The notes under the pieces: model-generated | Told to the model about the DNA's origin: nothing | What the model saw: the letters and a program-made list of their open reading frames with translations, nothing else | The model's database searches: none | Source of the DNA: Thermoleophilum album | Lineage (GTDB): Bacteria > Actinomycetota > Thermoleophilia > Solirubrobacterales > Thermoleophilaceae | Direction: 5' to 3' | NCBI RefSeq assembly: GCF_028867705.1 | Contig: NZ_CP066171.1 | Span: 620,001 to 684,000, forward strand | Length of the DNA stretch: 64,000 nucleotides | Made by a program: the position numbers and the translations under genes | In this document: positions 1 through 64,000 of the stretch, piece by piece | How positions within the stretch are numbered: position 1 is the stretch's first letter | How the letters are laid out: each line of letters opens with the position of its first letter

Positions 1-1
1 G

Positions 2-676
2 GACGAGAGCGGGCGACCCGGGACCGTCGCCTACCGGCCCGAGGACCTCGAGTGTTTTGCCGGCGACGCTGTCACGTTCGTCTTCGTCGGCCGCTTCACG
101 GCGATGAAACGGGTGCCGCTCCTCGTCCGCGCGCATGCGCGCGCGCTGCGCGAGCTCGACGTGCCGGCACCGCTCGTGATCGTCGGCGGTTTCCCCGGCG
201 AGTGGGAGGGCGAACATCCGTTGGCGGCGATCCGTGCGACTAGCAACCGCTACGCGTTCCTCGCCGGCTGGCACGGCCACGACGAGCTGCCGCAGGCGCT
301 CAACGCCGCCGACGTCTTCGTGCTGCCCTCGGTGCGCGAGGAGTTCGGCGCGGTGATCGTCGAGGCGATGGCCTGCGGGCTCCCGGCGATCGTCGTGAAC
401 GCCTACGGTCCGGCCGAGATCGTCGCCGACGGCGAGACCGGTTGGCTCGTGCCGCCCGATGACGAGCAGGCACTGGCTCGCGCGCTCGTCGAGGCCGCTA
501 GCGACAGCGAAGGGCGGCGCGCCCGCGGCGAGCGCGCCTACGCCGAGGCGCGCCGCCGCTACGGCTGGCCGGCGCTGGCGCGCGGCTTGGCGGCGGTCTA
601 CGACGACGTGGTGACAGGGCGCCCGCCGCGCGAGGGCAGCCACACGCTGGTGGCTAGCGACCATCCCGGCCGCTAA
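2..676 (+). CDS. Glycosyltransferase, GT-B fold (GT4-like), 5'-truncated
   Basis: Only the C-terminal Rossmann half (about 224 residues) is present; the reading frame is open to the window edge. This half of GT4-type enzymes binds the nucleotide-sugar donor. The visible start of the domain is the FVFVGRFTAMKR strand, followed by LAGWHGHDELPQALNAADVF, and then the E-x7-E type signature in EEFGAVIVEAMACGLP and GWLVPPDD. These features are typical of retaining sugar transferases that act on lipids, glycans or small metabolites. The acceptor cannot be read from this half. The next gene is convergent, so operon partners lie upstream of the window. Confidence 0.85.
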   Translation, partial: DESGRPGTVAYRPEDLECFAGDAVTFVFVGRFTAMKRVPLLVRAHARALRELDVPAPLVIVGGFPGEWEGEHPLAAIRATSNRYAFLAGWHGHDELPQALNAADVFVLPSVREEFGAVIVEAMACGLPAIVVNAYGPAEIVADGETGWLVPPDDEQALARALVEAASDSEGRRARGERAYAEARRRYGWPALARGLAAVYDDVVTGRPPREGSHTLVASDHPGR

Positions 677-708
677 CCGCCGTGCGCGCTCGGCGCGCGG
701 GCGGCCCG

Positions 709-1485
709 CTACAGCGACGGCGTGCCCGGCACGCCCTGGCCGTGGCGTCCCTCTCCGCGCGCAAAGCGCTGGGCGCCCGCCGCTGCGTCGGCGAGCGTCT
801 CGCGGCCGAGCCGGCGCTCGAGCTCGAGACCCTCGGCCAGCGGCAAGTCAAGGGCGCTGAGTGCAGCGCGGCGGTCGGCGAGGAGGGTTCGGCGGGGGTA
901 GGAGGCGATCCGCTCGGCGAGCGCCAGCGCCCGCTCGAGGTGCTCGCCGGGCGGCACGACCTCGCTCACGAGCCCGAGCGCGAAGGCGCGTGCGGCGTCG
1001 ATGACGCGCCCTGTGAGGATCAGGTCGAGCGCTGGGCCGAGACCGACGATCCGCGGCAGACGCTGGGTGCCACCGTCGACGAGCGGGACGCCGAAACGCC
1101 GTTCAGTGCAACCGAAGCGAGCCGTGCTCGTGGCGATACGCAGGTCGCACCACAGCGCCAGCTCGAGTCCACCGGCCACGCACCAGCCCGAGATCGCTGC
1201 GATCGTCGGTTTTCGCGCCGGCCGGCGGGTGAAACCGAGCGGCCCGCCGGGATCGTCGATGCGGCCGGCGAGCGTGTCGATCGCCTTGAGGTCGGCGCCG
1301 GCGCAGAAAGCTTCGTCGCCGGCCCCGGTGAGCACGAGAACGGCGGCGTTGTCGTCGGCTTCGAAGCGCTCGAGGGCGTCGGCGAGGGCGGCTGCCGTCG
1401 CGCCGTCGATCGCGTTGCGGCGCTCGCGGCGGTCGATCGTCACCACCGCGGACGCGCCGCGACGCTCGTAGCGCACCGAGCTCAT
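709..1485 (-). CDS. Enoyl-CoA hydratase/isomerase (crotonase family)
   Basis: 258 residues, the usual single-domain crotonase length. The oxyanion-hole segments are visible: AGADLKAID near residue 65 and ISGWCVAGGLELALWCD near residue 100. The Glu of GGLEL and the Glu of ERRFGVP sit where the two catalytic glutamates of hydratases lie, so hydratase chemistry on 2-enoyl-CoA is plausible. Crotonases have many substrates and the exact one is not readable. It ends convergent to the glycosyltransferase and appears monocistronic. Other fatty acyl-CoA genes occur in the window at 7441, 60313 and 63691. Confidence 0.85.
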   Translation of the reverse strand: MSSVRYERRGASAVVTIDRRERRNAIDGATAAALADALERFEADDNAAVLVLTGAGDEAFCAGADLKAIDTLAGRIDDPGGPLGFTRRPARKPTIAAISGWCVAGGLELALWCDLRIATSTARFGCTERRFGVPLVDGGTQRLPRIVGLGPALDLILTGRVIDAARAFALGLVSEVVPPGEHLERALALAERIASYPRRTLLADRRAALSALDLPLAEGLELERRLGRETLADAAAGAQRFARGEGRHGQGVPGTPSL

Positions 1486-1576
1486 CGCCGCCGGCGCGAA
1501 TCCTCTGGTCGCTGGGCCGGCAGCACGGCTTCGGGTCGTGCGCGCCGCTGCCGGGACATCGCCGGCCCCGCTTCGG

Positions 1577-1846
1577 CTACCAACCGATACGCCGCCGCAG
1601 GTGGAGCGCCTTCTGCCGCTCTTTGCGCTGCTCTAGGAGCGCCTGGGCGATCGACGCCAGCACGACGACGAGCACGAAGAAACCAAGGACGCCGAGAGCG
1701 AAGAACGTGACGAGCTTGTCGGTGGTCTCGCCCAAGAGTCCCTCGCCGTTGTCGCTGGCGAAGGCCGCGGGGGCCGCCCAAGCGACGAGGAGGACGGCCA
1801 CGGCCGCTCCGACCAGTGCCCGCTTTTTGTCGCTGGCCCGCTGCAT
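1577..1846 (-). CDS. Small secreted or membrane protein
   Basis: 89 residues counted from the ATG at 1846. A basic N-terminus and hydrophobic stretch (ALVGAAVAVLLVAWAAPAAFA) look like a cleavable signal peptide. A second hydrophobic helix (FFALGVLGFFVLVVVLASI) follows and the tail is very basic (EQRKERQKALHLRRR). The predicted topology is a short periplasmic loop, one membrane helix and a cytoplasmic basic tail. I recognise no family. An upstream extension of 50 residues is open in frame but is Arg-rich and resembles non-coding sequence, so I prefer the ATG. It is divergent from uppP. Confidence 0.6.
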   Translation of the reverse strand: MQRASDKKRALVGAAVAVLLVAWAAPAAFASDNGEGLLGETTDKLVTFFALGVLGFFVLVVVLASIAQALLEQRKERQKALHLRRRIGW

Positions 1847-1989
1847 CGTGCCGGGAACTGTAACCGCCCGGCCCGTGGGACGGCGCGACGCCGCCGGCCG
1901 GTCCGCCACGGCACCACCTACTAGGGTTCGCCGCCGCGCGGCTTGACGCACGGTCCCCCCGCCTCGATCGACCACGCGAAGAGGTTCAC

Positions 1990-2817
1990 ATGTCACTGCT
2001 CGAAGCGATCGTTCTCGGCGTCGTTCAGGGACTCACCGAGTTTCTGCCGATCTCGAGCACCGGGCACCTACGCATCGTCCCTGCGTTCGCGGGCTGGGAC
2101 GATCCCGGCGCTGCCTTCACGGCGGTCGTCCAGCTTGGCACGACCGTGGCCGTCGTCTGGTACTTCCGGCGCGACCTTTGGGCTGTGGCGCGCGCCTGGC
2201 TGGTGAGCGTCGCGCGGCGAGAGACACGTCCGCGCCAGCTCGAGGCACGGCTCGGCTGGTACCTAGTGGTGGCGACGGTGCCGATCTCGCTGTTCGGCTT
2301 CGCCTTCCAGCACCAGATCGAGACGGGCGCGCGCAGCCTCTACCTGATCGGCAGTGCTCTGATCGTGTTCAGCGCGGTGATGTTGGTGGCCGAGCGCTTG
2401 GGAGCGCGCGAGCGGGGGCTCGGGTCGGTCGGTCTGCGCGACGCGCTCGCCGTCGGCTTCGCTCAGGCGCTCGCGCTCGTGCCCGGCGTTTCGCGCTCCG
2501 GCGCGACGATCTCGGCCGGATTGCTGGTCGGTCTGGAGCGCGCAGCGGCGGCGCGGTTTTCGTTCCTCTTGTCGATCCCGGCGATCGTGCTGAGCGGCCT
2601 GTTCGAGCTCCACAAACTCGTGAACGGGACAGCCACCACGCGCGCCGGGGCGTTGGCGATCGCGGTAGCGACGGTGTCGGCGTTCGTCTTCGGCTACGCG
2701 TCGATCGCGTTTCTTTTGCGCTACTTGCAGACCCACTCGCTCGGCGCGTTCGTCGTGTACCGCGTCGCGCTCGGGGCGGTCGTTCTCGCGCTGGTCGCGG
2801 CAGGCGTCATCTCCTAA
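1990..2817 (+). CDS. uppP: Undecaprenyl-diphosphatase UppP (BacA)
   Basis: 275 residues, normal for the BacA/UppP family. The protein dephosphorylates undecaprenyl diphosphate at the membrane to recycle the lipid carrier for peptidoglycan and other wall polymers, and it confers bacitracin tolerance. Both signatures are present: GLTEFLPISSTGHL near residue 14, and LVPGVSRSGATIS near residue 160, which carries the phosphate-binding Ser and Arg. Several hydrophobic helices span the rest. It is followed after 27 nt by a small membrane protein on the same strand. Confidence 0.95.
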   Translation: MSLLEAIVLGVVQGLTEFLPISSTGHLRIVPAFAGWDDPGAAFTAVVQLGTTVAVVWYFRRDLWAVARAWLVSVARRETRPRQLEARLGWYLVVATVPISLFGFAFQHQIETGARSLYLIGSALIVFSAVMLVAERLGARERGLGSVGLRDALAVGFAQALALVPGVSRSGATISAGLLVGLERAAAARFSFLLSIPAIVLSGLFELHKLVNGTATTRAGALAIAVATVSAFVFGYASIAFLLRYLQTHSLGAFVVYRVALGAVVLALVAAGVIS

Positions 2818-2831
2818 CCTGGCGCGCTCGC

Positions 2832-2837
2832 TAGGCT
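2832..2837 (+). promoter_or_regulatory. Leaderless-type -10 element TAGGCT
   Basis: TAGGCT lies exactly 7 nt before the ATG at 2845 and there is no Shine-Dalgarno sequence. The spacing would place the transcription start at or next to the start codon. It belongs to a recurring set in this window. Confidence 0.5.
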
Positions 2838-2844
2838 CGTCGCG

Positions 2845-3201
2845 ATGCCGCGTTACGCGAGCTTCTTGGTGCTGGCGCTGGTCGCGCTCGCGCTGGCGGT
2901 CGTGCCGTCGGGCGGGCGGCTGATCGACGTCGCCGGCACCGCGGTCGCGTTCGCTTTCTTCGCTGCCGTCGGTTACGGCGGTGTGCGCCTCTGGGCGCGG
3001 TACCGCGACGAGATCGAGTCGTTGTCGCCGCGGTTGCGGTTGGTGCTGTACGGCTCGCTCGCGTTGGCGGCGTGGGCGCTCGCGGCGGCGGGTCGGCTGC
3101 TGGCAGCGGGCGGCGGTGGGCTGCTTCTGTGGCTGATGCTGCTCGCGCTCGCCTGCTACGGGCTCGTGTGGGTGTGGACCCGCTACCGCACGCTCTCCTG
3201 A
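2845..3201 (+). CDS. Small integral membrane protein, unknown function
   Basis: 118 residues with three or four hydrophobic segments (residues 5-22, 30-48, 70-88 and 92-112). A charged loop, RYRDEIESLSPRLR, separates the second and third. There is no recognisable family motif. Transcription probably starts at its own ATG because of the TAGGCT hexamer 7 nt upstream. It lies between uppP and the pilus-type genes with no clear functional link to either. Confidence 0.6.
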   Translation: MPRYASFLVLALVALALAVVPSGGRLIDVAGTAVAFAFFAAVGYGGVRLWARYRDEIESLSPRLRLVLYGSLALAAWALAAAGRLLAAGGGGLLLWLMLLALACYGLVWVWTRYRTLS

Positions 3202-3327
3202 AGGCTTCGTTGGTTGCTCGGCGTGCCTGTGCGCGGACGCTCGGACGCGGGGTCGGGCGCGGCGCGTCGTAACAGCTGTGCGACGCTCGTAACCCAACCG
3301 TGCGCGGCGCGGGCCGAGTATCGCCGC

Positions 3328-3657
3328 GTGGCCGCGGAGCGCGGACAAGCAGCGATCGAACTGCTCGTGGCTGTGGTGCTGCTAGCCGTGGCGACAGCTG
3401 CCGGCTGGCAGGTAGCGCGCGTCGGTCACGCCGGCGCGACCGCCGCCAACGCCGCCCGTGTCGCTGCGCGCGCCGCGACGGTCGGGAGCGATCCGGTCGT
3501 TGCCGCACGCTCGGCGCTGCCGCGGCGGCTGCGGCGAACGCTGCGCGTACGCGTTCGGCAGGGGCGGGTCGAGCTGCGCGTGACGGTGCCCGTGCTCGGC
3601 GGGATCGGCCGCGTCGCTGTAAGCGGTCGGGCAGCGATGTACGGCGCGCTGCGGTGA
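3328..3657 (+). CDS. TadE-like pilus-assembly protein
   Basis: 109 residues from the GTG at 3328. The N-terminus AAERGQAAIELLVAVVLLAVA is the type III pseudopilin-like TadE signature: a short basic or polar head, GQ(A)xxE, then a hydrophobic helix. The rest is a small extracytoplasmic domain. TadE proteins are minor pilin-like parts of Flp/Tad pili. An in-frame upstream extension to 3214 is possible but lacks the family pattern. The stop overlaps a possible GTG start of the next gene by 4 bp (GTGA). Confidence 0.75.
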   Translation: MAAERGQAAIELLVAVVLLAVATAAGWQVARVGHAGATAANAARVAARAATVGSDPVVAARSALPRRLRRTLRVRVRQGRVELRVTVPVLGGIGRVAVSGRAAMYGALR

Positions 3658-4247
3658 GCTCTGCGCAGACGTCTCGGCTACCCACCCACGAACAGCGCGC
3701 AAGCGGTGGCGACGGCGCGTGCGGCACACGCCCCTGTTGGTGCTGCGCGCCGAGCCTCCGTCACTCGTGCTGCTCGTGTTGTTGGCGCAGCCACCGCTGT
3801 CGCCGCCGCAGCCGCTGCAGCCGCTGCCGCAACTGCCGTGGCGGGGAGGCCGGGGACTACTCGTCGCGGAGCCCGCGGCGAGCGCCGTGGAGCGAGCGGT
3901 TCGCCCGTGCCTGTACGCGCGGGCGCGCAGGTCAGGCGACGGTCGAGGCGCTGGTCGGCGCGTTCGTGTTGATCGCTCTCGCCTTCGCCGCCCTGCAGGG
4001 GTTCTGGCTGTGGCGCGCGCACGTCGCGGCCCACGCCGCCGCGGCCAGCGCTACCGCCGCGTTGGCGCAGGGTGACGATCCGCGACCGGCGCTCGAGCGA
4101 GCGCTGACGCCCGAGCAGCGGAGACGCACGCGTCTCTTCGTGCGCGGGGATTCGGTGGCGGTCACCGTGCGGCTGGCGCGGAGCCTACCCGGGTTGCCGC
4201 GTGCACTGCGCACGGTGAGGGCGCACGCGAGCCTGGAGGGGCCGTGA
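3654..4247 (+). CDS. Second TadE-like protein with doubtful N-terminus
   Basis: The C-terminal 115 residues are convincing: RGRAGQATVEALVGAFVLIA is a TadE-type head and helix, followed by an extracytoplasmic domain. The start is the problem. The only canonical start in this frame is a GTG at 3654, overlapping the previous stop, which would add about 85 residues containing a stretch with roughly twelve cysteines encoded by low-complexity (GCN) DNA. Over 3719-3905 the +2 frame also has strong third-position GC and reads as a hydrophobic, Pro-rich head starting at a GTG. A frameshift, a separate small overlapping gene, or a non-canonical start near 3900 are all possible. Confidence 0.5.
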   Translation: MSSAQTSRLPTHEQRASGGDGACGTRPCWCCAPSLRHSCCSCCWRSHRCRRRSRCSRCRNCRGGEAGDYSSRSPRRAPWSERFARACTRGRAGQATVEALVGAFVLIALAFAALQGFWLWRAHVAAHAAAASATAALAQGDDPRPALERALTPEQRRRTRLFVRGDSVAVTVRLARSLPGLPRALRTVRAHASLEGP

Positions 4248-4314
4248 GGGGAGCAGCAGCGCAGTCCCGCGCTTCGCGCGCAGCGACGACGGAAAGCCCG
4301 AACGGGGAGGACCG

Positions 4315-5559
4315 GTGAGCGCCCTCTCGTCCCTACTCCGTGCAGTCGACGATTTCCTGTTCGAGCGGGTGCCGCTGGCGGCGGACGATCGCTCGAGCGG
4401 TGCGGAAGCGCCGGCCGCTACCAACGTCACCGCCACGAACCTCGCTGCAACCGGCGTGACCTCCCGCGTCGCAGAGGGCTCGTCGCTGGACGACGCAAGC
4501 CAGCTGCGGGCGTCGGCGCGCGTACACGGCAGCGGACGCCGCTCCGCCGACCCTGCCGAGCGCCCGGCGAGGTCGCACTCGGGGGCGCGAGCGTTCGAGG
4601 CGGTGCCGACGATGTCGCTAGCCCGGCCCCCGTCTCCCGCAACTTTCCCGGCCAGAGCGGCTCGGGTGCCGCTGGTCGGCGTCATCGCGCTGCGGCAAGG
4701 GGACGGCGCGACGACCGCGGCGCGAGCGTTGGGGCTCGCCATCCGCACCCGGCGCCGTCGGCGAACGCGGGAGCCCCGGGTGGTGGTCGTCGAGCTAGCG
4801 TCGCGCTCGCCCGCGGCACCGCCGGGCGCCGGACGCGCGCCCACAGTACCCACGGAGAACCCGGGCAGCGAGAGTGGGCGGGCTCCCAACGGATCCCTCC
4901 GCGTCGCAGACGTTCGCGGGGCGCTCGGCGGTTCAAGAGCACGCGGTTTGCAGGCGCTGCTCGCCGCGGCAGGTTGCCCGCTGCGGCGGCTCGGGCGCTT
5001 GGCGATCGTCGACCCGCTGTGCGTCTACGAGCTGCACGCCCCCGCGGGCGGGCAACTCTCCGGTGGCCAGCCCGTGGGGGCGCGCTCGGCGGGGGGTGCG
5101 CACTCGCACTCGAAGGCAACCGCGTCCGCGCCCGCGCCACATTCCGAAGCGGCGTTCCTCGCTGCGCTCGGGACGGCTGTGACCCTTGCCGGCGGCAGCG
5201 CGGTAGTCGTCGATCTCGGCTGTCGAGCGCTCGACGAGATCCCGCCCGGGCTCGACGCGCTCGTGCTCGTCGTCGGTGCGACAGCTCCGGCACCTCTTCT
5301 CCGTCTTGCCTTGGCAGCGCTGGCAGCCCGCCCAGGAGGGTGGTACGGACCCAGTTCGCGGCGCCCGCTTGGGTGTGTCGCGCTGCTCGTCCGCGCCGAC
5401 CGCAGCGACCGGTCGGTCAAAGAGATGCCGCCGGTCCCCCACGTACCGTGGCCGCACGCGCCGCTCGCGGCGCGACTAGCCGCGGCGGGGGTCGCGGCTG
5501 GGGCGTTCTCCGCGCCGGCTGCGAGCCTCTGGCGCGAGCTGTTCGGCGAGCCGCGCTGA
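4315..5559 (+). CDS. CpaE/MinD-like protein with altered P-loop
   Basis: 414 residues, GTG start preceded by GGGGAGG. Residues 1-115 are low-complexity and Ala/Ser-rich. From about residue 118, VPLVGVIALRQGDGATTAARALGLAI resembles the deviant Walker A segment of SIMIBI ATPases of the CpaE/TadZ and mycobacterial Ssd type, but the usual lysines are missing (RQGDGATT instead of KGGxGKT). VVVVELASR and SAVVVDLGC may be strand-3 and Walker B remnants. CpaE-like proteins place Tad pili at the pole. Here nucleotide hydrolysis is doubtful. The family call rests on context and one motif. Confidence 0.5.
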   Translation: MSALSSLLRAVDDFLFERVPLAADDRSSGAEAPAATNVTATNLAATGVTSRVAEGSSLDDASQLRASARVHGSGRRSADPAERPARSHSGARAFEAVPTMSLARPPSPATFPARAARVPLVGVIALRQGDGATTAARALGLAIRTRRRRRTREPRVVVVELASRSPAAPPGAGRAPTVPTENPGSESGRAPNGSLRVADVRGALGGSRARGLQALLAAAGCPLRRLGRLAIVDPLCVYELHAPAGGQLSGGQPVGARSAGGAHSHSKATASAPAPHSEAAFLAALGTAVTLAGGSAVVVDLGCRALDEIPPGLDALVLVVGATAPAPLLRLALAALAARPGGWYGPSSRRPLGCVALLVRADRSDRSVKEMPPVPHVPWPHAPLAARLAAAGVAAGAFSAPAASLWRELFGEPR

Positions 5560-5731
5560 CGGACGGCTCGTCGCGCCGACTGCAGCGGTCGCGAGCCGCG
5601 ATCGCCCGGCCTGCCGCGCCGCCGTCCGCTGCACCGCGCGTCTGCGGATGGGGGTAGCCGAGCGCTCGCTTGTTTGCCGCGCTGTAACAGGCGCAAGCCC
5701 CCGGTAACGCGGCTGGCGCGAGCGTCTTCGT

Positions 5732-7234
5732 GTGACGCGGAAACTTTGCGTGATCAGGGCGTGGCACCGTTTTTGCGCGCGCCCCTGCGCCACCCCCGAG
5801 GGGTCGGGAGCGCGCCCCACCCCCGAGGGGGCCGGAGCGCGCTCACGAGCGGCCGCCCTGCGCGCCTGGCGCACCCCGTGGCGGGCAGCGCAAGGACAGG
5901 CGCTGCCTCTCGTGCTCGTCTTCGTCGTGTTGACGAGCGGCTTCGTCCTCGCGCTCGCGGCCGTCGGCGCAGGGCTCACCGGCAAGGGGCGTCTGCAGCG
6001 CGCAGCCGACCTGGCGGCTCTGGCGGCAGGGCAGACAATGGCCCGCAACTACCACCGCTTGTTCGTGGCGCCGACACTTCCAGGCGGTCGCCCGAACCCG
6101 CTGCACCTGAGCGACAGCGCGTACCGCTCGCTGGCAGAGCGCGCGGCCGTGCGCACGGCGCGTGCGAACGGTGCCGAAGGGCACGCGATCGCGGTCGAGT
6201 TCGGAGCCGGTTTCGCACCCACGGCCGTCGCGGTGACCGTTCGGGGCACCGTCGCGACGCCGCTCGATCGACGGCTCGGCCGGTCGCGCCGACCGCGCGC
6301 CCGCGCCCGCGCGGCCGCTGCGATCGTGCCGCCCGCAGCGGTCGCGTCACCGCTCGGTGACCGCGGCAGCGGCGGCGGCTACGACGGGCCGCTCGCCTAC
6401 CGCCAGGGCAAGCCGATGCGCCCTGATGTTGCCGCTGCTTTCGACCGGCTCGCGGCGGCGGCGTGGCGCGAGGCCCGCCTCGCGCTGATCGTCAACAGCG
6501 CCTTCCGCTCCGATGCCGAGCAGGCACGTCTCTACGCTGCCAATCCGAACCCCCGCTGGGTCGCCCCGCCGGGCACCAGCCTCCACCGCTACGCCACCGA
6601 ACTCGACCTCGGTCCACCGGCCGCCTGGACATGGCTGGCCGCAAACGCCCGTCGCTTTGGTTTCATCAAGCGTTACCACTGGGAACCGTGGCACTACGGC
6701 TACGGCCCCAACCCGCGCGACCGCCAGCACCCGGCACAGTACGACCGCGGCTCCTGGGAGCCTCCGGCCGGCGACCACTCGCGCATCCACAGCGGCCTAC
6801 CCGATTTCGTCCCGCCGCGGCTCGTCGCACCGATCGCGCGTGCGGCGCAGCGGTGGAACGTCTCGCCCGCGCTTCTCGCTGCGCAGCTCTACGTCGAGTC
6901 GGGGTTCAACCCGTTCGCTCGCAGCCCCGCGGGAGCGCTCGGCATAGCTCAGTTCATGCCGGCCACCGCGCACGCCTACGGCTTGCGCGACCCCTTCGAC
7001 CCCTGGCAGGCGATCGACGCCCAGGCGCGACTTGTCCGCGACCTGCTCGACCGTTTCGCCGGCAGCGTGCCGCTCGCGCTAGCGGCGTACAACGCCGGCC
7101 CGGCCGTGGTCGAACGCTACGGTGGCATCCCGCCCTACCCCGAGACGCGCGCCTACGTGATGCGTATCCTCGGCGTCCTCGGCGGCGTCGGCGAGGTTGC
7201 GCTCGCGCGGCCGCGGGTCGCGTTAATCGAGTAG
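5732..7234 (+). CDS. TadG-like anchor fused to VanY carboxypeptidase and lytic transglycosylase
   Basis: 500 residues in three parts. Residues 53-100 (GQALPLVLVFVVLTSGFVLALAA, then LQRAADLAALAAGQ) match the membrane head of TadG/Rv3654c-like proteins of Tad clusters. Residues 225-325 are a VanY/DacB-type D,D-carboxypeptidase: SLHRYATELD gives the S-x-H-x(6)-D zinc motif and EPWHYGYG supplies the second His. Residues 365-485 are an SLT (family 1) lytic transglycosylase with catalytic Glu389 in LYVESG, plus GALGIAQFMP and AAYNAGP. The product would be membrane-anchored outside the cell, trimming peptide stems and cutting glycan strands. The N-terminal start (GTG) is uncertain and includes a 27-nt tandem repeat. 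Confidence 0.8.
   Translation: MTRKLCVIRAWHRFCARPCATPEGSGARPTPEGAGARSRAAALRAWRTPWRAAQGQALPLVLVFVVLTSGFVLALAAVGAGLTGKGRLQRAADLAALAAGQTMARNYHRLFVAPTLPGGRPNPLHLSDSAYRSLAERAAVRTARANGAEGHAIAVEFGAGFAPTAVAVTVRGTVATPLDRRLGRSRRPRARARAAAAIVPPAAVASPLGDRGSGGGYDGPLAYRQGKPMRPDVAAAFDRLAAAAWREARLALIVNSAFRSDAEQARLYAANPNPRWVAPPGTSLHRYATELDLGPPAAWTWLAANARRFGFIKRYHWEPWHYGYGPNPRDRQHPAQYDRGSWEPPAGDHSRIHSGLPDFVPPRLVAPIARAAQRWNVSPALLAAQLYVESGFNPFARSPAGALGIAQFMPATAHAYGLRDPFDPWQAIDAQARLVRDLLDRFAGSVPLALAAYNAGPAVVERYGGIPPYPETRAYVMRILGVLGGVGEVALARPRVALIE
5789..5842 (+). repeat. Two tandem 27-nt repeats
   Basis: Two adjacent in-frame 27-nt units encode ATPEGSGAR and PTPEGAGAR near the N-terminus of the TadG-VanY-SLT protein. 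Each contains the self-complementary core CCCCCGAGGGG. They differ at a few positions, which indicates an old duplication. Confidence 0.8.
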
Positions 7235-7427
7235 CAAGCGGTAGGTGCGGATCGCTCGCCACGCAGGGCCGAACGCCGCCTGTCTGCCAGTGGGAGTGGG
7301 CCGCGGTTGACGGCGGGTGCTCGTGGCCGATGCAGCGGGGAGCTATGACCGGGTGCGGGGCGAGCGTCGCGGCGCGCTCGCGAACAAAACGGTCACCGCT
7401 CCCCGGCCGGACGGAGGCCTCTAGGTC

Positions 7428-7433
7428 TAGGCT
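7428..7433 (+). promoter_or_regulatory. Leaderless-type -10 element TAGGCT
   Basis: TAGGCT is exactly 7 nt before the ATG at 7441. A related TAGGTC hexamer lies immediately upstream. No Shine-Dalgarno sequence is at a usable distance. Confidence 0.5.
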
Positions 7434-7440
7434 CCCCGCC

Positions 7441-7905
7441 ATGGCACAGGTGAAGGTCAACGGAGTGGAGGAAGCCAAGGCGCTCGTCGGCAAGACGCTC
7501 GGCCCGAGCGACTGGCGTCCGGTTACACAAGAGATGATCGACACGTTCGCGGATCTCACCGGCGACCACCAGTGGATCCACGTCGACCGCGAACGCGCCG
7601 CGCGCGAAAGCCCCTTCGGGACCACGATCGCGCACGGCAACCTCACGCTTTCGTTGATCGACGGCTTCCGCGCGCAGCTTGTCGCGCTCGAGGGCTTCCG
7701 GATGGCAATCAACTACGGCTGGAACAAGATCCGCTTTCCCGCGCCGGTGCCGTCGGGCTCGCGCATCCGCGTGAGCTGCGAAACGGTGTCGTTCGACGAG
7801 GTCGGCGGCGGCTGGTGGCAGCTGATCCAGCGCTTCACCGTCGAGGTCGAGGGCTCCGAGAAGCCCGCCTGCGTCGCCGACTCGGTCGTCCGTCTTTTGG
7901 CGTAG
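7441..7905 (+). CDS. MaoC-like enoyl-CoA hydratase
   Basis: 154 residues, a single hot-dog domain. The hydratase-2 motif is present as TGDHQWIHVDRERA near residue 43 (catalytic Asp and His), followed by the FGTTIAHGNLTLSL helix. NodN/MaoC-like enzymes of this size hydrate 2-enoyl-CoA to (R)-3-hydroxyacyl-CoA. The long upstream open frame is a shadow of the preceding gene, and the ATG at 7441 matches the family start. It is probably transcribed alone from the TAGGCT element. Confidence 0.85.
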   Translation: MAQVKVNGVEEAKALVGKTLGPSDWRPVTQEMIDTFADLTGDHQWIHVDRERAARESPFGTTIAHGNLTLSLIDGFRAQLVALEGFRMAINYGWNKIRFPAPVPSGSRIRVSCETVSFDEVGGGWWQLIQRFTVEVEGSEKPACVADSVVRLLA

Positions 7906-8000
7906 AGCGGCGGGCCGCGGGCGCGGCATGCCGCCGGGGCGAGGCGTGACGGCGGAACGCCGCTGCCGCGGGCGCTGCCTAACCTTGCCGCTCGAGGAGG

Positions 8001-13217
<5,217 letters not shown>

Positions 13218-13248
13218 TGCCGCTCGACCCGCCCACGGAGGGGATCCG

Positions 13249-14016
13249 ATGAAACGCAAGCCTTACGTCGCCGGCAACTGGAAGATGTGGGGAACGCGCC
13301 GCCAGGCACGCGACTACTTCCCGCGCCTGCTCGAGCGCCTCGCCCCGGTGGCTGAGCGGACGGTCGACGTCGGGATCTGCGCCCCCTTCACCGCGCTCGA
13401 CGTGTGCGTGGAGGCGGCGCGAGGGAGCGGTGTGCGCGTGCTCGCCCAGAACATGCACCAGGCGGCGGAGGGGGCGCACACCGGCGAGATCTCGGCGGCG
13501 ATGCTCACAGAACTGGGCGTCGACGGCGTCGTGCTCGGGCACTCCGAGCGGCGCCGCGACCACTGCGAGAACGATCGCGCTTTGCGGGAAAAGCTGCCAG
13601 TGGCGCTGGCTGCAGGGCTCGAGCCGATCCTCTGTGTCGGCGAAACCGAGGAAGAGCGCGAGCAGGGCGAGACCGAGCGGCGGCTTCGCCAGCAGGTGTG
13701 GGAGGCGCTCGAGGACGTTCCCGACGACCGTCTCGGCGACATCGTGATCGCCTACGAACCCGTATGGGCGATCGGTACCGGCCGCACCGCCACACCCGAC
13801 CAGGCTCAGGAGGCGATTGCTTTCATCCGCGCGCTCGTGGCTGATCGTTCGCGCGAGGCGGCGGCGAAGATCCGCATCCTCTACGGCGGCAGCGTCAAAC
13901 CCGACAACGCCGCTGACATCCTCGCCCAGCCCGACGTCGACGGTGCCCTCGTCGGTGGTGCGAGCCTCGACCCCGTGGGGTTCGCCACTATCGTCGCAGC
14001 GGCGGAAGAGCGGTGA
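13249..14016 (+). CDS. tpiA: Triosephosphate isomerase
   Basis: 255 residues with VAGNWKMWG (catalytic Lys), VLGHSERR (catalytic His), IAYEPVWAIGTG (catalytic Glu) and ILYGGSVKPDN (phosphate loop). It interconverts dihydroxyacetone phosphate and glyceraldehyde 3-phosphate. The ATG at 13249 has a GGAGGGG ribosome site 5 nt upstream. Its stop overlaps the gpmI start by 4 nt (GTGA), a coupled arrangement. Confidence 0.96.
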   Translation: MKRKPYVAGNWKMWGTRRQARDYFPRLLERLAPVAERTVDVGICAPFTALDVCVEAARGSGVRVLAQNMHQAAEGAHTGEISAAMLTELGVDGVVLGHSERRRDHCENDRALREKLPVALAAGLEPILCVGETEEEREQGETERRLRQQVWEALEDVPDDRLGDIVIAYEPVWAIGTGRTATPDQAQEAIAFIRALVADRSREAAAKIRILYGGSVKPDNAADILAQPDVDGALVGGASLDPVGFATIVAAAEER

Positions 14017-15542
14017 GCAGGCGTTTCGAGCGAGTCTGCTTGGTGGTGCTCGACGGTTGGGGTCTCGCTCCGGCCGGTCCCGGTAACGCGATCGCGCTCG
14101 CCCGTACGCCCGTGTTCGACCGCCTGTGGGCGGAGCTGCCGCACACCCAGCTGACGGCGTGCGGCCGTGCCGTGGGACTGCCCGACGGACAGATGGGCAA
14201 CTCGGAGGTCGGGCACCTCAACCTCGGCGCGGGTCGCATCGTGCGCCAGGACCTCACCCGCATCGACGACGCGATCGCCGACGGGTCGTTCTTCGACAAC
14301 GATGTGCTGCGCGCCGCCTGTGCCGATGCCCGTGCCGGCAGCGGCAGGCTGCACCTGCTCGGGCTCGTCTCCGACGGCGGTGTCCACGCAAGCATGGACC
14401 ACCTGCAGGCGCTGCTCGAACTGGCGCAGCGCGAGCGCGTGCCCGACGTCTGCGTGCATGCTTTTACCGATGGGCGCGACACACCGCCGACCTCGGGCGC
14501 CGGTCATATCGAGACGCTCGCGCGGTGGGTCGACGAGCTCGGCGGACGCGTCGCGACGATCAGCGGGCGCTACTACGCGATGGATCGCGACCGCCGCTGG
14601 GAGCGGACGAAGAAGGCGTACGACGCGATCGTGCACGGGCAGGCCGAGGGCGGGCACTTCGACGATCCCGTGGCGGCGGTGCGCGCCGCCTACGACGCCG
14701 GCGAAACCGACGAGTTCATAACGCCGCGGCTGGTGGGCGCCGAGGGGCGCGTGCGCCCCGACGACGTCGTCGTGTTCTTCAACTTCCGTCCCGACCGTGC
14801 CCGCCAGCTGGTGCGGGCGCTGGCCGAACCCGAGTTCGCGGAGTTCGAGCGTGGCAGCGAAGCGGTCCGGGAGCTCGTCACGCTCACCCGCTACCAGGAG
14901 GAGTGGGACTTCCCGGTTGCCTTCCTTCCCGAAAAGCCCGATGTGACGCTGGCCTCGGTGCTCGCCGACAAGGGCTTGCGCCAGCTGCACGCCGCCGAGA
15001 CCGAGAAGTACCCGCACGTCACGTACTTCTTCAACGGCGGTGTGGAGGACCCGTACCCGGGCGAGGAGCGGATCCTGATCGACTCGCCGCGTGACGTCCC
15101 GACCTACGACCACAAGCCGGAGATGTCGGCGCCGGCCGTAGCCGACGCCTTCTGCGAACGTTGGCGGACGGGCGACTATGCGTTCGGGATCGTCAACTTC
15201 GCGAACCCCGATATGGTGGGCCACACCGGCGTGATCGAGGCGGCGGTGCGCGCGGTCGAGTGCGTCGACCGCTGTCTCGGCCAGGTCGTCGACACAGTGC
15301 GAGCGACCGGCGGCGCCTGTGTGGTCACCGCCGACCACGGCAACGCCGACAACATGCTCGAGCCGGACGGCAGTCCCAACACCGCGCACTCGATGAACCC
15401 GGTGCCGTTCGTGATCGAGCCCGCGGTCGGCGCCCTGCACGCCGACGGTGGCGTGCTCGCCGACGTCGCCCCCACGGTGCTCGCCCTGCTGGGGCTCGAT
15501 AGCCCGCGGGCGATGACGGGTAAGCCACTTTACGAACGGTAG
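14013..15542 (+). CDS. gpmI: 2,3-bisphosphoglycerate-independent phosphoglycerate mutase
   Basis: 509 residues, the usual length of the Mn-dependent alkaline-phosphatase-like mutase. VVLDGWG at the N-terminus, GQMGNSEVGHLNLGAGR (nucleophilic Ser near residue 63) and TADHGNADNM (metal ligands) are present. It interconverts 3- and 2-phosphoglycerate. In many Actinomycetota secG sits after tpiA; here gpmI occupies that place and secG is some 33 kb away. Confidence 0.95.
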   Translation: MSRRFERVCLVVLDGWGLAPAGPGNAIALARTPVFDRLWAELPHTQLTACGRAVGLPDGQMGNSEVGHLNLGAGRIVRQDLTRIDDAIADGSFFDNDVLRAACADARAGSGRLHLLGLVSDGGVHASMDHLQALLELAQRERVPDVCVHAFTDGRDTPPTSGAGHIETLARWVDELGGRVATISGRYYAMDRDRRWERTKKAYDAIVHGQAEGGHFDDPVAAVRAAYDAGETDEFITPRLVGAEGRVRPDDVVVFFNFRPDRARQLVRALAEPEFAEFERGSEAVRELVTLTRYQEEWDFPVAFLPEKPDVTLASVLADKGLRQLHAAETEKYPHVTYFFNGGVEDPYPGEERILIDSPRDVPTYDHKPEMSAPAVADAFCERWRTGDYAFGIVNFANPDMVGHTGVIEAAVRAVECVDRCLGQVVDTVRATGGACVVTADHGNADNMLEPDGSPNTAHSMNPVPFVIEPAVGALHADGGVLADVAPTVLALLGLDSPRAMTGKPLYER

Positions 15543-15553
15543 TTCCGCCTGCG

Positions 15554-15586
15554 CAGCAGCAGCAGCAGCAGTAGTAGCAGCAGCAG
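15554..15586 (+). repeat. Trinucleotide microsatellite (CAG)6(TAG)2(CAG)3
   Basis: Eleven consecutive CAG/TAG triplets start 11 nt after the gpmI stop codon. They lie in non-coding sequence between gpmI and the hsp20 promoter. Confidence 0.9.
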
Positions 15587-15672
15587 CCTGCGAGGGCGAC
15601 TCCGGCGATCGCTCGGCTGTCCGCAGCGGCCTGACAGCCTGGTACGACCTGAGCCATCAACGCTAAATAGAT

Positions 15673-15701
15673 GTGACAAGAAGACGCTTAGATTTTATGA
15701 T
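15673..15701 (+). promoter_or_regulatory. Sigma-70-type promoter of hsp20
   Basis: GTGACA (15673-15678) and TATGAT (15696-15701) are separated by exactly 17 nt and sit in a short AT-rich island, striking in this GC-rich context. The start of hsp20 lies about 40 nt downstream behind a strong ribosome site. I see no HAIR (HspR) or CIRCE (HrcA) inverted repeat. Confidence 0.75.
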
Positions 15702-15747
15702 TGCTGCTGAGTAAAGAATCAGTTCGCGGAAGGAGGTGAGGAGACAG

Positions 15748-16209
15748 ATGGCCATGCTCGTTCGACCGGAACCGCTAAGCGCGGAGCTCGACCGGCTGTT
15801 CACGTCGCTCTTCGGCGAGGCTCGGCCCGAGCGGTGGGTGCCGGCTATGGACCTCTATGAGACCGACGACGCCTACGTGCTGAAGGCCGACCTACCCGGC
15901 CTGTCCGAGAACGACGTCTCGATCGAGGTCGAGAACGGCGTTCTGACGATCTCCGGCGAGCGCCGCTCCGAGCGCGAGGAGAAGCGTGACGGCTGGATCC
16001 GCGCCGAGCGCACGTTCGGGCGTTTCAGCCGCTCGCTGACGCTCCCGGAGGGCGTCGATCCGAACCGGATCACCGCCGAGTTCGACAAGGGCGTGCTCAC
16101 CGTTCGCGTGCCGAAGCCGGAGCAGCACCGTCCGCACCGGGTGCAGATCCGCGCGGCTGGCGGCGACGGGCAGCGCACGCTCGAGGGCGAGGCGCGCGAA
16201 AAGGCCTGA
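15748..16209 (+). CDS. Small heat-shock protein (Hsp20/alpha-crystallin)
   Basis: 153 residues from the ATG at 15748, preceded by GGAGGTGAGGAG. The alpha-crystallin domain runs from about residue 32 to 125: AMDLYETDDAYVLKADLPG, VEVENGVLTISGERR, and the terminal GVLTVRVPKP. It is an ATP-independent chaperone that holds unfolding proteins. The strict C-terminal I-x-I motif is not obvious (only VQI). It stands alone between a strong promoter and a strong hairpin terminator, so it is probably a monocistronic stress gene. Confidence 0.93.
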   Translation: MAMLVRPEPLSAELDRLFTSLFGEARPERWVPAMDLYETDDAYVLKADLPGLSENDVSIEVENGVLTISGERRSEREEKRDGWIRAERTFGRFSRSLTLPEGVDPNRITAEFDKGVLTVRVPKPEQHRPHRVQIRAAGGDGQRTLEGEAREKA

Positions 16210-16244
16210 TTCGCTGACCTCGATCTGAGTCTCTCCGGACAGTC

Positions 16245-16278
16245 GCAGGCGGGCGCGCTCGCGGGCGCGCCCGCCTGC
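16245..16278 (+). terminator. Strong hairpin after hsp20
   Basis: A perfect 14-bp inverted repeat (arms 16245-16258 and 16265-16278) with a 6-nt loop lies 35 nt after the hsp20 stop. There is no T-tract, so it may be a GC-rich, T-less terminator or an mRNA-stabilising stem. Confidence 0.65.
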
Positions 16279-16286
16279 ACGCTCTG

Positions 16287-16292
16287 TAGCCT
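16287..16292 (+). promoter_or_regulatory. Leaderless-type -10 element TAGCCT
   Basis: TAGCCT lies 7 nt before the GTG at 16300 and immediately after the hsp20 terminator hairpin. No ribosome site is present. Confidence 0.5.
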
Positions 16293-16299
16293 CGCGGCG

Positions 16300-17552
16300 G
16301 TGTCGACCCGAGCGTCCTCCGCCACCGTGCAGCGCCTGCGTTTCACCATCCAAGCTCGCGACGGCGGCGCGCGCGCGGGCGTTCTCGAGCTGCGTCACGG
16401 AACCGTCGAGACACCGGCGTTCGTGCCGCTCGCCTCGGCCGCTACCGTCCGCACGCTTGACTTCGACGACGTCGAGCGCCTCGGCTACACGCTCGTTCTC
16501 GGCAACACCTTCCTGCTGATGTTGCGACCCGGCGCCGACACGGTCGAGCGCTTCGGCGGGCTGCACGGTTTCACCGGGTGGCGCGGGGCGTTCATCACCG
16601 ACTCCGGCGGTTTCCAGGTCTTCTCGCTCGGCCACGGATCGGTAGCTGAGGAGATCAAGGGTGCGCGCCGTCGCCCCGACGCGGAGCGCCTCTTGCTGTC
16701 GATCGACGAGGAGGGCGCGCGCTTCCGCTCTTACGTCGACGGCTCCGTGCAGGTGCTGACGCCGGAACGGTCGATGGCGGTACAAGCGGCGCTCGGGTCC
16801 GACATCGCCCTCGCCTTCGACGAGTGCACGCCGTTCCACGCCGGGCGCGACTACACCGCCCGCTCGCTCGAGCGCACCAACCGCTGGCTCGACCGCTGCA
16901 TCGCCTGGCAGCGCGCCAACGCGCCGGCCTGGCAAGCGCTCTACGGCATCGTCCAGGGAGGCGTGTGGGAGGACCTGCGCGAGCGCTCCAAGGCCCACTT
17001 GCTGTCGCGCGACATCGACGGGGTAGCGATCGGCGGGTCGCTCGGGCGCGACAAGGCGCAGATGCGGGACGTCGTCGGCTGGTCCGTGCGCGGCCTGCCC
17101 GACGAGCTGCCGCGCCACCTGCTCGGGATCGGCGATGTCGAGGACGTGCTCGACGCAGTGGCGCTCGGCATCGACACCTTTGACTGCGCCACTCCGACCC
17201 GGCTCGCTCGCCACGGAACCGCGCTCGTTCCCGACCCAGCCAGCCGTTTCCGGCTCGACGTCGGCAAAGCCCCGTCGCGTTTCGACGATCGTCCACTCGC
17301 TGCCGGTTGCGCCTGCCCCACCTGTCGGCGCCACAGCCGCGCCTACCTGCACTACCTGGTGCGCGCCGGCGAGCCGAGCGCCGGGCGGCTCCTCACCCTC
17401 CACAACCTCGCCTTCATGGCTGCGCTGATGCGCGGGATCCGGGCCGCCGTGCGCGCCCGGCGCTTCGCCGACTACCGCTCGGCCGTGCTGGCCGGTCGCG
17501 AGCCGTTCGGACCGCTCACGCCGCCCCAGCAGAAGGAGACCGACAAGGGCTG

Positions 17553-17556
<4 letters not shown>
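16300..17556 (+). CDS. tgt: tRNA-guanine transglycosylase
   Basis: 418 residues. ITDSGGFQVFSL near residue 105 forms the active-site base pocket, GIVQGG and AIGGSLG follow, and the nucleophilic Asp is in DTFDCATPTR. The zinc site CACPTC with a downstream His (LTLHN) is intact. The enzyme exchanges guanine-34 for the queuosine precursor in tRNAs for Asn, Asp, His and Tyr. Queuosine genes are patchy in Actinomycetota. The 3' end overlaps the convergent kinase gene by 4 nt. Confidence 0.95.
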
Positions 17557-18803
<1,247 letters not shown>

Positions 18804-18813
18804 GTGCGCCCTC

Positions 18814-19509
18814 CTAGCCCCCGTTGCCGCTGGCTCCGTCCGGCGCCGGTGCGCCGCCCGACTGCCGCCCGCGCGTCCTCTTCGGGGCCTTGTCCGCCGC
18901 GCCGGGGCTGGGTGTGACCGCTCCGGCACCGCCGCCCGGCTGGGTCGGCTGCGTTTGGGGGGTGGGTGTGGTTTCTGGTCCCGTGCTGGTTTCGCTCGGT
19001 TGGGTGGCCGTGTCGATCGGGGCGGGCTCGGTCACCTCGGGTGTCGTCACCTCGGGCACCGTGGGCGTGGTGACGCACTGCTCGCGCACCAGCGAGAACA
19101 GGTGGTCGAAGCTTTGCGTGAGGGCGTCGCGCAGCTCCGCGTCGCGGACGCGGGCGATCGCCTCGCGAACCGGTGTGGTGTTCGGATCGGCGCCGCCGGT
19201 GATGTCATTGCAGGCACCGCCGCCCACCTGGAAGCGGCGTTCGATCGAGTCGAGCTGGCGCGCGAGCGCGTTCGCGACCTCGGGATCGAGCCGTGCCGAC
19301 GAGCGCTGGCGCTCGAGTGCCGAGCAGCCGCTCACCGTGACCGCGAGCAGCGCGATCGCGGCGAGCGAGCGCAGCTGGCCGAGGGGACGAAGCCGGGCGG
19401 CGGCACCGGTGGCGCGCCGTGGCGTGCCCTGCGCGGGGCGTGCGGTCCGCCGTGCGCTGTCGCGAGCGTCCGTCACGGGAGCTAACCCTAGGCGGATGTC
19501 GCCGCTCAC
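18814..19509 (-). CDS. Lipoprotein with Thr/Pro-rich tail
   Basis: 231 residues from the GTG at 19509, which overlaps the upstream stop by 4 nt. A membrane helix (LAAIALLAVTVSGC) ends in a lipobox (TVSGC), so the Cys near residue 62 is probably lipidated. A helical domain of about 90 residues follows (DPEVANALARQLDSIERRF to LTQSFDHLFSLV) with two cysteines, then a Thr/Pro/Ser-rich low-complexity tail of about 70 residues suited to wall spanning or phosphorylation. I recognise no named family. Its place between a phosphoesterase and a Ser/Thr kinase suggests a role in signalling. Confidence 0.7.
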   Translation of the reverse strand: MSGDIRLGLAPVTDARDSARRTARPAQGTPRRATGAAARLRPLGQLRSLAAIALLAVTVSGCSALERQRSSARLDPEVANALARQLDSIERRFQVGGGACNDITGGADPNTTPVREAIARVRDAELRDALTQSFDHLFSLVREQCVTTPTVPEVTTPEVTEPAPIDTATQPSETSTGPETTPTPQTQPTQPGGGAGAVTPSPGAADKAPKRTRGRQSGGAPAPDGASGNGG

Positions 19510-20243
19510 GTGCCCGTCCACAGGCGCTCCGCCAAAAGGGGCGGCAGTCCCGCGGCGACGATCGCCGCTGCTGCCTCGTCGACCGGGTACTCGACGCGCC
19601 GCCACACCGCGGTCAGCCGCTCGAGATCGAGCAGCAGCCAGCTCGCACGCGGGTCGTAGTCGCGCGGCTGGCCGACGCTGCCGGGGTTGAGCAACCAGCA
19701 GCCCTCGGAGAGGGCGAGCTCGCGGTCTGGCTCGGCGACAGCACCCGTCGTGCCCTCGCCGTCGTCTCCGGACGCCGTGAAAAACAGCGCGACGTGCGAG
19801 TGCCCGATGCAGCCGATGCGGAAGTTCATTGCCGCGAGGCACTCAGCCGCCTGGGGGACGCTCAGGACGTACTCCCAGACCGGGTCGCGTGGACTCGCGT
19901 GCCACAAGCCCACCGGCCCCGAGAGGTCGAACGGCAGGCGGGCGGAGAGCAATGCGCGACCGGCAGGGTCGAGAACCTCGCGCGTCCACTCGGCGGCGGC
20001 GCGTGCGTGCGCCGAAAACTCGGTGATAGCGAGCGTCCCGCAGACGACGAGGTCGTGGTTGCCCGCCAGCCAGCGGCTGCAGCGCTCGGCGACGAGCTCG
20101 ATGCACTCGTTGGGGTGGGCCCCGTAGCCGACCACGTCGCCGAGGCACCAGATCTCGCTCACGGCCGAGCGCTCGATGTCACCGAGCACGGCGCGCAGCG
20201 CCGGCAGGTTGCCGTGGACGTCCGAGATCAGCGCGACACGCAT
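19506..20243 (-). CDS. Calcineurin-like metallophosphoesterase
   Basis: 245 residues. All metal-ligand blocks of the family are present: ISDVHGN, CLGDVVGYGAHP, LAGNHDLVV and IGHSHVALF. The arrangement matches the YfcE/MJ0936-like single-domain phosphodiesterases, whose natural substrates are mostly unknown. It is the first gene of a three-gene operon with the lipoprotein and the kinase, so an opposing phosphatase role is conceivable, though this fold usually acts on phosphodiesters. Confidence 0.85.
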   Translation of the reverse strand: MRVALISDVHGNLPALRAVLGDIERSAVSEIWCLGDVVGYGAHPNECIELVAERCSRWLAGNHDLVVCGTLAITEFSAHARAAAEWTREVLDPAGRALLSARLPFDLSGPVGLWHASPRDPVWEYVLSVPQAAECLAAMNFRIGCIGHSHVALFFTASGDDGEGTTGAVAEPDRELALSEGCWLLNPGSVGQPRDYDPRASWLLLDLERLTAVWRRVEYPVDEAAAAIVAAGLPPLLAERLWTGT

Positions 20244-20372
20244 CGGCCTAACGAGCGCGGCGGCTGGAGGGTGCCCCAGCCGTCCTGCGGGGCGGGCGCG
20301 GCGCGGCGGTCGCGACTCGGGACCGCCCGGTGACGCCCACGCCGCGGGCGTTGCACGGTCGGGGGCCGCGGG

Positions 20373-20669
20373 TCAGTCCTCGGGGCCGCCGTACTCGGGC
20401 AGGTCGCGGATCCCCTGCCGCGTTTGCCAGCGCGCGTAGTTGTCCTGGAGAGCGTCGATCAGCTCGCGCACGAACCGCGGCGACATGTTGATACGCGACA
20501 CGACGACCCCGGGGACCTCGCCCTCCTCGACCTCGTGGTCGACGCGGGCGAAGGTGATCGAGAACTCGTAGTCGGAGTGCGAGACGTTGGCGAAGTTGGC
20601 ATACACGCCCGCCATCGTCTCGGGGTCGGCATGAATGTTGAACCGTCGCTCGGCGTGGTTTTCGTTCAC
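20373..20669 (-). CDS. DUF3467-like small protein
   Basis: 98 residues from the GTG at 20669. The pattern YANFANVSHSDYEFSITFARV in the middle and VVSRINMSPRFVRELIDAL, then a tail ending in Tyr-rich acidic residues, resembles DUF3467 proteins, which are short, cytoplasmic and of unknown function. The open frame continues far upstream antisense to argS and RlmH but has no coding character there. A GATACT hexamer 7 nt before the GTG suggests a leaderless start. Confidence 0.65.
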   Translation of the reverse strand: MNENHAERRFNIHADPETMAGVYANFANVSHSDYEFSITFARVDHEVEEGEVPGVVVSRINMSPRFVRELIDALQDNYARWQTRQGIRDLPEYGGPED

Positions 20670-20676
20670 GCGCCGA

Positions 20677-20682
20677 AGTATC
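20677..20682 (-). promoter_or_regulatory. Leaderless-type -10 element GATACT
   Basis: On the minus strand GATACT ends 7 nt before the GTG at 20669. It departs from TANNNT only at the first base. Confidence 0.4.
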
Positions 20683-20807
20683 GCAAGGGGCGGTAGCCGG
20701 CCGTGGATCGCGGTGCGGCAGCCGGCGCCTGCGGCTACAGGGTTGTCGCAGCACGGAGCTGGTCGTGGCCGCGGCGAGCCGCCTGCTGCCGTCATGATCG
20801 GGGCGCG

Positions 20808-21215
20808 ATGCGGATCGTGATCCTCGCCGTCGGTCGCGCGCGCCCGCCGTTCGCCGACGACTGCGAGCACTACCTGCGCCTGCTGCGGGCGAAAGCGCGT
20901 GTCGAGCTGCACGAGCTGCGCGACGAGCGGCGGCTGCGCGAGCGCCTGTCGCCGTCGGCCCACTTGGTGTGTCTGAGCGAGCGCGGCCGATCGTTCGACT
21001 CGCTGGGTTTCGCGCGCTGGCTCGACCAGCGGATCCGCGCCGGCCGCGACCTCTTTTTCGCGCTCGGGGGTGCGCACGGGCTCGAGCTGCCGGAAGCGGA
21101 CGAGGAGCTCTCGCTCGGCCCGTTGACGCTGCCCCACCAGCTCGCGCGCGTGGTGTTGCTCGAGCAGCTTTTCCGCGCCCACAAGATCCTTGCCGGCGAG
21201 CCTTACCACTACTGA
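20808..21215 (+). CDS. rlmH: RlmH, 23S rRNA pseudouridine-1915 N3-methyltransferase
   Basis: 135 residues, slightly short of the usual 155. It starts MRIVILAVGR and has the SPOUT SAM-binding knot segment LFFALGGAHGLE, then LPHQLARVVLLEQLFRAHKI and the C-terminal GEPYHY, where the family has the catalytic Y-H pair. It methylates the pseudouridine in helix 69 of 23S rRNA in the 70S ribosome. The start is the ATG at 20808; upstream in-frame sequence has no family similarity. argS follows after 72 nt. Confidence 0.9.
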   Translation: MRIVILAVGRARPPFADDCEHYLRLLRAKARVELHELRDERRLRERLSPSAHLVCLSERGRSFDSLGFARWLDQRIRAGRDLFFALGGAHGLELPEADEELSLGPLTLPHQLARVVLLEQLFRAHKILAGEPYHY

Positions 21216-21287
21216 AGCCGGCCGCGGAGCGGCGTCGGCCGCTCCGAGCGGTGCGGGCGCGGCGGAGCGGTAATCTCGGCGACCGTC

Positions 21288-22961
21288 GTGGCGACCCGAG
21301 CCGATAACGCCTGCGACCCGATCGCTTCGCTGCGCGACGCGGTGGTAGTGGCCGCTCGCACGCTCGCCGACGGCGATCTCCCGCGGCTGCCGACGCTCGA
21401 TCGCCCGCCCAAGCTCGAGCTCGGCGACTTCGCTACCAACGCCGCGATGCTGCTGGCACCGCTCGCGCGCTCGGCGCCGCGCGAAGTTGCGGAGCGACTG
21501 GCGGCTGCGCTCGCCGACGAACTCGGCGAACGTGTCGCCGCGGTCGACGTCGCGGGGCCAGGTTTTCTCAACCTGCGGCTCGCGGACGCGTGGTTCAAGC
21601 GGGCGCTGGCGCAGGTGCTCGCCGCGGGCGACGCGTACGGGCGACCGCTCGCCGCCGGCCCGCGCGAGCGGATCCTGGTCGAGTTCGTAAGCGCCAACCC
21701 GACCGGCCCGATCACCGTCGCTTCGGGCCGCCACGCCGCCTACGGCGACGCCCTCTGTCGCCTGCTCGAGTTCTGCGGCCACACCGTCGAGCGCGAGTAC
21801 TACGTGAACGACGCCGGATCCCAGGTCGAGCGTTTCGCCCGCTCGATCGCGGCGCGCGCGCGCGGCGAAGAGCCGCCGGAGGACGGTTACCGGGGCGACT
21901 ACGTCGCCGAGCTGGCACGGGCGATCGACGGCGCCGCCGACCTCGACACCGAAACGCTCGCGCGCCGCGGTGTCGAGGCGATGATGGCGTCGGTAAGGGG
22001 CACGCTCGAGCGTTTCGGTGTGCGGATGGACCGCTACTTCTCGGAGCGCTCCTTGCACGAGAGCGGCGCGATCGAGCGGGCGCTCGAGCAGCTCGCACGC
22101 GCCGGTCACACCTACGAAGCGGACGGGGCGCTGTGGTTGCGCACCACCGCCTTCGGCGACGACAAAGACCGTGTCCTGCGCCGCTCGAACGGCGAGTACA
22201 CCTACTTCGCCGCCGACATCGCCTACCACGCCGACAAGCTCGCGCGCCTCGCTGCAGCCAACCCCGAGGGCGGTTACCGGGCGATCGATGTGCTCGGCGC
22301 CGACCACCACGGCTATGTCGGCCGCATGCGCGCCGCCTGGCAGGCGCTCGGCGGCGAGGGCGACCGCCTCGAGCTCGTGATCATGCAGCTGGTACACCTC
22401 GTCGAGGGCGGCAGCAGGGCGCAGATGTCGAAACGCGCCGGCACCGTAGTCACGCTCGACGAGCTCGTCAGCGATATCGGTGTCGACGCTGCGCGGTGGT
22501 TTCTGCTCTCGCGCAGCCACGACACGACGCTCGAGCTCGACCTCGACCTGGCGCGCAGCCAAGCCCAGGACAACCCCGTCTTCTACGTCCAGTACGCCCA
22601 CGCGCGCATCGCCAGCATCCTCCGCCGCGCCGGGACCGACCGCGAGACAGCTGTCCGCGGCCGCGACCTCGAGGCGTCGCCCGAGACACTGGCCCCGGCG
22701 GCGCGCGAGCTTCTTTTGAAGCTGTTCGCCTTCCCGTCCGAGGTGGGCGAAGCCGCTGCGCTGCGCGCGCCGCACCGCCTGACTGCCTACCTGCTCGAGC
22801 TGGCGCGCGCGTTCTCGGCCTTCTACCGCGACTGCCGCGTGCTCGGGGCGGACGAAGAAGGGGGAGACGAGAACTTCCGTTTGGCGGTGTGCTTGGCGGT
22901 GCGCGACACGCTCGCGCGCGGTCTGGGGCTGCTCGGCATCGCGGCACCAGACGAGATGTAG
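21288..22961 (+). CDS. argS: Arginyl-tRNA synthetase with altered HIGH motif
   Basis: 557 residues with an N-terminal add-on domain, the class Ic catalytic core, and a C-terminal anticodon-binding helical domain (PHRLTAYLLELARAFSAFYRDC). The class signature normally reads NPTGPLHVGHGR; here it is NPTGPITVASGRHAAYGD, so both HIGH histidines are replaced (T and S). The MSKRAG (KMSK equivalent) loop and the FYVQYAHARI segment are intact. As a sole ArgRS it should be essential, so I assume it is active with a variant site. Start GTG at 21288 with no clear ribosome site. Confidence 0.93.
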   Translation: MATRADNACDPIASLRDAVVVAARTLADGDLPRLPTLDRPPKLELGDFATNAAMLLAPLARSAPREVAERLAAALADELGERVAAVDVAGPGFLNLRLADAWFKRALAQVLAAGDAYGRPLAAGPRERILVEFVSANPTGPITVASGRHAAYGDALCRLLEFCGHTVEREYYVNDAGSQVERFARSIAARARGEEPPEDGYRGDYVAELARAIDGAADLDTETLARRGVEAMMASVRGTLERFGVRMDRYFSERSLHESGAIERALEQLARAGHTYEADGALWLRTTAFGDDKDRVLRRSNGEYTYFAADIAYHADKLARLAAANPEGGYRAIDVLGADHHGYVGRMRAAWQALGGEGDRLELVIMQLVHLVEGGSRAQMSKRAGTVVTLDELVSDIGVDAARWFLLSRSHDTTLELDLDLARSQAQDNPVFYVQYAHARIASILRRAGTDRETAVRGRDLEASPETLAPAARELLLKLFAFPSEVGEAAALRAPHRLTAYLLELARAFSAFYRDCRVLGADEEGGDENFRLAVCLAVRDTLARGLGLLGIAAPDEM

Positions 22962-23069
22962 CGGCCGGACGTCACCGCGGCGGTCGGCCGCCGGATTGGC
23001 AACCGGGCGCCGGTGTGGCGCGGGAGCGTCGGCGCGAACCGACCGGCGTTTACTGGGCTCGCCTCTAGG

Positions 23070-23075
23070 TACGAT
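23070..23075 (+). promoter_or_regulatory. Leaderless-type -10 element TACGAT
   Basis: TACGAT lies 6 nt before the GTG at 23082. No ribosome site is present. Confidence 0.55.
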
Positions 23076-23081
23076 CGGCGC

Positions 23082-24428
23082 GTGGCTCGGGCGCAGGGAC
23101 TCGCGCTGGCCTTCACAGTGGCGATAGCGCTCGCGATGGCGCTTGCGGTTGCGCCAGGTGCGCAAGCAGCGCGCACAGCACTGATCGAGCGCTACGTGGC
23201 GATCGCCGGGGCGCCCGCGCCAGGCGCGGCGCGCTACGACCGGGTGTTCGCCTACCAGGTCGGGGCGCGGAGGGCGCGCACCGTGGTGGTGCTGGTGCCT
23301 GGCTTCCTCGGCGGGGCCGGCACGATCGCACCGGTCGCGCGCGACATCGCCGCACGGTTGCCGGCCACCCAGGTGTGGGTCGTCGACCGCCGCGAGCAGG
23401 CGCTCGAGGACCAGCGCGGCTTCGCCCGCCGCAGCGCCAGCGCCGCTTACGACTACTACTTCGGCGGCAAGTACAGGCGTGTGCGCGGGCTCGACGTGCC
23501 CTATGCGTCGGAGTGGGGGCTCGCCGTGCAGCTCGCCGATCTGCGACGCGTGGTCCTCGCCGCGCGCAAGGGTGGGCGTCGGGTGGTGCTTGGCGGCCAC
23601 TCTCTCGGCGCTTCGACGGCGCTCGCCTACGCGGCGTGGGATTTCGCCGGCCGGCCGGGCTACCGCGACATCAGCGGGCTGGTGTTGATCGACGGCGGGC
23701 TTCTCGGCACGTTCGCCTCGGCCGACGCCGCTCGCGCCCGCCGCGAGCTCGACGAGATGCGTCGCGGGCAGGTTTTTGAGGACGTGCTCGGCCTCGGTGT
23801 TCCCGAGCTCGCTGGGATCTTCGTGCAAACCGCGGGGCTCTACGCGCTTCGCGCCCCCGACGTGCCGGCCAAACTCCAGCCGCTGGTGCCGGCGGCCTTC
23901 CGGCCGGCGTTCACCGTCACCAACGAGGCGCTTGTCGGTTACGCCTTCGACCGCGACACGTCGCCGCCGGGGTTCGAGTTCGTTCGCGTGCGGGCGGGGA
24001 GGCTCGCGGCGGCGGGCGACCCGCGCCCGTGGGTGAGCGGCGAGCGCACCCCGATCGAGCGGCTGGTGCGAGCGATGGCGGCGACGAAACCGGATTTCAT
24101 CGAGTGGTACTTCCCGCGCCGCTTGCGGCTCGACGTCGACGCTGCGAACGACCTGCGCATGACCGCGGCGGCGAAGATCCTTGGGCTTCGGCTGCGCTGG
24201 GCGCGAAGGGTCGACGTGCCGCTCTACGCCTACCAGACCGACCTCACCGGCGGTCGCGTGTTGCGGGGGGCGCGCCGTTTTGTCGCGATCTCGCGTGTGC
24301 GCCGCTACCGCTTCGTCGACGATCCCGCGGCCAGCCACCTCGACCCGGTCGTCGGCGATCCCCGCTCGAACCGCTTTCTCAAGACCGTCGTGCCGTTCCT
24401 GCGCGAGCTAGAGCGGACACGTCGGTGA
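23082..24428 (+). CDS. Secreted alpha/beta hydrolase, paralogue of the 32544 gene
   Basis: 448 residues. A clean signal peptide (LALAFTVAIALAMALAVAPGAQA) precedes a mature domain with VVVLVPGFLGGAG (oxyanion region) and VVLGGHSLGASTALAYA, the nucleophile elbow (G-H-S-L-G) near residue 172. A large C-terminal part ends GDPRSNRFLKTVVPFLREL, matching the end of the paralogue at 32544-34055. The substrate is unknown; size and export suggest a lipase or esterase acting outside the cell. The catalytic acid and His are not securely placed. Confidence 0.8.
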   Translation: MARAQGLALAFTVAIALAMALAVAPGAQAARTALIERYVAIAGAPAPGAARYDRVFAYQVGARRARTVVVLVPGFLGGAGTIAPVARDIAARLPATQVWVVDRREQALEDQRGFARRSASAAYDYYFGGKYRRVRGLDVPYASEWGLAVQLADLRRVVLAARKGGRRVVLGGHSLGASTALAYAAWDFAGRPGYRDISGLVLIDGGLLGTFASADAARARRELDEMRRGQVFEDVLGLGVPELAGIFVQTAGLYALRAPDVPAKLQPLVPAAFRPAFTVTNEALVGYAFDRDTSPPGFEFVRVRAGRLAAAGDPRPWVSGERTPIERLVRAMAATKPDFIEWYFPRRLRLDVDAANDLRMTAAAKILGLRLRWARRVDVPLYAYQTDLTGGRVLRGARRFVAISRVRRYRFVDDPAASHLDPVVGDPRSNRFLKTVVPFLRELERTRR

Positions 24429-24439
24429 AGGCGCGGCCG

Positions 24440-25213
24440 TCAAAGGCGCGCGAACACGTTCAGTCCGAGCCGGTCGAGGAGCGCCAGCGCCTCGGCGTTG
24501 AGCCGCGCTAGCTCGTCGGTGTAGAGCAGCACCCCCATCGCTACCAGCACCACGCCGGCGAGGGTTGCCACCACGCGCCAGCGGTTGCGAAGGAAGCTAA
24601 AGAGGGGTGCGACGCGCGCGAAGGCGATGGCACAAAGGAGGAACGGCACGGCGAGACCGGCGGCGTAGGCGGCGAGGAGTAGTGCGCCGCGCGAGACGGT
24701 CGCCTCGGTGCTGGCGGCGGTGAGGATCGCGCCGAGCGTCGGGCCGGTGCACGGCAGCCAAGCCACGGCGAACGCCAGCCCTGCCACGACCGGCCCGCCT
24801 GTGCGCGCACCCTCGACGAGGCGGCGTGGGCGCCACTCGCGTCCCACCGCCGGCCACAGCGCGCTCGCCACGAACAGCAGCCCGAGGGCCACGATCGCTA
24901 CCCCGGCGACCTTTTCGAGCAGCGCGCGGTGGTCCTGGAGCAATCGGCCGAGCCCGGTCGCGGTCAGCCCGAGGGCTACGAACATCGCCGAGAACGAGAG
25001 ACAGAAAACGAGCGCCGGGCCAAGCACCGCAAGCCGGCGCCGGCCCGCCGCGAGCTCGGCGAACGACACGCCCGAGATCGTCGACAGGTAGCCCGGCACG
25101 AGCGGCAGAACGCAGGGCGAGATGAACGACACGAACCCGACCGCGAAGGCGGCGACAACGCTCGCGTCGGGCCCGGAGGCGGCGAGAACCAAGGTGTGGT
25201 CAAAAGAGACCAC
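24440..25213 (-). CDS. ccdA: CcdA-like thiol-disulfide transmembrane protein
   Basis: 257 residues and six hydrophobic helices. The two redox cysteines occur in the family contexts FISPCVLPLVPGYLS (near residue 34) and WLPCTGPTLGAIL (near residue 155). CcdA carries electrons from cytoplasmic thioredoxin to external thiols that keep apocytochrome c cysteines reduced. It lies directly downstream of ccmH (6-nt gap), and CcmE and CcmF are encoded at 45-48 kb, so this is half of a split cytochrome c maturation system. Confidence 0.92.
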   Translation of the reverse strand: MVSFDHTLVLAASGPDASVVAAFAVGFVSFISPCVLPLVPGYLSTISGVSFAELAAGRRRLAVLGPALVFCLSFSAMFVALGLTATGLGRLLQDHRALLEKVAGVAIVALGLLFVASALWPAVGREWRPRRLVEGARTGGPVVAGLAFAVAWLPCTGPTLGAILTAASTEATVSRGALLLAAYAAGLAVPFLLCAIAFARVAPLFSFLRNRWRVVATLAGVVLVAMGVLLYTDELARLNAEALALLDRLGLNVFARL

Positions 25214-25219
25214 GCGCGG

Positions 25220-25756
25220 TCACCACAGGCCGCTGCGCTCGAGCGCTCGCTCGACGCGTGGGTCGTCGGGGTCGCCGAGCCCAGCCGCAGCGTTCGCTCG
25301 TGCGCCACCACTTGCTGCGTCGACCGGGGCGCCCAGACCGCTCGCCGCCGCCGCGCGCGCCCGTCGCCACCGTGCCACCCCTGCCGCCAGTGCTGTCAGC
25401 GCACAGACCAAACCTGCGGCCGGTACGAGATAGGAGAACACGCGCGTTCCGCTGTCGGGCGGCACGGCGAGCACGCGCGGTCCGAACTCGGCGACGAGCG
25501 CGCGTTTGATCTGTTGCTTGTCGTAACAGCGGTCGACCAGCCGTTGGATGAACGCGCGCTCACGTTCGGCCTGCGGCGCCTCGGTCGCAAGGCCGAGCGG
25601 CGTCCCGCACACAGGGCACATCACCTCGTCCTCGACGTCGGCGAGAGTCGTCTTCGGGCAGGCGAGCGCGGCGGGCGTGAGCGCGACAGCGCATAGCGCC
25701 ACGAACGCCGCCACAGCGGCAGTCGCGGCGAAGCGGTTGCGAGAGGACCGTGCCAC
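25220..25756 (-). CDS. ccmH: CcmH-like apocytochrome c thiol protein
   Basis: 178 residues: signal peptide (to about residue 32, LTPAALA), then the CcmH domain with EVMCPVCGTPL (the family's RCPVCQ redox pair), RAFIQRLVDRCYDKQQIKRALVAEFGPRVLA, and a C-terminal membrane helix (FSYLVPAAGLVCALTALAAGVA). It should reduce the CXXCH cysteines of apocytochromes before haem attachment. The GTG start is preceded by TACGCT at 7 nt, which suggests leaderless transcription together with ccdA. Confidence 0.9.
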   Translation of the reverse strand: MARSSRNRFAATAAVAAFVALCAVALTPAALACPKTTLADVEDEVMCPVCGTPLGLATEAPQAERERAFIQRLVDRCYDKQQIKRALVAEFGPRVLAVPPDSGTRVFSYLVPAAGLVCALTALAAGVARWRRARAAAASGLGAPVDAASGGARANAAAGLGDPDDPRVERALERSGLW

Positions 25757-25763
25757 CGCCGCA

Positions 25764-25769
25764 AGCGTA
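25764..25769 (-). promoter_or_regulatory. Leaderless-type -10 element TACGCT
   Basis: On the minus strand TACGCT ends 7 nt before the GTG start of ccmH at 25756. Confidence 0.55.
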
Positions 25770-25841
25770 GAAGCGCCGGCCGCCTCGACGGCGACTATCC
25801 TCTTTCTACCGCCGCGCCACCCGGGTGGCGCTGCAAGCCGT

Positions 25842-25914
25842 GCGGACGTAGCTCAGTTGGTAGAGCGTCGGCTTCCCAAGCCGAAGGTCGCGGGTTCGAT
25901 CCCCGTCGTCCGCT
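25842..25914 (+). tRNA. tRNA-Gly (anticodon CCC)
   Basis: The 73-nt cloverleaf folds cleanly: acceptor GCGGACG with CGTCCGC, D-arm GCTC/GAGC, anticodon stem TCGGC/GCCGA with loop TTCCCAA giving CCC, variable loop AGGTC, and T-arm GCGGG/CCCGT around TTCGATC. The discriminator is T. CCA is not encoded. Confidence 0.95.
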
Positions 25915-26215
25915 CTCCTCGCGGCGGACTCCGTGGTGCCTAGTAGAGGAACCGCTCCCGCGTGCCGCCAGCGGTGACCACTCGCGGGTCCCCGTGCAAC
26001 CGGGTTGCGCGCGCAACGCTGCCCGCAAGGGACCTCTTCCGGGCCGTGCGTAGGTCTGTCCCAACCGTGTACGATTCGCGCGCCTCGTCCTGTTCGGCGC
26101 TCCCGCGCATGCTTCGGCCTCCGCGGGTGTCGTAAATGCGTGCAGCGTCGCAGTTTCACCCAGTCCGTCGCGTATGATCTGATCTGATCTGATCTGATCT
26201 GCCGTCTGGCGTTCG
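25915..26215 (+). other. Non-coding region between tRNA-Gly and secreted-protein gene
   Basis: No coding sequence is supported here. It holds a short inverted repeat GCAACCGGGTTGC near 25997, a TACGAT hexamer at 26067-26072 that could be a promoter element, TATGAT at 26173-26178, and the GATCT tandem repeat. Base composition is less GC-rich than its surroundings near the 3' end. Confidence 0.5.
26176..26200 (+). repeat. Pentanucleotide tandem repeat (GATCT)5
   Basis: Five perfect GATCT copies lie 15 nt before the TTG start of the next gene and overlap a TATGAT hexamer at 26173-26178. A change in copy number would move a promoter or leader by steps of 5 nt, the usual geometry for transcriptional phase variation. 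Confidence 0.9.
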
Positions 26216-28249
26216 TTGAGCGAGAAGCATCCCGGCCGCTGTTCGCTGTTAGTTCTCCTGCTCTGCCTCGCGAGCACGCTTGTCGCTTCGCCGCGTGCTG
26301 TGTCTGGCTCTGCGCACGCAGCGACTGCGCCAGGGTTCGTAGCTGCTCCCGCGCCCGCGAGCCGCGCGCAGTCTGCTGCCGTAAGCGGAGCGCTCGCTGA
26401 AGGCACCCGCTTGCGGAGCGATCTCGAGCGGGCCGTCGCGCGCACGATCGACAGCTGGGTCGCGCGGCAGCGCCCCGACGGCACGTTTCCCGACCCCTTT
26501 CGACCCTGGTGCCTGCGCCGCTGCGGCGGCTACGACGAAGCGATCCTCGGTTACGCGCTGCTCTTGCACGGGCTGCGCAGCGAGCGTGGCTCGTGGCTCG
26601 ACGCGAGCGCGCGGGCGCTGCGTGCCGTCCTCGCCACGCCGGCGCCGAGGGACGGAACGTTCGAGCCTTTCGCGCTGGCGTCGTCGTACCGCCTGCTGCG
26701 GGCATGGCTCGCAGGTGATCGGGCGACGGCGCAGGACAGCGCTCGCTTCGCCGGGCTTGCCGGGGAGCTGCGCGAGCGCGTCCGCCAACTGCGCCCCCTG
26801 TACATCGGCGCGTCCTCGCAGCCGTGGAACAAGCCGTTCGTCGAAGCGGTCACAGCGATCGAGATCGCACGGTCGGATGTGGCCGCCGACGGGCCAGACG
26901 GGACTTTCGCAGGCGATGCAGCGGAACTCGCTCCGCTCGCGCTCGCCTACCTCGCGGAACAGTCGCGCAAACTAGCCGCCCGCAGCGGCACGCGCACAGC
27001 GAGCGGGCCAGCAGCGGTTGTGTCGGACCCGCCCTACTTCCCCGCCGCTTACCACGCGCTCACCACCGCCTTCCTTGCGCGCGGGTTGGGCCTGGTCCGT
27101 GACCTCCCGGTGCCCGACCGTGTGCGTGCGGTCCGCTCGCTCACGACGACGATCGTCCGCGGTGTGCGCGCCACCGCCTACCTTGCCGCGCCCGACGGGG
27201 ACATCGCTTGGCGAGGGCGCTCGCAAGAGCAAGCTTGGGCACTCGCCTTCGCGGCATACGCGGCCGCGAGCACGCGCAGCGGGTGCGGCAACGAGCTTGC
27301 TGCGTTGTTGGTGCGCCGGCTGTTGGCCCGCTACCGACGCGCTGACGGGTCACTCGCCATCACCCCTCTCGCTGCCACCGCGACCGACGCGCGCGCCTAT
27401 GACCTCCCGGTCGAGCTCGGTCTCGACTGGTACGCGAGCGATCCCGCGTACAGCGGCCTGACTCTCGCCGCGGTCGGCTGGCTGATCGAGGCCCTCGACG
27501 CAGCGCAGGCAGCGCGGGCACGCAGCGGCACCCCAGGTCGGGGTAGGTGCTTGCTCCCCGGCGAACGCCGCGGGGCGTGGGTGGTCGGTCGTGGCCGTGC
27601 CGCGGTTGCGATCGCACGAGCGCGAAACGACTGGGTAGCCTTCGGCGCCCGCAGCAGTGGTGACCTGCGGATCGACGTCGGTCTCCTCGCTTGGAAGCAC
27701 CGCGACGCCCACGGCCGGTGGCGCGACGTCGTGCCGCTGCGGCCGATCGGTTCGGGCAGCGCCGGTCCGTTCCTGGTTCGGCGCGGGCGCCTGGGCGCCG
27801 GTGCCGTCTCGTGGTTTCGCTGGCAGCGCGACCAGCGCACGCTCGTCGGGCGTGTGTGCTTCCGCTCGGTGGCCGATGCCGGCAGCGCACAGGAGGCGGC
27901 ACGCCGCGCCGCCGTCCTTGCGGCTGGCGGCGACACAGCCGGCGGCTGCCTGTGGCGGCGCACTTTCCGGGCCCGCGTCGGCGAGGGCAAAGTCACGCTC
28001 GTGCTTTCCGCGCGGCCGGGAGACGTACTCATCCAGGCGCTCTTCCTACCTGCCACTTGGCGCGTGGCGCGTGATGCGCGTGGTGTCCGCGCGGGCCGCT
28101 TGCTGGTGACTTCCAGCGGGCTTGTGGCCGCCTCCCCTGACCGGACACGCTACGCCTCGGCGACCGAACGCAACCTTCGCCGCATAACGCTGGTCGTGCG
28201 CGCAAGGCGGGGACGGCGCCTAGCGCTGCAGCTGATGCTCGGTCGCTGA
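26216..28249 (+). CDS. Secreted protein of unknown function, helical-toroid-like
   Basis: 677 residues. The TTG start is followed by a good signal peptide (CSLLVLLLCLASTLVASPRA). Residues 60-430 contain repeated helix pairs and aromatic/Gly motifs (RPDGTFPDPFRPW, CGGYDEAILGYALLLHGL, PYFPAAYHALTTAFLARGL, WRGRSQEQAWALAFAAYAA), a pattern seen in alpha/alpha-toroid sugar-processing or prenyl-type enzymes. Residues 450-677 look beta-rich and Arg-rich. I recognise no family or catalytic residues. It is probably exported and may bind or cleave polysaccharide, but that is a guess. Confidence 0.65.
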   Translation: MSEKHPGRCSLLVLLLCLASTLVASPRAVSGSAHAATAPGFVAAPAPASRAQSAAVSGALAEGTRLRSDLERAVARTIDSWVARQRPDGTFPDPFRPWCLRRCGGYDEAILGYALLLHGLRSERGSWLDASARALRAVLATPAPRDGTFEPFALASSYRLLRAWLAGDRATAQDSARFAGLAGELRERVRQLRPLYIGASSQPWNKPFVEAVTAIEIARSDVAADGPDGTFAGDAAELAPLALAYLAEQSRKLAARSGTRTASGPAAVVSDPPYFPAAYHALTTAFLARGLGLVRDLPVPDRVRAVRSLTTTIVRGVRATAYLAAPDGDIAWRGRSQEQAWALAFAAYAAASTRSGCGNELAALLVRRLLARYRRADGSLAITPLAATATDARAYDLPVELGLDWYASDPAYSGLTLAAVGWLIEALDAAQAARARSGTPGRGRCLLPGERRGAWVVGRGRAAVAIARARNDWVAFGARSSGDLRIDVGLLAWKHRDAHGRWRDVVPLRPIGSGSAGPFLVRRGRLGAGAVSWFRWQRDQRTLVGRVCFRSVADAGSAQEAARRAAVLAAGGDTAGGCLWRRTFRARVGEGKVTLVLSARPGDVLIQALFLPATWRVARDARGVRAGRLLVTSSGLVAASPDRTRYASATERNLRRITLVVRARRGRRLALQLMLGR

Positions 28250-28351
28250 GTTCCGTTCCCGGCGAAGCGAGCGTCCTAACAACCCGCAAGCCCTGGTGTG
28301 CGGATATCGATGCCACTTTCGTAGAGCATCGCGTTGACCGGTCGAATTGCC

Positions 28352-28370
28352 ACGCGCCGAGACGGCGCGT
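28352..28370 (-). terminator. Weak hairpin between convergent genes
   Basis: A 7-bp stem (ACGCGCC/GGCGCGT) with a 5-nt loop lies 17 nt beyond the stop of the SGNH hydrolase gene. There is no T-tract. Confidence 0.35.
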
Positions 28371-28387
28371 AGCGCTGTGCAGCTATC

Positions 28388-29680
28388 TCACGACCTGACG
28401 CCGATGTGCACGACTCGGCCCTGGCGAATGCGCAGAAACACACCGCCGCGCGCAACGAGGTAGCGGCCGCGGCGCGCGAGCGCGAGGCGACGACGGAGCG
28501 CGGCTGTAACTCGGTCCCCGGCCCCCAACCCGCGATATGTGTGGCCGCGGGCGTTGGTGAACACCGCGACGGTACGTCCGCGGCTGAAGACCACGGTGAC
28601 AGCTCCGCCGCCGCGCACGCACCAGGTCCACGCGTTGCGCGACCGCGTCTGCGGCCTCCCGGCCTGGCGCAGCAGCGAGCCCGCACTTGTGCCGAGCCGG
28701 AAGCGGCCTACTCCGGAGCGCGTAAACCGCGCGCGCGGCGCCACCGGGCAGCGGCGCAGCGCGCGCACCTCGCTGCCGCCGTTGGGTGTACCTGTGCCAC
28801 TACGGGGTGTACCCGTGCGACTACCGCTGGTCGGCGACTGGCGCTCGGCGCGCGGGATGCGCTCCATCGCGTCGAGCACCATCCGCCCATAGCCCGCGAA
28901 GTGGCCGAAGCGGTTCGGGTGGTAGCTACTCACGATTTCCGTCATCACGCCGTTGATCCAGGGGTTCGGGCTGCAGACCTCGTGCCCCTCGAACACGGAT
29001 ATTGCGTCGAGGAAGTAGAAGCCCGGTCCGGCCGCCGCGACGCGCTCGCGGATCAGGTCGCGGAGCATCTCGGCGCCACGGTTGAGGCGTTCGATGCGCT
29101 CGGGCGTAAACAGAGCTCCCCCGGTGCAGTTGGGCGGCCGGCCGCGGTCCTGAAACAGCCGCGGATACCCGAGGACCAGCACTCGTGCGTGCGGCGCCCG
29201 CTGACGGATCGCGCGGTACGTGCGGTCGAGCTTGGCGGGCAGCTCCTCGCGCGCCTTGCGTTCGCCCTCGGCGATCTCCTCTTCGCAATTGCCTGCCAGG
29301 CTCGCGCTCGCGCACGCGACGACGATGTCCGCGAAGCCGATGTCGTTGCCGCCGATCGTCACCGTCACCCAGCGGGTATCGGCGGTCAGCCCGTCGAGCT
29401 GTTCGCGCAGCAGGTCGTCGGTGGTTGCGCCCGAGCATGCCTCGAACACCAGGTCGAGATCACCGCGCGCGATGGTCACCACAGCGGGATACGCCTGCTC
29501 GCTGCGCAAGCACTGGCGGTCGAAGTAGTTGCCGGTGCCTGTCCCCGACGAGTAGGAGTCGCCGAGCGCCACGTAGCGGGCGCGGGCGAGCGCGTTCGGC
29601 GTCGCCGCCCCGAGCGCGAAAACTGCAAGTACTGCCAGCGCCAACGCGCGCAGCGCCGGAAAGGCACCCCTGCCCCTCAT
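28388..29680 (-). CDS. Secreted SGNH/GDSL-type lipase or esterase
   Basis: 430 residues with a signal peptide (LRALALAVLAVFALGAATPNALA). The SGNH blocks are in order: block I YVALGDSYSSGTGTG (nucleophilic Ser), the Gly of ACSGATTDDLL, block III VTIGGNDIGFADIV (Asn), and block V SSYHPNRFGHFAGY (catalytic His). This matches the SEST-like secreted lipases of Actinomycetota. A Ser/Gly-rich linker joins a C-terminal domain of about 100 residues of unknown role. The ATG at 29680 has a TAACAT hexamer 8 nt upstream. Confidence 0.88.
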   Translation of the reverse strand: MRGRGAFPALRALALAVLAVFALGAATPNALARARYVALGDSYSSGTGTGNYFDRQCLRSEQAYPAVVTIARGDLDLVFEACSGATTDDLLREQLDGLTADTRWVTVTIGGNDIGFADIVVACASASLAGNCEEEIAEGERKAREELPAKLDRTYRAIRQRAPHARVLVLGYPRLFQDRGRPPNCTGGALFTPERIERLNRGAEMLRDLIRERVAAAGPGFYFLDAISVFEGHEVCSPNPWINGVMTEIVSSYHPNRFGHFAGYGRMVLDAMERIPRAERQSPTSGSRTGTPRSGTGTPNGGSEVRALRRCPVAPRARFTRSGVGRFRLGTSAGSLLRQAGRPQTRSRNAWTWCVRGGGAVTVVFSRGRTVAVFTNARGHTYRGLGAGDRVTAALRRRLALARRGRYLVARGGVFLRIRQGRVVHIGVRS

Positions 29681-29688
29681 CGCGGTCG

Positions 29689-29694
29689 ATGTTA
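29689..29694 (-). promoter_or_regulatory. Leaderless-type -10 element TAACAT
   Basis: On the minus strand TAACAT ends 8 nt before the ATG of the SGNH hydrolase at 29680. Confidence 0.5.
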
Positions 29695-29805
29695 CGGCTA
29701 CTGCAGGGGCTCTACAACGGGCAAGCGATCGCCAGCGGCACGTGCAGGGGAGCCACTGCCGGGTTCGGATGGTCAGCTGGGTTCATCGCGCGGCGCACGA
29801 GGTCG

Positions 29806-29811
29806 TACGCT
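29806..29811 (+). promoter_or_regulatory. Leaderless-type -10 element TACGCT
   Basis: TACGCT lies 6 nt before a GTG at 29818 that opens a 65-codon frame coupled to the downstream oxidase gene. Confidence 0.45.
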
Positions 29812-29817
29812 CGCCGC

Positions 29818-30015
29818 GTGAGGAGCAGGGCCAGGACAGAGGTCGGCGACAGGAAGGGATTCGACAACGTGCACGGCCGTAGGCAACTCCGACTAGTCGC
29901 CGACATACCCGCGCCGTGTCCGTTACCTGGCGCGCCGCTGGAACAGCGGGGACGCTTTTATCCCTCTGATCTAAACGGGCAAGCATCGCGCCACCTGCTG
30001 GTGCTGTCGCCATGA
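29818..30015 (+). CDS. Candidate small protein upstream of FAD oxidase
   Basis: A 65-residue frame starts at a GTG with the same leaderless hexamer geometry as other genes here and stops in a TGA that overlaps the ATG of the oxidase gene (ATGA). The product is basic with a central ADIPAPCPLPGAPLEQRGR segment and no recognisable family. Codon use is less GC-biased at third positions than neighbouring genes, so it may be a regulatory upstream frame rather than a functional protein. Confidence 0.35.
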   Translation: MRSRARTEVGDRKGFDNVHGRRQLRLVADIPAPCPLPGAPLEQRGRFYPSDLNGQASRHLLVLSP

Positions 30016-31412
30016 CTTTCGACAGACGCACAACGGGGGGACTCGAGTCGACCTTGCGAGCGGCAGTGGGGCCGGCGCACGTGATCGTCGATCCGGCACA
30101 GCTCAAGGCGTTCGAATGCGATTGGACGCGCCGCTTCCAAGGCCGTGCCCGAGCCGCGGTTTTGCCCGCCGACAGCGAAGAGGTCGCTGCGGTGGTGACG
30201 GCAGCGGCCGAGCACGGCGTCGGCGTCGTGCCCCAGGGTGGTAACACTGGGCTCGTCGGTGGCTCGGTCGCGCGGTCAGGCGAGCTCGTGCTCTCGCTCA
30301 GACGACTGCGAACGCGCGGCAAGATAGATCTGACGAACCGCACCGTCAGGGTTGGCGCCGGGGTCACTCTTGCCGAGCTCGACGACCTCGCACGTCCGCA
30401 CGGCTTGGCAGCGGGGCTCGACCTGGGAGCTCGCGATGCAGCGAGCGTGGGGGGGATAGTGGCCTGCGACGCTGGTGGCCACAACGCGCTCCGTTACGGA
30501 ACCGCTCGCCGGCGCGTGCGCGGCCTCGAGGTGGCGCTTGCCGACGGTTCCATCGTGTGGATCGGTCCGCGCGCTCCCAAAGACAACGCCGGCTACAACC
30601 TCGTCCCGCTGCTCGTCGGAAGCGAGGGGACGCTCGCCGTAATCACCGCTGTCGAGTGGGAGCTCGTCCCGCGACCGGAGCGCCGCGCGACGGCTCTGCT
30701 CGCTGTCGACTCGATGCCACGAGCGCTCGAGTTCGCGCTGGCGCTGCGCGCGTCGGTTCCGGCGGTGGAAGCGATCGAGTTCATGTGCAGCGCGTCTTTC
30801 GCGCTGCTCGCCGAGCAGCTCTCGCTCGCCGCGCCCGCCCCGCTGCGGCCGGTGGTCGAGAGCGGCGGGTTTGCGCTGCTCTGCGAGGTCGCCGGCGACA
30901 GCGACGATGTCGAGCGCTTCGCGGCTTTCGTCACCCGTCGCGCGGCCGGCGAGCGGGCGACGCTCGCCAGCGACGAGGCGCAGCGCACGCGCCTCTGGCG
31001 CCTGCGCGACGCCGTTCCCGAGGCCGTTGCACGGGCGGGTGTCGCCCACAAAATCGATGTCGCGCTGCCGCCGCAAAACCTGGACGAGTTCGATCGGCGT
31101 TTGCGTGAGCTGTTCGCAGACCGCTTCGCGCCACCGGCCCGGCTGGTTTGTTTCGGGCACCTCGGCGACGGCAACGTGCACGTGAACGTGCTGGGTTTGC
31201 CGCCTGATTGCGAAGACGTGGACGCGGCCGTGCTCGAGCTCGCGGCCGCGTGTGGCGGGACGATCAGCGGCGAGCACGGCATCGGCACCGCCAAGGCTCG
31301 CTACCTCCACCTGGTGCGCAGCGAACACGAGATCGCGCTGATGCGAGCGATCAAGCGTGCGTTCGACCCACGCGGCGTCTTAAACCCGGGGGTGCTTCTG
31401 CCCGAACCCTGA
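30012..31412 (+). CDS. FAD-linked oxidase (D-2-hydroxyacid dehydrogenase type)
   Basis: 466 residues with the FAD-binding PCMH domain (VVPQGGNTGLVGGSV, GLDLGARDAASVGGIVACDAGG) and the oxidase C-terminal domain (GHLGDGNVHVN, SGEHGIGTAKARY, DPRGVLNPGVLLP). These motifs are shared by glycolate oxidase GlcD, D-lactate dehydrogenases and D-2-hydroxyglutarate dehydrogenases, so a D-2-hydroxyacid is the probable substrate. No iron-sulfur partner (GlcF type) lies next to it, which favours a stand-alone enzyme. Confidence 0.9.
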   Translation: MTFDRRTTGGLESTLRAAVGPAHVIVDPAQLKAFECDWTRRFQGRARAAVLPADSEEVAAVVTAAAEHGVGVVPQGGNTGLVGGSVARSGELVLSLRRLRTRGKIDLTNRTVRVGAGVTLAELDDLARPHGLAAGLDLGARDAASVGGIVACDAGGHNALRYGTARRRVRGLEVALADGSIVWIGPRAPKDNAGYNLVPLLVGSEGTLAVITAVEWELVPRPERRATALLAVDSMPRALEFALALRASVPAVEAIEFMCSASFALLAEQLSLAAPAPLRPVVESGGFALLCEVAGDSDDVERFAAFVTRRAAGERATLASDEAQRTRLWRLRDAVPEAVARAGVAHKIDVALPPQNLDEFDRRLRELFADRFAPPARLVCFGHLGDGNVHVNVLGLPPDCEDVDAAVLELAAACGGTISGEHGIGTAKARYLHLVRSEHEIALMRAIKRAFDPRGVLNPGVLLPEP

Positions 31413-31728
31413 CGGCGGCCGCTCCTCGGTCGCGGGCAGGCTTCGGCCGCGACCTGGCGGCGCCAGGGCGCGCCCTGCCGACGTTCCGCTCCCAGAACAC
31501 GCCGATCGGGGCGCGGCGCGCGAGTGTGCAGCGACGATGGCGGTGCTGGACTCGGGCTGGCGTTGGCGCGCCGGCTGGCACGCGCCGTGGGCGGTGAAGT
31601 GGTGGCGTTCCCGGTCCCCCCGGCCGCTTCGAACTGCGCTTGCCAGCGGCTTGAGCAGTCCCTCTCGCCGGGTGGTCCGTGTGTCGGGTAGAGCGCCGTG
31701 AGCTAGCGCCGAACGGTGCCGCCGCTCG
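31413..31728 (+). other. Intergenic region between convergent genes
   Basis: No gene is supported on either strand. The only structure noticed is the hairpin at 31428-31454. Both flanking genes end here, so the region needs no promoter. Confidence 0.5.
31428..31454 (+). terminator. Hairpin downstream of FAD oxidase
   Basis: An 8-bp stem (GGTCGCGG/CCGCGACC) with an 11-nt loop starts 16 nt after the oxidase stop. A shorter stem CTGGC/GCCAG follows. There is no T-tract. Confidence 0.4.
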
Positions 31729-32460
31729 TCAGCTACGGGTGGGGGCGATCCACTCGTCCGGCACCCGCACCGGCACCTCGCGCGGCTCGCCCACCACACG
31801 GCGGGCGAGGTCGGCGGCCGGCCGTCCCTCGATCAGCGGCCGCAGCTGTGGGAATCGCATCAGCGCGTGGACCGTGGTGGCGATCTGGAAATCGGCGGCG
31901 TTCGGCTCCTCACCGCCGATCGTTCCGTCGGCGATATACGTGTCGACACGCTCGAGCTGCTCGGGCAATGTGGCGATGTCGCGTCGCACCCGTTCCTCGC
32001 TCGCCCCCACCGCGGTAGCGAACCTGCGCGCGATCGGCGCCGTGGTGCGCGCCTGCAGGGCGGCGAGCGGAAGCTTCGACTGCCGTGCCAGTTCCGCACG
32101 TGCCTCGGGGTCGCGCGCCAGGATCCACCGGAAGATCCGGCGCGGCACCGGCTGGAACTCGCGCTCGCCCCACTCCTCGGCCTCCGCCACGCGCGCGCGC
32201 AGTCCGGGCTCGGTGGGGAAAAGAACGCCGGGGAACAGCTCGTCGAGATAACGACTTATCGCTGTCGATCCCTGGATCCTGCGCCCGTCGATCACCAGTG
32301 CAGGGACGGTTCCCCGCTCGAAGCCGCGAGCGCGCACCACAGCGGCGTGCAAACCGGGCGGCAGCTCGACCACACGGTGGTTGAGCCCGACCCGGCGCAG
32401 CATCAACTTCGCGGCCAGCGCCGGGTGCGAAGGCGGAATCGAATAGAGCGTCGCGGCCAT
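31729..32460 (-). CDS. Glutathione S-transferase-like protein
   Basis: 243 residues. The N-terminal thioredoxin-like part (MAATLYSIPPSHPALAAKLM, GTVPALVIDGRRIQGSTAISRYL) has the cis-Pro and Ser of the GST glutathione-binding site, and the C-terminal part is all-helical. Actinomycetota usually lack glutathione, so the thiol cofactor or substrate is uncertain. The ATG at 32460 has TAGGCT 6 nt upstream and probably a leaderless transcript. Confidence 0.8.
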   Translation of the reverse strand: MAATLYSIPPSHPALAAKLMLRRVGLNHRVVELPPGLHAAVVRARGFERGTVPALVIDGRRIQGSTAISRYLDELFPGVLFPTEPGLRARVAEAEEWGEREFQPVPRRIFRWILARDPEARAELARQSKLPLAALQARTTAPIARRFATAVGASEERVRRDIATLPEQLERVDTYIADGTIGGEEPNAADFQIATTVHALMRFPQLRPLIEGRPAADLARRVVGEPREVPVRVPDEWIAPTRS

Positions 32461-32466
32461 GCCGGC

Positions 32467-32472
32467 AGCCTA
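32467..32472 (-). promoter_or_regulatory. Leaderless-type -10 element TAGGCT
   Basis: On the minus strand TAGGCT ends 6 nt before the ATG of the GST-like gene at 32460. Confidence 0.55.
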
Positions 32473-32495
32473 CCGCGGGTCGCAACGCCGCTATC

Positions 32496-32531
32496 GCTTG
32501 CGCGACCGGCCCGACGGCCGGTCGCGCAAGC
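32496..32531 (-). terminator. Strong hairpin after secreted hydrolase
   Basis: A perfect 16-bp stem with a 4-nt loop lies 12 nt beyond the stop codon of the hydrolase gene (minus strand) and before the GST-like gene. It lacks a T-tract, like the other terminator-like stems here. Confidence 0.65.
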
Positions 32532-32543
32532 AGCGAGCGGTAG

Positions 32544-34055
32544 CTAGCGCGCGATCCGTTTCAGGAACGGCAGCAGGTACTTGACGAACTCGTTGCGCGG
32601 GTAGGCGCCCGCCGGATCGTTGTGGGCATACGTGCTCTGCCGGTTCACGAGCACAACGTTGCGCTTCGGGATCCCCGCCTGACGCGCAAGATCGCGCGCG
32701 GCCTCGGTGACGAGCCGCCCGCCCGCGGCGCCGAAGGCATAGATCCGCAACCGCTTCGGCAGCTTGCGTCCGAGCGTGGCACGGACACCGAACACCTTCT
32801 GCGCCGCGTTCGGCGTGCCGTTGCCCACGGCACTGGCGTCGATCGTCAGGCGCATCGGGTGGTACCAGGCCGTCCCGTCGAGCCCTTGGAAGTCGATGCC
32901 CGAGAACATCCGCGCGTAACGGCGGATCGGAGTGATCTCACCAGCCTGGTCCCAGCCGCGCGGCTCGCCGCTTGGCTTGAGCTTGCCGATGTGTGCCTGG
33001 GCTGCCCACAGCGCCGGCGGCGACGTTTCGGTGTCGAGGGCATAGCCGTACTGCGCCAAGTTCGTGGGCCGCACCGGTGGCTTGAGGAACGCCGGCAGCC
33101 CCGGCCAGTCGTACGCGATCGACGGCTCGTTGGGATAGATGAGCGCAGCCAACGAGCCGGCGGTGTTGAAGAGACCGGCATAGGGTGCCGGTATGCCACC
33201 GAAGCTCAGCCACGGCGATTGCGTGGCGAACTGCTCGAGCTGCCTGCGTGCCTCGTCGGCGCTCGGGGGGTTACCGATCCGGCCGCCGTCGATGTACACA
33301 AGCCCGTCGAGATAGCGCGCGCCCGGTTTGCCACCGAAGTTCCACGTGGCGTAGGCGGTGGTGATGGTTCCGCCCAAGGAGTGGCCGCCCAACACCACGT
33401 GGCGACCACGCTTGCGCGCGAGCTGCACGACCCGGTGCAGGTCCTCGATCTCGGTGCGCATACCCCAGTTGCGCGCGAAGGCGACCTCGCTGTCGGGGAT
33501 CAGCCGGATGTGCTTGGTGATCGACGGCGTCGTGATCCACCGCAGGTAGTAGTCGAACACCTGCTGCTCGGTCACTTTGCGGCGCTTGGCGAGGTTGAAC
33601 ACCGAATGGTCCTCGAGCAGGTTCTCGCGCCGCTCCACCGCCCACACCTGCCAGCGCGGGAGCTTGCGCACTATGTCCTCGGCGAGGGGGACGAAGTAGG
33701 TGGAGCTTGCCGACGTGCCCGGAACGAGGATCAGGATGTTCGGCGCTTTGCGCGAACCGACCGCGAGGATGCCGACGCGGTCGTACTTGGCCGGTGTCGA
33801 GGGCTCGTTGTAGCCGCGAATCCGCTCGAAACGCTCGCTCACCTTCGCCGCTGCCGATGCTGTCGTCGGGAGAGCGACGAGCATGCCGGCCGCAGCGGCA
33901 GCAGCAAGTGCCCGAAGCGCCCGAGCGCCGCGTGGCGGGCGGCGCCCAGCGCTGCGGTCTGCGGGCGCGCTCGGCAGCGTCCGACTGCGCACGCGCGACG
34001 CTGCGACTGAAACGAAACGCGACCGAAATTCGAACGGCGAGAGGAACTTCGCCAT
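32544..34055 (-). CDS. Secreted alpha/beta hydrolase, paralogue of the 23082 gene
   Basis: 503 residues with a long basic leader and a signal-type helix (ALAAAAAAGMLVALPTTASAAA). The mature part has ILILVPGTSASSTYF, WAVERRENLLEDHSVF and the nucleophile elbow HVVLGGHSLGGTITTAYA near residue 222. It aligns block by block with the hydrolase at 23082 (VWVVDRREQALEDQ, GGHSLGA, the FLKxxxPFL ending). The function is probably an extracellular esterase or lipase of unknown substrate. GGAGGAG lies 6 nt before the ATG, so unlike its paralogue it has a normal ribosome site. Confidence 0.8.
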   Translation of the reverse strand: MAKFLSPFEFRSRFVSVAASRVRSRTLPSAPADRSAGRRPPRGARALRALAAAAAAGMLVALPTTASAAAKVSERFERIRGYNEPSTPAKYDRVGILAVGSRKAPNILILVPGTSASSTYFVPLAEDIVRKLPRWQVWAVERRENLLEDHSVFNLAKRRKVTEQQVFDYYLRWITTPSITKHIRLIPDSEVAFARNWGMRTEIEDLHRVVQLARKRGRHVVLGGHSLGGTITTAYATWNFGGKPGARYLDGLVYIDGGRIGNPPSADEARRQLEQFATQSPWLSFGGIPAPYAGLFNTAGSLAALIYPNEPSIAYDWPGLPAFLKPPVRPTNLAQYGYALDTETSPPALWAAQAHIGKLKPSGEPRGWDQAGEITPIRRYARMFSGIDFQGLDGTAWYHPMRLTIDASAVGNGTPNAAQKVFGVRATLGRKLPKRLRIYAFGAAGGRLVTEAARDLARQAGIPKRNVVLVNRQSTYAHNDPAGAYPRNEFVKYLLPFLKRIAR

Positions 34056-34089
34056 CGATCACTCCTCCAGGGTCGCTACGAACGGCGGA

Positions 34090-34109
34090 AGCGGCCTGCG
34101 CAGGCCGCT
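34090..34109 (-). terminator. Perfect 20-bp palindrome after kelch gene
   Basis: AGCGGCCTGC is followed directly by its reverse complement. It lies 43 nt beyond the kelch-gene stop and 34 nt before the hydrolase start. It could be a terminator stem for the surface operon or an operator for the hydrolase gene. Confidence 0.45.
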
Positions 34110-34152
34110 CGCGATCGTACCGAACGGTCGGTCGGCAGTCGAGCGAGTGCGG

Positions 34153-35640
34153 CTAGCGCAGCAGCGTGAACCGCCCGCGCAGCTCGCGACCGGCGTGGCG
34201 CACGACGAGCTCGTAGCGTCCTGCAGCCAGTGCGCGCGTGGCGAGCCGCACGCGGCGCCAACCGATGGTGTCCACGAGCTTGCGCCGGGCGGCGGCGCGC
34301 CGGTGCTCGCAAGCCCCGGTTAGCCGCGGGCACCGCCCTCGCGCTCTGCGCACACGCACGAGCGCGATCGTTGTCGGCCCGCGCGTTCCGGACCAGTACC
34401 GGAACACGAGTGCGGCGCGCGAGCGGACTCGCGCCGGCAGACGCAGGTCGGCTAGTCGCGCGACGGCACGCGGGTCGAAGAGTTCGGCATCGCGTAACAC
34501 CCGCCCGTTCGCGAGCTGGCCACCGGCAAGGAGCACAAGACCGTCGGTGAGCGTGACGGCGATGCCGCGCGCCCGCGGGCGGGGTCGCTCGCCGACCATC
34601 GTCCAGCGGTCGCGGCGGGGGTCGTAGATCTCGGCCTCGGCCAGGTCGCCGTCGTTGCCGAACCCACCGACGACCAAGACGCGCCCGTCGGCTAGGCGCG
34701 TGGCCTGCGCGAAGCCGCGCGCCACGCGCATCGGTGCGGCACGCCGCCACCGTTGACTGTGGGGATCGTAGATCTCGACGCTACGGCGAAAGCCACTCGC
34801 GAACGTGCCGCCACCGCCCACCAGCACCCTCCCGTCGGCGAGCGCGACGGCGAAGTGGTTGACGCGCGGCTCGGTGAGAGGATCGCTCACCGTGCTCGTC
34901 GCCCGTACCGGATCGACGATCTCGGTGGCGAACAGCGGGATCGGCCGGTCACTGCGTTCGCCGCCGGCGACGAGCACGCGTCCGTCGCGCAAAACCGTCG
35001 CGGTGTGGTGGTAGCGGCCGTTCTCGAGAGCCGCGAGCGGACGCCATCCAGCGAGGGCACGCCCGTCGTCGCCTAGCGGCAGCACGTCGACCTCCCCGAG
35101 CCCTGCGCTGCCGCGCCCCAAACCGCCTGTGACCACCACCGCAGCGCTGCCGCCGTCAGCGCGGGGAACGAGCACTGCCGCGTGGTTAGCACGTGGGGAG
35201 GGGAGCGCAGGAGCCGAGACGAACCTGCCGCTGCTCGGCAACCAGCGCTCGCAGCTAGCCAGATAACCGGGATCGCGGGCTGACAGCGAGGCGCCGCCGC
35301 AGACGAGAGCGTCGCCGCCGGGCAGCACCGTCAGCGTGTGGGCGAAGCGTCCGACCGCGAGGCTGCCGGTCGCGAGCCAACGCCGCGACCGCGGGTCGAA
35401 GAGCACCGCGCTGCGCGTACCGGCGCCGCCGCTGAAACCGCCCGCCACGAGCACCCGCCCGTCGGGCAAAAGCCCCCACGCCGTGAGCATCAGCGGTCGG
35501 GGAAGGGGCCGGAGGGTCGCGAACGCTCCTTTCGGCGTGACAGCGAACGCGTCCGCCCCCCACAGAAGCGCGCAGCACACCCCCGCGACGACGGTCGCCA
35601 CCGCCCGAGCTCGCCAGGGCGCTTGCCAGCCGCGCGTCAT
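34153..35640 (-). CDS. Secreted kelch-repeat beta-propeller protein
   Basis: 495 residues; the ATG overlaps the upstream stop by 4 nt. A signal peptide (AVATVVAGVCCALLWGADAFA) precedes seven kelch-type repeats, each with a core like LPDGRVLVAGG followed by a YDPRRDRW-type strand, which should close a seven-bladed propeller. An Arg-rich C-terminal domain of about 110 residues, probably beta-sandwich, follows. Propellers of this kind bind carbohydrates or proteins. It is the last gene of a surface-protein operon with the PKD and LPFTG proteins. Confidence 0.85.
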   Translation of the reverse strand: MTRGWQAPWRARAVATVVAGVCCALLWGADAFAVTPKGAFATLRPLPRPLMLTAWGLLPDGRVLVAGGFSGGAGTRSAVLFDPRSRRWLATGSLAVGRFAHTLTVLPGGDALVCGGASLSARDPGYLASCERWLPSSGRFVSAPALPSPRANHAAVLVPRADGGSAAVVVTGGLGRGSAGLGEVDVLPLGDDGRALAGWRPLAALENGRYHHTATVLRDGRVLVAGGERSDRPIPLFATEIVDPVRATSTVSDPLTEPRVNHFAVALADGRVLVGGGGTFASGFRRSVEIYDPHSQRWRRAAPMRVARGFAQATRLADGRVLVVGGFGNDGDLAEAEIYDPRRDRWTMVGERPRPRARGIAVTLTDGLVLLAGGQLANGRVLRDAELFDPRAVARLADLRLPARVRSRAALVFRYWSGTRGPTTIALVRVRRARGRCPRLTGACEHRRAAARRKLVDTIGWRRVRLATRALAAGRYELVVRHAGRELRGRFTLLR

Positions 35641-36980
35641 CGCCCGCGGTACGGCAGAAGCTCGAACGGCACGAGCGTACGGCGGCGCAGCGAGAGGTCG
35701 TCGGCGACGTTGCCGAGCTTGTCGGCGGCGCGGATCCGCAGGACCCAGGTGCCGGCGAAGATCCGCGCGCGGCGCGGAATCACGAAGCTCCAGCCGCCGC
35801 GCCGCCGCCGCGTGCGGAACCACAGCGGCCGCGCGCACGAACGCACGCGGAACGCCGAGCGCCCGTCGTACCAGGCGCAGAGCGGCGCCCCAGCACGCTG
35901 GCGGAAACCGGTCGTGGCCACGAGGTGCATCGCCGCCCACACGGTGCGCACACCGGAGCGGTCGCGCGCGTAGCCCGAGATCCGCACCCCGCTCCGGCCC
36001 ATGCGCACGCGGCCGCCCGGTCGCGGTTGCCGCACGGAAATCGCCGGTGGCTCGCCGTCGATGATCACGACCCGCACTCGCTGCGAGGTGCTCGCCCGCC
36101 CGTCGCGATCGATCGCCGTGACTTTGGCCGCGAAAGTGCCCGTCCTCCGGTAGGCGTGCAGAGCCCGCGACTGATACGTGGTGTCGCTCGTGCCGTCGCC
36201 CCAGTCGAACCGGTAGAGAACGATCGGCGCGCTACCGGCGCGCGAGCGGCTCGCGTCGAAGCGCACCGGGCGACCTTGGCGGGCAGTGCGCGAACCTGCG
36301 ATGCGCAGCTCCGCGCGCGGCGGGCTGCCGCCGAGGACGGGGCCGAGCCCACCACCGATCGGCCCGCCGCTGCCCGCTCCGTCATCGCTCGGCGGGGGCG
36401 GAGGCGGCAGGGGAAGGACGAACCACGAGTAGCGCGCCGGGCTCGCATCGACGTTGCCGGCGCGGTCGATCGCGCGCGCCTCGAACGTGTGCAAACCGTC
36501 GCCGACCGAGAGGATCACCTCGCGGTCGCACGGAGCGAAAGCCGCTCCGTCCAGCCGGCACTCGAAGCGCACGCCGTCCTCGTCGGCCTCGATAGCGAAG
36601 CGGGCGCTGCGCTCATCGCCGACCGCTCGCGGCTTGGCCGTGAACACGGTGTCGGGCGCGCGCGTGTCGATCGTCCAGCGCCACTCCACGGTGTCGTCGG
36701 TAAACAGGCCGATCTCGCGGATCTGGAAGCGGTGTTCGCCGTCGGGCAGGCCGCGCAGCGTCGTCGTCGGTGGCGAGCAGTCCACCCGCGTGCCGTCGAT
36801 CCGGCACTCCGTGGCGAGCACGACACCACCTCCGCGCTCCCAGGTGAACGTGGCGTCCGGCGACGGCGAGTAGGCGGGCGGCCCGGCCACTATCCGCGCG
36901 GCGCTCGCGCTCGCTGGAGCGATCGCGAGCGCCGAAAGCACCGCCGCCACTTCGATCACCAGCGACAACGCGCGGCGCAT
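35637..36980 (-). CDS. Secreted PKD-domain surface protein
   Basis: 447 residues from the ATG at 36980 (a GTG 15 nt upstream is also possible). A signal peptide (LSLVIEVAAVLSALAIAPASASA) is followed by two Ig-like repeats with paired cysteines (ECRIDGTRVDCSPP and ECRLDGAAFAPCDR), a Pro/Gly-rich hinge, a PKD domain (YRFDWGDGTSDTTYQSRALHAY) and a further beta-rich domain. Such domains serve adhesion or scaffold roles in exported proteins. No enzyme motif is seen. It is encoded between the membrane-anchored 195-residue protein and the kelch protein. Confidence 0.8.
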   Translation of the reverse strand: MRRALSLVIEVAAVLSALAIAPASASAARIVAGPPAYSPSPDATFTWERGGGVVLATECRIDGTRVDCSPPTTTLRGLPDGEHRFQIREIGLFTDDTVEWRWTIDTRAPDTVFTAKPRAVGDERSARFAIEADEDGVRFECRLDGAAFAPCDREVILSVGDGLHTFEARAIDRAGNVDASPARYSWFVLPLPPPPPPSDDGAGSGGPIGGGLGPVLGGSPPRAELRIAGSRTARQGRPVRFDASRSRAGSAPIVLYRFDWGDGTSDTTYQSRALHAYRRTGTFAAKVTAIDRDGRASTSQRVRVVIIDGEPPAISVRQPRPGGRVRMGRSGVRISGYARDRSGVRTVWAAMHLVATTGFRQRAGAPLCAWYDGRSAFRVRSCARPLWFRTRRRRGGWSFVIPRRARIFAGTWVLRIRAADKLGNVADDLSLRRRTLVPFELLPYRGR

Positions 36981-36999
36981 CGCCCGCCTCGTCACCCCC

Positions 37000-37587
37000 T
37001 CATCGCAAACGCAGGGTGGCCAGTGCGCGCCGCAGCTCGCGCACGCGGCTGGCGGGCGCGTCCGCACGACTGAACGCCTGAACGAGATAGCGCTCGCGCC
37101 TGCCGCGAGCGACGATCACGAGCGCCCGCAGCGGCGCGCCCCGCCGGTTGCGCAGCGCCACCTCGACGCCGACCGCCGGCAGTCCGGCGAGTCGCAGCGC
37201 AGCCTCGGCGCTCGGGCGGACCGAGCGGTAGCGGGTGCGAAGTTCGCGCAGCGCCGCGGCGAGCGCATCACCGCGACTGCGCAACGCGGCGATGCCGAAC
37301 ACGATGCTCCGATCGGGTGCCTCGGCGCTCGCGACGCCCGATCGGTAGCGCACCCGCCAGCGCGCCGGCACGAAACCGCGCTCGGCACTTCCCGGTAGGC
37401 GTAGCGCTCGCCAGCCGGGCGGTGCCGGCGCCGGAGCGAACGACACCCGTTGCGTCGTCCGCTCGCCACCGCTCTCGCCGTCGCCGACGAGCAGAGCGAC
37501 GGCCGCTGCGGCGACCATCGCCGCCGCGGCCGCGAACACCACCGCCCGGATCGAGGGGCGCGGAAGCGGCATCGCCTGCGCGCGCAT
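37000..37587 (-). CDS. Membrane-anchored protein of unknown function
   Basis: 195 residues with an N-terminal membrane helix (AVVFAAAAAMVAAAAVALLV) and an external domain of about 150 residues that reads as mixed alpha/beta (APPGWRALRLPGSAERGFVPARW, FGIAALRSRGDALAAALRE, YLVQAFSRADAPASRVRELR). I recognise no family. It starts 9 nt after the LPFTG gene stops and lies 19 nt upstream of the PKD gene start, so it belongs to the same transcript. Confidence 0.65.
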   Translation of the reverse strand: MRAQAMPLPRPSIRAVVFAAAAAMVAAAAVALLVGDGESGGERTTQRVSFAPAPAPPGWRALRLPGSAERGFVPARWRVRYRSGVASAEAPDRSIVFGIAALRSRGDALAAALRELRTRYRSVRPSAEAALRLAGLPAVGVEVALRNRRGAPLRALVIVARGRRERYLVQAFSRADAPASRVRELRRALATLRLR

Positions 37588-37596
37588 CGCGCCGCG

Positions 37597-39309
37597 TCAG
37601 GAGGTCGGTGCGAGACGTCGCAGGCCGAGCCCGCCCGCCAGCGTCACCGCCCCGGTGAGCGCGATCAACGCGACCTCGACGCCGGTGAACGGCAGCTCCT
37701 TACCAGCGATGCGGAACGGTGCCGCAGCCCTCGGCCGCGCGTGCCGCTGGCGCACTGGCGACACCGGCTCCTCGCTGATTTCGGGGATTTCCTCCGAGAC
37801 CGGCGTTGGCGCATTCGGCGTCGCTTCCGGCTGCGGCGAGCTGCTGGCGGGTTGCTGCTGTTGGCTTGCCGCGGCTACTGGCGCGGCTTTCGTTTCGGCT
37901 TGCGCGAGCGCCAGCCGCAGAGCCCCCTGCTGCGGCGCGGCCGCGATCAGCTGCCCGAGGAGGTCGCCGAGCACGGGTACGCCGGCGAGCGGGTTCTGTG
38001 CCTGCCCACCGAGGAGCGTCACAGCTAGCGCCTCGCGCACACCGTAAGGACGCTCGGCCTGTGTGCCGTTGCTGTCGTCACCGTGGCAGACGAGCGTCAA
38101 AAGTGGCGGCACACCCGCCTGGGCGTTAGCCGTGCCCTGCAGGCATCGACGGAAGTCGCCGAGCAGCGTCGCGAGGAGATCCGCCAGCGGGTTCTGCGAA
38201 GTGCTTCCACCACCACCACCGGTGATCGTCGACACGAGCTGCTCGCACCCCTGGCCCAGCGTGGGGCCAAGAACCGGGATCTGGTTTGCCTGGTCGCAGA
38301 GCTGGCCGAGCTGCTGCCCGAGCTGCCCTGGGTCGATCGGCAGCTGCTGACCACCGCCCCCGCCGGTGATCGCCCCGAGCAGCTGCCCGAGCACGCCGTC
38401 GATCTGCTGCACGAGGTCGCCAGCGGGCGTGCGCAGAGCCGCGACCGTCGACTGGTTCGACTGCTCTTGCGTCCCGTCGGTGCACGAGCGCGAGCGGCTC
38501 GAAGCCGAGAGACCTTCGACACCGAGTTGACCGCCGATGCCGATGCTGGCCACGCGCGACGAGCTCTCCGCGGTCTCGCAGCCAGTCGTGCGATCGGCGG
38601 CGAGGGTCGCACGCGACTCGGCCGCGCCTACATCGAGCACGGGCGTGCCTTGTACGCCGACCTTCGCCCGCGCCAGGGCGAACTCGTTGCGCGAACCGTT
38701 CGCGTCGGTGCTCGACTCGACCTTCGCGACCTCGAGGCAGACGAGCCCCATGCTCTGTTGACAGACCTGGTCGAGCAGGCCGCGCTGCACGGGATCGAGC
38801 GGCCCCGACCGCGACTCGCCCTGGTTCGTGGTCACTCCCACGATCTCGTTGCCGAAGAGGGCGAGCACGGTGACGTGACCGCGGTAGGTCCCGTCGGGAG
38901 CTCGATCTGCGCGCGAGCGCCCGACCACCACCTCCTCGCCGTTCCCCTGTCCGGTGGGGTCGCCCGCGAACGGACGGTCGCCCTTCGGCTGAAGATCGAG
39001 CGACAGAACAGTCCCCTGTGCGTGCGGGTTGTTGCCGTGCAGCGGTGGCGTCGCAGCTCCTGCTGTCGGCGCTTGTGCCGGACGCGCCGGCGTCACCAGG
39101 CGCTGCTGCGACGTGCGCGGGAGCTCGCTCGCAGAAGGTGCCGGCTGTTGCGCCTGAGGCGACGAGCGCCCCGGCAGTCCGAGGTTCAACCCGTCCAAAC
39201 TGCTGGCGCTGGCACTGGCTGCAGCTGCCAGAGCGGCCAGCGCGCACGTCGCGCCGGCGTAGGCAAGGACAGCTCGGCGCCTCGCCACGGAAAGACGCTT
39301 CTTCGACAT
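37597..39309 (-). CDS. LPXTG cell-wall-anchored surface protein
   Basis: 570 residues. A signal peptide (AVLAYAGATCALAALAAAASASA) leads to a Gln/Pro/Ala-rich segment, a central domain with several cysteines, Gly-rich GGGGG hinges around a repeated GQQLGQLCDQANQIP-like helical motif, a Gln/Pro-rich stalk, and a C-terminal sorting signal: LPFTG at residues 539-543, a hydrophobic helix and an RR-containing tail. A sortase should link the Thr to peptidoglycan or to another pilin. No sortase is in this window. It is the first gene of the four-gene surface operon; GAGGGGGG precedes the ATG. Confidence 0.88.
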   Translation of the reverse strand: MSKKRLSVARRRAVLAYAGATCALAALAAAASASASSLDGLNLGLPGRSSPQAQQPAPSASELPRTSQQRLVTPARPAQAPTAGAATPPLHGNNPHAQGTVLSLDLQPKGDRPFAGDPTGQGNGEEVVVGRSRADRAPDGTYRGHVTVLALFGNEIVGVTTNQGESRSGPLDPVQRGLLDQVCQQSMGLVCLEVAKVESSTDANGSRNEFALARAKVGVQGTPVLDVGAAESRATLAADRTTGCETAESSSRVASIGIGGQLGVEGLSASSRSRSCTDGTQEQSNQSTVAALRTPAGDLVQQIDGVLGQLLGAITGGGGGQQLPIDPGQLGQQLGQLCDQANQIPVLGPTLGQGCEQLVSTITGGGGGSTSQNPLADLLATLLGDFRRCLQGTANAQAGVPPLLTLVCHGDDSNGTQAERPYGVREALAVTLLGGQAQNPLAGVPVLGDLLGQLIAAAPQQGALRLALAQAETKAAPVAAASQQQQPASSSPQPEATPNAPTPVSEEIPEISEEPVSPVRQRHARPRAAAPFRIAGKELPFTGVEVALIALTGAVTLAGGLGLRRLAPTS

Positions 39310-39433
39310 GACCAGATAACCCCCCTCGCCGGCCACCGTCCTGGCGACCGGCCGTCACGCTTCACACGTTTACCCCTGCCGTGATAGGCGTTCGCCGCCA
39401 TGCTAACCCGCGCGCCGGTCACGCGCCAGCCCC

Positions 39434-39439
39434 TACCAT
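39434..39439 (+). promoter_or_regulatory. Leaderless-type -10 element TACCAT
   Basis: TACCAT lies 7 nt before the GTG at 39447, in the divergent intergenic region between the LPFTG and PD40 propeller genes. Confidence 0.5.
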
Positions 39440-39446
39440 CGATCCC

Positions 39447-41090
39447 GTGGCGGGCAGGTGCCGACGCGAGGGACGGCGTCCGGTCGGCGTAACCGGATCG
39501 GCGTGCGTGGCCATCGTCGTGCTGGTCGCGGCTCTTGCCGCGGCGCTACTGCAAACGGGGCGAGCGGCGCCCGCCGCGGCTGCCGAGCTACCGGCGGGCG
39601 CGCGCCTCGTGCGCGTCGCGCCGCCCGCCGCCGACCCGAACGGGGCGAGCGGCGAGCCGGCGCTCTCGGCCGACGGTCTCGTCGTTGCCTTTGCGACCGA
39701 CGCCTCGAACTTCGGCCCCGCCGACGGGAACGGTTTGCGCGACGTCTACACGTTCGACCTCGCAACCGGTCGCGCCGAGCTCGTCTCGGCGCGCGCCGAC
39801 GGCCAGGCGGCGAACGGCGTCTCGGGGACGCCGACGCTGAGTGGCGACGGACGGGTCGTCGCGTTCGTGACTGCCGCCGACAACCTCGTCCCAGTACCAC
39901 CCACGCAGAAGACGCTCGTAGTGGTGCGCGAGCGCGGCGGCGCTCCGCAGCTCGCCAGCCGGGCGATCGGCGGTGCCGCGCCCGACGGCGACTCCTTCCA
40001 GCCCGACATCTCGGCCGACGGCCGCTACGTCGTTTTCGCCTCCGCGGCCAGCAACCTCGTGCCGGGCGACACCAACCGCAAGACCGACGTGTTCGTCTAC
40101 GACCGGCTGCGCGCGACGGTCGCGCGCGTCAGCGTCTCGACGAGCGGCCGCCAGGCGAACGGCAACTCGTCCAATCCGCGCATCTCCGCCGATGGTCGCT
40201 ATGTCTGTTTCAGCTCGGCCGCGACGAACCTTGTGCGCGGCGACCGCAACCGCGTCCAGGACGTTCTCGTCCGCGACCTGCTTCGGGGGCGCACGGAGCG
40301 CGTCACGCTGTCGAGCACCGGCAAGGAGCAGAACGCCGCTCTCGCCCCGCCCTTCGCCCAGGTTTGCGATCTCTCGGCAGACGGACGCTACGTGGTGTTC
40401 GACAGCGACGCCACGAACCTCGTCCGCGGCGACGTCAACGGGCGCACCGACGTTTTCCTACGCGATCGCGCGCGCCGCCGGACGATCCTCGTCTCGCGCA
40501 CCGTGAGCGACGGACTCGGCTTGAGCGACAGCTTCAACCCGGCGATCTCGGGCGACGGGCGGACGGTGGTGTTTCAGTCGTTCGCCGAGAACCTCGCACC
40601 GCCCTTCGCGAGCCGCGAGCACGTCTACGTCCGAGGCGTCGGTAGCGGGGGCACGGCGACGCTCGACGAACCTGCCGCGGGACCGTTCGAGGAGTTCTGG
40701 CGCACGCCGTTGTACGTTCAACCGGCGATCGCGCAGGACGGCACCGTCGCCGCATTCGAATCGCGCCACAGCACGATCGTCGCCGGTGACACGAACGGGG
40801 TCGCCGACGTTTTCGTGCGCTCGGTCGCGCCGCCCGACACGCGCGCCGCCCGCCGGCTGCCTGGCGTCGTGCGGGGTCGCCGTGTGCGGCTCGTCGCGAC
40901 ATCGCCCGATCCGACGGCCGATCGGGCTCTGTGCCGGATCGACCGTCGCCGCCCCTTCCGTTGCCGGTTGCGCCGGACGATCGAGCTGCGCGGCTTGCGC
41001 CGCGGCCGCCACCGGCTGGTGGTGGCGGCGGGCGGCCCCGGCCGCTTGTACGACCGTGCGCCGCTCGTGTGGCGTTTCCGGGTGCGCTAG
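39447..41090 (+). CDS. Secreted PD40/TolB-type beta-propeller protein
   Basis: 547 residues from the GTG at 39447. A signal-type helix (VAIVVLVAALAAALLQTGRAAPAAAA) is followed by seven WD40-like PD40 repeats with the core ISADGRYVVFASAASNLVPGD and a closing DVFVYD strand, then a short Arg-rich C-terminal domain with two cysteines. Propellers of this type bind peptides or glycans at the surface. It is divergent from the LPFTG operon and probably shares its theme. It ends convergent to the GGDEF-EAL gene. Confidence 0.82.
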   Translation: MAGRCRREGRRPVGVTGSACVAIVVLVAALAAALLQTGRAAPAAAAELPAGARLVRVAPPAADPNGASGEPALSADGLVVAFATDASNFGPADGNGLRDVYTFDLATGRAELVSARADGQAANGVSGTPTLSGDGRVVAFVTAADNLVPVPPTQKTLVVVRERGGAPQLASRAIGGAAPDGDSFQPDISADGRYVVFASAASNLVPGDTNRKTDVFVYDRLRATVARVSVSTSGRQANGNSSNPRISADGRYVCFSSAATNLVRGDRNRVQDVLVRDLLRGRTERVTLSSTGKEQNAALAPPFAQVCDLSADGRYVVFDSDATNLVRGDVNGRTDVFLRDRARRRTILVSRTVSDGLGLSDSFNPAISGDGRTVVFQSFAENLAPPFASREHVYVRGVGSGGTATLDEPAAGPFEEFWRTPLYVQPAIAQDGTVAAFESRHSTIVAGDTNGVADVFVRSVAPPDTRAARRLPGVVRGRRVRLVATSPDPTADRALCRIDRRRPFRCRLRRTIELRGLRRGRHRLVVAAGGPGRLYDRAPLVWRFRVR

Positions 41091-41157
41091 ACCGATCGTG
41101 CGGGACAGCTCGGGCGCGTGCCAGCGGCCGGACGAGACGCGGGTGCCGGTCGCGGCG

Positions 41158-43173
41158 CTAGGCGGTAGCCGTGCGCTCGCGCACGAGCCGCTCGATCACC
41201 TCAGGTGGCGACGGCTTGCCGAGCAGGTATCCCTGCGCGATGTCGCAGCCGAGCTGGGCGAGCGTGTTCCACGCCGCCTCGTCCTCGACGCCCTCGGCCA
41301 CCACGCGCAGCCCGAGGTTGTGCCCGAGGTCGATCGTCGAGCGCACGATCACGCCGTTGTCGGGATCGCTGTTCATGCCGAGCACGAACGACTTGTCGAT
41401 CTTGAGGATCTCGACCGGCAGGCGCTTGAGGTAGCCGAGCGACGAGTTGCCGGAACCGAAGTCGTCGATCGCGACGCGGACCCCGAACTCGGTCAAGCGG
41501 TCGAGGACGGCGCGCGCCCGCGCCGGGTCGTCGAGGACCGTGTTCTCGGTGATCTCGAGCTCGAGCCGTGCCGGCTCGATGCCTGCCTCGTCGAGCAGCG
41601 CGCGCACCCGGTCCGGGAACTCGATGTCGAGCACGTCCAGCCCCGAGATGTTCACGGCTACACCGAGATCGACACCGCGCTCCTGCCACTCCCGGCACTG
41701 CGCGAGCGAGCGCCTGATCACGTAGGTGGTGAGCTCGCGGATGATGCCGGTGCGCTCGGCAAGGGGAATGAACTTGTCGGGGGTGAGCAGGCCGAGCTCC
41801 GGATGCTCCCAGCGCACGAGCGCCTCGCAGCTGCGGATCCGTCCGCTCTCGATGTCGGCTTGCGGCTGGTAAAGAACCGTGAGCGCGTCCTCGGCGATCG
41901 CGCGCCGCAGCTCGGCGGCCAGCGTCAGCCGCGCAGGGGAGTAGTCGTCGAGCGTGTCGTGGTAGACGACGAGGTCGCCGGCACTGGTGCTCGCTTGGAC
42001 GGCGATGTCGGCGCAGCGGACGAGTGTCTCGGGATCGCGCGCGTGGTCTGGGTATAGAGCGATGCCGATGCTGCACTGCATCTCGAGGTCAAGATCACCG
42101 ACGCGCTGCGGCTCCGCCACGATCTCGCGTAGACGTGCGGCGAGTCGCGCCGCGCCGTCGGTTCCGGCGACGCCGTGAGCGAGCACTCCGAACTCGTCCT
42201 CACCGAGCCGCGCGACGGTGTCGCGCGCGGGCATCTCCATCCTTAGCGTTCGGGCGATCCCGTTCAGCAAGCGGTCGCCGGCGCGGTGGCCGAGAGTGTC
42301 GTTGACCTCGCGGAAGCGCGCGAGGTCGACGATCGCGACAGCGAAGCGCGCCGCCGGCTCGGCCATCACCGCGGCGACACGGTCGCGGAACAGCGCGCGG
42401 TTCGGCAGGCCGGTCAGCGGGTCGTAGTAGGCGTGCCGTTGGATGGCCTGCACCTGCTCGCGCATCCGCCGTCCCGCGCGCACGAGGATCGGCAGCGTCG
42501 CCACGTACAGCGCAACGAGAACGAGCCCGAACATGGCCGCGAAAGCGGCGAGCTTGCGGCGCTCAGCACGCACGGCGGGCGCGAAGTCCTTGTACAGCTC
42601 GACGACCACCGGCACGCCACCGGCGGTGCGAGTGCGAACGTAGGCTTCGATCGCCTTCTGGGTGTTGTCGCCGACTGCGATCGTCGCGATCCGCGTCGTG
42701 CTGCCGCGGCGCATCGCTTGGCGCACGGCGTCCGGCCGCTCGGAGGGGCCGCCCACCTCGGCGCGGCGCGTCGAGTACCAGATCCGGCCTTCAGCCGAGT
42801 GGACCTTGAGTCGCAAAGCGCCATCGGACAGCGCGCTGCGGCGCACGGTCCGGTCGAACGTGGCGCTGGTCGCCTGCCGCGCAGCGCCCTCCGCAGTCTT
42901 GCTGCGCAGAGCCGGCGCGACGATCACGTGCGCGACCAGCCGCGCCTGACGGACTGCCTCCGCGCGGGCACGAGAAACCGCCCAGCTGCCGGCGAGCACG
43001 ACAGCGAGAGCTGCGATTCCCAAGAAGGCGAGCGACACGTACAGCGTGAAGCGGGCCGTGAGCCGGGGGGTGCGCTCGGTAGCGCGGCGCCGGATGTTCC
43101 TTGGCTGCGCCGGTCCGGACGGATCGCTTACGGCTGCGGCTGCCGCGGGCTGCTGCGGTGCTTCCTTGCCCAC
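41158..43173 (-). CDS. Membrane GGDEF-EAL protein, probably c-di-GMP phosphodiesterase
   Basis: 671 residues. Two membrane helices (about 44-66 and 208-228) flank an external sensor domain of 140 residues. The GGDEF domain (about 245-405) carries GEDEF instead of GGDEF and has no RxxD inhibitory site, so cyclase activity is doubtful. The EAL domain (about 420-665) has CEALVRWEHPELG, the Glu of ITENTVLDD, IDDFGSGNSSLGYLKRLP and IAEGVE-like VVAEGVED, all needed for phosphodiesterase action. The protein should lower c-di-GMP in response to an external signal. AAGGGAAAGAG precedes the GTG start. Confidence 0.9.
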   Translation of the reverse strand: MGKEAPQQPAAAAAVSDPSGPAQPRNIRRRATERTPRLTARFTLYVSLAFLGIAALAVVLAGSWAVSRARAEAVRQARLVAHVIVAPALRSKTAEGAARQATSATFDRTVRRSALSDGALRLKVHSAEGRIWYSTRRAEVGGPSERPDAVRQAMRRGSTTRIATIAVGDNTQKAIEAYVRTRTAGGVPVVVELYKDFAPAVRAERRKLAAFAAMFGLVLVALYVATLPILVRAGRRMREQVQAIQRHAYYDPLTGLPNRALFRDRVAAVMAEPAARFAVAIVDLARFREVNDTLGHRAGDRLLNGIARTLRMEMPARDTVARLGEDEFGVLAHGVAGTDGAARLAARLREIVAEPQRVGDLDLEMQCSIGIALYPDHARDPETLVRCADIAVQASTSAGDLVVYHDTLDDYSPARLTLAAELRRAIAEDALTVLYQPQADIESGRIRSCEALVRWEHPELGLLTPDKFIPLAERTGIIRELTTYVIRRSLAQCREWQERGVDLGVAVNISGLDVLDIEFPDRVRALLDEAGIEPARLELEITENTVLDDPARARAVLDRLTEFGVRVAIDDFGSGNSSLGYLKRLPVEILKIDKSFVLGMNSDPDNGVIVRSTIDLGHNLGLRVVAEGVEDEAAWNTLAQLGCDIAQGYLLGKPSPPEVIERLVRERTATA

Positions 43174-43205
43174 CTGATCTCTTTCCCTTGAGAGCTACGC
43201 GTTAC

Positions 43206-44780
43206 CTATCGGCGCTTGTTCGAGTCGCTTGAGCGAGGTGTAAACCGCACCGTGACGCGCACCGTGCGGCCGGGCGCGAAGCGCGTTTTTACGGCGATGC
43301 CGACGGAAGCGGTCGCAGCCCGCCGCGCACTGCGGCGGAAGATGAAGCGCAGCCGGTTCGTGCCGGCCCGCCTCGCTTCGGCGCGGCTGTGTTCTGGCAG
43401 CCGCCGCCAGACGCTCACCTCGACCGTGACGACCCCTGGGCTGGGCGCGTGCCATCGGGCTGCGACCGTGTGCGGCAAGCGACCGCTGCGGCGCAGGTGG
43501 CGGGCGATCGCGTGCGCCAGCGTTCTGGCGAGAGTTCTCGTGGCACGCGCGGTGGGGGAACGCTGGGTCGTGCCGACCGCCGCCCGCGCCGCCCGTGCGA
43601 GTGCAGCTGTCGGGCACTCCGGCTCGGAGCACAGGAACGGCGAGCGTGCGACGTTCCAATGGGTGGCGAGGTAGCTGCCGCTCGCCGGCGCGGGCGCGAA
43701 GTAGTCGTCGCGCCCGCAGTCGAGGCGGGGTAGTGGCGCTGCTTCGCAGCGAGGCGGTGGCAGCGGGTGCGGGACCCGTGGCCCGCCATCGTCGTAACAC
43801 ATCACATCGTGTTCGTCGAAGCAGTGTCCGGCGCCCGTCGCGTGCGGCGCCGAGTCCTGCACGGCGCCGAGGGTGTGCGTCAGTTCGTGCAGAGCGGTTA
43901 GCGTCCGGGCGCGCGTGAACTCGTCAGAGCCGTCGCCGAGCACGAAGCCGTAGAAGCCGCCGCGCTCGGCCTCGTTGTTCGCCGGCGAGTCGTCGCTCGG
44001 CATCGTCGCGACGCCGGTCGCGTTCCCGTTTGTGTCGAGACCGTCGACGTACACCAGGTAGTTGCGCCGGCTGCCGAGCGCCGGGGCGAGATCGCGAGCG
44101 AGGCGCAGAGCAGCGTGGCCCGGATCGCGCGGGTAGGCGCTCGCGGGGTGCGGCAGCTGGACCTTGCGGACGTCGACGAAGTTGCCGCCGCAGTCGGTGC
44201 CGAGGTCGAAGCGTGGCACGACGCGGCCGCCGCTCTCGAGCGCGTAGAAGCTGCGAATCACGGCCACGTCGCGTTGAATCAGGTCGGAGTAGACGCCGAA
44301 GCGGTCCTCGCCGTCGGCAGGGAAGGCGTAGACGACCTTCACCGTCGTTGCGCGTGCCGGCCCGTACTCGCCGAACGTCGGCGTGCCACACCAGTCGTCG
44401 GCCGCAGCAGCGTGAGCAGTTGCCGCTCGCGCACGTGCTGGAAGCAGCTGCTGCAAGTGCGCCTCCGTGTTGCCCGACAGATCGTCACTGTGAGCGACGA
44501 CGCGCGGCGCGCGACCTTCCACCGATGCCGCGACGAGGGGAAGAGCGAGGGCGGCGAACGCCATGACGGTGGGCACTAGCGCCCAGGCTCGGCCGTCTAG
44601 CAGGGGCGCCAACCACCGTCGGTGCGCATCCGCGGCCGGTTCGGTGCCTTGCGCGGGTTCGAAGCCGTCGTGCGCGGCCGCCGCGCACGTGACCGGGACG
44701 GCGGCTGTACCGGCCGCCTCGGTCGCCGCTCTCTCTTCGCTCCTTGCTCCGCTCTCGCGGCCGTCCTTGGCCTTTGACAC
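43206..44780 (-). CDS. Membrane-anchored metzincin-like zinc protease
   Basis: 524 residues. A cytoplasmic head of about 60 residues and one membrane helix (ALVPTVMAFAALALPLVAAS) place the rest outside. The zinc site is LTALHELTHTLGAVQDSAPH, which fits the HExxH-xxGxx...H metzincin pattern with an expanded spacing to the third His. A Met-turn-like DVMCY follows, with several cysteines around GHCFDEHD and MCYDDGG. The C-terminal 120 residues are an Arg-rich beta domain like those of other exported proteins here. The substrate is unknown. The GTG start is preceded by GGGAGG. Confidence 0.75.
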   Translation of the reverse strand: MSKAKDGRESGARSEERAATEAAGTAAVPVTCAAAAHDGFEPAQGTEPAADAHRRWLAPLLDGRAWALVPTVMAFAALALPLVAASVEGRAPRVVAHSDDLSGNTEAHLQQLLPARARAATAHAAAADDWCGTPTFGEYGPARATTVKVVYAFPADGEDRFGVYSDLIQRDVAVIRSFYALESGGRVVPRFDLGTDCGGNFVDVRKVQLPHPASAYPRDPGHAALRLARDLAPALGSRRNYLVYVDGLDTNGNATGVATMPSDDSPANNEAERGGFYGFVLGDGSDEFTRARTLTALHELTHTLGAVQDSAPHATGAGHCFDEHDVMCYDDGGPRVPHPLPPPRCEAAPLPRLDCGRDDYFAPAPASGSYLATHWNVARSPFLCSEPECPTAALARAARAAVGTTQRSPTARATRTLARTLAHAIARHLRRSGRLPHTVAARWHAPSPGVVTVEVSVWRRLPEHSRAEARRAGTNRLRFIFRRSARRAATASVGIAVKTRFAPGRTVRVTVRFTPRSSDSNKRR

Positions 44781-44948
44781 GGCGCCTCCCGCGCCCTCGC
44801 CGCGTGTATGTCGCTCTGACCCCTGCTCGGCGACCAGGTCGAGGGCATCGGCCCTGCCGGCGCTCCGGCCTCCCGCTCGCCGGTGGCGCCAGCTTCGAGC
44901 TCTGATCGCGCCCCGGTAGACGTCGGGCGTCGGGCGCTCTTTAGCGGC

Positions 44949-45010
44949 GGTGGACCGATGGCCGAGAGCGGGGCGCAGCTCTTAAAGCTCCCAAAGGCAT
45001 CGGTCCCACC
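44949..45010. repeat. Long imperfect inverted repeat with inner hairpin
   Basis: Arms 44949-44963 (GGTGGACCGATGGCC) and 44996-45010 (GGCATCGGTCCCACC) are almost fully complementary, and the 32-nt loop contains a second palindrome AGCTCTTAAAGCT. It lies in the roughly 300-nt region between the divergent protease and ccmE genes; the rest of that region shows nothing I can name. It could be a structured RNA leader or a two-site operator. Confidence 0.55.
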
Positions 45011-45084
45011 CGCCCGGTCGCCTCCACCCGCCCGCCGGTAAGCGCCCGCCACCGCCGCCCGTAGCTGTCACAATGCTTGCCGCG

Positions 45085-45504
45085 ATGGATGTCCGCCGCA
45101 GGCGCTCGCTACGGCTGGTGGTGGCGCTCACCTGCGCCGTGTTGCTAGCGGGTGCGCTGCTCTACACGAGCTTCGGGTCGGCGACCGAGGCGACTTCGCC
45201 GTCGGACGTGCTCGACGGGCGCGCACGCGGCGAGGTACAGCTCGCCGGCGTCGTGGTGCGCGATTCGGTCGAGCGCCGCGGTGACACGTTGCGTTTCCGC
45301 ATCCGCGACCGCGGCGGCCGTCGGTCGCTTGCGGTCGTCTACCGCGGCCTAGTGCCCGACCCTTTCCGGGAGGGGCGCGAGGTGATCGTCTCGGGGCGGA
45401 TGCGCGGGGGTGTCTTCGTGGCCGAGCGCGACTCGCTGATCACGAAGTGTCCGTCGAAGTACACCAAGGAGCGCAAGCCCGCCCCCGCTCGGGAGTCGTC
45501 CTAG
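45085..45504 (+). CDS. ccmE: CcmE haem chaperone, CxxxY type
   Basis: 139 residues from the ATG at 45085 (an ATG at 45073 overlaps a -10-like CACAAT). An N-terminal membrane helix (LRLVVALTCAVLLAGALLYTSF) anchors an OB-fold domain (VQLAGVVVRDSVERRGDTLRFRIRD, VVYRGLVPDPFREGREVIVSG, FVAERDSLITKCPSKY). CcmE carries haem from CcmC/D to CcmF. The usual haem-binding His of HxxxY is replaced by Cys122 in CPSKY, the CxxxY form known from archaea and some bacteria. ccmF follows after 1 nt. Confidence 0.9.
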   Translation: MDVRRRRSLRLVVALTCAVLLAGALLYTSFGSATEATSPSDVLDGRARGEVQLAGVVVRDSVERRGDTLRFRIRDRGGRRSLAVVYRGLVPDPFREGREVIVSGRMRGGVFVAERDSLITKCPSKYTKERKPAPARESS

Positions 45505-45505
45505 C

Positions 45506-47827
45506 GTGGCTGCTCTGGGCGCCGGCATCCTCCTAGCGGCGCTCGCGGTTGCGGTAACCGGCGTCGCTCTGGCAGTTGCGGCGCGTCGCAGCGGCCGCCA
45601 CGAGTACGTAGCCGCGGCACGCCGTGCCGTCTACGCCCTGGCGGCGCTCCTCGCTACGGCGTTCGTCCTCGCCGAGATCGCCTACCTGCGCTCCGACCTG
45701 TCGCTGGCGATGGTCGCCGAGTCGTCGTCGACCGACACGCCGACCTTCTACAAGCTGACGGCGATCTGGTCGACCCAGGAGGGCTCGCTGCTGTTCTGGG
45801 TGCTGCTGCTCGCTCTCTACTCCGCCGTCGCCTTGCGTCTCGCACGCGGCCGCCTACGCGACGCCACGCCGGTGGCGATCGCCCTGCTCTCGTCGCTCGC
45901 CACCTTCTTCCTCGCACTGCTCGTGTTCTGGGAGAGCCCGTTCGCCGAGTTGCGGCCGGCGGCCGCCGAAGGCAACGGCCTGAACCCGTTGCTGCGCCAC
46001 CCGGCGATGATGTTCCACCCGCCGATGCTCTACCTCGGCTACGTCGGGTTCGCGATTCCGTTCGCGTTCTGCGTCGGTTCGCTGTGGGTGGGGCGCACCG
46101 GCGCCGAGTGGATCGCGCTGACGCGGCGCTTCGCGCTCGCTGCCTGGACGTTCCTGAGCGCGGGGATCCTGCTCGGCGCGCTGTGGTCGTACGGCGAGCT
46201 TGGCTGGGGTGGCTACTGGGCGTGGGATCCGGTCGAGAACGCTTCGCTGATGCCCTGGCTCACCGGCACCGCGCTGATCCACTCGGTGATGGTGCAGGAG
46301 CGGCGGCGGATGCTGGCCGTGTGGAACGCGGCGCTCGTGTGCGCCACCTTCGTGCTCGCGATCACCGGCACCTTCCTGGTCCGCTCGGGCGTGCTGAGCT
46401 CGATCCACGCGTTCGGCGACTCCACCGTCGGTCCCCAGTTCCTCGCGTTGATCGCGGGCACCACCGCACTTTCGGCGTGGCTCGTGGCGCGCCGCGCGCC
46501 GGCGCTGCGTGCGGCAGGTCGCATCGAGTCGTGGCTGTCGCGCGAAGCGCTGTTCTTGGTCAACAACCTGCTGCTCGTAGGCCTCGCGCTGGTGGTGCTG
46601 TGGGGGACCTTCTTTCCCCTGGTCTCCGAGGCGGTGAGCGGGCGTCGGGCCACCCTCGGCCCGCCCTGGTTCGCGGCAGCGACGCGTCCACTGGCGGTCG
46701 CGTTGGTTTTGGTGACAGCGCTGGGCACGGCGGCGGCGTGGCGGCGTGTGCGTCCGCGCGCGCTCCTGCTGGCGCTGGCTCCGGGACTCGTGGCTGCCAT
46801 GGCAGCGGTCGCAGCGGGTGCGCCGCTCGGTCTTCTCGACCGTCCGGCGGCGGCGACGATGGTGGTGGCGTGCGCGCTGCTTGGCGGCGTCGTCGCCGGC
46901 GAGCTGGTGCGCGGGGCGCGCGCTCGCCGGCGCGCGCTCGGCGAACCGCTGCCGCTCGCGGCGCTGCGCCTCGTCTCTCGCAACCGCCGCCGCTACGGCG
47001 GTTTTCTGGTGCACGCGGGCATCGCTCTGTTGCTGGTCGGGATAGCGGTGTCGTCGTCGTTCCCCGAGCGCCGCGACGTGCGCTTGCGCCCGGGCGAGGC
47101 GGTGACGGTTGGTGGCTACACGGTCCGCTACCTCGAGCCGACGGCGTATGTGCTCGAAGATCCCTCGGGCACGGGAGCTCCGGTGGTGCTCGGCGCTCGG
47201 CTCGAGGCGCAGCGCGGCAGCGAGCGAGTGCGGCTCGAGCCGGCGCGCAACTTCTACCCCTCGCGCGCAGGTAACGGCATCATCGCTAGCTACTTCGAAG
47301 GCGAGGCGACGAGCGAGGTAGCGCTGCGCAGCTCGCTCGTGCGCGACCTCTGGGTCGCGGTGCGCCCCGACGTGTCCGGGCTCGTCGCGGTCGCGCGCGG
47401 ACTCGACCGGCGGCTGCACACCCCAACGCCGATGCAGCAACTGAGGGCCCTGGCCGCCCTCGCAGAGATCTATCGGCGCGACCCGCCGCCGGCGGCGTTC
47501 CGCGTGCTCGTCTCGCCGCTCGTCGCTTGGATCTGGGTCGGTGCCGGGATCGCGCTGTGCGGGGCGCTGCTTGCCCTCTGGCCACGTTCGCGGCGTTGGG
47601 TTCGCCGCCCGCTGGCCGATGCCCGGGCTAGCGAGCCATCGCGCAACGGCAGCGCCCGCAGCGGGCGCCCGGCGGCGGACGCACGTCCGCTGGTCGGAGC
47701 CCGCCTTGGCGGCAACGGCAACGGCGATGGCGGCACGGGGGGGCCCGGCTGCGGCGATGGCGGCCTAGGGAGCAGCCGCGAAGCGCAAGTAGCTGGCGAG
47801 CCTCCGACGGTCGTGGAGCGGCGCTGA
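45506..47827 (+). CDS. ccmF: CcmF cytochrome c haem lyase subunit
   Basis: 773 residues with about 14 hydrophobic helices. The haem-handling signature WGGYWAWDPVENA lies near residue 238, preceded by the conserved HPPMLYLGYVG, and a periplasmic beta domain sits before the last helix. CcmF joins haem to the cysteines of apocytochrome c with CcmH/I. The C-terminal 80 residues are a Gly/Arg-rich tail without family similarity. It is tightly packed between ccmE (1-nt gap) and a CcmI-like gene (7-nt gap). Confidence 0.95.
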   Translation: MAALGAGILLAALAVAVTGVALAVAARRSGRHEYVAAARRAVYALAALLATAFVLAEIAYLRSDLSLAMVAESSSTDTPTFYKLTAIWSTQEGSLLFWVLLLALYSAVALRLARGRLRDATPVAIALLSSLATFFLALLVFWESPFAELRPAAAEGNGLNPLLRHPAMMFHPPMLYLGYVGFAIPFAFCVGSLWVGRTGAEWIALTRRFALAAWTFLSAGILLGALWSYGELGWGGYWAWDPVENASLMPWLTGTALIHSVMVQERRRMLAVWNAALVCATFVLAITGTFLVRSGVLSSIHAFGDSTVGPQFLALIAGTTALSAWLVARRAPALRAAGRIESWLSREALFLVNNLLLVGLALVVLWGTFFPLVSEAVSGRRATLGPPWFAAATRPLAVALVLVTALGTAAAWRRVRPRALLLALAPGLVAAMAAVAAGAPLGLLDRPAAATMVVACALLGGVVAGELVRGARARRRALGEPLPLAALRLVSRNRRRYGGFLVHAGIALLLVGIAVSSSFPERRDVRLRPGEAVTVGGYTVRYLEPTAYVLEDPSGTGAPVVLGARLEAQRGSERVRLEPARNFYPSRAGNGIIASYFEGEATSEVALRSSLVRDLWVAVRPDVSGLVAVARGLDRRLHTPTPMQQLRALAALAEIYRRDPPPAAFRVLVSPLVAWIWVGAGIALCGALLALWPRSRRWVRRPLADARASEPSRNGSARSGRPAADARPLVGARLGGNGNGDGGTGGPGCGDGGLGSSREAQVAGEPPTVVERR

Positions 47828-47834
47828 CCGCAAG

Positions 47835-48203
47835 GTGGAGGTGCTCGTCGCACTCATCCTCCTGGCGCTCGTGGCTCCCTTCGTAGTGTGGCCGCTCGGC
47901 CGGCGCGACCGCACCGGGAACTTGCGGGCGGGAGCGACGAACGAAGCGAGCGACGCCGCCGCCAGCGTTCAGGCTGCCGCCGCCCGTGCCCGGGGCGCCA
48001 CCGCTCGCGCGCAGGGCACCGCCGCCGCGCTCGCCGACCTCGTCGCCGAGCGCGACCAGAAGCTCGCGCAGCTTGCCGAGCTCCGGCTCGACGGCGCTCT
48101 GGGAAAGCTCGATCCACAGCTGCTACGCGACCAGGAGCGGCAACTGCGCGCCGAGATCAGCGCGCTGATCGAACAAATCGAGGCCGAGCGGCGGCTAAGC
48201 TGA
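47835..48203 (+). CDS. CcmI-like short membrane protein
   Basis: 122 residues: one N-terminal membrane helix (EVLVALILLALVAPFVVWPL), an Ala-rich linker, then a helical segment LVAERDQKLAQLAELRLDGALGKLDPQLLRDQERQLRAEI, which resembles the cytoplasmic helix of CcmI (LExERDxALAxLxELxxDxALGKL pattern). CcmI helps deliver apocytochrome to CcmF/H. The periplasmic TPR domain of full CcmI is missing. The position directly after ccmF supports the call. Confidence 0.65.
   Translation: MEVLVALILLALVAPFVVWPLGRRDRTGNLRAGATNEASDAAASVQAAAARARGATARAQGTAAALADLVAERDQKLAQLAELRLDGALGKLDPQLLRDQERQLRAEISALIEQIEAERRLS
48196..48201 (+). promoter_or_regulatory. Leaderless-type -10 element TAAGCT
   Basis: TAAGCT lies 7 nt before the GTG of secG at 48209 and overlaps the end of the CcmI-like gene. 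Confidence 0.5.
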
Positions 48204-48208
48204 GCGGC

Positions 48209-48433
48209 GTGGAAGCCGTCCTCAGCGCCGCCCTCGTTCTCGTCTCCGCGCTCCTCATCGCGCTCGTCCTGATGCACTCGGGTCGCGACTCCGGCTTGTC
48301 GGGCGCGTTCGGGGTCGGCACCGGGCAAGGGCCGCTGGGCGGGGGCTCGCTCGTCGAGCGCAACCTCAACCGCTGGACGATCGCGATCGCGATCGTCTAC
48401 GTCGGCCTCGTCGTCGCGCTGCTCAAGATCTAG
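48209..48433 (+). CDS. secG: Preprotein translocase subunit SecG
   Basis: 74 residues with two membrane helices (LSAALVLVSALLIALVLM and WTIAIAIVYVGLVVALL) separated by the Gly-rich, conserved loop HSGRDSGLSGAFGVG. SecG assists SecYE in protein export. In many Actinomycetota it follows tpiA; here it lies after the ccm genes and probably has its own leaderless promoter. Confidence 0.88.
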   Translation: MEAVLSAALVLVSALLIALVLMHSGRDSGLSGAFGVGTGQGPLGGGSLVERNLNRWTIAIAIVYVGLVVALLKI

Positions 48434-48605
48434 AGCCTTCCCGACCGCCATCGCGGTCGTGACGGTCCGAGACGCCGGCGCCCGGCCCCGCATCCGGCTT
48501 GTGACGCCGCCGGCCGTTCCCGCCACACTCCTCGTTGTGCCCGACATAGGCGCGCCCGCGCGGCCGAGCGGGCGCGAGTCGATCGCAGCGAAGGAGGTCG
48601 CGACG

Positions 48606-49307
48606 ATGGCCGGTCGTTTGGCAACAGTGCATGCGCTCGCGAACGTGAGGGGCGACGTCGAACGTCTGACCGAGGCGCTCGGCGCGATCCCGGCCGACGA
48701 CGCGTCAGCGGTCGTGCTCGTCGGCGACATCTCGTCCGATGGATCGGCCGAGAGTTTCCGCGCCGTCCTGCGGACGCTCGGAGAGGCTGACCAGCGCGTG
48801 TACTGGGTACCAGGCGCCAGCGATGCCCCGGTCACCCACTTCCTGCGCGAGAGCTACAACGTGGAAGTCGTCTTTCCGAAACTGCGCAACGTGCACGGGA
48901 CGTTCGCGTTCGCACCGGGTTACGTGCTTCTGGCCGGGATGGGCGGCGAGATCACCGACGATCCCGAAGCCGCACGCGAGGAGCGCGAGCGGCTCCGCTA
49001 CCCGGGGTGGGAGGCGGAGTTGCGGTTCAAACCGCTGGCCGAGCTCGACGATCACCCGCGCCTGTTCCTGTTTTCGACGCGCCCGCGCCACAAGGGGCAG
49101 CAAGAGCAGGGAAGTCAGACCGTGGCCGAACTCATCAACACCTTTCGGCCGCGCACGGTGATCGTTCCGGCTGGCGGCGGCGACACGTGCAGCGAGCTAT
49201 TGGGAAGCTCGCACGTCGTCTCCGTGGCTGACTTCGCGACGGCAGGCCCGGTCGCAGTCGACGTCACAACTGGCGAGGTCGTGTCTTCGGCCGTCTCGCC
49301 GAGCTGA
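48606..49307 (+). CDS. Degenerate metallophosphoesterase-like protein
   Basis: 233 residues from the ATG at 48606, with AAGGAGG 9 nt upstream. The order of strands follows calcineurin-like phosphoesterases: ATVHALANVRGDV (where DxH is expected), VLVGDISSDG (GD kept), VPGASDAPV (in place of GNHD), and GYVLLAGMGGEITDD; the C-terminal His block is not obvious. Loss of several metal ligands suggests a non-catalytic or altered-function member. It follows secG in the same direction but with a 170-nt gap. Confidence 0.6.
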   Translation: MAGRLATVHALANVRGDVERLTEALGAIPADDASAVVLVGDISSDGSAESFRAVLRTLGEADQRVYWVPGASDAPVTHFLRESYNVEVVFPKLRNVHGTFAFAPGYVLLAGMGGEITDDPEAAREERERLRYPGWEAELRFKPLAELDDHPRLFLFSTRPRHKGQQEQGSQTVAELINTFRPRTVIVPAGGGDTCSELLGSSHVVSVADFATAGPVAVDVTTGEVVSSAVSPS

Positions 49308-49390
49308 CCGGTCGATCGCGAGAAGCGGTCGCCCCCGCCGATCGCTTCGTCGCGACTGGCCGGCTTCTCGTGGCGTCGCCCGTCCACAAC

Positions 49391-49424
49391 GAAAACGGCG
49401 GCGGCCACGATCGTGGCCGCCGCC
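49391..49424 (-). terminator. Terminator of tRNA-Leu
   Basis: A perfect 28-bp palindrome (49397-49424), read on the minus strand, is followed by GTTTTC. It starts just 3 nt after the tRNA 3' end. In the plus direction it may also stop the degenerate phosphoesterase transcript. Confidence 0.75.
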
Positions 49425-49427
49425 CTA

Positions 49428-49513
49428 TGCGCCCGGGGAGATTCGAACTCCCACGGGGCTCTCGCCCCACGAGGCCCTCAACCTCGCGCGTCTACCAGTT
49501 CCGCCACAGGCGC
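49428..49513 (-). tRNA. tRNA-Leu (anticodon GAG)
   Basis: An 86-nt class II tRNA. The acceptor GCGCCTG pairs with CGGGCGC (one G-T). The anticodon arm is CGAGG-TTGAGGG-CCTCG, giving GAG. A long variable arm TGGGGCGAGAGCCCCG and the T-arm GGGAG/CTCCC around TTCGAAT complete it. The discriminator is A and CCA is not encoded. Confidence 0.95.
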
Positions 49514-49591
49514 TCGACGGCCCCATTGTAGTTGCGGGTCCGCGAAACCAGCGGCCGCTCGCATCGCACGGCGGTCATCCGTCCGCGGCGG

Positions 49592-49597
49592 TAGCTT
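49592..49597 (+). promoter_or_regulatory. Leaderless-type -10 element TAGCTT
   Basis: TAGCTT lies 6 nt before the GTG at 49604 (and 9 nt before the ATG at 49607) of lexA. I could not recognise a LexA box next to it. Confidence 0.45.
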
Positions 49598-49603
49598 GCA
49601 GGG

Positions 49604-50314
49604 GTGATGAGCGGCGTCGATGGCGAGCAGCGCGGTGAGCGCGTGGCGGCACTCCCACGGCGGCGCGCTGCCGTGCTCGCGTTCATCGCCCGCTACCAGC
49701 GCGAGCGTGGCTTTCCGCCCACCGTGCGCGAGATAGCGAAAGGCGCAGGGCTGTCTTCGCCGGCCACGGTGCACGCCCATCTTGCGGCGCTCGAGCGCGA
49801 AGGCTGGCTACGGCGCGACCCTTCGAAACCGCGCGCGATCGAGCTCCTGCCACGCGCCCGTGAGGCGACAGCCGCCGCTGTCACGGACGCTCCACGTAAG
49901 ACCGCACCCGCCACGGCCGTGGCTGGCGCGTCGGGCGCGCGCCGGTTGCCGCTCGTCGGCCGCGTTGCGGCCGGTACACCGCTCCTCGCCGAGGAACACT
50001 GGGAAGGACTTGTGTCCGTGCCCGCGCAGGCCGGCGGCGACCGTGGCGACTTCGTGCTCGCGGTGCGCGGCGATTCGATGCGCGACGCCGGAATCCTCGA
50101 TGGCGACTGGGTTGTGGTGCGCAGGCAGGACACCGCCGACAACGGCGACGTGGTGGTGGCGCTCGTCGGGGGCGAAGAGGCGACCGTCAAGCGCTTCTTC
50201 CACGATGGCGACACCGTCCGTCTGGAACCGGCGAACCCGCGCTACGAGCCGATCCGCACACGCGACGCACGCATCGTCGGGCGCGTTGTCGGTGTGCTCA
50301 GGCGGCTCCCGTAG
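49604..50314 (+). CDS. lexA: LexA repressor
   Basis: 236 residues. The winged-helix DNA-binding domain is RRAAVLAFIARYQRERGFPPTVREIAKGAGLSSPATVHAHLAAL (first 80 residues). A linker leads to the autocleavage domain: Ala-Gly cleavage site in VGRVAAGTPL, catalytic Ser in VRGDSMRDAG, catalytic Lys in ATVKRFF. RecA-stimulated self-cleavage derepresses SOS genes. GTG at 49604 or ATG at 49607 is the start. Confidence 0.95.
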   Translation: MMSGVDGEQRGERVAALPRRRAAVLAFIARYQRERGFPPTVREIAKGAGLSSPATVHAHLAALEREGWLRRDPSKPRAIELLPRAREATAAAVTDAPRKTAPATAVAGASGARRLPLVGRVAAGTPLLAEEHWEGLVSVPAQAGGDRGDFVLAVRGDSMRDAGILDGDWVVVRRQDTADNGDVVVALVGGEEATVKRFFHDGDTVRLEPANPRYEPIRTRDARIVGRVVGVLRRLP

Positions 50315-50378
50315 CGCCCCGGGCGCACCCCTGCTGTGCTGCCTCGCCGGCCCGGCCGGGGCGGGACTAGACTTGGTG

Positions 50379-50772
50379 TTGCTGGCCGAGCAGCCGCGGG
50401 GGAGGCCGGAGAGACAACCGGTCCCCTCGAGGAAAGTCCGGACACCGCAGGGCAGGGTGGTCGGGAAACCGACCCGGGGAAACCCGCGGGAAAGTGCCAC
50501 AGAAACCAAACCGCCTAAGCGGCGGGACCGCACGTGAGTCCCGTCGCCGGCAAGGGTGAAATGGTGCGGTAAGAGCGCACCAGCTGCGTGGCGACACGCA
50601 GGCTGGGCAAACCCCACCCGGTGCAAGGCCAAGCAGGGGCGATGACGCTGCCCGCCGAGCCCCAGGTAGGCCGCAGGGCTCTTCGGAGCCCCGTCCGCGA
50701 TGGTCCGCAGGGATCGGCGCGGGCGAGATAGATGGCTGCTCTCGACAGAATCCGGCTTACAGGCCAGCTACG
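50379..50772 (+). ncRNA. rnpB: RNase P RNA (bacterial type A)
   Basis: All core blocks of the bacterial ribozyme are present in order: GAGGAAAGTCCGGAC (P4 5' strand region), the ACAGAAACC segment, GGTAAGAGCGCACC, GGCAAACCCCACC with GTGCAAGGCCAA, GATAGATGGCTGCTC, and ACAGAATCCGGCTTAC. The 5' end GCTGGCC pairs with GGCCAGC at the 3' end to form P1. It matures tRNA 5' ends with RnpA. The extra open frames across it are not genes. Confidence 0.96.
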
Positions 50773-50805
50773 GGGAGCCCCCGCTTCGGCGGGGGCTCCC
50801 TATTT
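50773..50805 (+). terminator. Terminator of rnpB
   Basis: A perfect 12-bp stem (GGGAGCCCCCGC) closed by a TTCG tetraloop and followed by TATTTC directly adjoins the RNase P RNA. Confidence 0.85.
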
Positions 50806-50922
50806 CGCCCGCTCGCACCGGCTGCGTCGAGCGCTTGGCGGGATTAGCTTGTGCGCAGCCACTTGTGCGCCGCCCGGGGTCGGACTCCGTGCAGCGGCGC
50901 CAGCGGTTAGAGTGCAGCCGCG

Positions 50923-51414
50923 ATGGGCGTAATCGTCGTTCTGCTTCCGTTCCTCGTCGCCGGCTTGATCGTCGCTTTCGCCGCTTTCTTCGGGGGTCCG
51001 TCCGGTGCGCGGCAGGCTTATCTGACGGGCGGGCCGCGCCTCTTCCGGGTGACCGTCGGCCTCATCGTTGCGGTGTGCGGGATCGTCGTGCCGGCGCTCG
51101 CGATCGCGGCGAAACAGGACGCGCTCGGTGGTGTCGGGTCGCTGCGCAACGAAGCTGCCGAAGGCCAGCTCGCGCGCGGCAAGCAGCTCTTCAAGGAAGT
51201 GTGCGCCACCTGCCACACGCTCGATGCCGTGCAGGCCAAGGGTGTGGTAGGTCCGAACCTCGACCAGCTCGCGCCGCTCGACCGCGAGCGGGTTCTGCGC
51301 GCGATCCGCATCGGCGGCACCGGCCAGCAACGGATGCCGGCGGGTCTCTTGAGCGGCGAGGACGCCCAGGCTGTGGCTACGTACGTAGCGCGGGTGGCCG
51401 GCCGCGCCCCCTGA
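50923..51414 (+). CDS. Membrane-anchored monohaem cytochrome c
   Basis: 163 residues. Two N-terminal helices (VIVVLLPFLVAGLIVAFAAFF and VTVGLIVAVCGIVVPALAIAA) anchor a class I cytochrome c domain with the haem site CATCH near residue 92, GVVGPNLDQ, and a probable axial Met in QQRMPAGLL. It is a candidate client of the Ccm system in this window and may shuttle electrons to an oxidase. A TAGAGT hexamer lies 9 nt before the ATG. Confidence 0.88.
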   Translation: MGVIVVLLPFLVAGLIVAFAAFFGGPSGARQAYLTGGPRLFRVTVGLIVAVCGIVVPALAIAAKQDALGGVGSLRNEAAEGQLARGKQLFKEVCATCHTLDAVQAKGVVGPNLDQLAPLDRERVLRAIRIGGTGQQRMPAGLLSGEDAQAVATYVARVAGRAP

Positions 51415-51579
51415 GCGCTCGGCCGAGCGTCGCGCGCGGGGCTAGCCGCGCAGCGGATCGCCAAGCGTCCCGCCGCGCCATGTTGAGCGGGGTGGTGACG
51501 GCGGCGGTCGGTCGGCCGCTCGGTGCCGCTTGCGCACCGTTTCCGTCCGAGCGTGGTGCTCTTATCACTGCTACGATGC

Positions 51580-51730
51580 CCGCTCCGAACGAGGGCCGAG
51601 GCTCCGGTGCCGTCACCGGGGCGCGGGGGACCCAAAGGGACCGAGCGTTGTCCCAGGGGCGAATCGCGGTCCGAGCACCGCGTAGCGCCGCAGGTGCGAG
51701 CCCGTCAGCTAACTCCGCAGGCCTACAGCG
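51580..51730 (+). promoter_or_regulatory. c-di-AMP riboswitch (ydaO-yuaA type), first copy
   Basis: The conserved blocks of the class are present in order: CCGAA, a variable stem (CCGGTGCCGTCACCGG), GCGGGGGACCCAA, AGGGGCGAATC, and GCGAGCCCGTCAGCTAAC followed by CCGCAGGC. The same blocks occur at 62667-62812. The final block ends 15 nt before the ATG at 51738, without a visible terminator stem or ribosome site between, so control may act on translation start. TACGAT at 51572-51577 is a possible -10 element. Boundaries are approximate. Confidence 0.88.
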
Positions 51731-51737
51731 AGCAGCG

Positions 51738-52172
51738 ATGGAAACGCTGACTACCAAGCCAGGTCGACAGCCTCCGCGCCGGACGGTGCGCATCGGTGGC
51801 GTGAACGGCGCCGGCGGCAGCGGCGCGCGATCGGCGGACCGCGCGCTCAAGCCGTTTCCGCGCGCCGCGCGCAGTGCGGCACGGCTGCGCGAGGCGGGCG
51901 CGGCCCGGTTCGCGCCTGATCGCGCTCTCGATAGGGGTGGGACGGCGTCCGCTCCCGCCGTGCGCGATGCGGTTCGCGGGCGCAGCCTCGACCGTGGGCC
52001 GCGCCGGCCGCGCACCGCTGCGGTCCAGTCTCGCGGCGTGCGGCGGCGTGTCGCGAGCGTGCCGCCGCTAGCCGCGGGCTCGCCCGACCGCTTCGCCGCT
52101 TGGGCATTCGCGCTCGGGGTGCTGCTGGTCGTTGCGGCTGCGACGAGCGCCCACTTCGCCCCGGGCGGCTAG
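51738..52172 (+). CDS. Basic single-pass membrane protein under c-di-AMP riboswitch
   Basis: 144 residues from the ATG at 51738. Residues 1-115 are Arg-rich, low in hydrophobic residues and probably disordered; residues 118-140 (FAAWAFALGVLLVVAAATSAHF) form one membrane helix close to the C-terminus, a tail-anchor-like layout. Third-position GC is high across the frame, which supports coding. I recognise no family. Genes behind c-di-AMP riboswitches usually serve wall remodelling, osmotic balance or K+ transport, so an envelope role is likely but unproven. Confidence 0.6.
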   Translation: METLTTKPGRQPPRRTVRIGGVNGAGGSGARSADRALKPFPRAARSAARLREAGAARFAPDRALDRGGTASAPAVRDAVRGRSLDRGPRRPRTAAVQSRGVRRRVASVPPLAAGSPDRFAAWAFALGVLLVVAAATSAHFAPGG

Positions 52173-52288
52173 CGACCGCTCTCACCGGCGCCAGGACGTC
52201 GGCGCCAGTAAGGGCGCGCCTATACTCGCAGCCAGCCCGAATCACGCGCGAGCGGGCCAATGCAACTCGGGCGGCGAGGAGCTGGCGC

Positions 52289-52858
52289 ATGGCTAAAAGC
52301 CGAGAGAGCAGGTTCCAGGTACACGACGAGCTGACGGCGCCCGAGCAAAGCCTCGCTGTGCTGCGCGCCGCTCTGGCGCGTGGTGCGCGCATCAGCAACT
52401 TTGTCGGGGTGCTTGCCGGCGCGCCAGCTGTGCTGCGCGGCTACGCGCGTTTCCTCGCCGAGCTTCGAGCAGGGAAGCTGCCGCGCGACACGCAGGCGCG
52501 CATCGCTGTCGCCGTCGCTGCCCACGAGCACAGCGACTACCAAGCGGTCCACGCCCAACGGCTGGCGCGCAACGCCGGCCTCGGGCTCGACGAGATCGCG
52601 GTGGCGCGCGAGTTCGACTCCTTCGACGAGCGCCACGCGGTTCTTCTGCGCTACCTGAAAGCGGTGCTCGAGAGCGACGACGCTCCGCCCGAGCACCTCC
52701 AGGAGGAGGCGCGCGAAGCGGGCTGGAGCGACGAGCAGCTACTCGAAGCGATCGCCCACCTCGGTCTGTGGCGCTGGGCGTGCCTGATGGCGCGCGCCGC
52801 GAACGTACCAGTCGAGGCGGCATCGGGTTTGCGCGGCGATCTCGTCGAGGCGGCCTGA
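52289..52858 (+). CDS. AhpD/carboxymuconolactone decarboxylase-like protein lacking Cys pair
   Basis: 189 residues, all-helical. The pattern of the AhpD-like fold is visible (SNFVGVLAGAPAVLRGYARFLAEL, LPRDTQARIAVAVAAHEHSDYQAVHA, then WSDEQLLEAIAHLGL). At the active-site helix the family has E-x-x-x-x-C-x-x-C-x-x-x-H; here the sequence is EHSDYQAVH, with both cysteines replaced. Peroxidase-type thiol chemistry is therefore unlikely. TATACT at 52221-52226 and AGGAG before the ATG give a normal promoter and ribosome site. An HxlR regulator gene follows after 18 nt. Confidence 0.65.
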   Translation: MAKSRESRFQVHDELTAPEQSLAVLRAALARGARISNFVGVLAGAPAVLRGYARFLAELRAGKLPRDTQARIAVAVAAHEHSDYQAVHAQRLARNAGLGLDEIAVAREFDSFDERHAVLLRYLKAVLESDDAPPEHLQEEAREAGWSDEQLLEAIAHLGLWRWACLMARAANVPVEAASGLRGDLVEAA

Positions 52859-52876
52859 CGACAGGGAGCGAGCAGG

Positions 52877-53332
52877 GTGGGAGGGGAAGGGTCGAAGACG
52901 GCTGAGCTGATAGCGGCAGCGAGCCGCTCGCAGACGGCCGCCGACCGCACCGCTCCCGCCGCCGACTTCGGGCCCTCGAACGCCGAAAGTGGGCCTGCCT
53001 CCCCGACCGCCGCTGGCGCTCGGTGCGAGCGCGAGCCTTGCTGCTCTCTCTACCACCAGGCGGTCGAACTGATCGGCAAGCGCTGGACGGGCGCGATCAT
53101 CCTCGTGCTGATGCCGGGCCCGCTGCGCTTCTGCGAGATCAAGCGGCTCGTGCCGCAGCTCTCCGACCGGCTGCTGTCGGAGCGCCTCAAAGAGCTCGAG
53201 GCCGAGGGCATCGTCGAGCGGCGCGAGTTGCGTGACTCGCCGCCACGCGTCGAGTACACCCTCACCGACAAGGGCCGGGCCCTCGAGCCGGTGGTGCGCG
53301 CGCTCAAGCGCTGGGCCCACGCCTGGCTTTGA
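52877..53332 (+). CDS. HxlR-family transcriptional regulator
   Basis: 151 residues from the GTG at 52877. About 50 poorly conserved residues precede an HxlR winged helix: YHQAVELIGKRWTGAIILVLMPGPLRFCEIKRLVPQLSDRLLSERLKELEAEGIVERRE and YTLTDKGRALEP. Cysteines CEREPCC just before the domain, and a Cys in the first helix, recall thiol-sensing members such as HypR. It is coupled to the AhpD-like gene, so it may regulate that gene in response to oxidants or aldehydes. Confidence 0.88.
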   Translation: MGGEGSKTAELIAAASRSQTAADRTAPAADFGPSNAESGPASPTAAGARCEREPCCSLYHQAVELIGKRWTGAIILVLMPGPLRFCEIKRLVPQLSDRLLSERLKELEAEGIVERRELRDSPPRVEYTLTDKGRALEPVVRALKRWAHAWL

Positions 53333-53418
53333 GCGGTGCCGGTGAGCACCGGCCGTGCCGGCCGCACCGTTGCCCCTCGCGGCGGTCGTCGGCGCTGCGC
53401 CGGTCACTCCGACGCGAC

Positions 53419-53424
53419 TAAGAT
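53419..53424 (+). promoter_or_regulatory. Candidate -10 element of glnA
   Basis: TAAGAT lies 70 nt before the glnA start in the 160-nt region between the HxlR and glnA genes. No convincing -35 sequence or known nitrogen-regulator box was seen. Confidence 0.35.
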
Positions 53425-53493
53425 CCGCCGCCGCGCCCGGTCTCGACAACGACGGGTGCTCGCACGACCCGAGGACCCAAGCAGGAGGAAAGC

Positions 53494-54843
53494 GTGAGCG
53501 AAAGACCGCAGACCGCTGACGACGTAAAGGCGATCGTCGAAGAGCGCAACATCCGCTTCGTTCGCCTCTGGTTCACCGACATCCTCGGGCAGCTCAAGAG
53601 CTTCTCGATCAACGCCGCCGAGCTCGACGATGCGTTCGAGGGCGGCATGGGTTTCGATGGCTCTTCGATCACCGGCTTCAACGCGATCGAAGAGTCGGAC
53701 ATGATCGCGATGCCCGACCCGAAGACGTTCGCGATCCTCCCTTGGCGTCCGGAGGAGCAGGGCGTGGGGCGGATGTTCTGTGACATCCTCACGCCCGAGC
53801 GCGAGCCTTACGAGGGCGACCCGCGCTACGTGTTGCGGCGCACGCTCGAGCGCGCCAAGCAGATGGGCTTCGACCACTTCTACGTCGGGCCCGAGCTCGA
53901 GTTCTTCTACTTCAAGAACGCCAAAGCCGAGAACGGCAAGCCTGAGATCCTCGACGAGGGCGGCTACTTCGATCTCACGACGCTCGACGCCGGCACCGAC
54001 GTGCGCCGCGAGACGGTGCTCGCGCTCGAGCGTCTCGGCATCCACGTCGAGTACTCGCACCATGAGGTCGGCCCCTCGCAGCACGAGGTCGACATGCGCT
54101 ACGCCGACGCGCTCGAGATGGCCGACAACACGATGACCTACCGCATCACGGTCAAAGAGATCGCGATGAAGTACGGGTGGCACGCGACCTTCATGCCGAA
54201 ACCGCTGTTCGGCGTGAACGGGTCAGGGATGCACACCCACCAGTCGCTCTTCCGCGGCGACAAGAACGCCTTCTTCGATCCCGACGACCAGTACTTCCTC
54301 TCCGACACCGCCAAGCGCTTCATCGCCGGTCAGCTGCGGCACGCACGCGAGATCTCGTCGATCTTCGCCCAGTGGGTCAACTCCTACAAGCGGCTCGTGC
54401 CCGGGTACGAGGCGCCCGTGTACTGCGCGTGGTCGCGGCGCAACCGTTCGGCGCTTATCCGCGTCCCTCTCTACCACCCGGGCAAGGAGCAGGCCACGCG
54501 CGCCGAGATCCGCTGTCCCGACCCGGCGTGCAACCCCTACCTCACGTTCGCGGTGCTGCTCGCCGCCGGGCTCGAGGGGATCGAGAAGGGCTACGAGCTG
54601 CCCGAGCCGATGGAGAAGAACCTCTATCACCTCAGCCCCGAAGAGCGGAAGCGGCTCGGGATCGAGCAGTTGCCGGAGACGCTCGGCGAGGCGATCGAGC
54701 TGACCGCCGAGTCGGAGCTCGTGCTGCGCACGCTCGGCGAGCACATCTTCAACCGCTACATCGAGATCAAGCGCCAGGAGTGGGAGGAGTACCGGGTGCA
54801 GGTCACCCAGTGGGAGCTCGATCGCTATCTCCCGATCCTCTAA
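53494..54843 (+). CDS. glnA: Glutamine synthetase, type I
   Basis: 449 residues, close to the short GSI-alpha length of Firmicutes. GMGFDGSSITGFNAIEESDM, VGPELEFFYF (metal Glu), VNGSGMHTHQSL (ammonium/Glu site), RNRSALIRVP and the C-terminal NRYIEIKRQEW are present. The loop that carries the adenylylated Tyr in GSI-beta reads KNLYHLSPEER here, intermediate between the two subtypes, so regulation by GlnE is uncertain. GCAGGAGG precedes the GTG start. The MmpL gene follows after 13 nt. Confidence 0.95.
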   Translation: MSERPQTADDVKAIVEERNIRFVRLWFTDILGQLKSFSINAAELDDAFEGGMGFDGSSITGFNAIEESDMIAMPDPKTFAILPWRPEEQGVGRMFCDILTPEREPYEGDPRYVLRRTLERAKQMGFDHFYVGPELEFFYFKNAKAENGKPEILDEGGYFDLTTLDAGTDVRRETVLALERLGIHVEYSHHEVGPSQHEVDMRYADALEMADNTMTYRITVKEIAMKYGWHATFMPKPLFGVNGSGMHTHQSLFRGDKNAFFDPDDQYFLSDTAKRFIAGQLRHAREISSIFAQWVNSYKRLVPGYEAPVYCAWSRRNRSALIRVPLYHPGKEQATRAEIRCPDPACNPYLTFAVLLAAGLEGIEKGYELPEPMEKNLYHLSPEERKRLGIEQLPETLGEAIELTAESELVLRTLGEHIFNRYIEIKRQEWEEYRVQVTQWELDRYLPIL

Positions 54844-54856
54844 CAACGACACAAAC

Positions 54857-57393
54857 GTGCGCGAGCGGCGCAGGCGCAGAGCTTTCGCGGTGGCGTGCGG
54901 GCCACGCTCGCGCATCGTTTTCGCCGTCGCTTGGCTGCTCGTGGTGGTCGTGGCGGCCGGTCCGCTGCGGCTGCCCGAGCGCTTCGCTGACGCCGAAAAC
55001 AACGAATCCACATCGTTCCTGCCGGGCGACGCCGAGGCCACCAAGGCGCTAGCCGCCGTTGAGCGTCTGCAGCGCGGCGAGCTCGCGCCGGCAGTGATCG
55101 TCTATCGGCGCGAGAGCGGGCTGCGGCCCAGCGACCTGCGCAAGATCCGCCGCGACGTCGCGCGCATGGCGGCGCGACGCTTCCCCACGGTAGTCGCGGA
55201 CGGCCCCGCGGCGAGCGGTGCAGGCGGTGCGGGCGGTGCTAGTGAGCGCGGCCGGACGAGCAGGGGAGATGCCCGCCACCAGACAGGCAGCGGAAGCGGT
55301 CGCGGCGAGCAGGCGCCGAGCGGACGCCCACCCCGCTTGCCCACCGGCTGCGCCCCGCCGGGTGTTGCGGTACCCGGTCAGCCGCGCGACTACCGGCCGT
55401 TCGTCGGACCGGTGTGCTCGGCCGACGGCAAGGCAGCTGTCGTCACCGGCTATCTGCGCGGCAACGGCGAGACATCGGGACTCCTCGACCCGGTCCGCTA
55501 CTGGCGCTCGGTGCTCGATCGCCAGCCGCCGGGCCTCGTCGCGAAGGTGACCGGCGGCGCTGGTTTCGCTGCCGACGCCGTCGAGGTGTTCGAGGGGATC
55601 AACACACGCCTGCTGACGGCCGCGCTGGCGCTCGTGATTGTGCTGCTGGTGTTGATCTACCGCTCGCCGATCTTCCTCTTTCTGCCCCTGGCAGCAGTGC
55701 TCGCCGCGGAGGTGCTTTCGCGCTCGCTCGGCTGGCTCGTCGCCGAGCTGGGGGTGACGGCGAACGGCCAGTCGAGCTCGATCATGTCGGTGCTGGTGCT
55801 CGGTGCGGGCACCGACTACGCGCTTTTGATCGTGGCCCGCTACCGCGAGGAGCTCCATTACCTCGACGACCGATTCGAGGCGGCGCGTCGGGCGCTGGCG
55901 TCGGCCGGACCGGCGGTCCTGGCGTCGGCGGCCACGGTAATAGCCGGTCTGCTCTGCTTGCGGTTGGCGAAGGTGAACGGAACCTCGGGGTTGGGGCCGT
56001 TCGGTGCGCTCGGCGTTTTCAGCGCGGCGCTGGCGATGCTGACGCTGCTACCGGCGCTGCTTGTGCTCGCCGGGCGGCGGGCGCTGTGGCCGTTCGTTCC
56101 GCACACCGCCACCACCGCTCCCGACCCGGAGCGCATCCCGGCCTGGTCGCGGCGCACAATCGTCGAAGGTTCGTCGATCGTCGCACTCGGCCTCGCGCTC
56201 GCGGCTGTGTTCGCAGTGGCCGTGCTCTGGCCGCTCGCGCTCGTGACGGCGCTCGTGCGGCGCGCGAGCGGCCGGCGCCTGCCGTCGCTCGTGTCGCTCC
56301 TCGACCGCTCGGTCTTCACTCCCTACGAGCTCCGTCGCTATCGACGCGAACGCCGCAGCGACCCGACACACGGCTGGTGGCGGCGCGTAGGCGAATTCGT
56401 GCGCTGGCGCCCGCGGACGGTGCTCGTCACGAGCCTGGTGGCGCTGGCGGTGATGGCGACGGGGCTTGTCAACCTCTCGACCGACCTCACCACCCGCGAC
56501 AGCTACCGCGACGAGGTCGACTCGGTGGTCGGGCAGCAGCTACTCGAACGCAGTTTTCCCGGTGGGGCGTCGGCCCCCGTCGATGTCGTCGTGACCCGCC
56601 CCGAGCGCGTCGCCGCGGTGCGTGCCGCGCTGGCGCGGGTCCCGGGGGTCGCGACCGTGAGCGGTCCGGTGGCGAGCGGTCGCGACGGGGTGCTCCTGCA
56701 GGCGACGCTCGACCGCGACCCCTACTCGACCGCCGCCTACGACCTCGTTGACGACATCCGACGAGCCGTGCGCCGCGCCGACGCGGGGGCGCTCGTGGGG
56801 GGCGCGAGCGCTGTCGAGCGTGACGTGCGGGCGGCTGCCTCGCGTGACACCGTGGTGATACCGCCCGTCGTCCTGGCGGTGGTGTTCCTGATTCTCGTCG
56901 CTCTGTTGCGTTCGCTCGTCGCGCCGCTGCTTTTGATCGCGACGGTGATGATCAGCTTCGCGGCGGCGCTCGGCGTCTCGTACGTGGTGTTCGACGTCGT
57001 GTTCGGTTTTCCGGGGTCCGACCCGTCGCTGCCGCTCTACGCCTTCGTCTTCCTGGTCGCTCTAGGTGTCGACTACAACATCTTCCTGGCCGCACGCGCC
57101 CGTGAAGAGAGCGAGCGCTACGGAACCCGCGAAGGTATGCTGCGCGCGCTCGCTGTCACCGGCGGCGTCATCACCAGCGCCGGGATCGTGCTGGCAGGGA
57201 CCTTCACGGTGCTGGGCGTCCTGCCGCTCGTCTTCCTCACCGAGATCGGGTTCACGGTTGCGTTCGGTGTGCTGCTCGACACCTTCCTTGTGCGCAGCGT
57301 CGTCGTTCCCGCGCTCGCGTTCCTACTCGGCGAGCGCTTCTGGTGGCCGGCGCGGGTGCGCGCCGACAAGACCCGCGGCGAGGCGGTAGCGGC

Positions 57394-57397
<4 letters not shown>
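54857..57397 (+). CDS. MmpL-family RND transporter
   Basis: 846 residues with two repeats of a membrane helix, an external domain and five helices. [19 protein letters not shown] and [19 protein letters not shown] are the paired MMPL signatures with the proton-relay Asp-Tyr. The first external loop has a Gly/Ser-rich insertion near residues 112-160. MmpL proteins export lipids or glycolipids to the envelope or extrude drugs. It starts 13 nt after glnA but has no obvious ribosome site, and its 3' end overlaps the convergent YyaL-like gene by 4 nt. Confidence 0.92.
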
Positions 57398-59352
<1,955 letters not shown>

Positions 59353-59358
59353 GCTGCG

Positions 59359-59364
59359 AGGCTA
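59359..59364 (-). promoter_or_regulatory. Leaderless-type -10 element TAGCCT
   Basis: On the minus strand TAGCCT ends 6 nt before the GTG at 59352, the same hexamer as upstream of tgt. Confidence 0.55.
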
Positions 59365-59402
59365 GCGGCGCCGTGCGCGAGCGCGGGCGCGGGGCATGGC
59401 GC

Positions 59403-60323
59403 TCAGCCGCCGAAGAGCCGCCCGACGTGCGCCGCCACGAGTTCCGGCTTCTCCTCGGCGATGAAGTGGCCGCTGTCGGGCACTAGCTCGAGGCGCATCC
59501 GGGGGGCGTTGCGCTCGAATCCGCCGAGGAGGTCGGTAGCGATGAAGCCGTCGCCGGTTCCGAAAAGCAGTGTCACCGGCAGTTCTAGCCGCGCGTCGCG
59601 GTAGCGGCCGCGCACGATCGGCCAAAGCTCGCGCGCAAGGAAGGTGCGGTAGAGCAAGGAGCTCGCCCGCGCTCGTTCCGGAACTGCCAACACGTCGAGG
59701 TAGGCGTCGAGGTCGCCGCTCGTGAGCGCACCGCGGTGGTGGAGGTCGCGCACGAGCAGCCGCCGCACGAGCCGGCCGTCGCGGATCACAGCTGCGCCGA
59801 CGTGGGGGGCCGCCACGGCGAGCTGGTACCAGAAGCGGGCGAACGCCGGCAGTTTGCGCAGCTCGAAGCGCTGCCAAGGATGGGTGATGTTGAGCGCCAG
59901 GTAACCGCGGAAGCGCTCGGGCGCGCGCAAGCAGAGAAGAAAACCGATCCAGCCACCCCAGTCGTGGCCGACGAGCCCCACGTCGCTCTCGAGCCCGAGG
60001 CGGTCGAGCAGGGCGAGGATGTCGCCGGCGAGCGTCTCCTTTTCGTAGCCGTGGGCCGGCACCTCGCTCCAGCCGAAGCCCGGCAGGTCGGGCATCACAA
60101 GACGGAAACGTTCGGCGAGCTCAGGCACGAGCTTGCGCCACTCATACCAGTGCTGGGGCCACCCGTGCAGCAGCACCAAGGGGGGCGATGTCGGGTCGCC
60201 CGCTTCGGCGACATGCAGCTCAAGACCGTGTGCCACCACCCAGTAGTGCCGCACCCCTGGCACCTCGGGCAGCGCCGGCTGGGCCGGCGGGAGCGCCCGC
60301 TGCGGCGTCACGCTAGCCACCAC
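59403..60323 (-). CDS. Alpha/beta hydrolase, epoxide-hydrolase/dehalogenase-like
   Basis: 306 residues from the GTG at 60323, with GGGAG 5 nt upstream; the start overlaps the ligase stop. LVLLHGWPQHWYEWR (HGxP oxyanion), LPGFGWSEVP, LVGHDWGGWIGF (nucleophilic Asp) and DSGHFIAEEKPE (His) match the Asp-nucleophile branch that contains epoxide hydrolases and haloalkane dehalogenases. It acts in the cytoplasm. Translational coupling to an acyl-CoA ligase suggests a shared lipid or aromatic substrate route. Confidence 0.88.
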   Translation of the reverse strand: MVASVTPQRALPPAQPALPEVPGVRHYWVVAHGLELHVAEAGDPTSPPLVLLHGWPQHWYEWRKLVPELAERFRLVMPDLPGFGWSEVPAHGYEKETLAGDILALLDRLGLESDVGLVGHDWGGWIGFLLCLRAPERFRGYLALNITHPWQRFELRKLPAFARFWYQLAVAAPHVGAAVIRDGRLVRRLLVRDLHHRGALTSGDLDAYLDVLAVPERARASSLLYRTFLARELWPIVRGRYRDARLELPVTLLFGTGDGFIATDLLGGFERNAPRMRLELVPDSGHFIAEEKPELVAAHVGRLFGG

Positions 60324-61767
60324 CGTTTCTCCCTTCGAGCGCGTGCGACGAAGGCATCTCGCGCACCTGCGCACGCTTGATCTTGCCGCTCGCCGTTTTC
60401 GGCAGGGCGTCTACGAAGTCGACGATCCGCGGATACTTGTAAGGGGCTGTCGCGCGGCGCACGTGTTCCTGGAGCTCGCTTACGAGTTCAGGCCCGGGCT
60501 CGAAACCCGGTCGCAGCACCACCACGGCCCGCACGACCTGCCCACGAATCTCGTCCGGCGCGGGCACGGCCGCCGACTCGGCGACCGCCGGGTGGGCGTT
60601 GAGCGCCGACTCGACCTCGAACGGGCCGATGCGGTAGCCGGACGAGATGATCACGTCGTCGGCACGGCCCTCGAACCACAGCCATCCGTCCTCGTCGCGG
60701 CGCACGCGGTCGCCGGTCCGCCACACCCCCTCCGGTCCGTCGAGGAAGAACGTCGGCACCGTGCTGGGGTCGCAGCAGAGCTCGCCGCTCTCGTCGACCC
60801 ACACCTTGAACCCGGGCAAAGGCTTGCCCATCGACCCGGGTCGCAGCGGCTCGCCGAGCGGCACACCGGTCAGCGCGCCGGTTTCCGTCTGCCCGTAGCC
60901 GTCGCGTACCTCGACTCCCGCTTCGCTGCGCCACGCCTCGATCGCTGGGGCGTCGAGGGGTTCACCTGCCGCTACCGCGTGACGGAGCGGTAACGGCCGC
61001 AGCTGCGCGCGTTTCGCGACCGCGCGGTACTCCGTCGGCGACATGCAAAGAACGGAGACGCGCTCGCGCTCGATTATCGCCAGACGCTCTTCCGGGTCGA
61101 AGCGCGCGTCGTGCAACAGCGCCGCTGCGCCCCGCAGCCAGGGCGCGATGAACGTGTTGCGCGCCGACTTCGACCAGCCCGCCGCCGCCGTGCACCACGC
61201 GACCTCGCCGGGGCGCGGTGCGTACCAGTGCTCGGCCTGCACGCGCTGGCCGAAGAGGTAGCGCTGACCGTGACGGATCGGCTTCGGCTCGCCCTGGGTC
61301 CCGGACGTGAAAACGATCAACGCCGGATCGGTGGGGGAGAGGTCGACGGCGGGCGCGGGTGCGGCCGCGAACAGGCGCTCGTCGGGCAGCGTCAGCACGG
61401 TGCCGGTGAAACCGCTCGCTTCGACGCGCTCGAGGTCGCGCTCGTCGCAGACGATCGCGCGCGGGGCGACAGCATCGATCCGCTTGCGCAGGTCGCTCGC
61501 GGTCAGCTGTTCGGTGCAAGGCTGGGCGACAGCGCCGATCCGCCAGCAAGCGAGCAGCGTGTAGACCCACTCGGGCCGGTTGCCGATCACCGTCATCACG
61601 ACATCGCCGCGGCCCACGCCTTGCGCCACGAGCGTTCCCGCCAGGCGCGCGGAGCGGTCGGACACCTCGCCGAACGTGATCTCGCGCCGCTCGCCCGTAC
61701 GATCGATCGCGATGAGCGCGAGCTGCGCGCGGTCGCGTCGGTCGACGATGTCGCGAGCGAAGTTCAC
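60313..61767 (-). CDS. AMP-dependent acyl-CoA synthetase
   Basis: 484 residues. VFTSGTQGEPKPI is the ATP-binding P-loop (usual FTSGTTGxPK), DGYGQTETG the A5 motif, RTGDRVRRDEDGWLWFEGRADDVI the hinge and A8 region, and KTASGKIKRAQVR the catalytic-Lys loop (A10). Closest in style to medium-chain or benzoate-type acyl-CoA ligases that activate carboxylates to CoA thioesters. It is preceded by a TetR-type regulator gene (48-nt gap) and followed by the overlapping hydrolase gene. Confidence 0.93.
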   Translation of the reverse strand: MNFARDIVDRRDRAQLALIAIDRTGERREITFGEVSDRSARLAGTLVAQGVGRGDVVMTVIGNRPEWVYTLLACWRIGAVAQPCTEQLTASDLRKRIDAVAPRAIVCDERDLERVEASGFTGTVLTLPDERLFAAAPAPAVDLSPTDPALIVFTSGTQGEPKPIRHGQRYLFGQRVQAEHWYAPRPGEVAWCTAAAGWSKSARNTFIAPWLRGAAALLHDARFDPEERLAIIERERVSVLCMSPTEYRAVAKRAQLRPLPLRHAVAAGEPLDAPAIEAWRSEAGVEVRDGYGQTETGALTGVPLGEPLRPGSMGKPLPGFKVWVDESGELCCDPSTVPTFFLDGPEGVWRTGDRVRRDEDGWLWFEGRADDVIISSGYRIGPFEVESALNAHPAVAESAAVPAPDEIRGQVVRAVVVLRPGFEPGPELVSELQEHVRRATAPYKYPRIVDFVDALPKTASGKIKRAQVREMPSSHALEGRNGGG

Positions 61768-61815
61768 GCCAGTGTTCTCGCCGCCATCAGTCTGACAACC
61801 CAGCTCTCTCGTGCG

Positions 61816-62559
61816 TCACGAGCCCTTTTCCGCGCTGTCGGTTGGTTCGTGCGCGGACGAGGAGGAGCCGCGCTCGGCCATCTCGGTAGGTCGCGCCCTG
61901 CCCGCGCCGCTCGCGAGCGTCGCTCGGGCGCGCTCCATCAGGCGCGCGGCGCCCTCCCAGTAGAGCGCGAAGGCGACCGCGGCGAGACGCTCCCGGTCGA
62001 GGTCGGGGCGCCGGGTCGACCACTTGCCGAGCGCTTCCATGCCGCCGACGAAGAGCCGCGCGATTACCTCGTCGCCAGGCGTCGGCCGCTCGCTGTCACC
62101 GCCGTAGGAGGCAGCGATGCGGCGCGCGACGAGCGTCGTCACACGCTCGACGATCCGCTCGAGCTCGGCGCGTGCCCGTGGCTCGTGCACTTCGGCGACG
62201 AGGATCCGCCAGGAGTCGCGCCGTTCGGCGACGAAGTCGAGGAACGTGCGGATCGCCACGCGCGTACCGCGCTCGGGGTTCTTTTCACCGGCGAGGGCGC
62301 GTTCGAGGCGCTCTTCGAGTTCGCGTCCGTGGCGCTGAAGCACCGCCAGATGCAGCTCGAGCTTGCTCGGGAAGTGCTCGTAGATGAGCGACTTCGATAC
62401 GCCCGCCCGGCGGGCGATCGCGCCGATCGACGCGCCCTCGTAGCCACGTTCGGCGAACACCTGCAGCGCTGCGTCCAGCAGCGACTCGCGGCGTTCGTCC
62501 CCGCTCAAACGCCGCCTCGTCGGGGTGTCGCCGCTTCTGCGGTCCTGCAGATCGCCCAC
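61816..62559 (-). CDS. TetR-family transcriptional regulator
   Basis: 247 residues from the GTG at 62559. The helix-turn-helix is SLLDAALQVFAERGYEGASIGAIARRAGVSKSLIYEHFPSKLEL, followed by a ligand-binding helical domain and a Ser/Glu-rich tail. It precedes the acyl-CoA ligase and hydrolase genes on the same strand and probably controls them, as many TetR regulators of fatty-acid catabolism do. It is divergent from the riboswitch and NlpC/P60 gene. Confidence 0.9.
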   Translation of the reverse strand: MGDLQDRRSGDTPTRRRLSGDERRESLLDAALQVFAERGYEGASIGAIARRAGVSKSLIYEHFPSKLELHLAVLQRHGRELEERLERALAGEKNPERGTRVAIRTFLDFVAERRDSWRILVAEVHEPRARAELERIVERVTTLVARRIAASYGGDSERPTPGDEVIARLFVGGMEALGKWSTRRPDLDRERLAAVAFALYWEGAARLMERARATLASGAGRARPTEMAERGSSSSAHEPTDSAEKGS

Positions 62560-62666
62560 GACGGTACGGCACTCTTGCAGAGGCGGGCGCTTCGGTGCAC
62601 GCTGCACCAGCGCAGGAGCTGCGCCGCAGGGGATGAATACAGCGGCGAGATCTGATAGCGTGCCGC

Positions 62667-62812
62667 CAACGCCGAATCCGCGCTCGCAAGCGCGGAGCGG
62701 GGGACCCAATTGGTGGCCGGGTGCCACCAGGGGCGAACCCCGCTGCCTCACGGTAGCGGGGAGCGCGATCTCTTCCCGCGCGAGCCCGTCAGCTAACCCC
62801 GCAGGCGTCGGA
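62667..62812 (+). promoter_or_regulatory. c-di-AMP riboswitch (ydaO-yuaA type), second copy
   Basis: CCGAA, a GC hairpin (CCGCGCTCGCAAGCGCGG), GCGGGGGACCCAA, a long stem (TTGGTGGCCGGGTGCCACCA), AGGGGCGAA and GCGAGCCCGTCAGCTAAC followed by CCGCAGGC reproduce the class consensus. The last block ends 14 nt before the GTG of the NlpC/P60-like gene. This regulon (riboswitch before wall hydrolase) is a known actinobacterial arrangement. Boundaries are approximate. Confidence 0.92.
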
Positions 62813-62820
62813 CAGAGACC

Positions 62821-63459
62821 GTGGACCCCGACGGGAAGAAACAACGGCCTGCACGTCTGCTTGCTGTCGCCGCCGCAGCTGCGGCGATCGCTGCCGCTGC
62901 CGCTCCCGCCTTCGCGGAGACCAGCGGAGCGACCGGTTCCAGCGCACCGGCCGCGGCGGGCGCGGTCACGTCCACGGGCGGCGGGGCGATGTACGTGCCG
63001 CCGGCGGGCAAGGCACGGCTCGTCAACGGGCGCGCGATCGCGCCGGCCGACGCGCCGCCCGAGGTGCGCCGCGTCATCGCCTTTGCGAACCGCATCGTTT
63101 CGAAGCCGTACCGCTACGGCGGCGGCCACCGGCCGTTCGCGAAAGGCCTCGACCGCGGCTACGACTGTTCGGGTGCCGTCAGTTACGCGCTTTTCGGGGG
63201 CGGCTTCCTGGACGCGCCGCTCGACTCCGGCTCGCTGATGCGCTGGGGCGAGCGCGGCCGCGGTCGGTGGATCACCGTTTACGCCCACCGCGGCCACACG
63301 TTCCTGGTGGTGGCGGGTCTGCGCTTCGACACCGGCTACCGCGACGCCGAGGCGCGCGCGGCGTCGCGGCGCTTGGGACTGCCCCGCACCGGCCCGCGCT
63401 GGAGCCGCAAGATGCGCCCGACGCGCGGCTACGTCGCTCGGCATCCCGCGGGCTTTTGA
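62821..63459 (+). CDS. Secreted NlpC/P60-like cell-wall peptidase
   Basis: 212 residues from the GTG at 62821. A signal peptide (LLAVAAAAAAIAAAAAPAFA) leads to a short linker and a catalytic domain: VIAFANRIVSKPYRYGGGH, the nucleophilic Cys in RGYDCSGAVSYAL, and His in YAHRGHTFLVVAGLRFDTG. NlpC/P60 enzymes cut peptide stems of peptidoglycan. The family's third polar residue is not obvious. Control by the upstream c-di-AMP riboswitch would tie wall cutting to c-di-AMP levels. Confidence 0.85.
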   Translation: MDPDGKKQRPARLLAVAAAAAAIAAAAAPAFAETSGATGSSAPAAAGAVTSTGGGAMYVPPAGKARLVNGRAIAPADAPPEVRRVIAFANRIVSKPYRYGGGHRPFAKGLDRGYDCSGAVSYALFGGGFLDAPLDSGSLMRWGERGRGRWITVYAHRGHTFLVVAGLRFDTGYRDAEARAASRRLGLPRTGPRWSRKMRPTRGYVARHPAGF

Positions 63460-63690
63460 GCAGCGCACTGCCGCGCGGCGATCCGTCCGGCGGGCCTCGC
63501 ACCAGCCCGAGCCCCCGAGGCGGCCGAGCAAGCGCGGGGCGGGGTATTCTGCCGGTACCGCACGCCCGGCCGCGCGGTGGGAACTGCCTAGCGAACGAGC
63601 CGGCGCGGCGAGCTGCCACCGCTCGCCGGCACCGGGCTAGCGCCGGTAGATAACGACAAGTCGCAGAGATCGAGGAGCGCCGAAGGAGAT

Positions 63691-64000
<310 letters not shown>

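What the first reader, a model, noticed from the sequence alone, without database searches (positions are those of the whole stretch)
5732..7234. TadG-like membrane anchor fused to VanY carboxypeptidase and lytic transglycosylase in a Tad cluster
One 500-residue protein joins a pilus-cluster membrane head, a D,D-carboxypeptidase (S-x-H-x6-D and WH) and an SLT transglycosylase with its catalytic Glu. Tad pili must cross the thick wall, and the enzymes that open the wall for them are normally separate genes. A single anchored enzyme with two wall-cutting activities inside the pilin gene cluster would be a compact solution, and I do not know of this architecture being described.
Basis: partly seen in the sequence, partly recalled or inferred. 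Interest (0 to 1): 0.72.

Follow-up and report, generated by a model that had tools for sequence, protein, structure and literature searches.

The report
Pilus-tip-like protein carrying wall-cutting enzymes
A conserved protein in one class of actinobacteria joins a Tad-pilus minor-pilin-type domain to two cell-wall-cutting enzymes in one chain, which suggests that the pilus brings its own tool for getting through the thick wall; no such enzyme has been reported for Tad pili before.

Summary
Window 5732-7234 (+) is one open frame of 500 aa with a Tad/TadG-type head (PF13400), a VanY M15B peptidase (PF02557) and an SLT lytic transglycosylase (PF01464), all above Pfam's curated cut-offs, with zinc ligands and catalytic Glu intact. 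It is not a one-off: the same three-part protein occurs in about 90 of 249 sampled genomes of its class (two lineages: Solirubrobacterales and one further family), and not in the rest of the phylum sample. Its operon is conserved: 4-TM protein, TadE, TadE, (TadZ-like), fusion. The motor and platform genes (tadABC) lie 160 kb away, and the fusion is the genome's only Tad/TadG-type head above cut-off. It therefore takes the TadG/CpaL place of a split Tad system. In Caulobacter CpaL the pilin-like module carries a vWA domain; here the cargo is two wall enzymes. Best reading: a modular minor pilin, at the pilus tip or base, that opens the cell's own wall for the pilus. Tip position, processing and activity are inferred, and the major pilin was not found. 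A 2025 Tad paper states that no peptidoglycan hydrolase has been reported with Tad pili. New variant of a known kind.

The parts
5732..7234 (+). fusion gene: Tad/TadG-type minor-pilin-like domain + VanY (M15B) + SLT; start GTG 5732 or 5750
5861..6388 (+). N-terminal minor-pilin-type domain: hydrophilic leader, G(-1)-Q(+1), long helix, helix and three strands; PF13400 core at 5894-6034
6416..6706 (+). VanY / M15B metallopeptidase domain (H285, D292, E318, H321)
6833..7126 (+). SLT lytic transglycosylase domain (catalytic E389)
3328..3657 (+). TadE-like minor pilin 1 (G | QAAIE, Glu at +5)
   Evidence: window copy just under the Pfam cut-off, orthologues above it
3900..4247 (+). TadE-like minor pilin 2 (G | QATVE, Glu at +5); start codon not resolved
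4315..5559 (+). possible TadZ/CpaE-like (ParA-type) protein with degenerate P-loop; seen only in the window's order; tentative
   Evidence: no Pfam match in the window copy or in the L089 copy
2845..3201 (+). small 4-TM protein, first conserved member of the operon, function unknown

Best explanation
The protein is the third minor-pilin-like subunit (the TadG/CpaL place) of a Tad pilus whose genes are split over two loci. Its N-terminal pilin-type domain joins the two TadE-like minor pilins in the complex that primes and tips the filament. Instead of the vWA module of CpaL it carries a zinc M15B peptidase that trims stem peptides and an SLT domain that cuts the glycan, so that the priming complex or the growing tip opens a local gap in the cell's own thick wall where the pilus emerges. 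Shown here: one frame, three domains, intact catalytic residues, conserved operon with two TadE-like genes, the genome's only Tad-type head above cut-off, distribution tracking one tadABC lineage, absence of Glu+5. Inferred: processing by prepilin peptidase, entry into the filament, tip position, enzyme activity, and action on the own wall.
For: Domains above cut-off, matched in 26 of 26 (SLT, VanY) and 17 of 26 (Tad) relatives; TIGR03816 matched by 21 of 26. All catalytic residues invariant. Operon TadE-TadE-fusion kept in two lineages. Own genome: the only PF13400 match above cut-off is this protein, and the only TadE-type matches besides noise are its two neighbours, while one tadABC set exists and a prepilin peptidase, so these three are the available minor pilins. 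The fusion co-occurs with the matching TadC lineage: 72 both, 21 fusion only, 4 TadC only, 152 neither; within the order 50/10/3/15. G(-1)Q(+1) kept (G in 24, A in 2; Q in 26) but Glu+5 absent in 26 of 26 while both TadE-like partners have it, the pattern known for tip pseudopilins such as GspK (own knowledge). Literature: CpaL/TadG is a pilin-like domain with a vWA cargo, modelled at the Tad tip with CpaJ and CpaK (PMC12607857, PMC13170226); cargo-bearing 'modular pilins' are common in type IV pili (PMC8179133).
Against: tadABC is not linked to this operon, so the assignment rests on exclusion and co-occurrence, and the co-occurrence is lineage-structured. Several fusion-bearing draft genomes show no tadA/tadC of the right kind. 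No Flp major pilin was found in this genome (none beside tadC). The pilin-type fold had no significant match in the PDB. The VanY part of the model has low confidence. No activity data.
Confidence: 0.52

Rival explanations
1. Stationary wall opener: the head docks the protein beside the Tad machine in the membrane, but it never enters the filament; it clears the wall at the base, like the lytic transglycosylases of secretion systems.
For: Large two-enzyme cargo; the Tad head family is not proven to be processed; lytic transglycosylases are associated with other macromolecular transport systems (reviews cited in PMC12307814).
Against: The head belongs to a minor-pilin-type domain with a conserved G-Q cleavage-like site, and the closest described relative CpaL/TadG is modelled at the tip, TadG having been found in pilus preparations (PMC12607857).
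Confidence: 0.27
2. Tip-borne weapon: the pilus presents the enzymes to neighbouring cells and cuts their wall, as in contact-dependent killing by Tad-like machines.
For: The Myxococcus Kil system is Tad-like, and holes appear in prey peptidoglycan at contact sites (PMC8460266); [quoted passage not shown]
Against: No immunity gene recognised in the operon; kept in most genera of an order not known for predation (own knowledge); the own wall would be met first.
Confidence: 0.08
3. General wall-remodelling enzyme unrelated to pili, whose signal anchor happens to resemble the Tad head.
For: Operon lies far from tadABC and beside uvrC and rapZ; some fusion-bearing drafts lack detected tadA and tadC.
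Against: Tad-specific models match, adjacency to two TadE-like genes in two lineages, co-occurrence with one TadC lineage, and the [GA]-Q head conserved in all 26 aligned relatives.
Confidence: 0.11

Closest known systems
CpaL of Caulobacter / TadG of Aggregatibacter (Tad minor-pilin-like protein with vWA module; PMC12607857, PMC13170226)
   Same: pilin-like N-terminal domain, C-terminal cargo, acts beside two other minor pilins (CpaJ, CpaK; here two TadE-like proteins)
   Different: cargo here is M15B peptidase + SLT instead of vWA; gene unlinked from tadABC; no Glu at +5 (Leu in 20 of 26, Phe in 1)
Modular pilins such as PilB and PilC of Streptococcus sanguinis (PMC8179133)
   Same: functional module grafted onto a pilin for display by a type IV filament
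   Different: those carry adhesion or lectin modules on T4P (IPR012902) pilins; a term search of that survey found no mention of a transglycosylase or of Tad (its datasets were not read)
Rv3654c-family TadE-like proteins of actinobacterial Tad clusters (TIGR03816 / PF13400)
   Same: same head; same place after TadE genes (own knowledge)
   Different: that model is 109 positions long, with no cargo; window protein scores below the TIGR03816 curated cut-off
Specialised lytic transglycosylases of secretion systems and flagella
   Same: SLT domain dedicated to one transenvelope machine
   Different: separate proteins without pilin domain or M15B domain (own knowledge); none reported for Tad pili (PMC12307814)
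VanY / LdcB M15B peptidases
   Same: sequence motifs, zinc ligands and catalytic Glu
   Different: fused, with conserved Glu in the H-R-x-x-T-E-L-D motif where the Ala of S-x-H-x2-G-x-A-x-D is usual; substrate unknown

Membership tests
TadG/CpaL-type Tad minor pilins | Tad/TadG-type head (PF13400) | tested here: met
   25.3 bits against cut-off 22.3; 30.7 in the genome search
TadG/CpaL-type Tad minor pilins | encoded with two TadE/TadF-type minor pilins | tested here: met
   (window copies of TadE are just under the Pfam cut-off; orthologues of the first are above it)
TadG/CpaL-type Tad minor pilins | C-terminal vWA domain | tested here: not met
   no vWA match in Pfam; replaced by VanY + SLT. 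So it is not filed as a vWA TadG, only as taking its place
TadG/CpaL-type Tad minor pilins | pilin-like fold | tested here: inconclusive
   confident model of long helix + helix + three strands, no significant PDB match
TadG/CpaL-type Tad minor pilins | found in the pilus fibre | not testable with these tools
   needs sheared pili and mass spectrometry
Rv3654c family (TIGR03816) | score over the curated cut-off of 50.95 bits | tested here: not met
   19.2 bits in the window protein; 21 of 26 relatives match at E up to 0.001
Complete Tad system in this genome | TadA, TadB, TadC | tested here: met
   unlinked, next to mraZ
Complete Tad system in this genome | Flp major pilin (PF04964) | tested here: not met
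   no match over the cut-off; a Flp-like gene lies beside tadC in one relative of the second lineage
Complete Tad system in this genome | prepilin peptidase | tested here: met
   one A24 peptidase at C1:1210155, in the separate type IV pilus region
Modular pilins as surveyed in PMC8179133 | N-terminal methylation motif IPR012902 (Pfam PF07963) plus extra domain | tested here: not met
   PF07963 not matched by the fusion; works like one, but on a Tad-type head
VanY / M15B peptidases | PF02557 with S-x-H-x6-D and E-x2-H | tested here: met
VanY / M15B peptidases | D,D-carboxypeptidase activity | not testable with these tools
   NCBIfam VanY models far below their cut-offs; several differently named M15 peptidases of the PDB are matched about equally well
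SLT lytic transglycosylases | PF01464 with catalytic Glu and AYNAG motif | tested here: met
   (Z 18.1 to Slt, rmsd 1.9, 136 aligned)

The most novel reading that the evidence does not exclude
A pilus with a built-in wall-cutting tip: the first subunit of the Tad filament carries a peptidase and a lytic transglycosylase and cuts the peptidoglycan as the filament is pushed out, so that motor-driven extension and wall opening are one act.
Probability: 0.35. Interest if true: 0.85.

Novelty: new variant of a known kind. Interest (0 to 1): 0.63.

Why it matters
How Tad pili pass the peptidoglycan is open: PMC12307814 (2025) states that no peptidoglycan hydrolase or lytic transglycosylase has been reported with them. 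Here the link is genetic: the enzymes are in the same chain as the minor-pilin-type domain, across about 90 sampled genomes. That makes the question testable with two point mutations in a cultured Solirubrobacterales strain, and it extends 'modular pilins' from adhesins to wall enzymes.

Tried and rejected
TadA alone could not separate the two Tad lineages of the class by bit score, so TadC was used. Foldseek and VIA-align of the N-terminal domain gave only weak unrelated matches (best VIA-align Z 8.8, rmsd 2.2, 84 aligned, to an inositol monophosphatase; others under 8), taken as uninformative. Profile comparison of the head with the two TadE alignments aligned only 32 and 54 columns, probability 51 and 89%: support for a shared head, not for the whole domain. 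Search for Flp beside tadC or anywhere in the genome failed. Plasmids and viral contigs gave no full-length copy. Sequencing or frame error rejected: intact in dozens of independent genomes. Generic signal anchor rejected as sole explanation.

Full report
What is there. The frame at window 5732-7234 (+) is continuous. Pfam finds, in order, a Tad head (PF13400, residues 55-101), VanY (PF02557, 229-325) and SLT (PF01464, 368-465), each above the curated cut-off. The zinc ligands H285, D292 and H321, the catalytic E318 of the peptidase and E389 of the transglycosylase are present (roles assigned from knowledge of the families), invariant in 26 relatives and kept in four members of a second, more distant lineage. 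The initiation codon is GTG 5732 or 5750; a 27-nt in-frame tandem unit in this leader is double in the window and single in the close relative HRbin41.

Distribution. Near full-length relatives were found in about 45 to 50 of 61 close genomes, in named Solirubrobacterales such as Conexibacter and Solirubrobacter, and, partial copies included, in about 90 of 249 genomes of the class, confined to the window's order and one further family, f5. In 396 genomes spread over the phylum nothing outside those two lineages matched more than the SLT part at the threshold used.

Neighbourhood. The operon is conserved: 4-TM protein, TadE-like 1, TadE-like 2, a degenerate ParA/TadZ-like protein (only in the window's order), the fusion, then in most loci uvrC and rapZ nearby. 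The TadE-like proteins have the class III cleavage motif with Glu at +5. The fusion keeps G (or A) at -1 and Q at +1 but has no Glu at +5 in any of 26 members; lack of this residue is known for the tip pseudopilin GspK (own knowledge), because the top subunit has no partner above it.

The rest of the Tad machine. In this genome tadA, tadB and tadC lie at C1:785932-788991, beside mraZ and rsmH. In other genera of the order tadABC also adjoins mraZ in most loci read, often with an RcpC/CpaB-like gene near; in f5 the order is RcpC-TadZ-TadA-TadB-TadC, with a Flp-like gene in one locus. Own-genome searches show that the fusion is the only PF13400 protein above cut-off and that the two adjacent TadE-like genes are the only other minor-pilin candidates above noise; one prepilin peptidase exists. 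So the split system must use these three, unless its minor pilins are too divergent to detect. A Flp major pilin was not found.

Co-occurrence. With the TadC of this lineage (170 bits or more, one partial match of 164.7 bits also counted) the table over 249 genomes is 72 both, 21 fusion only, 4 TadC only, 152 neither; within the order 50, 10, 3, 15. The counts are not independent, since both traits follow lineages; most sampled genomes of genera g39, g40, g41 and g44 lack both, and one nearly complete f5 genome (G061) also lacks both. At least nine of the 21 fusion-only genomes do have tadA; several others with over 90% completeness have neither detected.

Structure. No PDB match for it is significant, so the pilin fold is plausible but not shown. 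The VanY part was modelled poorly and rests on sequence.

Comparison with the known. CpaL of Caulobacter, the TadG orthologue, is a pilin-like module plus a vWA domain, modelled at the Tad tip with CpaJ and CpaK (PMC12607857; PMC13170226). The present protein has the same place and plan with a different cargo. Grafting modules on pilins is a known strategy (PMC8179133). A 2025 study of the Tad pilus remarks that no peptidoglycan hydrolase or lytic transglycosylase has been reported with it (PMC12307814). Ten searches of the open-access library found no description of this architecture; subscription papers were not searched.

Verdict. Real, conserved, and a new variant of a known kind: a TadG-place modular minor-pilin-type protein with peptidoglycan-cutting cargo. 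Tip position, processing, activity, and the target (own or foreign wall) remain inferences.

Noticed in passing
L128:1-813: A 59-kb IMG/VR contig begins with the Tad head and VanY part of this gene, the frame ending right after the catalytic 'WEAWH', followed by unrelated, possibly phage genes: perhaps a provirus boundary inside the fusion gene.
   Followed up: no
L072:7933-11779 (genome C1:785932-789778): tadABC directly precedes mraZ and rsmH of the division cluster in this genome and lies near them in most other genera of the order read here.
   Followed up: partly
window 5785-5840: 27-nt in-frame tandem unit (CCCCGAGGGG core) in the leader of the fusion gene: two copies here, one in the HRbin41 relative.
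   Followed up: partly
window 6578-6607: In the M15B motif the usual Ala of S-x-H-x2-G-x-A-x-D is an invariant Glu (H-R-x-x-T-E-L-D), which may alter substrate choice.
   Followed up: no
window 4315-5559: ParA/TadZ-like protein without recognisable Pfam match and with a degenerate P-loop, present in the window's order but not in the same place in f5, where a TadZ-like gene sits beside tadA.
   Followed up: partly
G053 C7:565000-584000 (L112): Some genomes of the order carry a second, classical Tad locus (Flp, TadE, TadG-like, RcpC, TadZ, TadABC) next to the split one.
   Followed up: no

What the first reader, a model, noticed from the sequence alone, without database searches (positions are those of the whole stretch)
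51580..52172. c-di-AMP riboswitch controlling an unknown tail-anchored, Arg-rich membrane protein
The RNA is a clear ydaO-type element, but the gene behind it is not a known target class (wall hydrolase, K+ transporter, Rpf). The product has a 115-residue basic, disordered region and a C-terminal helix. The spacing from the RNA to the start codon (15 nt) is almost the same as for the NlpC/P60 gene (14 nt), so both are likely regulated the same way. This may be a new c-di-AMP effector for the envelope.
Basis: partly seen in the sequence, partly recalled or inferred. Interest (0 to 1): 0.7.

Follow-up and report, generated by a model that had tools for sequence, protein, structure and literature searches.

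The report
Riboswitch-controlled membrane anchor protein family
A real c-di-AMP-sensing RNA sits in front of a real small gene for a single-pass membrane protein; relatives throughout one order of Actinobacteria carry the same gene at the same place, and in a few lineages the same anchor carries a cell-wall-cutting enzyme domain, so it most likely belongs to the cell-wall remodelling programme.

Summary
Confirmed. RF00379 matches 51584-51739 (+) at 52 bits (cut-off 38). The start codon of a 144-aa ORF (51738-52172) overlaps the last bases of the match. The ORF is a real, conserved gene: about 80 homologues, usually one per genome, across the order Solirubrobacterales, none convincing elsewhere in the class. 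Within genera the membrane helix is nearly fixed at the protein level (pN mostly near 0.02, pS near 0.45). RF00379 stands just upstream of 62 of 77 homologues with enough flank; 15 lack it, so the link is strong but not universal. A cytochrome c gene and/or RNase P RNA upstream marks the locus as orthologous. No Pfam, NCBIfam or PDB family matches the protein. It has a basic disordered part with a conserved RRTVxIxG motif and a C-terminal helix (RPDRxAxWAxxLG). Decisive for interpretation: in one genus of family f2 and in family f3, the same riboswitch-anchor is followed by PG_binding_1 plus an RlpA-type DPBB domain, and once by a transglycosylase-like domain. So the gene belongs with wall-remodelling genes, not an unrelated target class. 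Best explanation: a c-di-AMP-repressed tail-anchored adaptor for wall growth. That function is inferred; nothing here shows that the protein binds c-di-AMP.

The parts
51584..51739 (+). c-di-AMP (ydaO/yuaA) riboswitch aptamer, RF00379
   Evidence: cmscan 52.0 bits, gathering 38, full-length model match; RF00379 also upstream of most orthologues
51738..52172 (+). ORF, 144 aa (P0001): tail-anchored, Arg-rich membrane protein of an undescribed family
   Evidence: translation; homologues in the order; purifying selection; no Pfam/NCBIfam family
51777..51800 (+). codons for RRTVRIGG (residues 14-21), the conserved cytoplasmic motif RRTVxIxG
   Evidence: alignments A2/A4; a loose form of the motif found in 55 of 61 homologues
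52083..52154 (+). codons for the C-terminal membrane helix, residues 116-139
   Evidence: AlphaFold2 helix 116-139, block pLDDT 75-96; Kyte-Doolittle maximum 2.07; most conserved block
50923..51414 (+). upstream cytochrome c gene, conserved neighbour of the family
   Evidence: PF13442 4.4e-11; CxxCH cytochrome upstream in 58 of 81 loci checked
50378..50775 (+). RNase P RNA, conserved neighbour in several families
   Evidence: RF00010 205.9 bits; also near homologues
62660..62822 (+). second c-di-AMP riboswitch in the window, for comparison
   Evidence: RF00379 65.2 bits
62821..63459 (+). NlpC/P60-like secreted protein (212 aa) behind the second riboswitch
   Evidence: ORF; weak PF00877 match, E 0.03, below cut-off; YDCSGAVSYAL motif seen directly

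Best explanation
A c-di-AMP riboswitch represses, probably at translation, a short gene for a tail-anchored cytoplasmic adaptor protein. When c-di-AMP is low, the protein is made together with the wall hydrolases behind the genome's other c-di-AMP riboswitches. It inserts by its C-terminal helix with the N-terminus inside; its basic disordered part, through the RRTVxIxG motif and, in other lineages, N-terminal motifs such as WWADVxHLRE, engages a partner of wall growth or division at the membrane. Shown here: the RNA match, the gene, its conservation, the riboswitch linkage, and homology of the anchor with wall-enzyme anchors. Inferred: direction of control (from studied actinobacterial ydaO switches), membrane topology, the partner and the adaptor role.
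For: RF00379 hit and same-strand RF00379 upstream of 62 of 77 homologues. The genome has a diadenylate cyclase domain. Other riboswitch genes in this genome encode wall-type proteins: NlpC/P60-like, M23-like, PG-binding-like, CAP, and behind a sub-threshold match (27.8 bits) an RlpA-type DPBB protein (M23 and PG-binding read from sequence; the gene behind L003 was not resolved). Many leaders put a GAAAGAGG-type Shine-Dalgarno sequence between P1 and the start codon, leaving no room for a terminator, as in the C. glutamicum nlpC switch reported to act on translation (PMC9960051). Genus g22 of family f2 has cytochrome c - riboswitch - WWxEV - anchor - PG_binding_1 - DPBB_1 in one ORF. Family f3 has riboswitch - anchor - PGB - DPBB next to RNase P RNA. 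Purifying selection. Disordered region plus one helix.
Against: No partner, localisation or phenotype is known. 15 orthologues lack the riboswitch, so c-di-AMP control is not essential to the gene. The window's own Shine-Dalgarno sequence is weak. In the window species the disordered part evolves almost freely (pN 0.05, pS 0.06 between two strains), which argues against a long conserved binding surface. The f3 wall-enzyme forms lack the RRTV motif.
Confidence: 0.5

Rival explanations
1. The ORF is what is left of a riboswitch-controlled RlpA-type wall enzyme after its extracellular part was lost; the anchor is a relic or only a signal-peptide remnant.
For: The same anchor precedes PGB-DPBB in f3 and g22; the helix ends in AxA in many members, like a signal peptidase site; PGB-DPBB architecture is shared by the two groups, and one origin of their DPBB domains is not rejected (AU p 0.40).
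Against: On an rpoB tree the short form is in f1, f4 and most of f2, with the long forms nested: two gains suffice, against many parallel losses (counted by eye). Strong purifying selection on the helix in short forms is not expected of a relic.
Confidence: 0.25
2. The protein serves respiration or cytochrome c maturation, being tied to the cytochrome c gene upstream, and the riboswitch only links it to energy or osmotic state.
For: Cytochrome c upstream in 58 of 81 loci, including many that lack the riboswitch.
Against: A riboswitch leader lies between the genes; the f3 loci keep riboswitch and anchor without the cytochrome gene found upstream; fusions are to wall domains.
Confidence: 0.12
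3. The C-terminal helix is a cleaved signal peptide and the few residues behind it are released as a peptide signal.
For: Helix ends AxA in many members; up to ~40 residues follow in some.
Against: The tail is not conserved, and several members end exactly at AxA.
Confidence: 0.05
4. The ORF is a chance reading frame in GC-rich DNA.
For: Many spurious long frames exist in this window.
Against: Conserved protein with purifying selection and fixed position.
Confidence: 0.01

Closest known systems
ydaO/yuaA c-di-AMP riboswitch, RF00379
   Same: Full-length match over the curated cut-off; conserved 3' core
   Different: Controls a non-enzymatic short membrane protein; no terminator room in the leader
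RlpA-type DPBB lytic transglycosylases with PG_binding_1
   Same: Same riboswitch-anchor at orthologous loci in f3 and genus g22
   Different: The window protein has no extracellular domain at all
Actinobacterial ydaO targets: rpfA of Streptomyces (PMC10117811), nlpC of C. glutamicum (PMC9960051)
   Same: Same RNA class and wall-related regulon
   Different: Those products are cell-wall hydrolases
SepX, actinobacterial division membrane protein (PMC8748795)
   Same: Membrane protein with disordered cytoplasmic parts, no catalytic domain; one of 14 family members hits NCBIfam SepX/GlpR at E 0.021
   Different: SepX has three predicted membrane segments; the hit is not significant, so this is analogy only

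Membership tests
RF00379 c-di-AMP riboswitch | Covariance-model score over the gathering cut-off | tested here: met
   52.0 against 38 bits, model 1-134
RF00379 c-di-AMP riboswitch | Binds c-di-AMP and changes expression | not testable with these tools
   Needs in-line probing or reporters; a diadenylate cyclase domain is present
RlpA-like wall enzymes | DPBB_1 (PF03330) domain | tested here: not met
   No Pfam match in P0001; PF03330 occurs elsewhere in the genome, at G000:C1:1067097
RlpA-like wall enzymes | Shares the riboswitch-anchor locus with PGB-DPBB fusions (not a defining feature of the enzyme family, but evidence of relation) | tested here: met
   L124, L126-L132, L134, L135
Tail-anchored membrane proteins | Single membrane helix at the C-terminus with a short tail | tested here: met
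   Predicted helix 116-139 of 144
Tail-anchored membrane proteins | Inserted with N-terminus inside | not testable with these tools
   Consistent with the basic N-terminal part only
SepX/GlpR | NCBIfam match over cut-off; three membrane segments | tested here: not met
   No match for P0001; one helix

The most novel reading that the evidence does not exclude
An order-wide, single-copy, ancestral family of c-di-AMP-controlled tail-anchored adaptors that recruits wall-synthesis or division machinery, and onto which wall-cutting domains were fused independently at least twice: a non-enzymatic target class for c-di-AMP riboswitches.
Probability: 0.4. Interest if true: 0.7.

Novelty: new variant of a known kind. 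Interest (0 to 1): 0.5.

Why it matters
In Actinobacteria almost all genes behind c-di-AMP riboswitches are reported to be wall-related (PMC9960051), and the studied ones are hydrolases. This family is a conserved non-enzymatic target that appears to belong to the same regulon, and the natural fusions to RlpA-type domains give a direct clue to function. It makes a testable question of what, besides hydrolases, c-di-AMP withholds during wall growth.

Tried and rejected
Chance frame: rejected by conservation and selection. Riboswitch always present: rejected, 15 of 77 lack it, and a permissive scan of 8 of those loci plus the near-edge locus L116 found nothing. Known family: none in Pfam, NCBIfam or PDB. 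First rpoB tree was spoiled by picking antisense frames in some genomes and was redone. DPBB tree cannot tell one fusion from two. Named-genome scan gave only 5 loci. SepX lead: E 0.021 in one member, not followed as homology. Literature search for ydaO with RlpA, or c-di-AMP riboswitch with Thermoleophilia: nothing held; two papers looked up by PMC id for the ydaO target lists are not held.

Full report
Observation. The RNA is real: RF00379 matches window 51584-51739 (+) end to end with 52.0 bits against a cut-off of 38. The ORF 51738-52172 starts at an ATG that overlaps the last bases of the model. From the conserved core to the start codon it is 36 nt, against 35 nt for the NlpC/P60-like gene at 62821. 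The genome has seven RF00379 matches, six above the cut-off, and one diadenylate cyclase domain.

The gene. P0001 is basic in its first 117 residues (26 K/R, 8 D/E) with a strong hydrophobic stretch at 119-137. AlphaFold2 on a 14-member alignment gives only helix 116-139 with confidence; the rest is near pLDDT 47-57 up to residue 100. Pfam and NCBIfam have no family for it, nor does the PDB by sequence.

Homologues. A search of relatives with P0001 alone found the C-terminal part in other genera. A profile (A2) then found matches in 94 of 151 genomes of the order at E 0.01, usually one strong match per genome; outside the order only E-values of about 0.002-0.01 appeared. Named records are Thermoleophilaceae, Solirubrobacteraceae and Solirubrobacterales, with one odd title. 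The conserved plan is: variable N-terminus (WWADVxHLRE in many f2 members), variable disordered linker, RRTVxIxG, Arg/Pro-rich stretch, then RPDRxAxWAxxLG and a hydrophobic helix, often ending AxA. In the window species the RRTV motif lies near the N-terminus and the linker follows it.

Selection. In codon comparisons within genera, the helix block has pN mostly 0-0.17 while pS is mostly 0.25-0.6; two g20 pairs with pN 0.3-0.5 probably reflect partial or shifted alignment of that block. Whole ORFs have pN/pS 0.15-0.75 apart from the near-identical strain pair at 0.85. The gene is therefore translated and constrained, the helix most of all.

Linkage to the riboswitch. Of 77 homologous loci with at least 0.9 kb upstream, 62 have RF00379 on the same strand just upstream and 15 do not (tally; one locus by way). 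The 62 include a dozen loci where a wall domain follows the anchor. A permissive scan of nine loci without it, eight of the 15 plus the near-edge locus L116, found nothing. A cytochrome c gene lies upstream in 58 of 81 loci checked, including most of those without the riboswitch, so these are orthologues that lack the RNA. RNase P RNA is a further landmark in f1, f3, f4 and one f2 locus.

The informative relatives. In genus g22 of f2 (L126-L131) the same locus (cytochrome c, riboswitch) encodes WWxEV, the anchor helix, PG_binding_1 and DPBB_1 in one protein; in L126 the RRTV motif is present too. In family f3, riboswitch loci beside RNase P RNA encode a short N-terminus, the anchor helix, PG_binding_1 and DPBB_1 (L124, L132, L134, L135; L143 is cut by its stretch), once a transglycosylase-like domain (L136, PF06737 E 0.011, below cut-off), or an RlpA-type protein with an ordinary signal peptide (L159, L165). 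Pfam was run on L126, L124 and L136; the others are assigned by alignment to these. So the anchor belongs with wall-remodelling genes.

Which form came first. On an rpoB tree f2 branches first and f1, f4, f3 follow; short forms occur in f1, f4 and most of f2, long forms in f3 and g22. By eye, two gains explain this against many losses, so the short form is more likely ancestral, but losses may be easier than gains. A tree of the DPBB domains does not reject one origin (AU p 0.40) and is poorly resolved. I leave this open.

Mechanism. In most leaders a purine-rich GAAAGAGG-type sequence stands between P1 and the start codon, which lies mostly 33-52 nt after the start of the core, leaving no space for a terminator; the window's copy is weak. 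This is the geometry expected for control of translation, as proposed for C. glutamicum nlpC, where c-di-AMP lowers expression (PMC9960051); for Streptomyces rpfA, premature termination is reported (PMC10117811). I infer an OFF switch. The other riboswitch genes of this genome that could be read encode wall-type proteins. The most likely role is a membrane-tethered adaptor made when c-di-AMP is low, alongside the hydrolases. The adaptor role, partner and topology are inference.

Verdict.

Noticed in passing
G000:C1:1066184-1066343 (L007): A sub-threshold RF00379 match (27.8 bits, cut-off 38) stands before a 327-aa ORF with a DPBB_1 domain; probably a diverged c-di-AMP riboswitch.
   Followed up: partly
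L161 (G040:C16), core at 2920 on the minus strand: A c-di-AMP riboswitch core with a good Shine-Dalgarno sequence is followed by a 44-aa hydrophobic ORF, another tiny membrane-like product.
   Followed up: no
L136 (G183:C133): The anchor helix is joined to a transglycosylase-like domain (PF06737, E 0.011, below cut-off) instead of RlpA.
   Followed up: partly
L078 (G002:C5): The homologue seems frameshifted near its start: the first ATG frame stops early and the profile matches in two frames; it may be an assembly error.
   Followed up: no
   Followed up: no
L097, L103, L104, L107, L112, L113, L122: Some f2 homologues share an acidic-aromatic segment before an Arg run (DEDFSWSEPPRRR, GEDIDFVPRRR, GDDLDFTVRQRRR), perhaps a binding motif.
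   Followed up: no
L005 (G000:C1:691626-691766): A c-di-AMP riboswitch stands before a CAP-domain secreted protein (PF00188, 1.8e-6).
   Followed up: partly
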